The notes under the pieces were generated by a model that had not been told where the DNA came from, ran no database searches, and worked only from the letters and a program-made list of their open reading frames with translations. The translations under genes were made by a program, and so were the position numbers. A DNA stretch of 64,000 bases from Daphnia carinata (taxonomy: Eukaryota; Arthropoda; Branchiopoda; Diplostraca; Daphniidae), in assembly GCF_022539665.2 (NCBI RefSeq), contig NC_081336.1, forward strand, positions 9,586,778 to 9,650,777, written 5' to 3'. How positions within the stretch are numbered: the first letter of the stretch is position 1; each line of letters starts with the position of its first letter. Positions 1-64,000 of the stretch are shown here, piece by piece.

Positions 1-149
1 GTCTGCAAGAACGACCAAAAGAAGACAGCAGGGCTAACTCAACAGTAGTTTTGGTTATTAGAGCTTTGCCATCTGCCTACTGAAACACAATTAAAACTGT
101 CAATTTCAATTTTATTCAATTGGCCAAATATTTAACTGATATTACCATG

Positions 150-527
150 CATGAGAAACTGACTCGGAAAAAATTCACCTCCATCCACCATCAAGATGTA
201 GCTTCCTAGAACAGATACAAAATCAGAAATCGACATGCTTTCTTTAAACTTAAAACACCATGCCGTCTACTTCACCCATTATTTTCCACCATACAAAATT
301 CACGCAGTCCATTACCTCTTCTATTATTAACAAGAACATACAGCGTACGACTGAACAATTGATTCACTTCCTCGTTTTATTTTTCTTTGTTTATCGTTGC
401 ACAAAGAAAAAAGCTAAAGAATTGATCCGGAATGATCAATTTTTCCATCAAATCGCGAGGAAGACGTGCATTGCAACAGAAACCGCCAAGAGAAAGCAAG
501 AGACTGCATTACCTTTCAACAATGAGT
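150..527. repeat. Left arm of a dispersed repeat (copy 1)
   Basis: This stretch aligns by eye with about 8440-8835: both hold the same run of short blocks around an ATACCG/ATGCCG motif, a CAAGAACATA/CAAGAATATA block and a CATTGCCTTT-like block. The right arm of the same copy resumes at 2199, so the sequence between is an insertion. Open frames here are long only by chance; I see no protein family in them. Confidence 0.55.
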
Positions 528-1048
528 CATTCAAACAGTGTTTCCACTTTCCGCAAAGTGGTATCCCTAGAACGTTGCCAGACTGCGGACATAAATCCCT
601 ATTTAAAAAAAATAAAATCCCCAGAAATCCCTGTTACTTTCTGACATGGCCTACTCTAATAACGGCCTGTCAGCGCGCAATACCTCCAGCGCCTAAAACT
701 GGATTGCCAGAGGGGTGCAATCCCCCAATACCCCAAACCGAGCTCCACTTTCCACTGTTTGGTAACGATTGCAGAATTGAAATGTGTGGGAAAAACAGTG
801 GAAATGCGGCGCAAGTGGCCAGCTTACGGTAGGTAAGGGAAAAAAGAAATGACTGAGGCTAGATTCGAACTCGGGTCTCCAGCTTATATATAGCTTGTTT
901 TATTGTTATATAGCTTATATATAGCTTGTTCTCTGTCTCGCCAATAAATAATATTACCAAACATTCTCTATTTGCAGCTACTTACAAAAACCACTCTTTC
1001 ATGCTTGAACTTCAGGCACGACAACTTGGCAACTACAACACACAAATC

Positions 1049-1078
1049 CCCCCCCCCCCCCCCCCAAAAAAAAAAAGA
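1049..1078. repeat. Poly-C / poly-A homopolymer block
   Basis: An uninterrupted run of C followed directly by a run of A. The reverse-strand frame over it (poly-Phe/poly-Gly) is an artefact. Such a block is prone to length errors in assembly. Confidence 0.9.
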
Positions 1079-1337
1079 AGAAAAACCAAACAATTATGAT
1101 AATGGTGTTAATACAACATAACACCCTAATGTGTGTTAGATACAAAAGGAACAACAAAAACTTACGGGTATCGAATTGGGTCACTTTGCGCCGATTATTA
1201 GCTGCCAGCATCCACGAACCGTCTTTCAGGCCATGGGGAGAACTTACGAACAACCTACTTTGCTCCGATCACCTCTTCTCAACCTTTCAGTTTGTGGTTC
1301 GATCTTCAAGGTAGTGAACAGTACTACAGATCGATTT

Positions 1338-1432
1338 TTAGCCTAGCACGGCTTTTTTGCCATTTCAAGCCTGGCAAGGCTTTTTTTGCCATTTTTAGCC
1401 TGGCAAGGCTTTTTTGGTGTGCCATTTAGCCC
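1338..1432. repeat. Short tandem repeat, about 30-bp unit
   Basis: Three imperfect copies of a unit containing TAGCCTGGCAAGGC followed by a T-run and GCCATTT. It is followed by a C/T-rich tract to about 1555. No coding content. Confidence 0.7.
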
Positions 1433-1639
1433 CTTTATAGTAGGCATGGCTCTTCTTTTTTCTCTTCTCTTTTTCTTTCTTCTTGTTTATTCTCTTCTTT
1501 TTTTCTTTCTTCTTGTTTTCTCTCTTCTTATTTTCTCTCTTTTTATTTTCTTTCTTTAAGGCGTAGAATCTTGCGTCTTGATCCGTTGTAGAAGCTTGCG
1601 TAATCCGATGAGATGAAAAATCTTGCGTATCTTCAATGA

Positions 1640-1752
1640 AGAATTGGAGGGGAAGGGAGGGAGGGAGGGAAGTTGGCGGTGTCGGGACTTGAACCCGGGG
1701 CCCTCAGAATGCGAAGCGAAGGTGGTAACCACTGTGCCAGGACCGCACATCC
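1640..1752 (-). mobile_element. tRNA-derived SINE-like element
   Basis: On the minus strand there is a RNA polymerase III A-box-like block TGGCACAGTGG, and about 40 nt further a B box GGTTCAAGTCC, followed by a CCCTCCCTCCC tail. The order and spacing match a tRNA head. The cloverleaf is degenerate, so this is better read as a tRNA-derived SINE head than a working tRNA gene. The protein frame reading across it is an artefact of the SINE. Confidence 0.6.
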
Positions 1753-2198
1753 CAAACAAATTTATTTTTCATCGACCTTCGTTCTAATACCGGAGCTATA
1801 TAATATGTGACTAATAGTGGTTCCGCGCTGTGGTATGGCGCTGTGGTATAGCACTGAGATCATACGTCAACTGTCCGTGTTCGGTTCTCATAGACGCGAT
1901 TGCCTCAAAAAATTTTTACTATTTTTATAAATGTAAATAAATAAAATAAAATAACCATTTTATTTATTTTAGAACAGTATTAAATCGAACACATTTTTAA
2001 AGCAATTAACCAGTGCCCGTCAAAGCCAAACAAGTTACCAGAAAAGCTATGCCAGAGAGAAATCCCCAGAAAATTAAATAGGCCCTGGATAATCCCGGAA
2101 ACCCTAGATTTCCATAACTGCACCCTAGATTCAAAAAATTTTCCTTAAATCCCCCTAAATAGGGTAATATCCCTAGAAGTGGAATGGCTGCATTCAAA

Positions 2199-2560
2199 GG
2201 TTATTGGTGGCGCGAAACGCCATTTCCGCTCACTGTGGATGAGGTGCCAGGTTGCCAGCACCTCCCCACTTCTGTGAAGTTGTGGGAAAATTAAATAAAA
2301 ATGCATAAAAATTGTGGAGATTGAGAGATTTTAAAGAATACTCGATAAGAAATTATTACTTACAATAATAAAGCCAATTTGCTTACTGCTGCTTCCATTG
2401 AAAAAAATGTGTTGGCTCAATGGCAACGCTGCCACACTCCTCCCGTCTTTGTCTAAAAAATCCCGAAGAAGCTCCGGGCCGCCATTTTCCCTACCCACAG
2501 AAAGCAGAGGATATGTTCCGAAGAAACAATTATACCAGTCGTCAAAGATCACCTGAAATC
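2199..2560. repeat. Right arm of the dispersed repeat (copy 1)
   Basis: It resumes the similarity to 8848-9190 directly after the hAT-like insertion. Shared blocks include GCGCGAAACGCCATTTCC, GGCTCAATGGCAACGCTG and CCCGTCTTTGT. The shared part ends near 2560, as its partner does near 9190. Confidence 0.6.
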
Positions 2561-3335
2561 GTTTTATACTTTACGTTTCCAACTGATGTTTGACTCTGTT
2601 AGCAATTGCAAGGGCCATTGCTTGATCGTTGATATACCAAGGTAAATTATGTAACAGGCACAAACAAACACAAGATGACAACAGAATTTCGATATCAATT
2701 GTCGACCTTTATTACTTTTACTATCTTTATTTATGATGTACAGATTTTACTGATACACAGAAACAATGTTAAAAATTTAAGTGGTTTTCATCTACATGTC
2801 ATTAGTTGATTGCTCATTACGTTGATTGTACGTGGCACATTCATATCACGAATTTGCAACTTGGATACTACGACTACCGAAGAGAACGAGTCTCACTAGT
2901 TACGCATCTTAAGTATTTTGATACTGAACTGGCTCACACATGCAAGACTAAAGGTACATTAAGCAGCACATGATTGAACGAGCAAAAATCCAATGAATAT
3001 CATTGAATCATATTAAATATTAGGTACTTTACAAGCAGTAGAAATACTTTCCCATGATGACGCTACTGCGGCAACGAATTCTGACACTGCACCCGGTTGG
3101 CACAGCAGTCACATATCCGAAGCCTTTCATTCTCAAAAAAGCCTCAAAATGGATAAGGCGCGTGACAAGAATGTTGGCAAACACACACAAATCTTTTGAA
3201 TATCGAGAATTGCTCGGTGTCAATCTAAACACAAACTATTGACGAAGGTCTAGAGTAGTTTGTTCCGTCAGCTTTTACCTAAGAAATACTAAGGCCTTGT
3301 ATATGAGCTTCAACGATGTATGTCGTGTTGTTGCT
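2561..3335. other. Intergenic / 3' flank of the aquaporin gene
   Basis: AT-rich sequence with only short random frames. The part next to 3336 presumably holds the 3' UTR of the minus-strand aquaporin gene. I see no conserved element. Confidence 0.5.
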
Positions 3336-4749
3336 TCACATTGGCGTGACTATGCTGCATCCAATGTATTCTTCGTGGCTTTGCCTCCTCGTCACTTTGA
3401 TGACGTTTGATTTGTTATCGGATACGTTGGTCATTGCGTATTCGTAGTCCACCATCGGCAGTTGCGAATCCGTTCCATCTGTTCCGACCGCTGGTCGTTC
3501 CAATCGCAAGAAAACGGAATGAAAAATGCCGACGCCGAGAAGGGCTCCCACATGTGGCCCGACCAGGAAAATCCAAAACCAATTGTAGCCGCGGAAGCTT
3601 TAACCAATGATTTTCTTAATTAGGAAAATTATCCTAAATAATAATAGTTAAAAGTTACCTAAATACGCGAGATCCCCATCCTCCGAAATACGTGACTAAA
3701 CGAGGAGCCAAATCACGAGCCTGTTTTCGAAATAAAAGAAATGAAACGATTCAATGAATGTCATTAATTGGTAATCACAGGCTTTATTGCTACAGTACCG
3801 GGTTAAGAGCGTAGCCTCCGTTAGATCCGTAGGCGACGCCGATGGCCAACAAGGTGAAACCGATGTAGAGCGGCTGCAAGAAATTGGGCACTTTGGAATA
3901 TTTGGAGTTGGTCACGACGCAAATGATCAGCATGAAGATCATGGTCGATAAAATCTATCGCAAAAATAGAAGTGAATGATTTATTATGACCGTATCGATT
4001 TTCTATTCCTACTGCATCCGAATAAGAAATACCTCTTCCATTAGGCCGGTAACAACAGATGAATAAGGGGTGGGATAATTAGCGAAAATGGCTGCCGAAC
4101 CCGGTTCCGGTTCGGATGAATTGGAATTGATTCGAAACTCGCCGTTGGTTTTCCTAATAGCTATGGCTTCTGTAAATGTAAGGAAATATGCAACGTTCGT
4201 GAGTTGTTATATAATGAATTTTTATTTGCCATTTGTGTAATTACCGTAGTAGATGCCTAGAACGGTGCCGGAAGCGACCAGAGCTCCAGAGTACTGCGCT
4301 AACCAATAGGCAGGAAGCCTCTTCCAGGGGAAATCTTTGGCCACGGCCAGGGCCATCGTCACGGCCGGATTCAAGTGACCACCTGTAATCAAAAACAAAC
4401 AATTGAATCCTGTTCATTTAACTTTAATCTTATTACATTAACACAAATACCTGACGCTTTGGCCGACACTAGGATTCCTAACGAGCAACCTAAAGCCCAT
4501 CCCCAGTTGATGGTAAAGTAATCGCCTTTCTTGCCATTCGTCAATTGCGATTGAGCTACGCTGCCACTTCCAATAGTCTTTAAAAAACAAATGAATGTTT
4601 AATTGAGTTGTCTTCGATAGGCTAATATTAATCTCAATACTCACGACGAGGATAAAAGTGCCAATGAACTCTGCCAAAACGGCTCGAATCAGACTGGGGA
4701 AATTGCAATTAGTAGTAGACGAGTTTTCATCTCGTTTATCGTTCGCCAT
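3336..4749 (-). CDS. Aquaglyceroporin (MIP family channel)
   Basis: Seven coding exons on the minus strand (4645-4749, 4451-4577, 4245-4382, 4033-4169, 3799-3954, 3659-3720, 3336-3597) join in frame to 328 residues, normal for the family. The first NPA box is GGHLNPAVTMA. The second is split by an intron: YALNP then ARDLAPR. The Asp after NPAR (NPARD) is typical of glycerol-conducting members, so transport of glycerol or other small solutes as well as water is inferred. The N-terminus reads LAEFIGTFILV, the usual first membrane helix. The C-terminal cytosolic tail is hydrophilic. The start is the ATG at 4749, preceded by AAA. An upstream minus-strand frame (ATG at 5219) has a hydrophobic N-terminus and a good GTAAGT donor near 4988, so an alternative 5' exon is possible. 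Confidence 0.93.
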
Positions 4750-7700
4750 TTTCCGACTGTACTCAAATTTGGTAAGCGTTAATTTTCTTCTTCTTTATCT
4801 ACATAATGCAATCAAGAAAAAGAAACGTTACATTTAAATGGATATCAGTTACAGAGTAAATGCATATTGGAAGCCAATTGTCAGTTAAATGACAACGAAT
4901 AAAACAAAAGGATGGCAATAATAACAATAGGTACATATAGAACAACGACCAGGCCGGCCATTATACAGAGGTGTTTTTCCAACTTACATTGAGCTATGAG
5001 CAACAGCAAAACCAGAGCGAGCCAGACGCGATTGTAGGACTGAATGTCAGGAGGTTTCCCGGGAATCTGGACGAAAGCAGTCAGCCCTCTCCTTATTAAT
5101 AAGGCAGACGAACGTGAATGGCCTTGGCAATGTTTTTGGTCAACATCTGTTACCCAATCGAAAATCAATAACACGCCAATGAAAAACAAAAACAAAAACA
5201 AAATTAAATAGCTGGGCATTCATCAAGGGCTTTAATGAACGTGTCGATTCCACATCAACGTGACTTCACATGCACGACGACTACTAATCAAGTGTTGTCG
5301 TCGAGAGAAGGTTCCCGTCGATGACCCAATCGCCCCCCACGAGTCCTGTGATAAAGCGACCGTTTCCTACTTTCACCCATTCTCAATTAATGAGAGAAAC
5401 TGCGGATTTTGTTGCTGTAGGCTGCGATGAAGCTCGGGACGAATAATAATATCAACTTAACAGGAATCGCCTTTGCTTCCCTCGCGTATGGACGGGCGTG
5501 TTGTTGTTGATTCTGCAGCTAAGGTTTTTTTGTATGGTTTGGAAAGAATGCACAATATATTCCTAACGCGTACGTTCGACGTTCATCCATTTTCACTTGA
5601 TTTCATCGATTTGCTTGATTAGAGATCGACTACTCAAAATACAAGTGTATCAATGGAACGCCAATCTGACACCCAGCGTTCCTCTTTGGCTTCACGGCGT
5701 CAACACAGACCTGAAAGTCAGCAATCAACAGACACAGGATCTAACCATCAAACAAATTGTTGGTACGTCTTAATCGTAATGGAACGTATCCAATCATATT
5801 CCTAGAACTAAAAAAACGATATTCAAATCAGCATCAGACAAAAAGATCGCATTCAACGTGGTCTGTGTTGGCATGACAACAAACTTGGACGAATCATCAA
5901 CAAGATGACGTACGTAGAGAAGTAACAGGTCCAAAAGGTTGTTTATTAAGTTGGTTAGGAACGCAAAAGGGACAATCCGTTCATGCCATTTTTTCTTCTC
6001 ATTTTGAAAACGAGTTTGTAAAGCAGCCAAATGCACGGCCACGGGCCATTAAGAAAAACTGAAGGGCATTCATCCCGTGTGCGTAGAGGACAGAAGGTCG
6101 TAGGGTACGCCAATGATGCAAACGCATACCCGTATGTATCGTCTTTCAAAAGGAATTCCGACTTTGATTGAAATTTCAAGTGTGTTCCGTTAACACGAAC
6201 GATAGAGATCATGGGAGAAAAAGAAAAGGTTAAAAGAATTCGATTAATAATTGTCGCTGAAGCTGATGATAATTAAATTTGATGTCTACCGGATAAACAA
6301 ATGAGGGAAGAGAATCTATTCAAAAATATTATTCCCGGACATGTTCTATATGTTAAGTGTGTTGGCGAATTACTTCAGATGACATAAACATAGTCCCGTA
6401 ATTTGTCGCCCGAACGAACGAAACGAGGAAGGCCACGACCTTTTTTGGTGCGTTGTGCATTTCTATCCAACTAGTAGAAATTACAATTTCGAACGCGTTC
6501 AGTCAGGTTCGCTTTACTGCCGATCATTAGAGCCAACATGAATCAGGGCTCTACGTTCCACAGAATCGTTAATATTCGAAGCCCAAAACCGATAAAACGT
6601 GTTTCGCATTTGTAACTTTGCAATTAACACTTCCACGCGCATTCCCATTTCTCATCACGTTAGACTACCTGAGTGAAATCAAGGACGTTGATAGCAATTT
6701 AGATCATTAGGGCGGCTAACCACTGGAAGTCAATTCAATAAAGTATAACGAATTAAAAATTAAATCTGTTAGAAAAAACAATATTCAATGGCCGAAACAA
6801 AGAGGTAATAAGCAGGCCCACACCCTTGGCATAGAAAAAAACATTCATCGACGATAACCCATTGGACAAGTAATTATACAGGGATCGGCCCCGATGGGAC
6901 GTAATCGGTTCCTTGCCCCGCCCCGAAAGCCCCAGCGAAATGGCGGAGAAATGAATACAATCGAATGTTGTAATCGGGGTGCGCACCCCAACTGAAACCC
7001 AAAGGGATTCGGGGCGAAAATTCATTACCTGAATTTTAAACATTAAGAGGCTGAATTCCAACTTCTAAATAAAAGCCAAAAGTCAAGGCTGTGTTCATTC
7101 AAGGTGGATATTGTTCTGATCGATTGCTGCAAACTAAATTGCACATACATAAAGTCTACTCGCAGCGAATATTAATAAATCCTTGCGGTATTTTGATAAA
7201 TGACGCCTTGTACGGAACAACTTCAATTGAATTCAAATAATTCAAAAACATTCGGATAGCGGACGAATTGATTGAATGCCCAATGCAATTGGCTATACTT
7301 GGAATGGCGTTGAATGAGAGATCAGCACTGCCCATTAAAAATTTAAACTCAATCGACTGACTGTCACACAAACATCGATATTAGCGATTCTGGAGACATA
7401 CCAAGACCCGCATGGTCTTCCCTGGTTTTAGGAAAACGTAAAATTTTTTCTAGAAACTTCCACTTTGTAGTTGATAGGTTTTATACACCAACCCAGCCAA
7501 AAAATGTTGGCCAAAAGTTAACTAATTAGTATGAATACGTTTTTGAAATTTTGGTAAAGTAATTCGATGTATGGTAACCAAAGCGATCGATAAAGGCTTA
7601 ATTGAAAACGTTAGTCCATTCAAAAATACCACTCTATAGTTAGGGAAAAGAAAATTCAATGTGCCAAATTATAGGTACTCCGAGAACCTATTGTTACTAG

Positions 7701-8439
7701 TTGACATTATAACACCCATGGGTGTTATCTAGAGTAGATGTATAGTTACATTTACTTCAGACAACCATTCATTCAACGGCTACTCAACCAACTACTTCAC
7801 CAAGGTGTGAAACAAGTAAGATCACTTAAGGAAACCAGTTACTGAAAATTGATTTTATCTCATTATTTCCAGGTCAAACATGAATTGTTACAAGAAGTAA
7901 AACTGAGGCTAACCGGAAAAAAAGTTTTGGTGCATTAGTAACCCCTCATTCAATTCACACAAGAGCAGGTAATCACAAGGTATAACAAAGCCAAATGGAT
8001 GCACACCTTGTGTTTTTCTAACCGTCAATGTGGTGTAAAATTGAACTGGCCATTGATTAGATACCAAAGAGCAGAATACCACCTGAATGGGCCATTGCCC
8101 AACACCTTAATAGCTTAATTTCTACATTCCATAAACTATACCCCCAAAACGAACACCACGAAGAGGATTATAAAATACAATAATACAGCTATGGAAAATC
8201 ACAGGGGAAAGATATGGACTTACCCAGGCGTCTAATTGAAAGTTATCACCTCCATTTTCCCTGAAAGGTTTAGAAACACTGATAGGCAAAAAAATGGGAT
8301 GCACACATTGTTGTGTTTTGTTTGTTTTTCCAGTCCAGCTGCCTAGAAAAAAAAATTAAGATAAACCAATCCACACCTTTTCAACATGCAAAACATATGG
8401 CCAGTCTTACGAAGAAAGTCATGGTCTCCATGTTTAACG
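4750..8439. other. Long intergenic region upstream of the aquaporin gene
   Basis: No recognisable protein family. A 52-codon plus-strand frame starts at the ATG near 5653 and could splice at GTACGTC after TGTTG; I cannot support it further. A GC-richer patch at 6885-7010 with GGGGTGCGCACCCC stands out from the AT-rich surroundings but has no clear ends. The part next to 4750 should contain the aquaporin promoter. Confidence 0.4.
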
Positions 8440-9190
8440 AAATCAAAACTTGTAGGTTGCTCCTTCAGCACCATATGGATATACAGTTTCCTAGGAAAGA
8501 AACTAAATTTGAGTTAAACATTACTTCCGTTTAGTCTAAAACCATACCGCATACTTCATTCATAGGTTCCTTGACCCAAAGTTCACCCAGTATCCATCGC
8601 CTCTCTGATTCTCAACAAGAATATACCGTGACGACTGACCTATGAACAAATGATCCATCTCCTTGTTTTACTTTTGTCAATTGGCAGAGTTACTATGCAA
8701 AGAACAGGAGAGCTAAGCAAATGATACGAAAATATAAACTTTTCCAACACATCGTGGAAATAACGATAAAGAGACTAGAGTAGTCATGTTATAGCAGCAG
8801 ACCACATTGCCTTTAAACCATTGTGTCGTTCAAGGTTAAGGTAAGCGCGAAATGCCATTTCCACTCTTGGTGGAAGCGATGCCAGCCTTAATAAACCTGC
8901 GAAGTAAATCAAAGAAAAGAATATAAAAGAGATTTTTTAAATGTAGACAGCTGAAAAAAATCCTCTAAAACACAATTTTATGTACAACAAATTTTGATAT
9001 TTTTATACTACAATAATTTGTGGTACAAAAAAATGTGATGGCTCAATGGCAACGCTGTCACACTTCCCCCGTCTTTGTTCCAAAATCTGGCCATAGCCCG
9101 GCGGCCATTTAAAGATCCATTCTTCGCGCGCGTTTTGGAAGGAATGGATGTGTTCCGATGAAAGTAACCAACACATGGTTAGAGGTAATC
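8440..9190. repeat. Dispersed repeat, copy 2 (empty-site version)
   Basis: It is similar to 150-527 plus 2199-2560 but runs through the junction without the 1.66 kb insertion: GTCGTTCAAGGTTAAGG near 8828-8845 stands where copy 1 has the element. Both copies include a GGCTCAATGGCAACGCTG block followed by CCCGTCTTTGT. It gives internal evidence for the insertion borders. Confidence 0.6.
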
Positions 9191-9565
9191 TCAATTCCGT
9201 TTTAACATGTTAAAAAATATGGATGACAGAAATCCTAAAAAACTCTTTAAACTTATATTCCGAAATCTAAAGGACAGTGGTACTTCTGTTTCTGCAACAA
9301 CTTGATAGTCTCTTACCATTTTTCTGTGATTTTGTACAGAACAGACCAAGCGAGTGGCGGTTGCTATTCCATGTTTGTAACGATTACGCTGAAAAGTTCA
9401 TTGAATTATACATCGCTACATCAAAACATGTATTTTGGTACGTAGTTAAAGACAACAATTGTTTATTTTGTATTGATGGAATTATTCAACATTTGGAAGT
9501 GAATTAGACAAATTGAAGTTTCCTCCAAACAAAGTACAGTCATGTTTTCCAATAAAGCTTTAAAT
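9191..9565. other. 3' flank of the GABA transaminase gene
   Basis: AT-rich, with short random frames only. It probably contains the 3' UTR of the minus-strand gene that ends at 9566. Confidence 0.4.
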
Positions 9566-11720
9566 TTAATTGGCCATATTTTTCAGGGCCTTTTCCAGCT
9601 TGTCGAGAAAAATGGATGCATGATGAGGTTGAAATACCAGCGACGGACGCAAACGAACAGCAACAGGACCAGCTCCACCAGACTGAATACCTAAAACAGT
9701 AATAAATACTTGGTAAGTCAAACAGTTTATAGCAAGATGATAAGAATAAGAATCAATTCTCACCTTCGACCTTCAACTGTTCGACCAATTGATCGCGCTG
9801 TGCCATGGAAACGCAATCAAAAGCGCAGAAAGTTCCACGACCTCTTACGTTCTTCACGACACTGGGATACCGTTTTCCGAAATCCTTGAGCCCATTCAGC
9901 AACACATCACCTATTTTTTTTGTTGAAACAGATAGGTTTAAATATTGCCGTATCATCTAACAGAAAACAAAGAAGGAAAAGGAGCAAACCAGTAACTCTG
10001 ACGTTCTCAATCAGTTTGTCACGTTTAATGATTTCAACAACTTTTTCCAACAGGATGACTTTCGCTGGCTCTCCCATCCACGTGTTGAAAATCCTATATC
10101 CTTCACGAGGTCTGCAATTTATTAAAATCGTAACGTAAAATGAATAACCCACCATATTTTCTAGGAAAATCAAAATTCAGTAAAGAGCAAAATGAAACCG
10201 ACCTGAATTCGGGAAGAGAAAAGTATCCACCGATGAGCATCTTCTTTGAATACGTCACAATATCGGCTGGGTGATCCAAATTGAAATGGTCATGGCACCA
10301 GAATTCACCCGTTGTACCTCCGCCAGTTTGCACTTCATCTATGAGTAACGCTGCTCCGTTCTGTGGAGCGAGAGAACCAAGGTAAACAATTATTTTTCAC
10401 TTATCCAACGCAAATTAAAACAATTACATATACCTTTTGGCAATTCGTTGGAGCTCTTGGAAGAATGCTGGTGAAGCGTGGTGATCTCCGCCTTCAGACT
10501 GGATCGGCTCGATGACAACTCCTGCTACTGTTTTACCGCGTTTGTTGTACCGATCAAAAAGTTCTTCAACTTCCGTCAAACAGCGACGATCTTCTTCCTC
10601 ATTTTCACGCACAAACTCTTCCAACGGATACTGCAATTACAAGAAATATGAGTACACCAGGTAATACTTTAAGACGAATTTAAATTTTAAAACAAACCTT
10701 GTAGCGAGGAAATGTTCCAATTGGCCAGTCCTTTGTAGGGATGTCCAGTTTATGGACTGGCTTGGTATGAGTCGTAATTAACGTCCCAAACGTTCTTCCA
10801 TGGAAAGCGCCTTTTGTAATAGAGCAAAGGATTTAATTTAATATTGATTCAACGTTGTAACGTGTTTCTAAATACCTTTGAAAGACATAAGGGTCAGGTC
10901 AGAAACACCAGGCAATTGGTTCATTATGCAACTCGTCTCTTCCTCGGGGGTGTATGACTTATCTCCCCTCTGTTTACGGCGATACCAAACGAAAATTGCT
11001 TTGTACGCATTTTCGTTTGAGCACGAACCACACGCCATCGTCGTTACCTTTATACATTTTTAAAATTATTATTTGCAATAGGTCGGAACTACTACGGAGT
11101 TACAACTAACCTCTGTATGGCCTTTGGGAGCAATACGTAACAGAGAATTCTGGACTCGCTGAGGATAATTTTCACCAGGAAATACACCGAGGGCAGGTCG
11201 GTTGATGAATCTTTGAAAAATATAAATAAAACTTTACCGCCACAGGTAAATAATCAATTCAATTACGTTCTGATGTTTTCTTTATCTTGCAGGACATCTA
11301 ATAATTCAGGGTGGTTGTAACCCAATGGAATAGAAGAGATTTGAGTGTAAACATCAAGCAGAATATTGCCATCGACATCGTATAAATAGTTTCCTATGCT
11401 CTTCGAATAATCGGCGAACAACTGCACTGCGTCCGAGATCTGTAAAGATAAATTTGGTAATTGATTTGGCAATTTCAGTCTTACGACGTTAACACAGAGT
11501 ATGGCAAATATTATAAAGGAAAATGGCAACTGACTTGAATTTTTTTCATTTCTGACAGCATGGCCAGGGATCTAGGACCTGGAATTGCAGTTGTAACGAG
11601 AGGCCCTGTCGGTTCTCCAGATACAAAAGATGACAAATATTTGACATTGTTTGCCAAAAGACTCGGATTATGGGCAGAGCATTTAACCGAGTTAAAAGAA
11701 TTTAAAATTTTCCGCCACAT
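9566..11720 (-). CDS. ABAT: 4-aminobutyrate aminotransferase, mitochondrial (GABA transaminase)
   Basis: A PLP enzyme that converts GABA and 2-oxoglutarate to succinic semialdehyde and glutamate in the matrix. Ten exons: 11535-11720, 11267-11439, 11111-11210, 10876-11047, 10698-10810, 10434-10630, 10203-10360, 9990-10111, 9764-9910, 9566-9690, about 497 residues. Motifs in order: EPTGPLV near the mature N-terminus, [10 protein letters not shown] (the two Cys that hold the 2Fe-2S cluster in the mammalian enzyme), [40 protein letters not shown] (PLP lysine), [18 protein letters not shown]. The start is the first true ATG at 11720; the N-terminus is Ser/Asn/Lys-rich and suits a mitochondrial targeting peptide. 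Odd: exon 6 ends AAAAG before GTATAT, and the summed exons are one nt short of a multiple of three. One more A in the run at 10435-10438 would restore the frame and give IAKKNGAALL. Confidence 0.93.
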
Positions 11721-13580
11721 TGTTCTGTTACTAGGCAATGTAAGTCGACTGGTCAAAGAAGAGTTTAAACTTGCTTGAGCGAATGCGCAATACGTAGTTG
11801 ACTGTCACAGGTTGCCCTATATATAGGTTTGTATCTGTTAGTGAGATAATGGTCAAACCAATCCGGAGATATCCGAGAGGGACTGTTATTGATTTAACCT
11901 GGCTGCCAAGCACATAAAGCTTATTTATTGATAGTCGTGTTTGTTTACAAGTATCTTTAGTTGTTTTCTTTCTGTGTGTCTAAAAATCTTGGCATCAAAG
12001 TTCAATTTACACTGATAGATAAAAAAAACATAAGGGTGAAGGGAGTTCAAGAAAATCACGGTGGAGATTCTAGATTACATAAGTATATTTGGTTAGTTTC
12101 GAAATGAGAAACCATTTTTCGGTTAGTCTTAATCATTTCGCGATCTGTAAGGCTAAAAGAAAAACGAAAACAAGGCAAAGTTCGTGAATTCAATTGTTTG
12201 TATTTGAGAGTACGGGATGGCGATGGGACTCACGATTCCAAAAGATAAATTCAGTCTAGCTGACAAGATTTTCGTCTATTTACGTATATCTCAACAACTC
12301 TTCTACCTACGAGGATAAGATAATTATTAAAATTTGAATCGCGTTGAATTTCAGTTTGTCAACACAGCTCTGTTCTACAGCTTTTGGTTCCACCAATATT
12401 CATGCTGTAGAATCAAGCAATTATATAACAAATAATTTGAAATGCTGATTCTCACTTACATGACATCTGTAAAGATCTATAATGGCTGTATTTAATCAAA
12501 TGAAATCTGTTTGATTCATTAGCCAATTGTTGGTGACTAAACCTAGGGGAATAATGCATCATTAATTGTTAAACAAGTGTTAGGTTTAAATCTATTTTAA
12601 TTTTCTGAACATTAGATGAATTTATCTTCCCAAACACGTGCATGTAATCTAATAAAAAGATTATTATTATCTGTATCATGTTTCTTCCAGGTTTTGTAAC
12701 TTGAAATGATACTGAACATGGAAAGTGGCTGGTCACTAGACAAATATGACTATATCTAGTGTTAAAATTAATGATGTTATCGTGTCAATGTTAAAATGAG
12801 GAACATGTTATTCAAAACCAATCATACAAGACATATCTTGGGCTTCACATAGTTAAATTTTACTGCATAACATACAGTTTTACCTTATGGGACAATTCAC
12901 TCAAGGCCTTCCAAGCACTCAAGGACTTGGTAGAGTAGTCCCTTGACCCATTTCTACCTAGAAAGAGACATATTTATAAGGAAACCTTGAATTATGAATG
13001 GAGCAAATTTACGTTACTTTTTTGCCGCCGAAAATTTTGGTCAGTCTAGAATATAAGCTTCAGCAGATTAAATTTGCACAGTGTGCAAGTAAATTTAAAA
13101 TACAAGAAGTTTGCGTATTTCCATTTGTTTGTTTCAGTTTGTTTGTTCGTTGATGTGATAATTTTAGTGCTTGAGTTTCCCGTCAAAACAAACTTACGCG
13201 CCATCTAGCAGCCAAGTTGGCAAGTATGATATCGGAAAAAAATGTCTGCAGTTAACACGTGAGCAGGAAATTTAGTCACATTGTCGCGTGTGCTTGAACT
13301 GAAAAAAGAATAAATACATATGGAAATTGTATTTAAAAGATTTCCCGTCAAGTGTTCAGTGCTAATTTAACTTGTATTTACGTGATTCATAGGGTATGAA
13401 TTGATATTTGTATATGGAACTATAGAAAAAGGTTTCAAGCCATTGATGTAAAATGTTTTCTCGATTGCAGTAGCGAGGCGAAGCGTACAACACTCGTTAC
13501 CAATTTACTGCCCTTATATTATCGTCCAACATTTTGTATGTGTCATCCAGCTATTCTGGATCTATTGATATTAAATTGTG
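11721..13580. other. Divergent promoter region between ABAT and the PGC-1-like gene
   Basis: Both neighbours point away from this 1.86 kb stretch, so it should hold both promoters and 5' UTRs. It is AT-rich with no supported coding sequence. A possible 5' UTR splice acceptor ending TCGATTGCAG lies at about 13461-13470, upstream of the plus-strand start codon. Confidence 0.45.
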
Positions 13581-15404
13581 ATGGAGGAAGCAGTTTGCAT
13601 CAATGATTACGGTCAAGGTTGTACAAGTGATGGAAACATTGATTTTGAGACCGATCAGCTAGTCAAGTGAGATCATCTGTCAGTTATTGTTGTGACTCTT
13701 GTCAAGACTTAAATTTTTTTCTTTTGGTGCAGCATGGATGGGAACCTGGAAAGGTTTGATGGTTCAATGTTGGAGCTTGATGACGAAGACTTGTCTGAAA
13801 TTCACCGCATGGTGAATGAGTGGGAATTGAATTTCGGTGCATTAGAGGTAAGTTTTTTCAGCCAACTCTTTGAAAAATTGTATAATAAAAAAATTGTTTT
13901 GTTTATTAGAGTTCTGATGGAGAGGAATTAATGAAACTAATTCAAATTGAAAATCCTAGCCAGTTTGAGTGGCCTTGTCATCTTGGGGATGCAAGTTCTA
14001 TCAACAATACCAATGAAAACTGGGGCAATACAGACGAGTTGCACGATCGCTTGCCGTCCTATTATACGGCATTGGCTCCATCTCGTTCAGCGCCTTGGAT
14101 ACCCCCCTCGTCGCAGCTAGTCTTTAATAAGTTGCCGGCCTACATCACAGACATGGCCCCACTCGATGTGGCAACCATAAGCGACAATGCTTGTGGGTCT
14201 GTAGGTCAACCGGGTAAAAAGAAACTTAATTTGGCCGAATACCGTACCCGTCGCGAGAAACAATTGCAACAATTACAAGAAGAGGAAGAACAGCAACAAC
14301 AACAGCAAAAACAAGAAGATGAAGAAAAACAGGAAATTGAGAAAAAGGCTGACGTTAAAAGGGTCAAAGTCCAAATAGATAAAATGCAGTGCCATACGAA
14401 ACAACATCGACAAGCCAAAGAGGTCAAAGATGAACCGGAAGAAGGTGAAGTGGAAGAGGAAGAAGTGAAAGATAAACAGCCAGCTGTCATAGTCAAAAGT
14501 CGAAGGATCAGATCGTCTCGCTCACCAACTCGTTCATATTCTTCCCATTCATCATCTAGTAGACGATATCGTTCCAGCTCGACATCCTCCTATTCGAGGT
14601 ATAATACTTTTTAATGACTTCCAATTTATTTCTAATTATTATTAAAAATTTCTAGCCGTTCGAGATCGCGTTCACCGTCACATCGTCGTGGTAGGAGAAG
14701 AAGAAGATCATCATCAAACTCATCATCTTCTTCTTCAACTTGGCATCGTAAAAGCCGACACAACAACAGCCGGAGACACGGTGGCCGACGACGACGGACG
14801 CCGAGCCCTCCGGCTCGATTAAGTAGCCGTGGGGGGTACGTCGATCGAAGCCAACAGCGACGCCAACAACAAACGGAGCGTCAGCGACAGATTGAGGAGA
14901 GACGCGTGATTTACGTGGGGAAATTAGCCGACGGCACGACACGGTCTGATCTGCGGCAGCGGTTCGAACCGTTTGGTCCTGTGGTCGACATAAGTCTACA
15001 CTTTCGAGAACGAGGGTATTATTATTTATAATTCTTTTAAATTTCGGTGTAATTTAGGTAATTTTTTTGCAGGGACAATTACGGGTTCGTGACGTTTGCG
15101 TACAAAGTGGACGCGTATGAGGCAGTGGAACACGGCAACGATGACCCTCACCTGCCCAAATACGATTTGAGTTTTGGTGGCCGACGGGCATTCTGCAAAG
15201 AGACTTATGCCGATTTGGGTAAGTCAATTTAAATTTGTTCTTTTTTTTTTGGTGTGGGGAATGGACATCGATAAGAAAAAACGGAAAAAATTGTCAATTT
15301 CAGATGCGGTTGACGATGACGGTCGTTCCAAGGCCAATGACGTGGATTTTGAGACATTGTTGAGGGCCGTCCAGGTTCAGCTGACCCGCCGTCCTTGCTC
15401 TTGA
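13581..15404 (+). CDS. PGC-1 family transcriptional coactivator (Spargel-like)
   Basis: Six exons (13581-13666, 13733-13847, 13910-14598, 14656-15015, 15073-15218, 15304-15404) give 498 residues. From N to C: an acidic start; a degenerate nuclear-receptor-box-like ELMKLI near residue 74; KLNLAEYRTRREK, like the tyrosine/arginine block of PGC-1 proteins; a Gln/Glu-rich coiled part; an acidic EEGEVEEEE segment; a long Arg/Ser domain; and one RRM with RNP2 VIYVGKL and RNP1 NYGFVTF. It ends DVDFETLLRAVQVQL, the shared C-terminal signature of the family. PGC-1 proteins activate nuclear genes for mitochondrial biogenesis. This copy is shorter than vertebrate PGC-1 (about 800 residues) and has no perfect LXXLL. 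The start ATG at 13581 is the first in frame; an alternative ATG lies in exon 2 (13734). Confidence 0.9.
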
Positions 15405-17770
15405 CACTGGGCCGTTCATTTACCTACACGAAATTCTCCTTTTTTTCCTCTTTCCTTGTGTGGCCGATGTTGTTTCATCACAATCCGTTCAACTCTTCTT
15501 TCTCATTCATCGAGTGTTTTCATTTTGCAAACATGGCGTCGTTTTCAGTTAGTGCAGTCACATCAGTCCAAAGTGCCTCTCTGTTCTTTTGATAGCATTC
15601 AATTGACCCCTAACTTTTTTTGTTCATTACTAACCTGCGGTTGATGGGCTTCATTCTCGTAAAAAACAAACATCGGTTAGCTCATTTTCTTTCGGGAGGA
15701 TATCGTGAATTTGTGATTGTTGTTTTTCCTCCTCCCTTTGTTTTGTTGGGTTTGAAAATTGGCTTCAGTTGTGTCAGCTAGAAGTTACGCTCATCTTTTT
15801 CCTTAAAAAAACAATTGAATTTCTGTAAAGAGGCGGAGGAATGAAGAAAACAGGTCAAACGTGTGTTCGATCGTCATACAAATACACTCAAGGAAGTTGC
15901 TGATAATTGAAAAAAATGTGAAACGAACATTGCTCTCCCATGGCACTACGTAAGCAATTTCAAAGGGATGCAGAGATCACACAGGTGTTACGATTGACCC
16001 AATTGAGGAAAGAGATTCTATTGCAACGAATGGCAACAAGTAGAGCAAAGTATACAAGGTCGTTAAAAACATTGACCCAGTAGATCCAAACGAGACCCCT
16101 GTGACCGTTTGTGTATTTTTATGTGTCGTCTGCTTTCATTTGGCTCCAGGTAAATGGGCTGCCCCGCCGTACGTTCCCTCTAGGTGTGAATAATTGTTTT
16201 TCGAGGGCGGAAGTGGTTAACGATTTTTTTTTATACCGCAACGTGTTTCATTTTTGCCGATTTGTATTTTTTGAAAGCGTAGTGTAAACTAAGCGGGACG
16301 ACACACATTGAAGAAAATTCCCAGTGAACCCGATTGTGTTTGAAATTAAACGAGTCCACAGCCCGTAAGAGACGTAACTAAAGTGGGTACGCATCAAGTC
16401 CTTGTTGGCCGCATACCGACTGATGTAACACACCTCTTTGTTGTGTTAACGGATCACCTTTAATTCATTCTTTTCTTTAAACGCGAAAGGCCGGAAGGGT
16501 TTTTATTAAATTTTGCTGAAATAAAAAATGAGGCCGTCTTTATTTTTGTCCAAACCGCTAAAGTGAATGGGTTTTTGACCATAGCGAAATGATAACAGTA
16601 ATTCGATCAACGGTTGATTGTTTTTCACAGCAACAGTTTTGCGCGTGCGATTCGAGTAATTTCTAAACGGCCGTTTTATTTCAAACATCTCCTGTGATGT
16701 AATTAAAAGGGCTTTTTTATTACAACGAACGGAAGAGAAATGTGTATTTTTCTCGTGCATGTCTAAACATGCAAAAGACCTTGCACAACAAAGAATCCGG
16801 ACGCAGTTATATGGTGTTTCTTTCTACAGGTCGATTTGCCTTCAAGGTGAAATGGCGCGTGATTATTACGATGATTATTATTGTGGGCTTTCTTTAAAAG
16901 AAGGGAAGAGTTTCTGGTTTGGGAGGGGATGAGAGCGGTGGATGGCCGGGCGATAAGATCAGCCGCCAAAGGGCCACAAAAGGAAAAGTGATGAGTCGAC
17001 GTGATGATGCGGGAAACTCGTAAAAATAAGGAATTCAATGTCAATCAACGGTCAAGGGAGGGAAACATTTTTTTTATAAAAGAAGGGGAAAGTTTATTGA
17101 ACTCGAGATCTTTCGAATTGATTCCCGTACCTGCGTCTGTTGCTGAAGGAAATGAAACATTTTTTTTTCTCAATTTTGATATTGGAAAAACATTCCACCC
17201 GATTTTATTCCTGTGAAATGAATCAAATGTTGCGGTTCTTTGCCAACCAACAGCAATTGAAACGGTTGTTCTTTTTTTTCGAGTGAAAATGGCGATAATG
17301 CGCAAATTTTCGAAAGTTGTGCGTCGCTCTCGGCTTATTTATGATTTAACCTGCTTTCTTCTGAAAGAGGAGCTCATTTTCCAGTAGTTTTGAGGTACAA
17401 AACGCGTTTTGATGTCGCATTATTACCATCGAAAATGGACGTTGATGGAGGTCGATTGTGTGCCATATCGTCTCCTACATTTTGTCCCTTTTTCTTTTAT
17501 GATGATGATGATGAGAAAAAATGTTCTTTGTTCACCCTTGGATGATCGGACGAGGAGGGGGAATATCTTGGTGAGAAAAGAAAAAATAATAGGACGATTA
17601 TAGGCGATATAGACACACACACCTGGTGTGCGTGTTGAATCTCATCGGTCGACTTCATTTTTTTTGTGAGGAGGGGGAGGTGCCTCCCTTCCTCGTGCAA
17701 AAGCAGCAAAAAGGCAACCGTCCGAACGTTCACCTCCTCAGTCTTGGTCCATCCACTAGCCGACTAGTCT
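15405..17770. other. 3' UTR of the PGC-1-like gene and intergenic DNA
   Basis: About 2.4 kb without a supported gene. The first several hundred bases after 15404 probably are 3' UTR. The rest has T-rich tracts and short frames on both strands that mirror each other, a sign of non-coding sequence. A short ACACAC run lies near 17614-17621. Confidence 0.45.
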
Positions 17771-17775
17771 GACAC

Positions 17776-17852
17776 TATAAAAACTCTGCTGCATCTCATC
17801 AATTTTTGAATCCAACCGTCTTCGGTTTAAGTTCTTCTCCTTCATCCAACAC
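17776..17852 (+). promoter_or_regulatory. TATA-type core promoter and non-coding first exon of the serpin-like gene
   Basis: TATAAAA at 17776-17782 is followed about 30 nt later by TCATCAATTTT, a likely start region. A leader exon then ends at a GTGAGT donor (17853), and a matching acceptor ATAG ends at 17932, so the leader carries an intron and the coding start lies in the next exon. A strong TATA box suits a highly or tissue-specifically expressed secreted protein; that is inference. Confidence 0.6.
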
Positions 17853-17957
17853 GTGAGTTTAAAACTTACTCTTATTCTAACTTATTACTAATTTTTTTTT
17901 TATTTAATGACAATTCACGTAAATTTAAATAGGAAAAAAAGATTCGTTATTGAGAAA

Positions 17958-20900
17958 ATGAGGATTAACATGAAAGCCATCGGCCTTTGTTGTATCGTGT
18001 TCTTGTTCATCAGCGGAGCAAATGCTCGGCCCTACTCCGAAGGATCAGCCCACAGTCCCATCAGGTAACGCATTTCTTTGAACGCGTTCGTTTGTGTTGC
18101 GATGGCTGCACATCAACACGCTTAATTAATTTTTTATTTTAAGAAAAGAATGGATGGTCGTGACAACGGCATACACACGTTTTTTTTATGTTATTTTTTA
18201 CGATGTCGTTAACCGTTGCTGTTAAAATTAGCTCTTTCTTTTTTAAGGCCCTTTTTTAATTTTAACGTGAAATTTAATTACAATTTTTCTTGTTCGTTTT
18301 TTTGCATTGGCAATTTGAATGGAATGCGAGCAGTGAGGATTCGAATGCGAAATATGAAATCTACGTACCGGACGGCCGAGGTGAAATGGCTCAGCAATTG
18401 TTGACTCTGCCTGAAATTCGCACTTTGCTGGCCCGCCAAGCCGACAATCCCGGCTATTCCGATCTCGTCTCCCTCGAAGGTGGCAAGGTGAGCAATTTCT
18501 AAAGTATTTTTTGAAAATTAGATAAATAAATTCATTATTTTTAAAGCGCCTGATGGAGACCGTTCAAGTGCCTTTACCTTCGGTCCAAGCTTCCAAGGTG
18601 GGCGTGTCTGATGTCATCTCGAGCGTCAGGTCCATCATGGCGTCCGAAATGGCCCAGCACGAGCAACAGCAACAAGAAAAAGTCTTTGTCGTTCAAGCTC
18701 AACCCCCTCCCGCAGGTACGTTGGGTTACGCAACTCCGATTCATGCAGCTCTTTAATCTCATCATTTCAAAAATGAAATACAGCAGCGACAGCTGAAGAT
18801 GCCACTGCAGCCATTCCGAATGAAGTTCAAACGGACATTGTTCTAGTGCCCGAATCCACCGAACAATCACCGGAAGAATCCACTCTGGTCGTTGCCGAAC
18901 CCGAAAAGGCCATTTCTTATTCGGCCGATCAACGTGAAGATCATCATCACGACCACCACGATGCCCATCACGGAGGAGACCATCACGACGCTCATCACGG
19001 AGAACATCATGGAGAACATCATCACCATCACGAACACGAACATCCAGTTGCTGTTTTCGAAGCCTTGCCCAAGGATAGCATCGGCCTATTAGCGACCAAT
19101 CAAGCCCAAGATCAGGAGCTGAACGATTTGACCTTGTCCAGTAACAAAATCGCTTGGCAAGTGTGGAGCAACACGACGAAAGAGCGATCCATCGAGAGCA
19201 ACCAGGTCTTCTCCCCATTGGCGTTGACTTCCGCCCTGGGCATTAGTTTCCTGGGCGCTAGGGGAGCGTCGGCCGAGGCTATCGACAACGCCCTCGGTCT
19301 CGACCGTTTGACATCCCGCAATCCTCATCTCCATTTGCAACAAGTGGCCAGGGATTACGACCTGGGCGAGCATTTCCAGTCGACCCAGTCGCACACCGTC
19401 TACGTCGACGACAAGCGCGGCAAAGTGCAGGACGTTTTCAAGGCTCGATTGGACACCCTGTACGGTGCTGCCACCACTAGCAATGTCACAGAGGCCAGGC
19501 AATTGATTGCAAGGAATAGCGGCACTGACGTGCAATTAGAAGAAACCAACGTCTACTCACCTCTCGCCATCGTTTCTACCAGCACCCTCAACGTAAACTG
19601 CCGATGTCCATTTGTTTTGTTTTTTCAATTTTTTTAATTAATTTTTTGACGCTAGGTGGCGTGGCCGAGTTCGACTTACCCGAGTAACCAAGAGGAGGAA
19701 TATCTTCACTTTTTGAATTTGCCTTCGTCTGCACAAGTGGCCGCCGGACGTAAATTAGTGGCTGTGCCCACCATCCGCACTGCTGGCCATTTTTACGCTG
19801 GATACAATGCAGAATTGGACGCCACCACTGTAGCTGTTCCTCTTCATCCGGTCCGCGAAGGCGACGCTTCCGTTTGGGCCGCCAGCGATGCCCTGGATCA
19901 AGCCGGACATCTCAGTCTCGTCCTCGTCATGCCCGGCTCTTCTTCCAAATTCCAGGCCGGCGGATCGGGTTTGGCCGCCTTGGAATCGCGTTTGGCCGGC
20001 CAAGAGGACAGCTGGGATCATCTGCTGCGTCAGACGAAAGCGCACCATCTCCTTGTTGAGATGCCCAAACTCTTTGATTCGGAACGACTGAATCTGACGG
20101 CAGCCATCAGAGCGGCCGAAGGCGGTCGTCTAGCGCCGCTCTTCGATAAAAAGAAGGCCGACTTTAGCGCCATCTCTGGAGCGAAACCTCTGTACCTTGG
20201 AGATGTTATCCAGTTTGCCCGTCTCAACATTTCTTCGGTCGCCACCCTAACCAACGGTATTTCCCCGACCCTAAAAAGATGAATGTTTAATTATAAGACA
20301 TTTGCAATGACTTATAAATACTATTGATAAATGGCAGGTGATGAAGCCACGGGAAGAAGCGCCGATGCCAAGAAAAAGACGATGGTGAAAGCGAATAATA
20401 ACAAGGCCAAGCAGAACACGGCGAAACCCAACAAAGTCCAGGTGACGGTCAAAGCTCCTTGCCAGGAAGCCATTGAAAAAGCCGTGGCTGCAGCCATGCA
20501 CGCGCACATCAAAGTAAGTCTCAAATTCTAACCCAACGTTCAACGCTTTTTCTTTGTCATCACACGATGGCCAGACGAAAGAAACTCAAATGACTGGTGA
20601 ATGTAGACCCTGTCAAGTAACCTAACCTAACTTGTTTAACTGACGGAAATGAAATTGACTTGCTGACAGAAATATCAGCAACAGACCAAGGCCCAACTGG
20701 CAGCTGTGAAAAAACCCGAACCCAAACCTGCCGCCAATCCGGTTATTAAACCTGTGGTGAGTAAACCGGCCGCTAAACCCGTCGCTGCTGCTATGCTGAA
20801 AGATCAGTCACCTAAACCTGCCGCCAAACCCGCCGCTAAACCTGCCGCTAAACCTGCTGCTAAACCTGCCGCTAAACCTGCTGCTAAACCTGCCGCAAAA

Positions 20901-21877
20901 CCTGCACTTAAACCGGCAGTTGAACCGCCTGTCAAACCGGTCAATGTCAAACAATCGAACGCTCAGAAGAAACCTGTCGGTACTAAACAATCCACCGAAG
21001 AACCTGAAACGTCCACCCGACCCGCGACGTCGACTCGCCCCACCACTAGACCCGTCACACGGCCATCCACTACGCGCCCCACCACTCGCACCACCACTAC
21101 TCGCCGCACGACCACTCGACCGACTACACGAACGACGACCCGACCCAGCACGACCACTCGCCCACGACCCAATGTCCAACAACAAGCAACAACCAAGAAA
21201 CCAGTGACTACCACCAAGAAACCAGTGGCTACCACTAAGAAACCGGCCGTCACAACCAAGAGACCCCTTAGCATCCAATCAGCCACTAGACCGAAACCCG
21301 TTGTCCAACAGACGACCAAGAAACCAGTGGCTACTACCACCACTAAAAAACCGGTGTCCACCACACCGAAACCTGTAGCAACCACCAAGAAACCACCGCA
21401 GATTACTCAAGGTGTCCCTGCTAAAACGACGGCTAAACCGAGGACGACTGTTAAACCAAAGACGACCCCCAAAACTCCTTGCCCACTCCTCCACAAACAA
21501 CAAACTGCTGTCGATAAAGCCAACAACAAACAAACACCCGCCAAGCCCACGACGACTAAAACCAACGCTAACAAAAAGGTGACTTTTATCCCCCAACGAA
21601 ACAAAAGCATTGACGATTGAAATCTCATTTTCTATGTGCATTTGCATGGAATAAGCCAAACACTAACGTATTTGTCTTTATCGATTAACTAATTATACAG
21701 ACCGAGACTCAGCAATACGTCAAGAAGGCTGGCAGGATGGAACGTGATGTCGTCGCTGTAGAAGAGAATCAGCAAGTGCACCGCCTCAGTTTCAATCGGG
21801 CGTTCCTCTACGCAGTTCGTCACAATCCCACCGGTCTTCTATTGATGGTCGGGCGTTACGTCCATCCCGAACTATAA
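17958..21877 (+). CDS. Secreted serpin-fold protein with His-rich arm and giant repetitive insert at the reactive-centre position
   Basis: Eight exons (17958-18064, 18334-18487, 18547-18715, 18784-19592, 19656-20256, 20338-20513, 20670-21578, 21701-21877) sum to 3,102 nt, 1,033 residues; a usual serpin has about 400. Residues 1-23 are a signal peptide ending GANA. A Gln- and then His-rich arm (DHHDAHHGGDHHDAHHG) precedes the serpin core: QVFSPLALTSALGISFLGA, KPLYLGDVIQ, and in the last exon LSFNRAFLYAVRHNPTG then LLLMVGRY, the canonical serpin C-terminus. Between KPLYLGDVIQ and that end, where the hinge and reactive loop belong, lie about 390 residues: a Lys-rich part, tandem AKPA units, then Thr/Arg/Pro-rich TTRP/TTKKPV repeats that could be O-glycosylated. 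The hinge consensus is not kept, so protease inhibition is unlikely. Exons 2 and 4 start at NAGNAG acceptors. Confidence 0.85.
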
Positions 21878-23635
21878 AACGTTTGATTTTATCAGAGTTG
21901 TTATGTTTCCCCACGTGATGATGAGGTCTGCAGAAGGATGTTTTCTACAGCAAAAGATGGGAATAGTTTTCAATCTCAATTTTGTTGATGGAGAGGATAC
22001 CTGTGTTGGAACATCCCTTGTTGCATTCCTAATCATTCGTGTCACAACAAGTATACTATTTATCTTCTATTTATACGAACCAGCCATGGTAATTTGATTA
22101 ATAGCGCTTGACGGTTATGTATTCCAGCTATATGTTTTTTTTTAAGATAAATACTTAAACCAGCACGGCATTTCTCTGTCAGCAACATTTTTTGAAATAT
22201 ACAACATTTTCCATACCTCTTTTTGCATTTGCTTCCAAATCCATTGCTTCTGCCAATCTTCCAAAGTTACAGCCTCAGCTCTTCATCTCTGGTGAGTTGT
22301 TCTTCTTCTACAAACTTAATACTGGAATTCACCTGGTAGTATTTAGGTTTGGGTTCTAAATGTAGTGACACATTGCGCCATTACTTCATTATACAGGCCA
22401 AAGCGGAAAATGTGTCATTGTCGATTGTTACACGAATTCTTAGAGTTGGCGCCATATTTGGCTGTTTGAAAATGGCCAACATGGTTACCAAGGTACAAAC
22501 TGGTAACTAAACTATGTCATGTGATTTCTTTCGTAAAGAGCCAAAGGGCACATGGTGTCACTTTTAGCATCACGTGACCAAGCTTATTTACCACTATGTT
22601 CCTTAGTTACCGCATCGGCCATTTTGTAGAGATTTGAAGATGTCGGCATCATTTCGCCATGCATTTGGCTAAAGTAAACGTTCGTTGTCAACACTTGAAA
22701 TGAACTGATTGTACGTGAAACGTTGTTAATTTTTATTGCTGTTTCTTTTCTCAAAGATTCCAGTTTGTTTATATTTTGAACATCTTCGACTCCAAGAAAT
22801 TCTGCCAAATAAGGTAATCCGTATCTCTTAAAAAGTAATGCGAATTTCTTTGCCATAGGTGTACGGATTTGGTGAAAAGAAACTGGCCCCAAGTGTAATA
22901 CGAAATAATAAGAAAAAGAATGGTTAAGTCATTAAAAAGATGAAGGAAAATGAGCTATTTAATCTGTCCATTTTATGCTGGTTTGCACTTTACTTTAGGG
23001 ATCCTTTCAACTTGTGTCAGCAAATGAAATCCAACTTGTCTATAGAATATCTGACTAGGGTTCTCATTCTTGGGAAGGAACAGGAAAAGGTCAAAAACTG
23101 CAACATGAAATACTGCATTATTTAAATGAATTAAGGTAGCTTAAGTATGTAGACAAATAGTGAAAGTAAAAACAGCTTGTCAATCAAAAGCTCGAGTAGT
23201 AAAGTTGACTCTAAATTTTATGTGTCTAAGTTTTGTGAAAATGTTAATGTACATTTTCAGGTTGTACTTGTCTGGTGAGCTTTTTAAATTCCAGAATTGG
23301 TTGTCATCTGGAATTTTGTGGAAAAGTCAAGTTTAGAGAAAAGTTTTTTTAGTTCAAAAATTTAATTCATCATACTTTTGCATCCTTTAACCTTTTTTGC
23401 TGTCATCAAAAACTCAATCATGTTTTCAAAGATGGTTGGAATTTCGGAAGCGCACTAGCCAAGTGAATTATAACCAATAGTTGCAAAGCTGTGTTTATTG
23501 AGGTAAATTTGTAAAATATAATGTTAAGAACGGATTGAAATCTGTAACGCGTAAAGTGGGGGAAACAGTCGAAACAAACCGAGATCGCAATTTAAGACAA
23601 AAACAAACAATAAACGCGAACAACAAAACAAACTA
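21878..23635. other. Intergenic region with one weak minus-strand frame
   Basis: It holds the 3' flanks of the plus-strand serpin-like gene and the minus-strand FBXO21. A minus-strand frame with an ATG at 22856 runs to 22584 (90 codons, start MAKKFALLFKRYGLPYLAEF). I recognise no family and see no support beyond its length, so I do not list it as a gene. Confidence 0.35.
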
Positions 23636-25950
23636 TTATTTGCTGGTCAAATTCAAGGCAAAGGCCTCATCGTCAGGAAAACGGCATCTTTTTCCGGCGT
23701 TCGGTACAAACCTGCAACCGTCAAATCTCTCAAAGTGAAAACCCAGTTGATCATGTTGAAAGATAACTGAACCAGCATCGGGAAGAAGTTCTAATTTTTC
23801 TGCAATTGTTTTAATATCATTAAGTTAATGAAACTAAACTCTTAAAATTTTTTGATAACAAAACTCAAGTGTGCCACAATTTGTTTATTACCTTCAGGAA
23901 CATAAGCGACGCTGGGATCTGCGTTGCTCCCAGTCAAAACGTGGTAAAACGGTTGATCAAGATTTCCAACGGAGCCTAGATAATTCTCCTCCAATCCCTT
24001 AACTTCCCACGAAGTGATGACACAAATTTCGCTGCGGTCTTCACCCATGGCATTTGTGTAGTTATACATCATGACGAGACCAACTGCATATTTAATTGAC
24101 GGCACTCGACGTGAAACAACTTGCTGGTACTATAAAGAAATTTCTAATTAAAAAAACAGGAAAAGCTAAAGAAGATCAATTTATTACCTCGGCGATTTCT
24201 GTTCGACGCTCCTCTAATTGGGCGATGCATTCGCCCAGAAGTGGGTGGTTTTGAAGCCCTTCTGCCTGCAAATAAAAGTCAACAGAAGATTAAATTATAA
24301 TCTCATTGACAAGAAGAAAAGAAACCTCTAGAAGATGAATGGCGTCGCTTAATTGGACTCCATAATTGAAGCAATGCTCGGCATATTCCACGACTAGATC
24401 AGGAGCTTCCCCAACGAGAGACGAGATAATGCAGGCTAATCTCGCTAATCTGGCGACCTCTGACACCGTTTGAGATCGCCGATCAAGCCACAATTCAGTC
24501 TGCCCGTCCCTGATATAGGGTTCTGTCATTCGTTGAAGAATGTACTCTACTTTTTCTGCTGGTTGAGCGGGATCGGTGAAATAATACTGGGAATCTTCAT
24601 GCTGATTACGTAGTGGACCGATACGTCGTAGATGATCGGGGCGGTGCAAAGTTCCATCATCACAGACATCGATGTAGGTGAATCTTTTTCCATCTTCGTA
24701 TCTAGAATTGAACAAATTAAAACATAGAAGTAAAATTCTTACGCAGAAAATGTTAAAGATATACTTAGGATATTCCTGCCATCTAAGAAGAAGTCTGTCT
24801 CGGTCAATCACGAACGAATCGCAATAGACGAGGTCGCATTGAATGCCCATGCTACTAGCCACTTCATGGTAAATGACGCATAAAATTGTAGTGCAGCCTT
24901 TTTTCCTTTCAAGCACCTAATAAATGAGAGTTTGGATTAAAATATTAATACTTTTACGAGATCTGACCACAAAACATTTAACCTTTGCAATTGAGATATT
25001 TTTTTGCAGCTCATGAAAGTCGAACTCTTTATCTAACCAAATGGTATCCATAAAGTATTGTTCACTTTCATGGAACAATACATGGTTAATGATGGTTAAA
25101 ATCTCTCTGGGGGACAACTTTGCTTTTAATGAATAGAATGACCTTTGCTTTTCAACGATAAGTTCCTTCACTCTTAGGGTTATTTTGCCCAGGTAATCTT
25201 TAATACTCTGTAGGCTCGGAAAATGATCATTTGGAACTTCCAACCACTGTGACACAAATACTGTTGCCTCCAACAATGTTTTTTGTGAGGCATCTTGTTC
25301 TAGAAAGTCCCACCACTTGCCTTCTAACAGGGATGTCCTAACTTTTCTCAAGGCACGCTCAGCATGATAAGCCAACGTAAGATTTCCATAACTGCAAGCA
25401 TAAGGCAGAGAATTTAATAACATCAAAATAGAATATCATAAAATAAAAATAACACAAACCCATCAGACTGCCAAAAATTCATAAATGCAAGTTGTTCAAG
25501 TTCTTCTTCAACAAATTCCGAAAATGGAATAGCAGGAGCTAATAGATTTTCCATAAGGCAGCTTGGAGTAAGAAGCTCAAAGCTTTCTGGGTCTGGGTAA
25601 CACAGTGATGACAAGGTTTCTACAATTTCCTGGACATCTTTTGCAACCCTGAGGCGCATGCCCACTACCTCCATCCAGTTCACTTTATTCTTTGAAAGCC
25701 TTTTCAAGCTTGGTAAATAACCCCATCTGACGAAGAGTATGTTATAGAGAATAGGTGTTATCTAATGAATATGTACATGAGGTAATTACCTTTCTTCATA
25801 CTTTTGTTTCCACAGCTGGTTAGTATTGGAAATGATGTTTCTCAACAAATTGCACGAATGCATAAGGTGATACAGGTCAGAAATCTTAATATCACTATGG
25901 GCAAATACATGATTAACTAAAAGCTCGTTGGGAAGTGAAAGTAAAGACAT
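23636..25950 (-). CDS. FBXO21: F-box only protein 21 (F-box + YccV-like domain)
   Basis: Substrate adaptor of an SCF ubiquitin ligase. Eight exons (25790-25950, 25460-25726, 24983-25391, 24765-24916, 24326-24701, 24188-24265, 23892-24129, 23636-23799) join in frame to 614 residues, near the family's length. The N-terminal F-box begins LSLPNELLVNHVFAH. The middle has the transglutaminase-like part typical of FBXO21 (GCTTILCVIYHEVASSMGI, DLVYCDSFVI). The C-terminal hemimethylated-DNA-binding/YccV domain reads KYAVGLVMMYNY, GNLDQPFYHVL and VAYVPEG. The start ATG at 25950 opens directly on the F-box, with no longer frame upstream. Confidence 0.93.
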
Positions 25951-27116
25951 GGATTAAAACTCGGTTCAACAACAACGAATTAACAACTTAACAGACCTAA
26001 ACATTGAATATAAATGTTGGGTTTAGAAATTTCTCAATTTGAAATGATTTCACTTCCATTCTAAATGAAAATACAGGCCTCTTGTTCTTCATTTTATTAT
26101 TTTTTTTCCTTTTTTTTTGCCGACTCATGCTCTGCGACCTGGCGGAAATGGATTAGTACCAAGCCATCAAAAAGATGCCAAGATGTACAAATTAATTTTC
26201 TAATGAAAATAATGTTTACTATTATAAAATAAAAGAATCCTGATAATGTCCAAAACCTTTTTCATTTGAAAAACGAAAACTCTGTTGTCTTGTCTTTGTA
26301 GCATCTGATAGTGGTAAAGTGGCATTCAGGCAACTATCAAGCACCGGGGTCTGTGACTGTGAGAAGGAATTGTTTATTTTAGCCACGAAAAAAATGTAGC
26401 TGGAAACAAAAAACGAAAAAAAACTAAGATGTTGATCGTCGTCAGTGTTAAAAAAAGAATTTTACTTGCCAGTATAAATGGTAGCTTAATGTTTCCTTAT
26501 CCGTTTATTACATATGGAGGGTGAACGAACTTTCTGCCCGGTAAACCATGATCACCTTTATCCCGGAAAGGCGCCATTTTTTGGCGGGCATGATGATAGG
26601 GTTTGTTTTCTCACTTATTTTAAAAATCACTTTTACAGGTAGTGAACTTGTTCACAACCTGCCTACCTCTAAACTTGGTTATTCACGATGAGCTGGAAAA
26701 AAAAGAATTTGTTTTAAAAGCTGCAGGCCTACGATCAACTACAAGTTGCTTTGTAACTATGAAGCTATTCTATTCGACTTTGTGTGTTAAGAAGCAATTC
26801 CTTTTGGTAAGCCAAAAAATTTAACTCTTGGTTGCTTACATTCAAAAGTCAGTTTTTATGGTACAGCCTGAATTTGATACTGTAAATTTTTTGTAAGTTA
26901 GATTATTTATTGACGGTCAATTGATTAAGTAAATGCAAATTGATAATATGGATTAATAGGAAAGTTGCAAATTTAATGTGAAAGAATTTTTGAGTCTTGT
27001 AAGTTTACAAGCAACATTTTGCATTCGAAAAAAGGAAGAAATACAATTGATGAATTTTTTTCTTGTGTTTTTTACCATTTTTTTCTCGAAAATTAGGGAT
27101 CCTGTTTCTTCTTCAG
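25951..27116. other. Intergenic region between FBXO21 and an intronless gene
   Basis: It holds the FBXO21 promoter side and the 3' flank of the next minus-strand gene. AT-rich, with no coding sequence I can support. Confidence 0.45.
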
Positions 27117-28145
27117 CTACTCGTCGTTCTTCTGGCGATTGTGCTGCATCCACAGCTGCATCTGACGGCTGGCATTCATCTTTCGACTTGGGTTGTCAAA
27201 GCATAAGCTTTTATCCCAAACTTCCGAATCAATTGCTGGATCACCCAGTGTCGTAAGAGAAGTAAGAATTTTAGAGTCGACGTGCTGTTCATGTATGCTT
27301 AGATCAGTTGGGTTAAGTATCTTATCAAATGAAATATCATTTCCCGGCGTTATCGAGATGTTCGACAAAGAAGAAGCCCCAGCTCCAGGAACCAATAGTG
27401 AATCAATGTCTTCTAATAGGGTCACGATGTCATAGGATTCGGGAGGGGAAAACTTGTATCTTCCAGAAGCTTCAGACATTTGTTGGACTTGAGCTTCTCT
27501 TTCTTCTTTCCAAGCAATTTGTTTAGCTGTATTCCAATGTGTATTTGCCGGCTCCCTCATCTTCTTTACATTCGGGACCTCGTTCGTTTCGGAGTTCAGT
27601 ACAATTGGTGTATCAGGTTGATGCTCTCCAGGAACGAGAGACTTGTTTTCTAAAGCATCTTGAGACATTTGCTGAGCTCGAGCTTCTCTTTCTGCTTGCC
27701 TTCTTGCCAAACGCCTTTGGTACGACTTATTCCATTGTGCTTTTCCCGGGTTCTTCTTTTTTGCACTTTTATTCGGGATCTCTGCGTATTCAGACGTGAG
27801 AGGGATTTCGGTTGGGTCCGATTCTAGCTTTACGGCGTTCTCAGTTTTGCAATATTGGTCTTGTGAGAAAGTGGAACATGGACATTGTTGATTTTTGCGG
27901 AAGTACTCTTCAACTACTTTAAGTTGTAACAATTTCGAAATGACAGTGTCAACAAATGCAGGATCCACCGGCCAAACAGGCTTCGAAGTACAGGTGCATA
28001 CATGGCCGTGGGTTTTCGGCTGCGACACGTTCGATGTTTCTTCCATCGTACCAGTTAATTCAACGTTAGTCGAAGTTTGTGGTGTTACAGAAGATTTTGA
28101 TATTGCCCCAGCCTCTGGCTTGTCCATCAGTTTGTTTAGGTCCAT
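27117..28145 (-). CDS. Intronless protein of unknown function with an internal duplicated basic segment
   Basis: A single uninterrupted frame of 342 codons with a real ATG at 28145, long for this AT-rich DNA and with few reading-frame rivals. I recognise no family. Visible features: a Cys pair HVCTCTSKPVWP and a second cluster QQCPCSTF that could bind metal; a hydrophobic segment PAFVDTVISKLLQLKVVEEY between them; and two copies of a Trp/Arg-rich block, KAQWNKSYQRRLARRQAERE and, about 70 residues later, NTHWNTAKQIAWKEEREAQ, each followed by QQMS. The rest is Ser/Thr-rich and acidic with no signal peptide or membrane helix. A nuclear or cytosolic role is a guess. It could be a retrocopy, but I see no poly-A tail. 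Confidence 0.6.
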   Translation of the reverse strand: MDLNKLMDKPEAGAISKSSVTPQTSTNVELTGTMEETSNVSQPKTHGHVCTCTSKPVWPVDPAFVDTVISKLLQLKVVEEYFRKNQQCPCSTFSQDQYCKTENAVKLESDPTEIPLTSEYAEIPNKSAKKKNPGKAQWNKSYQRRLARRQAEREARAQQMSQDALENKSLVPGEHQPDTPIVLNSETNEVPNVKKMREPANTHWNTAKQIAWKEEREAQVQQMSEASGRYKFSPPESYDIVTLLEDIDSLLVPGAGASSLSNISITPGNDISFDKILNPTDLSIHEQHVDSKILTSLTTLGDPAIDSEVWDKSLCFDNPSRKMNASRQMQLWMQHNRQKNDE

Positions 28146-30444
28146 AATACAATGCGATATAGAAAGAAGAAATGTGCTTTGTCAAGAAGCTTCGAACACG
28201 TTAGAATTGTGATTTATTGAGATGAATATGATGTTACGAAATTTTCTGGAAGGAAGACAAGTTATTTGTAAAACAATTAGTTATGAAATTAAATTTCACA
28301 TCTCACAACAATTACTTACTTTAAAATCGAAAGAATTACAATATTCTCGGAGAATTGCAGTGATCGATTCTGATTCCGACTGATCCCGGTCGACGAATGA
28401 AAAATGGCCGAACAATGGCGGATGGTTTAATCGTCTGCAAATTTTTTTTCCTGTGTTCTTGTTTAAACTCGTCACCTAAATTTTAATATTAACTTTGACA
28501 AGAGCCCATGCCATCTTTGATCCTGTTTATTATCAGATTTTTATTTCTGAGTATGATTTAAGGTTTTATTTCGAAAATTTTAAAGAATACCCTTAGGAGG
28601 CATTTTATATCAGTCCATTGAAAGAACCCAAAATGGCGCCCATTTGGAAGCATAGGTTAGCAAGCTTGTGATAAAGTAATGATATTCTTTCATTTATACT
28701 TATTTTAGGTTGTAGCCTTCACATATTTTCTATTTTAATTGAAAGGTAGATCAAGCTTATTTCTAATTTTAATTTTCCTACAGTGGCATCTGAATTACGA
28801 AATTGATGATTCCTTGAAATAATGCTAGTGATGTGGATGGACCATTAAAAACTGCATAATCCAGTGATGTACAATGCACTGTAAATTAGTTATATAACAT
28901 TTGCTCATTTCTACACATGTCATCACTTGCTTTCCAAATCTACAGGTAAACTGAACAGGGTTATTCAACAGATGAAAGTGGGTTTGGCATTAGTGATGCC
29001 CTTTTGACCTAGTTCCTGCATTTTATGGGTTTTCTTTTTTAACCATATGTGGTTTGCAAAGGCACAAAATCTACATACTGTATATCATGAAATAATTTTT
29101 AAAACTTTTATTCCTATTTCCAGATGTAGATCGGTAGATGATCTTTCAATCCCTGGTATTGGTCTGGCTGGCAGTGACATGATTTATGAATAGCCCACTT
29201 TACCCATCTTGATTGTTTGGGTCTCTTAAGATCACACAGCACTGGAGGTAATTACTTGTTGCCAATGCTACACTTTTCAAAAGGCATTATCCAAATGTTG
29301 GTTTCCTTGTTTGAAATGAAACAAAACTTTTCGGTGGATTGAAACAAGACAAACCCCTTTCAATGAGGGTGTGAGCAATATGTTAGACATAAAACATTAA
29401 GGTCCTATTGCTTGCAAAATTTCCAATTAACTTTTATTTGTGTTTTCAAGGCTACAATAATTGCTGTCAACTCCGCCTCGTAATTAAAAAAAAAAGAAAA
29501 TTTCTACCATTCGATCTCCTTTCGAGAGAAAATCATCCCAGCAAACTTGATACTTCCTCATGAAAGCCGTATTCTTGTCACTCTTTTTCCGGAGGTTCTT
29601 CTTTGAGTGAGTTTGGGGGAAACTGGTGAAAATATTGAGAGGAAAAGGTGAGAATCGCCCACTGTTTGTTTCATAGATTTATCATGTAGACCTCGTAATA
29701 ATTATTCAATATTTCGTTAGTTATAATAAAACTGCTCTAGGTTTATTTTGATTTTCCGATAAATTGTCGTGGTAAGTATTAAATTCCGAGTGGTAAATTT
29801 CAAATTATTTAAGATCATGCGAGAAAGTTGCACGCCTATTTACCATGTCAAGATATGAGAGTGTATTCGACTTTCTTTATATATTTTTATTTTTACAGAT
29901 TATTTGCGTATGGACAAGGACAAAGATCATTCTCCGGATTTGATCATTAGTAAAGTAGTAGTAGTGCGGTCTGTGTTAAGAGAGTTTAGTTGCCGTAAGT
30001 GAATTTGGAATACTGATACAGTTTAAAATGAAGGGATGTGGGGAAGAGCTGCTAACGATAGAAATTTAATAATAACTACCTTAAATTTAGTGTAACTATG
30101 AAGTTAGTTATAAAGAACTCCTCCAGCTGTTTGATTATGTTATGTGGTGCTTTGTTTTAATTATCTTTTTGGTCCTCTAACTTGCTGGAAACTGGAGAGG
30201 AACTGTTAAATAATTCGCTATAATGCCATCTATGTTGTAATGAAATAACTATTTGGTTTCGTTGCAGACGACATTAGCTAAATTCTTCTGTTTGAAAAGA
30301 GACATGTGGAATAGTGGTTTCTTGAAATTCTGAACATTTTCTCTTTTTCAAATCAAATGCGACAGCTTTAGCGTTTAAAGAATCTTTTGAAAAAAAAAAC
30401 ATTAGAGTTAATTAAAGTCGCAATATTTCAGTGAGAACTTAAAA
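28146..30444. other. Long 5' region of exportin-5 and intergenic DNA
   Basis: The stretch separates two divergent genes. ATGGCCGAACAATGGCGG at 28403 could be the start of a short frame but leads nowhere. Near 29890-30270 several GTAAG/TTTCAG-like sites could be leader introns of the plus-strand exportin gene. No other feature is supported. Confidence 0.4.
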
Positions 30445-33400
30445 ATGGAAGGACAAGGGAGTCTTCCACCACAAATATCTGCTGAAGCTGAACAATTAAT
30501 TCACGCAGTTGATGTTGCCTTATCCCCAGTAGTTTCAGCCGAAGAAAGAAACCAAGCCTACAATTTGTGTGAAAGATTCAAAGAAGAATCACCGTTGTGT
30601 GCGATCGTTGGCCTGCAGCTTGCTGGCTCAGCTAGAAGTCCAACTATAAGGCATTTTGGTCTGCAGCTAGTAGAGCACTGCATTAAATTCAGATGGAAAG
30701 ATATGCATCCCCAAGAAAAGCTCTCGATTAAAGTATCACATTTTATTTGCTTCAAAAGAAAATTATTGACATACAAATTTGTAATAGGATTCTGTGTGGA
30801 AGCTTATGGGAAATGGCACTGACATGAGTGACCCTTCATACATTAAAGACGGCACTGCTAGATTGGTAGTGGAAATGGTAAAACGAGAATGGCCTCAGCA
30901 GTGGCCCAACTTCCTTCAAGAGCTCACCAACCTTTCTCAAAGTGGGAAAGAATACCAAACTGAGGTTCATAAATTCTTTTCTTAACTAACAAAACATTTT
31001 AAATCTAAAGTTTTCTTTTGCTTTCAGTTGGTGCTTTTAGTTTTACTTCGTTTAGCAGAAGATGTGGCCGTTTTTCAATCAGTAGATGCTGTTAGACGCA
31101 GAGATCTTCAACAGGGACTTACGGCAAATATGGCAGAGATTTTTGATTTTCTTTCCCGGCTATTGCGCGTTCAAGTGACCGCCTATCATGATCGGAAGTT
31201 GGCCGGATCTCCTGCTGCACAATTTTCATGCCGGCTTGCTCTGTCGGTTATTACCGTCTTTCAAAGTCACGTCGAATGGGTTTCAATCAACCACATTATG
31301 GCCCACGAAGGGCAACTGCTAGTCCTGCTGTGTACCCTGCTCTCCGACGAAAATTTTCGATTACCCGCAGCTGAATGTCTTCTCCAGGTAAAGGTGTGTT
31401 AATCAATTTAACATCTTAAATTAATAATTTTTCCTCTAACAGATTATAAGCCGTAAAGGTCCAGCCAAAGAGAGATCACCATTACTCGTTCTCTTTAATC
31501 AAGGAGCCATAGCTTCAATGCTTGAATCTGCACAGTTGGCTTCCGCGCAGCCTCTGACCGAAGTAAACTACAATTTCTTGAAACGCCTCACTGAAGTCCT
31601 AGTTGGAATGGGCACGCAATTGTGCAGTCTGTTCGGCAAAGAACCTGAAGTTACGAAACCAGATACGTTTGCCATGTATCTTCAAGCTGTTTTGGCACTG
31701 ACCCGACATCAAAGTCTGAGCATTAATCAAACGGCTGCCACCTTGTGGGTTGCCCTCTTCAAACACGATCGTTTAAACACAGAACTGGAACTGCTGGCCG
31801 TTATCGAGGCCTGGATTGCAATTGCAGCTCGCAAGTTTGTGAAGACATCCGTTTGCGCTTATAACGCGATGGATTTTGATTCCGATGAAGAGTTCACCGC
31901 ATTTCATCAGCGTCTACGGTCGGAATTGATTGACGCCGTACGCCTTGCTACTGCGTTAGCACCATCCGTGACCTTCTCCTACGCTCACCGATGGCTACTC
32001 AGCCAACTAGATAATCCTAATTCAATTCTAGCTGAATGGGAAGCTTTAGCCTTGTTTCTCGATTCCGTGGCCTGTAAGGCCAAAGAGGCACCAGCCGGGC
32101 CCCAACTACTAGAACGCTGTTTGAATTACCAATCCAGCGATCCTTCTATCCTCTCGGAATTGTTGTCCTGCATTTCAGCACTGTTCGTCTACGTCCAGCA
32201 CGATTCCCAGCGATTACTTCAACCAGTTCTCAATCGCATATTTTCTTCAGTCCTTTTTAGCGGACCCGGTCAGTCTAAAGAAAACCGCACCAAGATAGTC
32301 CGCAATGTTCGCCGACACGCCTGTTCGCTCTTGGTGAAAATCAGTATGCAACATCCCGGTCTACTAGTTCAACAATTTCAATATCTTAAATCGAATATCG
32401 ATCGACTCGGCAAAACCCAAGACGATTCTCAATTAAGTCGGATGGAAGTATTAACCTTGCAAGAAGCCCTACTCATCATATCAAATCAATTCACAGAATT
32501 TCAAATGAAATGCGATTTAATTGGCGAAATTATTCGACCAGCAGCGCAACAATGGACGGCCATGAGCCCAGCTTTTAATTCGGCTAAAGAATTTTTATCT
32601 TTCATTGGTCTGGACCGGCCACCATTGGAACCTTCAGTCGAAGATGTCCATGGTCGTAATCGATCAGAGCTGCTGGCCAGCACGTCGGTGTTCTTGGCTG
32701 TTTTGAAACGTTGTCGCACATCGATCGATCCATTGAAAGGTCATCCAGCTGCCCAGCACTTGGCCCCTCTGTTATTCGATACTTTCCGATTGGCTCGAGT
32801 TCTCCATCAACTTTGGGAGCCGGAAGCACAAGCTTTGCTATCTCCTGGCTATGCAAAAGCACACGATCTTCTAGAAAGCGAAATTATTAATATTTTAGCA
32901 CAAGGAGGGATGTCACAGTCGGGCATGCCGGCCTGCATTTCACAACTGAATGGCAACGTGCAAAAACAGCAGAGTCCTCTGGAACGTGTTCAAAACTTCC
33001 TGGCTCAAATCCACAATAATGTGTTCGTCATGTTGGGATCATTCGGAGAGACTCTTGGCGATCAGTTTTATGCAACACCGGGATTAGCTGTGGCTGTGGC
33101 CGGCACCACGTGCGGCCATGGAATGGAATACATCCCAGATTGCAGATTGCGTACGGTCGTCAAAGTCTTTTGTCGACCTTTCATCATCTCTTGTCCAGCT
33201 CATCTTCATCAATCGGCCATCTTGCCTTTTCTCGCTCATTTCCTTCCGGCCATGTTGCAAAGATTGGCCGGCCGGTGGCAGCAAACGATGCAGCAACAGC
33301 GCGATGAGAATCAGGCCAACCTGCAAGAAATCCTCTGTGATGTGATTGTCCGTCTCGCAACTCGAGATTACATTGAACTATTGAAGAATGTAATTTTAAC

Positions 33401-34158
33401 AATGACCACTCAATTTCAAGGAGAAGACAATGACGAAATGATGGATGCAGAAGGTTCATCTTCAGCTAGCCAAGTGGTTGCTAATGTCAGCGAGCTGGGC
33501 AAGACTGTCCTGTCCGAGCCGAATTTATGTGGCCATTTGCTTCAATTCTTATTGAGCGCCCTGTGGTGGCCAGATTCCGGCAATTCACTCAAAGCTTCCA
33601 ATATCCTTGAATCGATTGTGAAATATTGGGCTGGTCTTATACCAAGGAATTCGGCACATTTTCCTTCAAGTGAAGTGGCCTGTCTGTGTCTTTCCCACCT
33701 GCTGAATGGCATCCAGCTTTTGGGACAGCATGACGCTAATCTCAGCTCGTTGATACATTTGGGCGTGCTCATGTACGATACTTTCTTGCCCATCTATCCG
33801 GCCGCCATGTCGGAATTGATGATGAGAAATGCTGGATGTAGTCGTGAAGATGCTGATCAATACCAGGACAAGGCTTCTTCGTTGGCCGGTGGACAGAAAT
33901 TGAATCAGAAAATGGAACGATCGAAACGGGAACTCTTTCGCAAAATGACTAGCCAAGTAATGAAATTGATTTTATATTAAAGTTAAAATGTTTAAATTTT
34001 ACTTTGTGTAGATTGTTGGGCAACATTTGGCCGATTTATTCCGTAAGCCGGTGCAACTTGCCAGCCTTCCGAAAATGGGTTCGCTTAAACCCCGTCCCAA
34101 ACCGGATGCCATTGATTTGGCGGATGCTGGACTCGCCGATTTGTTTATACAGGAATGA
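30445..34158 (+). CDS. XPO5: Exportin-5 (RanGTP-dependent karyopherin)
   Basis: A nuclear export receptor; family members carry pre-microRNA hairpins and other structured RNAs out of the nucleus with RanGTP. Five exons (30445-30732, 30788-30964, 31028-31387, 31443-33956, 34012-34158) give 1,161 residues, close to the 1,204 of the human protein. Family landmarks: IRHFGLQLVEHCIKFRW early, VKREWPQQWPNFLQEL in exon 2, LLRLAEDVAVFQS and RRRDLQQGLTANM in exon 3. The long exon 4 is HEAT-repeat-like with many helical leucines. The C-terminus ends GLADLFIQE. The stop codon TGA overlaps the polyadenylation signal AATAAA (34158-34163), so the 3' UTR must be very short. The ATG at 30445 is preceded by AAAA and starts on the conserved N-terminus. 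Confidence 0.95.
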
Positions 34159-34288
34159 ATAAAACAAATACTTGTGAATGAAAATTTGATAATATTTGAA
34201 TTGTATTTTTTTTATTAGGGATATTATAAGTGAATTGAGAAGGACAGACACGACTTATTGCTTTATACAGGATAGGTTCGATTAATTT

Positions 34289-34882
34289 TTATGTGTCGGT
34301 GTAGAGGCCGTCAATTAAGAAATCGACGCGCTTATATTGACGTCGTTCCCACACGTCTCTCAAGCGCCAGTATGTGACTGAAGCAAGAATGAGCACCATG
34401 GCTATGCCCAGAGACAGGCCAACAATGAGGGCTGTGTAGTCTGGTTGCGTTGAAACTTCGTCTTCAGTTTTTTGGGTTTCAGATGCAAGTGGTTTAGATT
34501 TAAATGTAGAATTTGAGTTGGTGGTGATGTTGGCATGTTCCGTAGGTGGTACTTCTGCTCCTTTTCTGGGTTTCACTGGCTCTTTAGTTAACCCTTTTCT
34601 GGGGACACTCTTTCGTTTTGTGCCGTCTCCCTGAGCGGGTTGATAAAAATGGTCTAAAGTGACATTCACTGGTGGTGTCCCACTTCCAATGAGATTCAGT
34701 GAAGTATCAATTTTCTGAAGTGGGGAATCTTCTTTTACGTAAGAAGCAGTTGTGTTTGAGGTTATCACTGCAACCGTTTGTTCCATCGAAGGGAGGATTG
34801 TAGATGAATGAGATGTTTCATTGACAGCTCCACTGACCACCACAACGTGCAGTAAGAACACGACCCCGATTCTTCGTTCCAT
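34289..34882 (-). CDS. Small type I membrane protein of unknown function
   Basis: One exon, 197 residues, with a real ATG at 34882. Residues 1-19 are a signal peptide (RRIGVVFLLHVVVVSGA). The luminal part is Ser/Thr-rich with several N-glycosylation sites (NET, NTT, NVT, NIT, NST) and a Lys/Arg/Pro-rich stretch RKSVPRKGLTKEPVKPRKGA. One membrane helix follows (YTALIVGLSLGIAMVLILAS), then a short basic cytosolic tail RRQYKRVDFLIDGLYTDT. The tail looks more constrained than the luminal part and may be the functional piece. I do not recognise the family. It converges on exportin-5 (131 bp between the coding ends), and a minus-strand AATAAA lies near 34211-34216. Confidence 0.75.
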   Translation of the reverse strand: MERRIGVVFLLHVVVVSGAVNETSHSSTILPSMEQTVAVITSNTTASYVKEDSPLQKIDTSLNLIGSGTPPVNVTLDHFYQPAQGDGTKRKSVPRKGLTKEPVKPRKGAEVPPTEHANITTNSNSTFKSKPLASETQKTEDEVSTQPDYTALIVGLSLGIAMVLILASVTYWRLRDVWERRQYKRVDFLIDGLYTDT

Positions 34883-35279
34883 TTTCCTGTGAGATTTCTA
34901 CACCATTTGAACCATAATGTTTAGCCAACTGTGAAATCTTTCATTCCTCATGTCTCAAGTAATCAAGAAACTAATATTCGGGAAAAAAAAGATTTAAGTT
35001 ACCAATAGCTAGAGAATTCGCAAGTCCATTTGATACGTCGCAATTACATCGGTTTGAGCTCTAGCTGACTCTGCAACACGGATAGTTGGAAGAACGTTTG
35101 ATTAACAGGAAGAATTGACCGATCAAAGGTCTCTTAAATGTCAACTTTCTAATTTCCGCGATATTATTATCGCCATCTTCTCCTAGATGGACTCTAGGTA
35201 CAACTCTTGCCAATAGATGGCAGTCATAAACAACAACAAATCACATTTTTGACAGCCGTTTGAGTGAACAGCTTTAGCA
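34883..35279. promoter_or_regulatory. Bidirectional promoter region
   Basis: A 397-bp gap separates the start codons of two divergent genes, the membrane protein (minus) and the COMM-domain gene (plus). No TATA box is clear on either side. Shared control is an inference from the spacing. Confidence 0.45.
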
Positions 35280-35564
35280 ATGTCACAATCAAGTAAAGGT
35301 AGCCTTAAGGATTTTGATTGGAAGCTCAAGGTATTTTCCAAATAATGTGTACATTAAAAACATTGCTAAACAAATTTTATTTGTAACATACAGTTGGCAC
35401 TGGAGAGCAACAAAGTCAGTGCACTTAACTCTCCAATCATCGAATTGACTCTACATACTGAAATTGATTCCATCTCGGTAGAAATGGACTACCACAGATT
35501 AAACAGTGTCATACACAAGATCAAGGAAGCTCTTTCAGAAGCTACCGATGAAGTCACAAATTGA
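35280..35564 (+). CDS. COMMD6: COMM domain-containing protein, COMMD6-like
   Basis: Two exons (35280-35330, 35394-35564) give 73 residues, essentially one COMM domain. It begins with the family motif DFDWKLKLALESNK and keeps the pattern SPIIELTLHTEIDSISVEMD followed by an amphipathic helix. COMMD proteins form hetero-oligomers in the Commander complex, which recycles endosomal cargo, and they influence NF-kB and cullin activity. COMMD6 is the family member that can lack the N-terminal helical domain, so the small size points to it. Its stop lies 9 bp from the stop of the opposing phosphatase gene. Confidence 0.82.
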
Positions 35565-35573
35565 ATACCTATG

Positions 35574-36729
35574 TTATTGTTCCAGTAAATCTAATATGTC
35601 TCCTAAAACATCTGTATAAAAGTCTGGCATCAGAATGTGTTGTTCATTATGTTTGTACTGTTCAAGATGTTTCAAACTCGTAACACCCGATAAAACTAGA
35701 AGAGTTGTTAATTTACAGTTTTTCCCAAAACTTATATCTGTATTGCATCTGTGAAAAAAATCAAGCTTATTGGTGAGGTGTTTATTCAATTTCTGATTTA
35801 TTTTTACCTATCTCCAATCATTAAAGTCCTCTGGGGGTCAATTTTGCACTGCTTTGCAATTGCCTCAAACATGGCAGTTGAGGGTTTGCCAAATATTTTG
35901 GGTGTTCTTTGTGATGCTGTTTCAACAGCTTTGACCATCACACCAGTTCCAGGAACTACTAAAGGAATTTCCATGGGGAATGTCTCATCAGCATTTGAAG
36001 CCAAGAAAAGACAATTTGGATCAGCTAAATAATTAGCTGCTTTAAGAATTTTGGGATAGCTCAGGTGCTCATCAAAGCCTATTACAACAGCACCAATTTC
36101 ACTCTCCAGCTCAATTTGCCCGTTCACGTACGATGGCATGTCTGTTGCCATGGTATCTGGCTATGAAAATTAGAAGGACATAGAAGAGGAATAGTTTCTA
36201 AATTATAATATAAGTAGTTACACCAATTTGAGTGTGTTTGATTCCATGGTTTCTTAGCTCCTCGGCAAAGCCTTTACTTCCAATTAGGTATACAGTTTGT
36301 TGAAAGTTGATGAATTCAAGGTACGAAGCAACTAGGTATCCTGAAGTTGCAATTTCTTTCTGGAATCCACACATTCCAATTAGCCATTTATCACACTTAA
36401 TAGAAATTGTATATGATATTTAATGTATACTTCATCTGCATTAAACCCCAACTTTGTCAGTTTTTCAAGATATTGAGCTCTCGTTTTGGTGCTGTTATTT
36501 GTTACATAGAAGATTTGTTTGCCATTGCCTTTCAAATAGTTTACTGTTTCAACTGCACGATATAAAACTTTACTTCCGGCCCACAGCACACCTGAATCAA
36601 TAAGTCATACTTTAGTAAACATTTCTTATGTTAATTTCATTCTATATTACCGTCGCAGTCAAATAACACCGTGTCAAAGGAGTTCACAAACACTTTAGCT
36701 ATATCTTTTGACAGTTTGACGGCAGCCAT
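35574..36729 (-). CDS. Phosphoglycolate phosphatase / 4-nitrophenylphosphatase-like HAD hydrolase
   Basis: Five exons (36651-36729, 36431-36591, 36224-36395, 35808-36156, 35574-35748) give 311 residues, normal for the PGP/PDXP group. HAD motif I is DTVLFDCDGVLW (nucleophile and acid Asp), motif II TNNSTKTR, the motif III Lys region GKPSTAMFE, and motif IV MIGDRCNTDISFG. A C2 cap sits between motifs II and III. Such enzymes dephosphorylate 2-phosphoglycolate or similar metabolic by-products in the cytosol; exact substrate specificity cannot be read here. Invertebrates often have several paralogues, so I give no symbol. The ATG at 36729 precedes the first HAD strand by about 20 residues. Confidence 0.92.
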
Positions 36730-37149
36730 GTTTCGATTCGAGGGGGACAAACTTACAACTGGATAAATTACGTGAAAAGGAACACAGTAAGCTAAAATGC
36801 AGGAAATCGTTTATTGAACAGTTTTCGCCTTGGGAAGATAACACGAACCTTCCTTAACCATACACTAAGTTAAGGGTAAAAAGCTCTACCTAATATACAT
36901 ATATAAAGCCTTCCTTTTAACTATGTACAAAAAAAGTCACGTGTGTATCTTTAAAAATGTGATTCTAATGATATGACAACGAGTTAGATTTCGCGCCTTG
37001 ATTGCTAACCTTGCCATCTACTTTATTTATTTAATTCAGATCAATAAATTTTTAGTAAAAGAGTTCTATTTGTTTGATTCTTCAGCTACATAATTTTTCT
37101 CGAATTAAACTTGGTCGGAAATAAACTTTATATTATTTAGAAACTATTT
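36730..37149. other. Divergent promoter region of the phosphatase gene and the snoRNA host gene
   Basis: 420 bp, AT-rich, with no coding sequence. The gene on each side points away from it. Confidence 0.4.
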
Positions 37150-37721
37150 TGTAAAAAACAAAGTATGAATCGTGCAGTGTTGTATTTTCCGGAGAGGGAA
37201 ACTATTCGTGGGTGGGGAACCGAATTGACGACGTGTGCTGAAAATGATGCTGGAATCACTTGATTATCTGCATTCATCAGCTCTACATCGTGTTTCATCC
37301 AAGGTAAAATAAGAATTTTGTTAACTTCTTTAGTAAATTTATCCTTTTTCAGTTAAAATTAGTTATAAATAGAAATGTAACATACTTTCCAAAGTTTTTT
37401 TGCTGGTATTTTGTTACTTCTTCAGTTCTTGTAGAATACGTTGTCATCTGCTAAGTGCTGGTAGTTGACGGATACGAATTCCACATATTTTTTCAAACAA
37501 AATAATTCCTTGGCATAATTTCTGTAAAAAACACATTCTATTCGATTGATTCTATATCCGAACGATAAGCAAAGAAAATATGCCCCAATTATGCTTTGCA
37601 AACTCTAATTTCTATCTGTTCTACAGGCATGGATGACAATGTAGAGATGCCGTATCCTTTGGCGTGCTTTGTCTCGTTGGTGACTACTACATGTACGTTG
37701 TTAATATATTTTAAAGTAATT

Positions 37722-37803
37722 TTGAATATGATGGAAAATTTATCCACTCTGAGGTACAATGATGTATCACTAAATTCATCCTTACCTACATTCTCTGAAG
37801 CCA
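37722..37803 (+). ncRNA. C/D box snoRNA candidate 1
   Basis: C box ATGATGG (37728-37734), D' CTGA (37749-37752), C' ATGATGT (37760-37766), D CTGA (37795-37798). All four boxes are in order, and D ends 67 nt before the acceptor at 37865. I could not name an rRNA target: the segments before D' and D match nothing I recall with confidence. Confidence 0.6.
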
Positions 37804-37937
37804 TTGCTAAGATATTAACATGTTCAATGGTGTTTTCAAAGATTAAATGGTTGTCTTTTTTGCAGGAAGATTGTCTGGAACAATGAGGCCACACTGTATG
37901 ATGAAAGGTGTGTATTGAACGTTACATATTTACTAGA

Positions 37938-38017
37938 TGTTTATGATGATTTGTTATCCCTGTCATACAAGATAATGGTGATAGTTTAACAATGGTAACT
38001 TTTAATTTCTGAAGTTA
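37938..38017 (+). ncRNA. C/D box snoRNA candidate 2, predicted 28S rRNA guide
   Basis: C box ATGATGA (37943-37949, perfect consensus) and D box CTGA (38009-38012), 65 nt before the acceptor. Two segments are antisense to neighbouring parts of one conserved 28S stretch in the peptidyl-transferase region: GTTATCCCTGT (37953-37963) to ACAGGGATAAC, and GGTAACTTTT (37994-38003) to AAAAGTTACC. Two guides aimed at adjacent target sites are hard to get by chance. The rRNA sequence is from memory. Confidence 0.75.
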
Positions 38018-38186
38018 CTTGTAGATGAAGATTTGAGGTTTTCTTTGCTTTGGTTTTGATTGATTTTTATTTTCCAGTTGCTGTTCTCTCGTGTGAGGTT
38101 GCATTGAACGACCTGGGGATTGCTGCTTGGGATGTTGGCACGGAGGTAGTTATACATCTTCATTTGATCATTTTACTGTTCTTTTT

Positions 38187-38270
38187 AGGATGAAAGCTTA
38201 TTACGATGCATCCGTTATACGCGACGGCTCTGCAGCAAAAACATGAAATCACTTGCCCTCACTGAACTTA
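38187..38270 (+). ncRNA. C/D box snoRNA candidate 3, predicted 18S rRNA guide
   Basis: C box AGGATGA (38188-38194, one mismatch to RTGATGA) and D box CTGA (38262-38265), 66 nt before the acceptor at 38331. ACTTGCCCTC (38251-38260), one base before D, is antisense to the conserved 18S stretch GAGGGCAAGT. Confidence 0.65.
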
Positions 38271-38429
38271 CTTTTAGGAATTTTGTTACTCAGCGTTTAG
38301 TGCAGTTCTCTAATTGTTTTCTTTCTCGCAGGCTTAGCTGAGATCTCTTTGGCTGTTCGTCCATTTTAGTTGGATCCATATCGAACATTGCGTGAATGGC
38401 GTCATGTTATTTAGGTAAATATGTTTGTT

Positions 38430-38581
38430 TGATTTGCCTTGTTCCCAATCGCCACGCCTTCCTCCCTATTCAATGGGAAGAAAGGTGCCATATTCTTGAA
38501 AGGGATAAATTACATTGCCACGTAGGAAGCAACCGGGGTTATTTCTGCCTTAAGGTTGTGCCGTATATGGGGGCGACAGTT
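38430..38581 (+). ncRNA. H/ACA box snoRNA candidate
   Basis: In intron 38415-38633. The 5' hairpin pairs CACGCCTTCCTCCC (38452-38465) with GGGAAGAAAGGTG (38476-38488), with internal bulges like a pseudouridylation pocket. A hinge AAATTA (38508-38513) fits ANANNA. A second hairpin includes CAACC (38531-38535) with GGTTG (38554-38558). It ends with ACA at 38576-38578, three bases before the RNA end expected by rule. Target not determined. Confidence 0.55.
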
Positions 38582-38729
38582 TTCCACTATTTTTCTCATT
38601 ATCCTGTTAATGTTTTGGTGCTTTTCTTTACAGGATGGGATGCTTTCTTGTGCCCTCGAATTGTGTTCTACATTCGCGTGTTGTTGTGGCTGACTTGGTA
38701 ATTATTTCAACTTGCTTCTTGTTTTGTTG

Positions 38730-38800
38730 TTTGAATGATTATTTTTATTACCGCTCCAGGCTGAAGGACAGTGTTGATTGGTTTTCTTAAATGACATCAA
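38730..38800 (+). ncRNA. C/D box snoRNA candidate 4 (variant boxes)
   Basis: C box AATGATT (38735-38741) and D' CTGA (38761-38764) are followed by TTGATTG as C'. The D box would be ATGA (38791-38794), not CTGA, but it sits 66 nt before the acceptor. All boxes recur in the copy at 56524-56577, also with ATGA as D, so the variant is shared and not a chance error. Confidence 0.5.
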
Positions 38801-38985
38801 TTGCCTTCTTTCGATGAATTATATTTTTTCTCAGCAATTGATTCCCTTGTTTATATTCAGAATTTGCTGTGGCGGTTTCATGTCGGCTTCACGTTGTCAA
38901 TCTGATTATCACGTCGTAGGGTTGCATCGAGGGGGATGTATGGCTTCACATCTCAGGTATTATTTTTTTCTTTCTGATGCTTGTC

Positions 38986-39055
38986 TGTTCCAAATGATGG
39001 TACATCTTTCGGGTATGACATTTTTATGATTATCCCTTATTTCACTGATGGAACA
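38986..39055 (+). ncRNA. C/D box snoRNA candidate 5, predicted 28S rRNA guide
   Basis: C box ATGATGG (38994-39000) and D CTGA (39045-39048), closed by a perfect 5-bp stem GTTCC (38987-38991) / GGAAC (39050-39054). CATCTTTCGGGT (39003-39014) is antisense to the conserved 28S stretch ACCCGAAAGATG. D ends 64 nt before the acceptor at 39112. The stem and guide persist in the copy at 56.8 kb. Confidence 0.75.
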
Positions 39056-39334
39056 GTTAAGCATCGTTTCTCTTTGTTATTCTTTAATTTAATGTCTTGT
39101 CCTTTTATGCAGATCCTTATTTGGTGTATTAATACTGCATCATGTCGTGAAATGGCGCTGACTCCGTTGTGTTGGGCTGTTGATGGTTAGCAGCTCTTCC
39201 TGGAACAATTCGTTTCTGGTAATTACGGTCTTCCACCTTTTATCAATATTCTACTAGTAGTAACACTGCTTCCCCGGTGGGGTGGCATGTTTCGCCATCT
39301 CTTTACCTTATTTGGGTTTTGAGGACATCTGTTA

Positions 39335-39408
39335 CTGTCGTGATGAGTTGCTTATTGGTCCGTGTTTATGATCAAATGATTTTAACTATACAGTAAGCTC
39401 TGATGAAT
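39335..39408 (+). ncRNA. C/D box snoRNA candidate 6, predicted 28S rRNA guide
   Basis: Perfect C box GTGATGA (39340-39346) and D box CTGA (39400-39403), 67 nt before the acceptor at 39470. TTGGTCCGTGTTT (39355-39367) is antisense to the conserved 28S stretch AAACACGGACCAA. An AATGATT block inside may be C'. Confidence 0.72.
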
Positions 39409-39555
39409 TTTGTTTTTTGTATCGAGAATTTGTGCGGACTGTGGAACTTCAATTTCTTTTCTATTGGCAGGGTCTTTGTTTTGTGGCTGCAATTTCCGGT
39501 CGGCGTGTGGCATTCTTCAGGTATGTCTTTTCCACTACGCTACTTTTACGTAATA

Positions 39556-39629
39556 TGTAAAGGATGAAAAATATAAACATCAGAGCATTGGGATATGAAT
39601 TACAGTGATTATTGTTATTTCTGAATAGT
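39556..39629 (+). ncRNA. C/D box snoRNA candidate 7, predicted 28S rRNA guide
   Basis: C box AGGATGA (39561-39567) and D CTGA (39621-39624). D lies 65 nt before the acceptor that ends at 39689 (an earlier AG at 39675 is also possible). TCAGAGCATTGGG (39580-39592) pairs with the 28S stretch CCCAGTGCTCTGA if one G-U wobble is allowed. A GTGATTA block (39605-39611) may be C'. Confidence 0.68.
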
Positions 39630-40097
39630 TTAAAGTTGCTGCTTTGTTTCTTTCTTGAGGCAATGTCTAATTCAGAATCATTAATTCAGAACATCGACAA
39701 CACTGACCTTGGAGTACTGACATCTGTCACCGTCTTCTGGAGAACTTCCTGCAGAAAGCAATTACCTGGTCATAACTGCGCATATTCGAATCTCGTTCGC
39801 TTTAATAATTATATTATTTACAATTATTTAATAATTATATGTATTTAATTTTTCAATACAAAACTTAAGTGAATTCTCAAATCAAATTTTATTCCTAATA
39901 TGAAATTTATCCATCGCCATCTAGGTACTAGTGTTAGGAATAAAAGCGGTAAAATGAGCTCAGCTTACTACTTGTCTCAATTTCAGTTGTCGGGCACATT
40001 GGGCTGCAACAATTAAGAGTTCATATCAAATGTGTAAAGTGCAACTTTAAGCAGTGAATTTTGACTAATTACTTCTGAACAATCTGAAAACTGGGAT

Positions 40098-40142
40098 CAT
40101 GTAAATGGTGTGGCAGCATTATGCCACACAATTTACATGATA
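40098..40142. repeat. Near-perfect 20-bp hairpin at the edge of a long repeat
   Basis: ATCATGTAAATGGTGTGGCA is followed by a 6-nt loop and its reverse complement with one mismatch. It lies just before the 1.5 kb repeat starts. The second copy of the repeat has a remnant of the same arms at 62450-62478. It could be an element terminus or a recombination product. Confidence 0.8.
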
Positions 40143-40143
40143 G

Positions 40144-41654
40144 GTTTTAAGAAATAAAAAATAGGAAAGTAGTAGTTTTAAATAACGAGACTTTTTTTAG
40201 AGATACAGTCTTATTTTTTACGATTATGGGGCACGTTACCCATGGCGTTCGTAGCGGGAGTTTTTGGAACCATGCGAAACATAGAGAAACGGGCTTATTT
40301 TTCACAGTTATGGGTCACATTACCCGTGGCGTTCGTAGCGGGATTTTTGGAACTACAGAAAACGCATGATATAAACGTTAGGCAGTAGTCATAACGTAGG
40401 TTGCGTTAGGAAGGTGTATTTCAGTTTCCATCATCTCAACAGTGTTTTGTTTTGGTTTTTTAATTGTGGTTTTTTACCTCTACGCAAAGGATTGTGTTAT
40501 AAAAACCACTTCGAATTTGGATAACTCCAAAACTATAACTTCCAGGTAAGCCCAAATTGAATTTTCGGCACCGCCGTTGAATTGCGAGTTTGAATCATGT
40601 ATTTGTGTGGTAAACATGATCTGCCATGTCGAACATAAATCACAGATTATGAGAAAAATATTGTTACAAGATGTGCTATTTGCTATCAATATTCTGCAAG
40701 AATTGGACCTCCAATTTACTTTCTTCTGGTGATAACCATATCTGTTCCACTATCACCTTAGTTCGGATGGCTGCCAAATTAAGGTGATGGTTGTGCAACA
40801 TTAGCTTCAATTGTTATATGTGCGGTAGTCCTTTGAAGTGGTATGTAGGCCGCACCTGAAAACTGAACTATAAGAACTTTGAAAGCTCCTATTATGTTAA
40901 TTCTCTATAGTTTACGCTTGAAACTATGCAGATCTTGTGATCAATCTCGTGATCAATTACGTCGAATTTGAATAACTCCTAAACTATAACTTTCAGGTAA
41001 AAATAGACTGAAGTTTCGACATCAACGTTGAATTGCGAGTTCAAATCATGTATTGTTATGGCAATATCTAGGTTTCAGACATTAATTTTAAAAATACGAA
41101 AAGTCGGGCTTAGTTTTTTTGTCGGGCTTATTTTTAAATCTGACGAAATTGAATTTCCGCTAGATGGCAATGCAAGTTCATCAACTGTAGTGCCAGAAAT
41201 CAAACTAATTCGTTCTCGTAGAAGTTCAATCAAATCAAATGGTGTGTCAAAAAGTGTTTTCCTTTTTTGTGTTGATCAACTGACACTTATCAATGGATTA
41301 TTTTTTGTGTAATAGGTAATTGTGTGGTGAACTATCATCATACTTACTACTTAATTTTATCATCAACTATCCATCATACTTTTCTCATGCTCGTGAAGAG
41401 GTACTAGACATATATTTTCCAATAAGAATCCCATTGACATTCTTCTGCTGTTGAGAAGTAGCTCGTCAAACCAATATTGCAAAGGATGCTGGCATGCAAC
41501 CTTCTTGCCATTTCGACTGAGCCTTTCACGTAGTGTGATTTTGAGTTGAAGAGTGAGGTATTAGACTCATATTTTGGCATTCAGTGTTACAATTGCCATA
41601 ATTCTGCTTTTATTTTTAGCCCGCAACTGAAATTGCAAAGAATGCTGGCCAAGA
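40144..41654. repeat. Long dispersed repeat, copy A
   Basis: Almost identical to 62479-64000 in the same orientation, with one 10-bp length difference (copy B carries CTTGCTGATG near 63269) and scattered substitutions. The similarity reaches the window end in copy B, so the true length is unknown. Inside are two tandem duplications: a GTTACCC..GGCGTTCGTAGCGGG unit at 40231 and 40315, and a roughly 95-bp unit at 40520 and 40972. Short frames in it (starting MNCEFKSC) match nothing I know. It looks like a non-coding mobile or satellite-type element. Confidence 0.85.
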
Positions 41655-41989
41655 AAGATCATTCTTCGCAAGCTCATCATTGTATGTAAGTTTGAATGTG
41701 ATGGAAAGTGCAGCATATGCCTCACAACTGTGTTAAAAACGATTGGAAACCACAAATTCAGCAGTCTTCTCACTATTTCTACCTGGCCAGTCACCACACT
41801 TTGACGTGAACCTCAACACCACTATGCCTCAGTATTTTAAGTTTCTTTCTTCTTTAGTATTACTTTTTTTAAATTTAATATCTTATTATAGGACTACCAA
41901 GCCTGCCTCATCATCCGGAAAATTGCTGGCCCTGCAAATTCCCTAGTCTACGAACAGCAAGCCTAAGTAAAAAAAGGCCCTTCTTCACC

Positions 41990-42185
41990 TCGCCCGTCAT
42001 CGTTTCGCCGTCGCCCTGTCATCGCTTCGCCCATCGTCCCGTCATCGCTTCGCCCGTCATCGCTTCGCCCGTCACTCCGTCATCGCTTCGCCCGTCTTCC
42101 CGTCATCGCTTCGCCCGTCGTCCCGTCATCGCTTCGCCTGTCATCGCTTCGCCCGTCGCCTAGTGGTCGCCTCGTCTTCGCCTCG
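41990..42185. repeat. GC-rich minisatellite
   Basis: About nine imperfect copies of a 17-22 bp unit built on TCATCGCTTCGCCCGTC. Its base composition is far above that of the flanks. It lies just beyond the part of copy A that can be compared with copy B, so it may belong to the same element. Confidence 0.85.
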
Positions 42186-42228
42186 TGGTATCGTTGTTAT
42201 TTTATGTAATGTGTAGTGTGTTAATTAA

Positions 42229-42537
42229 CAGGTTGGCTGCCACGCCTCTTTTTGTTCCCCTTTTTTTTTGAGCTTGATAGGGACGGGCCGCGCTGCTCTA
42301 CTCCACGGTCTGTGTGCCGTGGGGTGGAGCTGTCGCCACTGCCCAAAATTCGCCGTAAGGCAAAAGGCAACGCACCACAGGGCCTCCCTTTTCTCGATGT
42401 GTGGTGGAGACCAGGGGTGTGCGTTCCCACAACGGTCTCCACCATTGCATCAGCCCGGACCATTGTGTCCCCCTCTGTCGCCATCCATCAGATGGCGATG
42501 TAGTTACTGTAGTGGTAGGGGCGTGGCAGCCAACCTG
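42229..42537. mobile_element. Small inverted-repeat element (MITE) with TTAA-type flank
   Basis: Perfect 18-bp terminal inverted repeats CAGGTTGGCTGCCACGCC (42229-42246 and the reverse complement ending 42537) enclose a GC-rich 309-bp body. The left flank is TTAA (42225-42228); the right is TTAG, one substitution from TTAA. A TTAA target duplication would fit the piggyBac superfamily, which includes the Daphnia element Pokey; I cannot show kinship to Pokey itself. No transposase frame. Confidence 0.7.
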
Positions 42538-42663
42538 TTAGGTGTATTATGTATTGTATATATGTTGTATATTGTATTGTCATGTAAAGTGGTGGAATAG
42601 TGGGTGGAAGGAGGGACAATAAAAGAATTTAAAATTTATAAAACGTTGTATTTATTTATGTAG

Positions 42664-42738
42664 CTGATGGCTGAGTTGGGATTCGAACCCAAGGCTACTG
42701 TCATGCTTCTCCGACACTATACCATTAAGCTACCATCG
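42664..42738 (-). repeat. tRNA-like sequence 1
   Basis: A box TAGCTTAATGG and B box GGTTCGAATCC, with a perfect 5-bp T stem TTGGG/CCCAA on the minus strand. The acceptor pairs only partly and with wrong spacing, so a working tRNA is unlikely. Confidence 0.6.
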
Positions 42739-42831
42739 ACGTTCCTAAATTAGCAGATAGTACTAAATAACCTTTTCTGCTGTGTATACGTAGATAGGCA
42801 TTCAAATTCCAATCCTTGGTAGTAAGGACTG

Positions 42832-42902
42832 TCATGGCTGAACGGAACGCCGCTGGTTTGGCATGTCAATTGTATGAGGTTCGATTCCTTAGAAAGCCCG
42901 GA
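42832..42902 (+). repeat. tRNA-like sequence 2
   Basis: A box TGGCTGAACGG and B box GGTTCGATTCC on the plus strand, with a D-arm-like GGC/GCC pair. The anticodon arm is not convincing. Confidence 0.5.
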
Positions 42903-43201
42903 ATACACCAACATATAAATGGATATACATGTGTTAGATGTTGCTGCTGAGTCTTTGGAAGAAAGTAATATAATTATTTTATGAATGGTCAGTGTAGGGT
43001 TATCACAATAAATGTATAAATAGACATTTTGTTTTCTCGAATTCGTTTTTATAGTATGCGCAATTTAAACTTAGCCATTCTTAGTTTACGTAATCTTATA
43101 GGTTATTTGTAACATTATCTCACGTTATGTCATGTGGTAGTTACGACCATTTTAAGGTTAATATTCCCTATTGTATGCATTTATATTATTAATTGAATAT
43201 C

Positions 43202-43270
43202 TACTCATAATGGAATCGAACCATGATCTTTCGGCATACTGTGCCGATGCTCAACCATTGAGCTATGAGT
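43202..43270 (-). tRNA. Best tRNA-like cloverleaf, Thr(AGT)-like, probably a pseudogene
   Basis: On the minus strand: acceptor ACTCATA/TATGAGT (7 bp, perfect), D stem GCTC/GAGC, anticodon stem TCGGC/GCCGA (5 bp, perfect) with loop ACAGTAT, and T arm ATGG-TTCGATT-CCAT. If the loop is centred, the anticodon is AGT (Thr). Against function: position 33 is C, where U is nearly universal, and the T stem plus acceptor is one base short. Three perfect stems argue for recent descent from a real tRNA. Confidence 0.5.
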
Positions 43271-43387
43271 AATATGTGTCATGTCTCTACTTTTCGTTGT
43301 CATTCAGGGGAACATATAAACACTCGTAATAATTTTGTTTAATGGTCCTAACATAAATATAAGTCTTGTTCATTAATCAATTCACTC

Positions 43388-43453
43388 GACTGGGAATCGA
43401 TCCCAATGCTTTCGAATTATTAATCCTATGCTCTACCACTGAGCCACGAATAT
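43388..43453 (-). repeat. tRNA-like sequence 4
   Basis: A box TGGCTCAGTGG with D stem GCTC/GAGC, and B box GGATCGATTCC with T stem TGGG/CCCA, on the minus strand. The acceptor stem does not pair well. Confidence 0.5.
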
Positions 43454-43579
43454 TATTTGAGATGTTCTACCAGTCCGCGTCATTTGGAGACCAACTTCTG
43501 GACTTGGAAATTTTTTGAATGATTATACTTCTTCCTGAGTGTGTTTGCGGCAATTGATACAGGAAACCTGTGGTCACTT

Positions 43580-43810
43580 TCGTTTAACCTTTGTTGGTAT
43601 TAGAAAATGCCACTCAGATGGAATAAATAAACGTTGGTTTAAGAACCACGGATTTGCAGAGGTTTGAACCTCTAACTTTTGGCTTCTGGATCAGATGCTT
43701 TACCATTTAGCCAACTGCGATACATAAATTTTTATTTTACCACATCATTTGACGGAATGGATTTCACGGACATTTAAAAATAAATTTTTTCTGGATGCAC
43801 TACAATCATT
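43580..43810. repeat. Duplicated block with a tRNA-like sequence (copy 1)
   Basis: Diverged copy of 47200-47420. Shared blocks run from AACCTTTGTTGGTATT through the tRNA-like part (minus strand 43652-43722, A box TGGCTAAATGG, B box GGTTCAAACC) to a CACATCAT..GGACATT end. In the second copy (near 47272-47336) the B box is damaged. Copying as a unit suggests a mobile element, not two independent tRNA genes. Confidence 0.6.
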
Positions 43811-46800
43811 TAAATTTTCGCGCACCACAAAGTATTCTCTTTTTCTTTCTGTTAAGAAGTATAATTTTTGATACATATTTTTCCACTCTACATACTTTAT
43901 TTTCTCACGAAACAATGCATTCGACATTTATATCAATTTGTATTACATATTCTATCATGCTACCGAGTAATGAGTTGTTAGGGAGTTGAAAAATAGAACA
44001 TACTTTACTGAAAACTAATGTATTTAAAAAATTATATTTTCAGTAATGTCAATTAGTTGAACAGTCTTGTCTACTGTTAACTCAGATTTACCTACATCAC
44101 TTGCTTCTAGGTCAATACATGTTAGAATAACATTCGAGATAGTCTCTGATGAAGAATTGACGATATTCTTACCAATATTTTTTTCTCCAATTCGTTGAAT
44201 ATGATAGCTTACTGACTCCACTTGTGAAACATCCGGCGAAATATTAAATTTAGAAACATATTTTTTCACTTCACATTTTACTCCACACGACGCATTTTTA
44301 CTTACCCTGTTTTATCACCTACTTTTCAATTTATTTTAATTCCCTTTCAACTACATACTGAATTTTCAAATAAAATCGTTAATATTCCAATTTCATCCAA
44401 AAAAATTATACTGCAAAAAAACCATATTTTGTGATAATAAATTAGTACAACAAATCTCTTATAGTTTTCGTGAAAGATAATGATGGATTAGTAATAAGTA
44501 CCAAAGCTGCTAATCAACGGCCAGCCACGGGATGGCGATTGGAACACATCCATTAAACTATCACACATTTTACAGCTGTTGATTGCCCCTATGCATAAGA
44601 AAATAATCTAATCAAAAGAATGATTTCCATCCGACACGGTCCCCAATCCTACGTGTCACATCAACAGTTCAAATCATTGGCAAAGGCTATAAAATCATAA
44701 ATTTTTTAACAACATTTCAAACATAGTATTAACATCACATTCCATCTTCCGCATTGGTCGACTCAACTGATACATACAACTAGTCAGTGTCATGGACGAT
44801 AGCTTCGAACTGTAACACTTACCGAGAATGCATCTTATGCTTTAATACCTCCAACAGTCTAATTGGCAATGATTAACCCACGAAATTCCAATCACCTAAC
44901 AATTCGTCCGACTATATGGAAATTATTATCAACCATTGCAATATTCCCTCCATCAGAGAAGGAAATACCTGTTTTAAACACCGTGGAATGGTCCTCTGCT
45001 TGGAAAAGATCAAGTCATCGACTGGCAAAACAGCAACAACAAACTGCATGAAAACATGCAATTATTTTGCAAATAAATAATTACCTTAATCTTCCCTCAT
45101 AACTTCGATACAACAAACCGGAATTCTCCAATCTCCACAGTAGTTAATTTATAATATTACTATAGTCAGAATTTATGCAAAACACATCTTAGGAAGGAGC
45201 AGCTCAGCATCTATCAAATCAGAGAACACCAGCACAGTTAGTAATAAGTGCTCGAATTATAACAGTAAACTATACTCAGCAGCTGACGGACGTCCGACAA
45301 TGATGAATTTCACGTCGGCTGTTTCCGTTTCCACATCTCCATCCACACCCACCCCCACACTCCCTCCACACCAAATCACTTCTGGCAACAACAGACCGGC
45401 TAGCTAATTACAATTAAGAGAAAAAAATTAATAAGAATATAGAACCACGATAGTAAGCAACTGCCCCTCATTGCATTCGCTACTACGACGCTTATGTTGC
45501 ACATCAACAGATCTGCTAGGACGGTCGTTGAAAGAAGATACACGTTCGTTCTTTTGTTTGAATGTTTTTTAGAAGATAGTATGTAAATGGAACAAGAAAT
45601 GTTACCTTTCTTTTTTCACCAACTACCTTAAGTCCAACAGGTTTACTTCAGTTGTCATCTTCATGGTTGTTAAATCTGAAACATAAAGTTAATATTCTTA
45701 ACAAAAGTAACATTAAAGAAATGGAGGCTAAACAGCAATCTAATTTAAGAAACCTTTACTTGAATTTACTTGTGGCTTATGTGTAACTTTCACATTCATC
45801 TGTTAAACACCACACATTTGTTTACTGCAACAGCAACACTTGCACATTTCTTCTATGTTAACCCTTCAAAATGGGACACAATGTTAATATAAGCACAATA
45901 TGATTTGGTAGTGTAAGACTTACCTGTGTGTGAGTATTCATTTACCATAATCCGATACTGATTTTTGCCAGTACATCAGGAAACCTTTTTGAACTACCCT
46001 ACAGGAAAAGACGACATGACCCATCTCACACCACAGCAAATAGTTATCATATTTGAGCTAGATTTAATTATCTTATGGATTTGATTGAAAATGAATTATG
46101 GATTACGGATCAGCGCTTTCTTCTTCAATAACGTTCTTTACACTAAAAAAATGTAAGCTCATTTTAGCTACCTACTCTGCTCTACGCCGGCCTTGTCCAG
46201 TTGACAGTGGACAAGCCCAGGAACAAGCCCAGGAACAAACACCTGTCTTCATATCTGAACACTAAAAACAATATCGGAAATTAATATCTTAGAAAAGAGA
46301 AACACAGCAACAGTTCAAATGAAATATAACATTACTGAAACACAACGGTGGTAGAAGATCTCAATCCACCATTCCAGACAACGACAATGATAATTCATGG
46401 AGAGATTGACCTGAACCTACAGAAATAAAAACACTTGTATGAAGAACTTTGCAACCATTCACTTACAACCTTTATATAAATGTTGACCATGCTTTGCAGA
46501 GAAACCCTTTTACGTTTAGGCAGTTTTAGGCGGGAAGTTCACAGATAAGGCAAGTGCTTTCCGCCCAACACATTTAGAAAGTTAACAAAATTAACTATTG
46601 GCTTTAAATTTATAAATGATATTCCACTTAACAGAAAGCTAAAACCTTTAAAATAACAAATTACCGAATAATTTTCCTAATTCCAAAGTCGGGAAGCCGA
46701 AAGTCGCTCTTGCAGGACCAGGACAATGTCCGGAACGCCTGTCAGCCATTGACGAGGGGTGGTTCTTCACTGAGAGTTCAATGCTCTCCCTAGCAAAGAA

Positions 46801-47199
46801 AGTAACCTTGCCGCATGTCGCCATTTTTGGACTATTTAGAAGGAAGGGAAATATGTTGCCAGATGTCAGCGAATATTTGTTTCATTTTTATTCACATTTA
46901 CAAAATATCTTCAATACGTATACATTAATATTTATTTAGTTTATAGAAAATTTGTAACGGCATAAAAAATTGTTCTTTACGTACGAGATCGTTAAAACTT
47001 AAAAATCTGACAGCGTCGATTATGACTAGTATGTGATTTACGGTGCCAAACTTGTCAACAAATCTTGTGAATCCGAAAAGTGAAATGAATATTCATCTGA
47101 AATTATAGTAGGAATTTTACCCTAGAAGAACAGTACTTTCCACAGACTGGCCTCAGCATATTATGACTTTGCTGGACACGAAGGCTTCATTTGAACAGT
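43811..47199. other. Gene-poor region
   Basis: AT-rich with no recognised protein. A weak minus-strand candidate starts at the ATG 46824 (MATCGKVTFFARESIELSVK) with possible donors at 46665 and 46337 and acceptors at 46426 and 46257; its frame closes after about 75 codons. A short tandem duplication of CAAGCCCAGGAA lies at 46212-46238. Nothing else stands out. Confidence 0.35.
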
Positions 47200-47420
47200 T
47201 AAACCTTTGTTGGTATTTGTAATCGTCACTCGGAGGGGGTTAATAAACAATTAACTGTTAAAGAACAAGGGGTTTGCAGAGATTTGTACCACTGGCTTTT
47301 GAAGCACTTGCTTTACCAAGTAGCAAACTGCGGCATTTTGTAAATGTTATTCTATCACATCATCGGTCTGGACGTATTTGAAGGACATTCGGGAAACACT
47401 TTTTCTTTATTCATTACAAT
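47200..47420. repeat. Duplicated block with a tRNA-like sequence (copy 2)
   Basis: Partner of 43580-43810, same orientation, moderately diverged over its full length including the tRNA-like core. Confidence 0.6.
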
Positions 47421-49075
47421 CATTTTAATGTTTTAAGACATACACTCAATATTTCAAAATATTTTTATTACTACCTGTTTAGATGTATAATTGCTACATA
47501 TATTTACACTCTACAACCTTGTTTGGCTCATGTAGAAACAGATCACCGTAACGTGCATTCAACAGTAACATGAAATTGTAACAAACTTTTTACCCAAGAG
47601 CTTAGTAAAAACAAAAAAACACTCCTGTAATTTCATTTGATTTGCAAATCCTAGAGCAAAAGTCTGTTCAGTTGATTTTTATAATTGTCTCAGCAAAGCT
47701 TTCATCTTAAAGGCTTTTATTTTACATTGATAAGTAAATTTATAAATTGTTTGTGGTTTTTACATGAAAACCAAACAAAGTTTCATGATACTTTTTACGC
47801 GGTAGCCATGAATCTTATTCTCATTGAATTTAGTAGAAAGTAAACTGTACACTGGAAAATTTGTGCATCGATCACGAAGTTCGTCCGTCAAGAGATACGT
47901 GAACCCAAATATCTGGTACGTTTAAAATTTAGTCATGTTATTTGAGTAAACTCAAGTAAATTTCAAAGCAACACGATTAAATATCGTTTCACGAAACGTT
48001 TGAAAGTCAGTAAGTTTTCCTTGCCACGTATCTCGTATGTTAAAAACAGTTTGGATATCAAAAGCACCGAGTTGTGTGCGCCTTTCGAAAGGCAACTGCT
48101 ACTCGCCAGAATGAGTTCAACTCCAAACTTAAATCTAGATAACCTTAAGACATTTGATGAGGCATGTATACAAATTGCCTTCATCGCGTTGCCCCCTGGC
48201 AATCTAGCTGATGGTTCTCTGATGCGGACTGGTGAAATAAGACAGAGTCGTTCTTCTAATACGTGTTTTATAAATATGCAATGTCGTTTTACTTTTGATA
48301 TTTCCTTTATAATGAGTCTGTCAATCGCTTTACTCACAGGTAAACATGGGTTGAAAGAGAATTTTGTACCCAATGAAAAAAAATATATAATAACAAAAAT
48401 AAATCAACGCAATAAAAAAAAGCCGTAAGTAATTTTTGAATGTTTAATTTTATTCTGTAGTTATGCATCACTTTTAATTTTGTCCCTTTACTAAGGTTAA
48501 ATGAAAAATTACAAAGATTTTATACATGCACAAAACGAATGAGAAACATAATGCGTCAGGGGGGGTAAGTAATTTTCCTGTTGACCATTTCCAGTTCGCT
48601 TTTTTGCGTTTTTTTCTTTTTTCAGGATCGACTAGCATCAGCTAAAATCATGTAGAGAAATGAAGAGGAAAAGACGCGGGAACGACGACCAAGAAACCGA
48701 AATGCTGTTGGATTCGTGAAAGATGAGAAAGGAAATGTGAAAGAAGAGAACGAAAGACGCGATTAATTCGAGAAAAAGGGGAACAGAATGCTGATGGTAA
48801 GGATTAATGGAGGTCTATCATTCTTGATTTATGGAATAGTTTGACAACGTCCTTGAGACTTGCTTTCATAATCTGGAAAATACGCTGCAACTAAGAAGGA
48901 ATGACGTTTGCGCTATATGCCTCGTAGATAAGATCAGATAAATGGATTCTTAAGTTACCACTGCAACTGACCTCTTTTTTTTAATGAATGTCGTTACAAA
49001 ACACCATCTAGGCATTTTAACCAGTTAATAGTTTGCCCGGTATTTCATTTTAATCCGCTGTGCGAAGGCGAAAGG
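47421..49075. other. Intergenic region with mirrored open frames
   Basis: Open frames of 136-142 codons overlap on both strands at 47963-48428. I recognise neither. The plus frame contains PPGNLADGSLMRTGEIRQ and may be an old repeat. Not called as a gene. Confidence 0.3.
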
Positions 49076-50909
49076 ATGGAACATAATTTATCCGGGACGA
49101 TTCGATCATTTCTTCTTATTTTGGCGCTGTCTACGTGCTGTCTCACGGCTGCTCCACCTGATCTGCAAGCAAGAGTTGAACAACTTGAGAAAAACTATGT
49201 GAGTCGAAATTTATATCTTTTCTTGCTGCATTGATTCATAATGTTTAACTTACGCGTTCGCGTAAAGGTCGAAATTAAAGAACATTTGGAAGCTAAAATT
49301 ATTGATTTGGAGACGAAAGTCGGTCGACTGGAAGCCAAAATTGAAAAACAGGATTCACTTTTGGCCGTTCTCGAAAAAGGACATGACCCTTTGAAAGATA
49401 ATGTCGCCATCAATCGACCCCGTCGTCAGATCGCAACTCATCGTACTTGCCAGGAAATCTACGACGCAAATCCGTCGCACTCCTACGGCATGTAGGTCTA
49501 CTGGATTGATCCAGACGGACAAGGCATCGGTGATCCACCAATCCACGTCGATTGCTTCCGGTAGGCGAGGCGGCTGCATATATCTGGTGGTATCTTATAT
49601 CTGATAAATAGTGGCGGTGGGCGGATACTTTCAGGGGCGCAACATCCATTTCGCATGACAGCCAGTCGGAAATGGGCATTGGAAATTGCACAGAACCCGG
49701 ATGTTACTCGAGGCAAATCAAATATAACGCAAGCGATAGACAAATCCAAGCGTTGATTCAATTGTCTGAACGCTGCTTCCAAAGCATTTGGGTACGGTGA
49801 CCAAAGCTCAAATTTATTTTAATGATCGTTTTTTCTAAAATTTGTGATTGACGATGCAGTACGATTGCAGAAACTCGCCATTGAAGTACAACGGGACCGT
49901 CTATGCTTGGTGGATCGACAAAGACGGGAAAAGGAAAGAGTTTCGCAGTTTGGAGAATTGCGACAACCTCGATGACACAGAAAAGTCTGAATTCAGTACG
50001 AGAGTTTTATTTATTTGAATTAAAAAAAACCCATTGACAATTGAAATCGGGGCTGAAATCTAGTTTTTATAAAGGATCAAGATACGTTGCCTGTCACGCG
50101 CGTCCATTTCAGCAACCCGTTTAAGGGCTCCGGCAAACAAGAAGTGAGACGGTTATTCTGTTCCGGTAAGGCAGAAACGCAGCCAATGCCGAGATCGTGC
50201 GACGATTTGTGGCGGATGGGACACACTCTCAACGGAATCTACTCAGTCAGGGGAGCTAAACAAATAGAAACTGTTTTCTGCCAATTTGATAAACGATATG
50301 TTGAACAAGGTAGGTGAAAACTATTCGCGTCTTTGATTTGATTAACTGTCATTTTGGTAGATCTGCAAAAGGCTATATGTCAAAACTGAATTCTTAATTT
50401 CAGAATTCCAGAAGAGGATTGGATATCAAGACATAAAAACAAAGCCAACATATTTCTACGTACAGAAAGACAAAAATTTTTCGGAAAGAAACGTTCCACT
50501 ACCGTTCGAGCTTACCATAGTCAACATTGGAGGGGCCATGGATTTGCCAAGCGGCGTATTCACAGCACCCGTCAACGGAATTTACTTCTTTTCCTTTGCT
50601 GGACTCGCGCAATTTCCGATGCTTACAGGTCCAGATCCAGTTCCAGTGCAAAGGGAACTAGGCGCGAATCTTCACAAAAATGGTGAAAGAATAGCAATCA
50701 GTCAGGTTAATATAGGCTACCTCGTATATCCGGATAATCGAAGTCCAATCACCCTTCAAAGTACTGTATCTTTGCGAGCTGGAGACAAAGTATGGATCCA
50801 GATATATATTGGGATCAGTGGGGGGTTTCTATACGACGAGAGGCAAGCGGAAGTGGACCAGGGTTCCCACACGCATTTTAACGGGTGGCGTTTGGAAGAA
50901 GAAATCTGA
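49076..50909 (+). CDS. Secreted C1q-domain protein with coiled coil and fibrinogen-like module; one in-frame stop
   Basis: Six exons (49076-49198, 49268-49560, 49635-49791, 49860-49995, 50064-50309, 50404-50909) join in frame to 486 codons. Signal peptide: FLLILALSTCCLTAAPP. A coiled coil follows (RVEQLEKNY, then heptads LEAKIIDLETKVGRLEAKIE). Next is a fibrinogen/contactin-like module: CQEIYDANPSHSYGM, YWIDPDGQGIGDPPIHVDC, SISHDSQSEMGIGNC, AWWIDKDGK. The C-terminal C1q/TNF-like domain begins near SERNVPLPFELTIVNIGG and contains SGVFTAPVNGIYFFSFAG and HFNGWRLEEE. Such lectin-like proteins are secreted and may act in immunity or matrix. Odd: TAG at 49493-49495 (codon 117) falls inside an apparent 6-bp insertion between GM and YWID, in an otherwise intact frame. 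It is a recent pseudogene, a stop allele, or an assembly error. Confidence 0.75.
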
Positions 50910-51029
50910 ATAATGCAGAGGTTTTCCACAACCCCAATGTGCCAGCAAATACTACAACCACAAACAACAGGCACCAACGAACATAAAACGTCCTTCAATC
51001 CCATTATCAATGTACGTTCATGTCTCTGT

Positions 51030-51115
51030 AGGGACATTATAGTCTTGCAAACAGCAATTACCTGGCTGTTTTACCAACTGCACATGTGTGAATCTCATTC
51101 TATATGATTGCTGAA
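51030..51115 (+). repeat. Relic of the last exon of the snoRNA host gene
   Basis: GCAATTACCTGG, AACTGC.CAT and GAATCTC.TTC occur in the same order as in the last host exon at 39757-39815. It is short and diverged, so this is tentative. Confidence 0.45.
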
Positions 51116-51439
51116 CATGTTTTTGCCATCGCCGCTTATTTTCAGGATTGATTTGCGTGATGGAAACTGAGCATGATGAAATAATGTTTTATTTTTATTT
51201 TTACTCTAGATTTCCTAGTTGTCGATTCTCTGCAGTACAAAACTGTTCAGTAACATTGGTTTGGCCTATGCACGATGTTTGTTGATACATTAAAAAATCA
51301 TCAGCCTCAGAAACTTATTTCTTAATCATTTGAAATTTTTAAATAACTAAATAATTATTAAAAAATTTAAATTTCAATTCACAGTATGAAATTCAGTCCA
51401 ACATTTCATAATTCTATTGCCATCTTTTTCCGATTAATT

Positions 51440-51920
51440 GTTTTATTTTGTTTCTAGCGTGATTTGGCAATGCTGTCGAGAAGCTGGAGGGGGAGGGTAA
51501 AAAAGCGCCAAATTGCGCTGACCAACTGATCAGTTTCATCATTGCCATTTTAACTGACAGCCACAAAGGATGTGTTACCGTTCGCTTTCTACTCGTCTCA
51601 TTTTCTGTTTCCGTATTGTAAGGGTTTCAGTGTTGAAGACAAAAGTTTTCAGGGACAATCGGCGCCATCGACGGGAATGCAGCAACCACGACCCAATCGC
51701 CCAGTGTAAACCAGATAGTTCATCGATGGCTGTGCTGCGTTTGAATGCAATTCGTAACGGAGGAAGTTCTCTGCTCCATTTCCAGGTTAGTTTTTAGCTA
51801 GTTTTTTTTATTTTGTTTTGCATGTGTCATCGTACAATGACATCTCTGAAGGGCCTAAAATCTAGACCCATCTCCTCTCCCAGTTATTTGGCTGTGATTT
51901 TTTTCAAGTTGTAACCGTTT
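51440..51920 (+). repeat. Duplicated block (partner at 57180-57710)
   Basis: Shared with 57180-57710: TTGGCAATGCTG, AGTTTCATCATTGC, GCTGTTCTGCGTTTGAATGC-like and CTCTCCCAGTT blocks in order. In this copy the last part looks like a first exon ending at CATTTCCAG with a GTTAGT donor (51786). A short frame MAVLRLNAIRNGGSSLLHF covers it; the partner keeps only VAVLRLNAIHGGGS in frame. Likely non-coding, perhaps part of a transcribed locus. Confidence 0.5.
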
Positions 51921-53233
51921 ATTTTTTTGTTTTCCTTTTATTGATTTGCCAGAGATCCTTGAAAATGATGCAGTGTAAGAATGCACTGATTACGTCTTTT
52001 TTTTTGCCTATTCATGGTCGGCCTTATCTTCCAGTCCTTTTTTTTTTTCTGGGCATTTTTCGCCATTTTGGGCTCCCTTTCTGCTTCGATGTCGCCATAG
52101 AGTGAGGTTTGACATTGCATTGTTCGAACTGACGAACAATTAAGGGGCCTGCGTTTGCCAGAAATGGGGAAACAGGTGGCTTGGCAGAATTGTTTGAAAA
52201 ACAATCACTCTCTCTTGCCGACTTGATTTGATTGATTTTTCGCATTTTTTTCCCCCAAACTTTTGAAGGTCACACCAGGAAAAGTGGCATTTGCTCGGTA
52301 GATGTCTTCTCGTTTAAAAAATCGTAAAATCAATTGTATACAAGCAGATGATTTGGCTAAAAACAAATGGATAGAATAGTATAGCATATAGTATAAGGGG
52401 TTAAAAAACTTATTTAAGTAATTGTATTATTAAATGGCTGTGTTGTTGATGTGAACTACACACTTTTTCAATTTGCTAAATCTGTATCGGTGTTTACAGC
52501 CTTTGTCAATGTTTTTTTGTTTTTACTTGCTTTTAATTTCTTTAGTTTGTTTGTTTTTTCAATGGTTTGCTAAATTGCAACACAGCTGGCAAGAACAGAT
52601 TTGATTGTCCGCGGGATTGCCAAGTTTGACGGTCTTACTGTTTTCACGTGAAAATTTCTTTCATTTAACTAGTTGAATATTGAATTGTTCAACGGTCGCA
52701 GTTAGCTCTACCGGCAAAAGCGGTTTCTTATTTGCCTTTTAGATGAAGAAAATTGGGTATTTTTATTCATCATTCGAGATATGATGAATAGATTCATCAT
52801 CGAGATAGATTATTTTTTCATACTTAGGTTCTTTACTCTTCTGATTGTTTTCCTGTATCAGTTCCTTCAGAGTTTGCTAGAAGGTTGAAATGAAATGAGA
52901 TACTTATCCAATGATTTGAACCGATATTGAATCACTTGACTTATCCTTTGATACTTTCTTTTATTTTTAAGTCGTTTGCCCACATCGAATTTATAAATTG
53001 CCGAATGAGTCGCAATCAACATGGCTAAAGGAGTCATAAATTGTTAAGACTATGGCGATGTAGTCATTATTTTTATTTTTGAAAGTCCGTCGGCCTGAGC
53101 AATACAGCCAAGAAAGCGGGATATTTGAGTTTTCTAGGGGCAAAAGATGAAAGAATTCCGAGAATGCGACAGGCGCTTTATTTTCATTCTTCGTCGTCGA
53201 AGTGCATTGCATGGCCTAGAAACGAGTTCTGAT
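51921..53233. other. Intergenic region, 3' flank of the kinase-ankyrin gene
   Basis: AT-rich with T-runs and no supported gene. The part near 53233 should contain the 3' UTR of the minus-strand gene. Confidence 0.4.
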
Positions 53234-55413
53234 TCAAACAACTGTTGCGTCGAACAGTTTTAGGATTTCGTCCTTGTTCCTAATCCAGTGGCGATTGCGT
53301 AAACAAGTTTGAGCATTCGTTCCAAATGTGTCCTTTGCATTCACATCAATTCCCAGTTGGATTAAGAGTTGAATGGCGTCAATTAAGTTTGGGCTTGAAT
53401 TTAACCAACAGAAATAATGGAGCGCATTCCATGAACGATTGTCCTTTGCATTCACATCAATTCCCAGTTGGATTAAGAGTTGAATGGCGTCAATTAAATT
53501 TGGGCTTGAATTTGATTCACACAAATAATGGAGCGCATTCCTCCCATCATTGTCCTTTGCATTCACATCAATTCCCTGTTGGATTAAGAGTTGAATGGCG
53601 TCAATTAAATTTGGGCTTGAATTCGATTGACACAAATGATGGAGCGCATTCCTTCCATCATTGTCCTTTGCATTCACATCAATTTCCAGTTGGATTAAGA
53701 GTTGAGCGGCGTCAATTAAATTTGGGTTTGAATTGTTTAAACACAAAAAATGGAGCGCATTCATTCCCAAATGGCTCTTTGCATTCACATCAATTCCTAG
53801 TTGGATTAAGAGTTGAATGGCGTTAATTAAATTTAGGCTTGAACTGCATGCGCACAAATGGTGGAGCGCAGTCTCTCCTTGTCTGTCCTTTGCATTCACA
53901 TTAATTCCCAGTGGGATTAAGAGTTGAATGGCGTCAATTAAATTTGGGCTTGAATTTGATCCACACAAATAACAGAGCGCATTTCGTCCCCATCTGTCCT
54001 TTGCATTCACATCAATTCCCAGTTGGATTAAGAGTTGAATGGCGTCAATTAAATTTGGGGTTGAATTTGATTCACACAAATAATGGAGCGCATTCCGTCT
54101 ATCATAGTCCTTTGCAATTACATCAATGCCCAGTTGAATTAAGAGTTGAATAGCGACAATTAAATTTGGACTTGGATTTGATTTACACAAATAATGGAGC
54201 GCATTCCTTTTCTCATATATGTCTTTTGCCTTCACATCGATTCCAAGGCGAATAAAGTCGTTGATTCTTCCAAGTAGACCAGGCGATGAGTCCTTAGCAC
54301 AAAGTCGAAGAAATTCTACTTCTTTTTTTTCCAGCTAAATTGGAGAAATTTGCGATTGTCTACGTTGCTACTTGCTAACTTACAAAAATAATAATAATAT
54401 TACTTTTTTGTAAATCAATGCCAGTTGTTTGACGACTTCTGCCGAACTAATTCTTTTTTCCGGATCGTATTCCAACATTTTCCTTAGTAAGTCGTCCTCA
54501 TAATATTTGCGCAATTCGCCATCAATATCTAGGATTTAGCCACCAAGTATTCATCAATAAAAGAGTAAAATAGTATGGAAGTAAATTGAGATTACCCTTC
54601 ATATTCACGGGATCTTTTCCAATTATGTTATCGTGAATTTCTTTTTCATGTGAACCGAACAGGTGTTTTCCTTCCGAGAAAATATAACCGAAAACGAGGC
54701 CGAGGACAAACACATCGCTCTTAACGATGCCCCAATACTCCTCGTTTTCCGGCTTTTCTTCGCCTAGGAGTTTTTCCAGCACTTCGGGTGCCCACCAAGT
54801 TTTGGTTCCTCTCACTCCAGTCCACGAGTGATATCCCTTTTCGTTTACAGATTTGGCAAGTCCAAAATCAGACCATTTGATTATTATCTCTTCAATTTTT
54901 CCAGGCTTTCGCATAATGAGGATGTTTTCCGGTTTAATGTCTCGATGAATTAATCCCTTTGAATGAATGTATGCCAGGCCTGTAGCTAATTGATAGAAAA
55001 TTTCAATTGCACGTGGCATAGGTCCCTTGTATTTTTTGGGATCTTCCGATTTCAGGAAAAGTTGATCTAAAGAAGCTTCACATAATTCCAAAGCGTAGTA
55101 CCTTTTACCAAATAAAGAAAAAAATCAAAATTTTGAAATCATATTGTTATTTAAAACCAGAAAAAAGGTCACACTTAAAGTCTTGGTCCTTTTCACAGTG
55201 AAGAAGTTTGACGATGTTTGGATGATCTAACTTCAGCATAGCTTCTTCTTCTCTTTTGTCGGCACGATCTATTAGAATTCTTTTGACTGCCACTTCACGG
55301 CCTCTGAAAATTCCTTTAAATATCCTACCATAACTATCCCATAACTTCCCTTTGTATACCATACCAAAGCCACCTTCCCCTAATAGTTTCTCACGGTCGA
55401 TCCAAATTTTCAT
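53234..55413 (-). CDS. IRE1/RNase L-type protein kinase fused to ankyrin repeats
   Basis: Four exons (55175-55413, 54596-55101, 54404-54528, 53234-54334) give 656 residues. Residues 1-290 are a complete kinase: Gly loop [12 protein letters not shown], Lys in REVAVKRIL, catalytic loop [13 protein letters not shown] in KWSDFGLAK, activation segment [14 protein letters not shown], and [13 protein letters not shown] in the last lobe. [14 protein letters not shown] is the signature shared with IRE1 and RNase L. After the kinase the KEN nuclease domain of those proteins is absent; about ten 34-residue ankyrin repeats follow (core [19 protein letters not shown], then [16 protein letters not shown]). 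The order is the reverse of RNase L. A cytosolic signalling or stress role is inferred. The 102-bp repeat units are very alike, which points to recent gene conversion or expansion. Confidence 0.85.
53310..54240 (-). repeat. Array of about ten 102-bp tandem units coding for ankyrin repeats
   Basis: Units share long identical stretches such as CCTTTGCATTCACATCAATT on the plus strand. The spacing is a constant 102 bp (34 codons), so the reading frame is kept. The mirrored plus-strand frames here ([17 protein letters not shown]) are an artefact of this periodicity. Confidence 0.9.
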
Positions 55414-56520
55414 TTCCTTGTTATCTTTTTAAGAAAATAACGTAAAGTATTCAATTCCAGCGTTCCCAGCCCACGTCCAGCTTCTTCTTATCTATCTTTG
55501 TGATCACGATGTACTCAAACTATTTTCGTTTCAACATCACGAACTTTCCTTCAAACACTTGACTTAAACCGTCCGCCATATTTTCGATACTCCCCAAATA
55601 CAGGTGAACTGAATGGTTCCGCAATGTACAGTTTTCGAATGACGTTGTTTCGATGGCTTCCTTCTACATGTACGCAAATGACCAACGTCTTTAGTTGATA
55701 ACGTTTTATCTTGAACCGCACAACGCCACAGGCCAGGTTTATCAGTAGAGAAATGCGTCTCTTACACAACGATTCGTGAACAACAAGAAATAATGATGAA
55801 CTTTTCGATCCTGAATTAAAATGGCATTCCGTTTCCCATCATTAGCTCTATATTATTAAGTTAAAGAATCAATCACCCTTGCCTTGCTTTTATTGTTTTA
55901 TTCATTTATAACTTTTCCTTTGGTGATTGTTGAATATGAAATATTTCCATTTTTGGTTGTAGATGTATTCATTATCGTTGTGTTACCGTGATAACAATGT
56001 GCTTATCTTCATGTAGTCATGACCGAAAATGCGCCATTACCCGTATCAATTACCAAGTGCCTGCCTCATCTTGCCTCCCCTTTATTTGTTTGGTTTTTTC
56101 AATTTGTCTTTTGCTTGTCCTCTTAGCAGAGGACGTTCCCCGTTCTAAATTCACGATTCCACTGATTCCGTTAATTGCGTTCCGGCAAAATGAACTGCAT
56201 TAACCGATTAATTATATTTCATCACATTTTTTATATTATTGAGATTCCTTTTAACACATTTTGACTATTCTACAAAGTTTTTATTTATCAGCCGGGAATT
56301 TATTGTTAGCCAATCCACTTATGTTTACGTGTTGACGCTTTTTGGCACCCAATCTTTTAAACATTTATTTTATTGATTGAAAAAGGAACATGAATAACGC
56401 TGATTTTCCATCCAACATGGAAGAAATTTGAATGTCCAAAACTGAAAGGATTTCTCTACCAGTTGGCACAAAAATAGCATTTTGTTTCATTTTTTTTTCC
56501 CATTGCCTCATATTTTCTTG
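55414..56520. other. Upstream region of the kinase-ankyrin gene
   Basis: Promoter side of the minus-strand kinase. No further gene is supported. Confidence 0.4.
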
Positions 56521-57410
56521 TTCGAATGATTGTTTGTATTTCCGTCCCAGGCTGAAAGAATTGATTGTCTTCAATGACGTCAGTTACCTCCACTCGATAA
56601 AAGTTATTTTTTCTTGGAGATTGATTCCGTGTGTTGTTCATATTCAGGATCTGCTGTGGCGATTTTGTCGGCTTTTTCTTTGTCCTTCTGGTGTTTACGA
56701 CATCGTAGACGGACATCGGTCTCTGTTTCCGCCGTAGTGTTCCATTTACGCCTCAGGTATTATTTTTTGTTTGTCGTGCTGGTCTGTTCCACATGATGGT
56801 ACGTCTTTCGGGTATGACGTTTATGATTATCCGTTAATTCACTGCTGGAACACTTTGCTATTGTTTGTTTTTTTTTTTTTTAGTTTAATGTTTTGTGGTT
56901 TAACGCAGATTCTTAATTGATTTGGTTTTTTTTGTTGTACAGCATGTTTTTAGTATGGCGCTAATTCCGTAGTGTTCGGTCGTTAATGTTTAGCAGCTCC
57001 TCCTGGAACCATTCTTTTCTGGTAAGTAAGTTTGTTCCATATTTTCTTAGAATTGAACTGGTGGTTGCACTGCTTCACTCGGTGGGGTAACGTGTCGCCA
57101 TGTAGCAGTGGTTACCGTATGTCGGGTTTCAGAATTTCATTTATTACTTTCATTTTAACACCATATTTTTCAGAATATGTTATATTTCGTTCATAGTGTG
57201 AATTGGCAATGCTGCTTAGAAGGGGGTGGGGGGGGGAGAGAAAAAGCGCTAAATTGCGATCATCAGTTTCATCATTGCTATTTTAACTGATATTCGCAAA
57301 GGATGTGTGGCGTGTCAAATAGTCAATGTCAAGTTCAATTTGAAGCAGTGAACTACGTGGATAAATTGCTGCCGAACAATATGTAAACTGCTATTCATGT
57401 AGTGCGTTAT
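56521..57410 (+). ncRNA. Diverged partial copy of the snoRNA host locus
   Basis: It aligns by eye with 38731 to about 40105: exons, splice sites and intronic snoRNA-like blocks occur in the same order. Conserved signals include the acceptor TATTCAG (56647), the exon end CCTCAG/GTATTATT (56757), the acceptor ACGCAG (56910) and the donor CTG/GTAAGT (57021). The part after 57310 (GAAGCAGTGAACT, CGAACAATATGTAAACTG) matches 40050-40095. It lacks the 5' half of the host, so it is probably a decaying duplicate, though splice sites and guide segments are kept. Confidence 0.55.
56785..56851 (+). ncRNA. Copy of snoRNA candidate 5, D box mutated
   Basis: C box ATGATGG (56793-56799), closing stem GTTCC/GGAAC intact, and guide GTCTTTCGGGT retained apart from one base. 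The D box reads CTGC (56842-56845), not CTGA. Loss of the D box should block snoRNP assembly. Confidence 0.55.
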
Positions 57411-57710
57411 TTAGATGACTGACTAGAAGGAGAAAAGAGCGGCCATGGCAAGGATAGTTGATTCAAAGACAATTTGCAGCCTGAATACAAATGCAACAAC
57501 CACGCCTTTTTGTCCAGTAAAAAGAAGATAGTTCTTCGGTGGCTGTTCTGCGTTTGAATGCAATTCATGGCGGGGGAAGTTATCTGCACCAATTTTAGGT
57601 TTGTAGATATTTTTTTTTGCTTTCGCTTTGCATGTGCATTTCAGAAGACGCTAAAATCTCAGCTCCCTCTCCCAGTTGTTTGTCTGATTTTTTTTCAAGG
57701 GCCGATCAAT
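57180..57710 (+). repeat. Duplicated block (partner at 51440-51920)
   Basis: Same order of shared blocks as at 51.4 kb, with a G-run (GGGGGTGGGGGGGGGAG) where the partner has GGAGGGGGAGGG. It overlaps the 3' part of the host-like copy, so the two repeats form one composite unit here. Confidence 0.5.
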
Positions 57711-59299
57711 GAATTAACTATTCCATTTTAATTTCATTTTCTTTTACCCATAATTTTTACCAATCGAATAAGTTGTTTACATATCGGATTCTATTCGTCT
57801 TTTGGGTTCACTTCTGTACCTTTTTGCCCAAGTGGACCTCATTACGTGTTCCTATCCATGCGTTGAGGCTCACTTGATTATAATTTTTTTTTCTTTAAAT
57901 TTGTGTCCAATTTTCGTTCTGGGCGACGCCCAAATAATTAAAAAAAAAACGTATTTTGGTACGGTTGGTTAAGTATTTCACAATTGGCACGGATTTTAGT
58001 GTGTGTGTGTCACTGATGTTGGTGCACCTACTGCACGAGAGCCGCAACATGAATTTATATTTCCCCAACAATATAAAACTTACCATTGTAAACCCGAAAG
58101 ACAACCAGCCATCTCCTTGTTTTAATGTGGTTTTTGCATAGTGTGTCCCTGCGCAAGAGAAAACAAAATAGTTATGGCAGAAGTTGAATTCGCCGCCCAT
58201 TTTGAAATAAGTCGCAACGTTGCTTCAGTTTTGTGAGCCGGCTTCAGTCGCCATTTTCTAGTTCTTTGTCGTGTGTGAAGCTGGTGGTGTGCATTTGACT
58301 CGCCAAGTATTGGACACATGAGGCAGCCATGGTAAAGTAATACTTTAGTGAATGTTTCGTCAAGAAAACATTGTTAACATTCACCACCACCCGAAACTTT
58401 AATTTGAGAATACCTAATATTTGAAACTCCTTTTCCAATTACAAAATGAATGGTACGTTATTAAGAAAAAACTATAAGAAGTAATAATTTTCATGCCGAG
58501 TCTTTGCTTCTTTTTTTTTTTTTCTAAATTTTAGAGAATTTCACAAGTTGTGAAGCAGACATTGTGGTGTATCTGCCCTTGTGCTCTCACCTCTATGCCA
58601 GATGGCCATTAAGAAGGACCATAAATGTGTGGTAATATTACTTTTCCACATTCCACTATTGCATTATTCTTTGCCTTTATTGTTATCTCATACCATGAAC
58701 GCAAGAAGAGTTTATTTGCTTGCTATTATGAACGGTAACTTGTCTCCTTAAAAGTAAGCACGACAGGCACATTGAGATAATGGTTATTGCTACCTTCATG
58801 CATTTTTAAAAAGCCATTAAGCCAAACTGCTCCACCATGCAGTCAGGCTTTGTACTTAAAAAAAAATCAAAATTAATGAAATAAACCAAGCTTGTCATTT
58901 CAATCATTTCAGGATTGTGGAGACAAACATTGTGGTTCCAACGGTTTCCTTAGTTAGGCAAGTCATTTAATAATGCTTGGTGTTACAACTATTTTTAAAA
59001 TTATTTTTAAAAACAATTTTTCCATTCACAACATTTGTAGCTCCTGAGCACTGAGAAAAGATTGTTGCTGATGTAGAGTTCAGAATGGTGGACCTCACAG
59101 TCCATGACAGAAACAAATAGGACAGAAAACTCCATTTTCATCACCAACAAAAGAAAAGGCCTATTTTTAGATTGGTTTCACGCGCGTAGTCTGGTGTCTG
59201 CACGCGCAAAAATTTATTTCATTCTGATCTACTTTTTTTCTGTCACAAGGTAAGTGTTTCCTTGTATTCATAGTGTGATTACTTTAATATTGTTTTGTT
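57711..59299. other. Intergenic region upstream of the chimeric pseudogene
   Basis: No intact gene. Weak Cys-Gly-rich remnants near 58916 (GGATTGTGGAGACAAACATT) may be further decayed zinc-knuckle exons of the Vasa-like fragment. Confidence 0.35.
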
Positions 59300-60590
59300 T
59301 AACAGTGTGGAGAAGGACATATTGCCAGAGTGTCCTCAAGCTGGTGGGGACGGTAGTAGTGGTCCGTTGACATCATAAAGTAAAATGAAAATATCAAAAA
59401 TGTGTTCGAACTTAACTTCTTGGTGCTTTTTATAGTATGGGGAAGGGGACATTTCTCGAAGGATTGTCCACAAGAGGGCTGCGGCGGTGGTGGTGGAAGT
59501 CGTACCTGCCATGAGGTAAACAAACAAACAACATTTTTAGTGCTCATTTTTAACGAAGAAGAGGGCAATGAAGCAAGGGGTTTTCCTCAAGGAAGATGAA
59601 ATGGTGGCAGCAAGTTTTACAATGTAAGAATCAATTGTATCTTCACAAAAATATTTTATGTTCCAGTGCTCATTGTTTTACCCCTAGTGTCATGAAGCTG
59701 GCCAAACCTCGAAAGGCTGTCCAAATCTATTCAGTGAATTGACGGAAGATGGATAGCAGCGTGAGCAATACATTTCGGATGCTTTGACATGCCATGAAAA
59801 GGAACTGTTTTAAGGGCATCGTCTGTGGGGAACACTTAAACAATTATGATTAAGTCGTCCTCCAGGTAAGCTGTTTCTCGAAAATGTATTTTATGATTTA
59901 AAAATATCTATTGGGTTTGCTTTAGGTTACAGGAAAAGATGTACCTCAATACATAACATCTTTCGAAGAAGCCGGCCTGCGCCAACTACTACTTCAAAAC
60001 ATTAAGAATCCTGGCTACATAAAACCAACACCTGTTCAGAAAGCTTCAGTTGCAGGTATTCTTGCCAAAATAGATTTAATTGCTTGTGCTGTCACGGGCT
60101 CCGGCAAAACGGTAATCCAATTAATTAACGCTGTATAATTTGGAACCTTGATGCCCTCCTACTGGCTTGATTCGAATGCGTCGTTATGAACTTGGTTAGT
60201 TGAAGTAAAAGTAATTTTGGGTGGGCACTTTGGTGATTGCGACTATGGAAAGGTCCAATTGCGTTTTAGATACTCAACAAACCCTTTGTGTTATTCGTTG
60301 ATTAAGTCATCTAAAATTTTTACATTTTTTCATGCAGGCGGCGTATTTGGTACCGGTTATGAACATATTGTTAGAACAAGGTGTTGCTGCTGCGTCTCAT
60401 GCCTTGGGGCAAAAGCCAGAAGTTGTAATTGTGTCACCCACTCGTGAATTGGCCATTCAAATTCACCGCGAGGCATGTAAAATCTCCGACAATTCGGTAT
60501 TAAAGTCTGTGATTATATATGGAGGAACTGTCAAGAGCCATCAACGGCCAAATCTTCAAGCTGGGTGCAATATTCTTGTCGCGACCGCTA
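59300..60590 (+). pseudogene. Vasa-like DEAD-box helicase fragment (disabled)
   Basis: Zinc-knuckle-type pieces come first: CGEGHIAR (59308, then out of frame), GRGHFSKDCPQEGCGGGG (59436) and CHEAGQTSKGCPN (59700). An exon at 59926-60111 carries VTGKDVPQYITSFEEAGLRQ, PTPVQKASVAGI and motif I AVTGSGKT. An exon from 60338 carries AAYLVPVMNILL, motif Ia PTREL and IIYGGTV, and LVAT of motif Ib. Vasa is the germ-line RNA helicase. The copy is broken: a frame shift after CGEGHIAR, a stop in NNYD*VVLQ just before VTGKDV, and the sequence leaves Vasa after LVAT near 60585, so DEAD and all later motifs are missing. Introns are kept, so it arose by DNA duplication, not retrocopying. Confidence 0.8.
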
Positions 60591-62215
60591 AGGATCGCCT
60601 TTTTGCAGCATTTAGCGCGTCTCAAACTCAGACGATGTCTAACCGTACCGGACCAACTTGACGACACCATATTCACTGACCGAATACCCAGGCTCATCCG
60701 TAACTTGATCGTTTCCCTCTTTTCCAGCATTATCCATGTAAGAAATCGTTTAATTTTTAAATGATAAGAAAAAAATACTAAACGCATTTGTTTAATTATT
60801 TCGAAAGTGTCATGTTCCGGAAGAGCAACGAATTCGAGATTATGTCTGCAAACCGCTAAAAACACACGGCTCTACTGCACTATGATACGACGCGCTGAAG
60901 AAGACTGCCGGCTGGCATGGAATGGACGGACTGATCGATCCTGATGCACCAGCAGCGGTGGAGGTGTTGGCTTCACCTTCTTACCTCGAATTCCTCGACG
61001 GACTCATTCCTCTTCTCAAGGTTGTCTTTTCAATTACATTTCTCTCCCCCACACTCTTTATTTATTGTCATCGTTGCTGTCGACATAAAAAAAAAACGAT
61101 TATTTATACGATATCTTTAGGGTAAACCAACGTCGAGAATAAGACCAGAGCTTGTTATTTACGATCCGCAAAAGCTCTCCAGCAACGACATGAGTAAAAG
61201 TCAGCCTTTGTTAAACAAGAGCTCCGAATTGCTGTTAACTCCTCCACCTACATCGGCCAGCAAATTCCAGCAATTGCTTAGTCCTGGCCTTAGACGTAAA
61301 TTCAGGCGAAATCGTCCCACTGCTGGACAGCACTCGTCTGATTCAGATTCCGAAACGGACGATAGTTGCGTATCTTGGTCAGATTACGTACACGACGTCA
61401 TTGTAACACCTTCAACCGCGTCAAATGACATTGGGCGTGGTCGATTTACGTGATTCTTCACATGGAACTGAAGTAGAAGAAGAAGGGCCATCGATTTCAA
61501 TCTGCCCGTCGGACGAAGACGATAATTCGAAAAGCAATAGAGAATCATCAAACCGACAATATCCGCCCATAGTTCCGCTGACGACACCTAATTTACGATT
61601 GAGACGGAAAGCCGGAATGAGCCGGATGGAACCCCCAGCTTTACCGACTCATCATCGACGAGCTGTTCAACATCAACCTCAGACGACACTCGACGAAATG
61701 TTACGGATCGAGTGGAACTCTGACTCGCCGATCATATTGTCTACACCGGCCGTTAGATGGCGTAGTCAAAGCTCAGCTGCTCGATTAGGTAATAGTGGTC
61801 ATCAGTTCTCAACGACATAGATTTTTAATGAAATATGTTAGCCACGACAGACATGGATAGCTGAAAAGAATTCAGCAACTAATGGTGAAGAACGCGAGCC
61901 ACCAGCTCAGACGAGACGAAGATGTGAGTTTCTTTTGAACGACAAAGTCCCGTTGTGGAATGAACACAGTCAAGTTTATCAGTTGGACTTTGGAGGCAGA
62001 GTGACCCAAGAATCTGCGAAAAATTTTCAGATTGAATTATAAGGAAAACAGGTAGTTTATTATCAGCTGAAGCTTGATGATGTTCTAATTGAGATGATTG
62101 ACAGGTTATGCAGTTAAGCAGAATCGATGGGAATGCCTACACGTTAGATTTTCAGTATTCTTTCTCAGCTGCCCAGTCTTTTGCTGTGGGATTGGTGACA
62201 CAACGATTGAAATAA
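60591..62215 (+). pseudogene. Tubby-like protein 4 (TULP4-type) C-terminal fragment, disabled
   Basis: It begins at a 3' splice site (CTTTTTGCAG, ending 60607) with a SOCS-box-like segment HLARLKLRRCL and IPRLIRNLIV, then CHVPEEQRIRDYVCKPLKTH and GWHGMDGLIDPDAPAAVEVL. A long Ser/Pro-rich stretch follows. The tubby C-terminus reads [38 protein letters not shown], and in the last exon (62105-62215) QLSRIDGNAYTLDFQY ending VTQRLK. In TULP4-like proteins the SOCS box recruits an elongin/cullin ligase and the tubby domain binds phosphoinositides. Disabled by an in-frame TGA in STAL*YDAL (about 60881), a frame shift between 61384 and 61440, and a TAA in QIEL*GKQ (about 62040). Introns persist. Confidence 0.78.
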
Positions 62216-62478
62216 AAATGGAATTTGGATAAATTTGCCCAGATATGATAAATGTGGTATTAAACATTCGTAACTGTGAGAATTTATTCCACGTGTCATT
62301 CCTTTGTTTATTATGAAAGTTTTCAATATACGTTAATGAATGGGAAGATGGATAAATGACAGCAGCGCAGAGGGAAATCGGCCGGGACATTACATTTCCT
62401 GCAAGATGAAACCGACAGGTATTTAACACATTGCCGTTGAATTGTGAGTACAAATCATGAAAATTGTGTGGCACCATT

Positions 62479-64000
62479 AAGGGTTTAAGAAATAAAAAAT
62501 AGGAAAGTAGTAGTTTTAAATAACGATACTGTTTTTTAAAGATAGTCTTATTTTTTACGATTATGGGGCACGTTACCCGTGGCGTTCGTAGCGGGAGTTT
62601 TTGGAACCATGCGAAACATAGAGAAACGGGCTTATTTTTCACAGTTATGGGTCACATTACCCGTGGCGTTCGTAGCGGGATTTTTGGAACTACAGAAAAC
62701 GCATGATGTAAACGTTAGGCAGTAGTCATAACGTAGGTTGCGTTAGGAAGGTGTATTTCAGTTTCCATCATCTCAACAGTGTTTTGTTTTGGTTTTTTAA
62801 TTGTGGTTTTTTACCTCTACGCAAAGGATTGTGTTATAACAACCACTTCGAATTTGGATAACTCCAAAACTATAACTTCCAGGTAAGCCCAAATTGAATT
62901 TTCGGCACCGCCGTTGAATTGCGAGTTTGAATCATGTATTTGTGTGGTAAACATGATCTGCCATGTCGAACATAAATCACTGATTATGAGAAAAATATTG
63001 TTACAAGATGTGCTATTTGCTATCAATATTCTGCAAGAATTGGACCTCCAATTTACTTTCTTCTGGTGATAACCATATCTGTTCCACTATCACCTTAGTT
63101 CGGATGGCTGCCAAATTAAGGTGATGGTTGTGCAACATTAGCTTCAATTGTTATATGTGCGGTAGTCCTTTGAAGTGGTATGTAGGCCGCACCTGAAAAC
63201 TGAACTATAAGAACTTTGAAAGCTCCTATTATGTTAATTCTCTATAGTTTACGCTTGAAACTATGCAGCTTGCTGATGCGCTTGTGATCAATCTCGTGAT
63301 CAATTACGTCGAATTTGAATAACTCCTAAACTATAACTTTCAGGTAAAAATAGACTGAAGTTTCGACATCAACGTTGAATTGCGAGTTCAAATCATGTAT
63401 TGTTATGGCAATATCTAGGTTTCAGACATTAATTTTAAAAATACGAAAAGTCGGGCTTAGTTTTTTTGTCGGGCTTATTTTTAAATCTGACGAAATTGAA
63501 TTTCCGCTAGATGGCAATGCAAGTTCATCAACTGTAGTGCCAGAAATCAAACTAATTCGTTCTCGTAGAAGTTCAATCAAATCAAATGGTGTGTCAAAAA
63601 GTGTTTTCCTTTTTTGTGTTGATCAAGTGAAGTTTATCAATGGATTATTTTTTGTGTAATAGGTAATTGTGTGGTGAACTATCATCATACTTACTACTTA
63701 ATTTTATCATCAACTATCCATCATACTTTTCTCATGCTCGTGAAGAGGTACTAGACATATATTTTCCAATAAGAATCCCATTGACATTCTTCTGCTGTTG
63801 AGAAGTAGCTCGTCAAACCAATATTGCAAAGGATGCTGGCATGCAACCTTCTTGCCATTTCGACTGAGCCTATCACGTAGTGTGATTTTGAGTTGAAGAG
63901 TGAGGTATTAGACTCACATTTTGGCATTCAGTGTTACAATTGCCATAATTCTGCTTTTATTTTTAGCCCGCAACTGAAATTGCAAAGAATGCTGGCCAAG
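62479..64000. repeat. Long dispersed repeat, copy B (runs off the window)
   Basis: Partner of 40144-41654, same orientation. The left boundary lies near the damaged remains of the hairpin that precedes copy A. It starts about 260 bp after the end of the tubby-like pseudogene and continues past position 64000. Confidence 0.85.

Follow-up and report, generated by a model that had tools for sequence, protein, structure and literature searches.

A candidate noncoding host gene for box C/D and box H/ACA snoRNAs in Daphnia carinata

Gene structure and intronic candidates

The window analysed here is a 64,000-nt stretch of the Daphnia carinata genome (GCF_022539665.2, NC_081336.1 9,586,778-9,650,777, forward strand). 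Between 37304 and 39689 on its + strand, nine GT-AG introns lie between short exons. The introns were placed by eye on GT and AG strings and then measured, and all exon ends given below rest on these strings.

37627..39689, +: host gene body, predicted from sequence (GT/AG strings and exon sequences)
end at 37303, +: exon 1, start assumed
37304..37626, +: intron 1, 323 nt, without a supported snoRNA (box search, Rfam, folding)
37627-37692, 37866-37907, 38078-38145 and 38332-38414, +: first four internal exons
38634-38697, 38861-38956, 39113-39218 and 39471-39520, +: last four internal exons
start at 39690, +: last exon
39939..39944, +: AATAAA in the last exon, a possible poly(A) signal judged on sequence only

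In the spliced exons, with the start of exon 1 assumed, no ATG frame exceeded 42 codons including the stop, and the description of the exons in the initial annotation as lacking a coding frame agrees with what was found. Introns 2-9, eight of the nine, each contained one snoRNA candidate, seven of the box C/D type and one of the box H/ACA type, as expected from the earlier count of at least eight. In the list below, LSU targets carry yeast numbers and SSU G601 carries the human number.

37723..37803, +: intron 2 C/D candidate; C box ATGATGG at 37728, D box CTGA at 37795; predicted D guide for the LSU U1888 equivalent, snR62/U34 type
37938..38017, +: intron 3 C/D candidate; C box ATGATGA at 37943, D box CTGA at 38009; predicted D' guide GTTATCCCTGT for LSU G2815, snR38 type
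38182..38270, +: intron 4 C/D candidate; C box AGGATGA at 38187, D box CTGA at 38262; predicted D guide ACTTGCCCTC for SSU G601, the target of U103/HBII-251
38440..38581, +: intron 5 box H/ACA candidate; H box AAATTA at 38507, ACA at 38576; pockets predicted for LSU Psi2826 (5') and LSU Psi2880 (3'), snR34/U65 type
38730..38799, +: intron 6 C/D candidate; C box ATGATTA at 38735, D box ATGA at 38791; predicted D' guide TACCGCTCCAG for LSU G2619, snR67/U31 type
38989..39053, +: intron 7 C/D candidate; C box ATGATGG at 38994, D box CTGA at 39045; predicted D' guide ACATCTTTCGGGT for LSU G805, snR39b/SNORD2 type
39335..39408, +: intron 8 C/D candidate; C box GTGATGA at 39340, D box CTGA at 39400; predicted D' guide TTGGTCCGTGTTT for LSU A649, U18/SNORD18 type
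39556..39629, +: intron 9 C/D candidate; C box AGGATGA at 39561, D box CTGA at 39621; predicted D' guide ATCAGAGCATTGGG for LSU C2197, snR76/HBII-180 type

The box search found no C/D pair in intron 1, and its Rfam matches were at chance level only. The fold of 37340-37560 had a z of -0.85, and one hairpin that was scanned as an H/ACA pocket gave nothing beyond chance. In intron 8, the 120 nt at the 5' end folded better than shuffled sequences (z -2.39, with 4 of 200 shuffles equally good), but no boxes and no function were found there despite the stable fold. Myc sites occur at Drosophila Uhg genes, and an upstream E-box (CACGTG at 36938) was considered as such a site; it is only a lead because the window contains 11 such sites against 9.1 expected. 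An exportin-5 frame neighbours the locus. Among the best 120 of its 416 matches, the closest relatives named by organism were arthropods with about 40-43% identity, and those named include a dragonfly, damselflies, a mud crab and a termite.

Box spacing and Rfam matches

In all seven C/D candidates, a C box (RUGAUGA) and a D box (CUGA) were found 40-75 nt apart, with one-base departures in the C box of introns 2, 4, 6, 7 and 9 and in the D box of intron 6. The terminal stem that closes C and D was clear in intron 7, where a long stem is terminal plus external, and weak elsewhere; in intron 2 no terminal stem was seen, and an external stem, GTTAATAT/ATATTAAC, lies within the intron. The D' boxes of intron 3 (CATA) and of introns 7, 8 and 9 (ATGA) were non-canonical and were chosen when the duplexes were already known.

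From the end of the D box to the 3' splice site we measured 67, 65, 66, 66, 64, 67 and 65 nt in introns 2, 3, 4, 6, 7, 8 and 9, so that all seven distances fall within 64-67 nt, exactly the range first proposed; this count includes two choices, the downstream acceptor of intron 9 and the non-canonical D box ATGA of intron 6. In intron 9, where two acceptors lie 14 nt from each other, a distance of 65 nt is obtained only with the downstream one at 39689; with the upstream one at 39675 it is 51 nt. When intron interiors were dinucleotide-shuffled with the ends fixed, 0.033 of nine introns were expected to carry C/D boxes with D at 64-67 nt, compared to seven of nine observed. The earlier view that chance would not keep this spacing was thus borne out, by a control that is lenient to the claim because the splice sites were hand-chosen and the box patterns were widened after the candidates had been seen (for example to GGATGAA and ATGA). 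A stricter automatic scan of both strands of the 64 kb, with [AG]TGATG[AGT], CTGA and a pyrimidine-rich acceptor 60-71 nt downstream, returned five matches, four of them in the locus (introns 2, 3, 7 and 8) and one elsewhere in the window. The distance of C/D snoRNAs to the 3' splice site is a known constraint of their biogenesis, and the spacing at this locus is an instance of it rather than a novelty.

The comparison with Rfam, which the initial annotation had named as a check, gave a divided result. At gathering scores none of the eight candidates was found and only two tRNAs were reported, both elsewhere in the window; below the cut-offs there were matches in introns 2, 3, 6, 7 and 8. With cmscan in E-value mode, SNORD18 matched intron 8 (E 0.0004, 36.2 bits, cut-off 41), SNORD2 matched intron 7 (E 0.0009, 33.3 bits, cut-off 37), ceN63 matched intron 6 (E 0.0015, 31.4 bits, cut-off 65) and snoR38 matched intron 3 (E 0.05, 30.9 bits, cut-off 45), so that three of the seven C/D introns had a match at E < 0.002. 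SNORD31 also matched intron 6 (22.3 bits, cut-off 40), and intron 2 had an snR62-like match of 25.2 bits (cut-off 55). Intron 4 had no match up to E 5, and intron 9 had none up to E 5 that spanned C to D. The gathering score is a detection threshold and not a biological definition; since it misses all eight candidates, an annotation that relies on it would report no snoRNA at this locus.

Predicted rRNA targets

Guides were compared with eukaryotic rRNA contaminants in bacterial assemblies, which come from organisms other than D. carinata, and with the Rfam LSU consensus. Each guide was scored against alignments of four LSU and four SSU rows, with the average of the three best rows out of four as its score and 40 guide shuffles as control. 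Six C/D guides had 9-14 nt of in-register complementarity to conserved rRNA. No shuffle out of 40 reached the score of one guide each in introns 4, 6, 7, 8 and 9, and 1 of 40 reached that of the intron 3 guide. Seven further guide positions were tested: 20-37 of the 40 shuffles scored at least as high at six of them, and 2 of 40 did so at the D guide of intron 6. On the contig rRNAs, six of the seven candidates had at least 9 nt of complementarity ending near D or D' in keeping with the D+5 rule; for intron 2 such a duplex was seen with the Rfam consensus alone. The duplex of intron 9 was 13-14 nt long on references L005 and L002 and 9 nt on L004 and L003. In intron 3, an accessory antisense segment, TGGTAACTTTT, was complementary to the rRNA adjoining the G2815 target. 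For lack of conservation, we discarded duplexes with a single rRNA, such as that of an ATGA guide in intron 2 with L004 only.

The intron 2 guide was matched equally well by 35 of 40 shuffles on the aligned contig rRNAs; on the Rfam LSU consensus it paired at 13 of 16 positions, with the target base itself a weakly conserved c. A conserved 2'-O-methylation site can be assigned to each of the seven C/D candidates, to that of intron 2 only through this consensus, and the intron 2 assignment predicts AAUGUAGGUAAGG around U1888 in the species' own rRNA. The target registers agree with published sites in the tables of PMC8307265, PMC2653536 (chicken) and PMC3511168. The earlier count of at least five antisense guides was reached with the six guides in register; the seventh fits the LSU consensus, and for each H/ACA pocket the best match is a conserved one. 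Intron 4 shares its target nucleotide with U103/HBII-251, but its guide lies next to box D and that of chicken U103 at the 5' side, next to D' (PMC2653536). Likewise, intron 2 shares its target nucleotide with snR62/U34, whose guide is in the 5' half of the Rfam snR62 model, whereas that of intron 2 is next to box D. These D-side guides, compared to the D' or 5'-half guides of the homologues examined, may be useful for studying guide movement within snoRNAs.

Intron 5 contained an H-type box and an ACA 3 nt before the proposed end, and both upper stems appeared in the centroid fold. The top conserved match of each pocket was Psi2826 for the 5' pocket and Psi2880 for the 3' pocket, the two targets of snR34/U65 (PMC8307265). 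Chicken U65 has both on the same hairpins and in the same order, with 7+3 nt (5') and 6+5 nt (3') of pairing (PMC2653536). On L004 each pocket of intron 5 paired over 7+4 nt, with fewer pairs on some other references; the 5' pocket kept 7+4 nt on L003 and only 5+4 nt on L005, L009 and L002. On the latter three, the two targets were 54 nt apart, in agreement with the numbering because 2880 minus 2826 requires it. By our count, 20 nt separate the 5' pocket from the H box, more than the usual 14-16 nt, and on single unaligned rRNAs the 3' pocket scored best at another site, in the SSU of L002.

A host with genuine C/D snoRNAs and no H/ACA snoRNA in intron 5, as in human UHG and GAS5, would account for the lack of any Rfam family match of this intron up to E 10 (including snR34/U65, SNORA65), for a total fold energy no lower than in shuffles (z -0.24), and for the 10 of 200 and 15 of 200 shuffles that reached the pocket scores taken singly, with pocket edges free to slide 3 nt. 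However, it would leave to coincidence that the best conserved pocket matches are exactly the two snR34/U65 targets on the matching hairpins, in an intron with an H-type box and an ACA 3 nt from the proposed end, and we consider it unlikely. An H/ACA-like intron and a mixed host, as first suggested, are thus retained, with the H/ACA part as the least certain element of the reading.

A decayed or duplicated copy that no longer makes functional snoRNAs could explain the degenerate boxes in introns 4, 6 and 9 and the sub-threshold Rfam scores, but six guides have kept their complementarity and the D-box spacing is intact throughout, which makes this very unlikely. A protein-coding gene with misread exons that hosts snoRNAs incidentally is most improbable with a longest frame of 42 codons, although the start of exon 1 and the gene ends are provisional and protein-coding hosts are common (ribosomal proteins are the products of 30% of the expressed fly snoRNA hosts; PMC13228274).

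A probable mixed noncoding host and its known counterparts

The locus is most probably (roughly 0.94) a Pol II noncoding mixed host of the UHG/SNHG type, dedicated to guides for rRNA modification. Its compact, noncoding C/D and H/ACA character is supported by the boxes, the intron spacing and the guide matches to conserved rRNA. As in UHG/SNHG genes, several introns have a single snoRNA each, the C/D candidates show the usual spacing to the 3' splice site, and the exons have no long reading frame. We infer transcription, splicing, processing and modification as follows. A primary transcript would be made by Pol II and spliced, and introns 2-9 would each release one snoRNA through debranching and exonuclease trimming. 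Assembly of the C/D particles would be coupled to splicing, so that a fixed distance of 64-67 nt between the D box and the 3' splice site would result. The C/D RNPs would direct fibrillarin to LSU U1888, G2815, G2619, G805, A649 and C2197 and to SSU G601, the H/ACA RNP would direct dyskerin to LSU Psi2826 and Psi2880, and the spliced exons would probably be degraded.

Drosophila Uhg1-5, 7 and 8 are described as noncoding, with up to 16 introns, no recognisable open frame and a single snoRNA per intron, two introns excepted (PMC4430873). The likeness considered here is one of architecture. Uhg4 has seven snoRNAs, and those in its first two introns, Psi28S-2949 and Or-aca5, are H/ACA going by their names (PMC9710044). 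Human UHG (SNHG1) contains U22 and U25-U31 (PMC7277114); a U31-type snoRNA is therefore common to UHG and intron 6, the only one shared by name, and the remaining UHG set differs. UHG and GAS5 are noncoding multi-snoRNA hosts, C/D-only as PMC7277114 presents them, and the D. carinata locus adds an H/ACA candidate. Human SNHG12 is a mixed host with three H/ACA snoRNAs and one C/D snoRNA (SNORA44, SNORA61, SNORA16A and SNORD99; PMC7154078), in contrast to the seven C/D candidates and one H/ACA candidate here, and the snoRNAs are different. The initial annotation had regarded such mixed hosts as little described in crustaceans. That part stood insofar as a literature search of incomplete coverage found no such crustacean host among the titles listed, which is no proof of absence; the novelty is nevertheless small because Drosophila Uhg (PMC4430873) and the mixed SNHG12 (PMC7154078) are the same kind of gene. 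This kind is already well known from flies and vertebrates, and the locus adds an arthropod example.

Around G2815-Psi2826, the LSU rRNA is covered almost without a gap by three predicted elements taken together, namely the guide and the accessory segment of intron 3 and the 5' pocket of intron 5. Introns 5 and 6 also contribute Psi2880 and G2619 to the targets in the peptidyl-transferase region. It is doubtful that the host acts as one coordinated unit for this region; if it did, co-splicing would set the balance of methylation and pseudouridylation guides that bind side by side. What the locus yields, as a candidate mixed noncoding host in an arthropod, is a set of nine rRNA modification sites that can be tested, each paired with its predicted guide.

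Architecture of the candidate host gene and its surroundings

On the plus strand, the candidate snoRNA host gene was resolved into nine GT–AG introns between about 37300 and 39690, with internal exons of 42–106 nt between them. The outer exons were placed as follows:

Exon 1: 3′ end at 37303, plus strand, start assumed
Last exon: begins at 39690, plus strand, AATAAA at 39939

Once spliced, the exons gave an ATG frame of at most 42 codons, stop included, which agrees with the initial annotation that they have no coding frame. 5′ of the gene, at 36938–36943, a CACGTG E-box falls in the interval separating the host from a phosphatase-like gene on the minus strand (identified by eye). Drosophila Uhg genes are described as targets of Myc through E-boxes (PMC4430873), but the window contains 11 such E-boxes against 9.1 expected. 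An 84-nt tandem repeat (1.9 copies, 40198–40353) follows immediately 3′ of the gene. At 40099–40140 there is a near-perfect inverted repeat, seen by eye, that matches mir-147 weakly (18.8 bits, 57 needed) and may represent a hairpin RNA or the remnant of a mobile element.

Upstream, at 31440–33980 on the plus strand, is an exportin-5-related frame of 846 codons. When its residues 1–400 were searched, the best organism-named relatives among the 120 of 416 matches listed were arthropods at 40–43% identity, and other proteins among them reached 94%. These relatives point to an arthropod in general and not to a crustacean in particular. Two minus-strand tRNA genes, tRNA-Thr(AGT) and tRNA-Ile(AAT), lie about 110 nt apart at 43200–43452. 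Further on, a 366-codon frame (53234–54334) spans a 111-nt repeat of 8.2 copies resembling ankyrin-type repeats, and adjoins a protein-kinase-like frame at 54522–55124 (both named by eye).

Box C/D candidates and their predicted rRNA targets

Introns 2, 3, 4, 6, 7, 8 and 9 each contained a C-like and a D-like box. From the end of the D box to the 3′ splice site the distance was 67, 65, 66, 66, 64, 67 and 65 nt, respectively, counting ATGA as the D box of intron 6 and the second of two acceptors in intron 9 (the first would give 51 nt). The proposed spacing of 64–67 nt thus held in all seven. Dinucleotide shuffles of the intron interiors gave an expectation of 0.033 of nine introns with this arrangement, against seven of nine observed, and of 0.61 of nine when the spacing condition was dropped; the box patterns had been widened after the candidates were known and the splice sites picked by hand, so the resulting probability is not to be read literally. 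When all of the window was scanned automatically with stricter criteria, five matches were returned, four in the host locus and one elsewhere on the opposite strand. The constant spacing is a signature of splicing-dependent biogenesis and nothing special to this locus. The donor-to-C-box distance is 121 nt in intron 8 and 35–43 nt in the remaining C/D introns. The initial 120 nt of intron 8 (39219–39339), 5′ of the SNORD18-like snoRNA, folded better than shuffles (z −2.39), and no boxes were recognised in them.

No match in the host locus reached the Rfam gathering score. In E-value mode, intron 8 matched SNORD18 (36.2 bits, 41 needed), intron 7 SNORD2 (33.3, 37 needed), intron 6 ceN63 (31.4, 65 needed) and intron 3 snoR38 (30.9, 45 needed), and the second half of intron 2 gave a weak snR62 match (25.2 of 55 bits, E 2.6).

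Eukaryotic rDNA was found in eight contigs filed as bacterial, with a further fragment in one viral-collection contig, and five of these nine loci served as rRNA references, from organisms other than this species. Each of the eight supposed bacterial MAG contigs matches eukaryotic LSU rRNA, which suggests contamination. The aligned rows were only 52–67% identical, and agreement among them therefore marks conserved sites. Thirteen guide positions were compared with aligned LSU and SSU rows, four of each, and scored as the mean over the three best rows of the four, against 40 shuffles each. The D guide of intron 4 and the D′ guides of introns 6, 7, 8 and 9 were reached by 0/40 shuffles and the D′ guide of intron 3 by 1/40; the D′ boxes assigned in introns 3 (CATA) and 7, 8 and 9 (ATGA) are non-canonical and were chosen with the duplex positions known. 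Among the other seven positions, the intron 6 D guide was equalled by 2/40 shuffles and six by 20–37/40. The expectation that at least five candidates are antisense to conserved rRNA was thereby borne out on these reference rows. Counting five nucleotides from D or D′ gave the following target bases:

Intron 3 D′: LSU ACAG[G]GATAAC, yeast G2815 (snR38)
Intron 6 D′: LSU CTG[G]GGCGG, yeast G2619 (snR67)
Intron 7 D′: LSU ACCC[G]AAAG, yeast G805 (snR39b)
Intron 8 D′: LSU AAAC[A]CGGACC, yeast A649 (U18)
Intron 9 D′: LSU TGCC[C]AGTGC, yeast C2197 (snR76)
Intron 4 D: SSU GGAG[G]GCAAG, U103-type site

Yeast numbers were presumed on the other rRNAs from the yeast rRNA sequence and a few checked internal spacings. 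On complementarity, the five predicted LSU targets fit these yeast sites, which are tabulated with their guides in PMC8307265.

In two references (L004 and L009) the U of GGUAA comes 26 nt after the SSU target of intron 4; in a third, L005, this anchor motif was missing from the expected position. We take this U to be U588 and the target to be 601 in human numbering. Since chicken G562 (HBII-251/U103) and U588 (HBII-135) are also 26 apart (PMC2653536), intron 4 is a candidate U103-type guide.

Thirteen of 16 positions of the intron 2 D guide were complementary to the Rfam LSU consensus, in register at the U1888 site common to human U34 and yeast snR62 (PMC3511168); the consensus base at that site is a weakly conserved c. 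The guide was unsupported on the four contig rRNAs (35/40 shuffles as good); around this site L005 is related in sequence and the other references have diverged. A second segment of intron 3 matches AAAAGTTACCA, which adjoins the first target; the match is present in every one of the five LSU references that include this region. With the primary site masked this accessory run is 10 nt, a length that 0/2000 segment shuffles reached within 45 nt of the site (L004). Work in yeast reports such extra pairing for more than half of the box C/D snoRNAs studied there (PMC5389607).

The H/ACA candidate in intron 5

Two boxes were located in intron 5:

38507, plus strand: H-type box
38576, plus strand: ACA, 3 nt from the proposed end

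The best conserved matches were ACTGGC[U]UGUGG for the 5′ pocket and GTCGGC[U]CUUCC for the 3′ pocket, and the two targets were 54 nt apart in L005, L009 and L002. The snR34 sites Psi2826 and Psi2880 are also 54 apart (PMC8307265), and the candidate resembles chicken U65, whose 5′ and 3′ pockets are assigned to 28S 3858 and 3912, 54 apart and in the same pocket order (PMC2653536). Taken singly, the pockets were equalled by 10/200 and 15/200 shuffles, and one unaligned SSU gave the 3′ pocket a higher score than the conserved site did. At E up to 10, Rfam gave no match for intron 5. What convinces us of a predicted H/ACA snoRNA here is the joint pocket match to both targets of one known RNA. The intron region initially proposed to have an H/ACA-like fold showed no unusual stability.

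In the LSU of L004, filed as Flavobacteriales, the Psi2826 and Psi2880 sites are at 3035 and 3651, compared to 54 nt apart in the other references. The insertion of about 560 nt between them is possibly an intron or retroelement of a eukaryote.

Relation to known snoRNA host genes

The locus is the same kind of gene as Drosophila Uhg, human UHG and GAS5, and SNHG12. As described in PMC4430873, Drosophila Uhg genes contain as many as 16 introns, with one snoRNA apiece in all but two introns, and no frame. Unlike human UHG and GAS5, presented as C/D-only hosts (PMC7277114), the locus would be mixed, given its H/ACA candidate; SNHG12 is described as a mixed host (PMC7154078). The set of snoRNAs, the two D-side guides and the mixture are details of this locus and involve no new mechanism.
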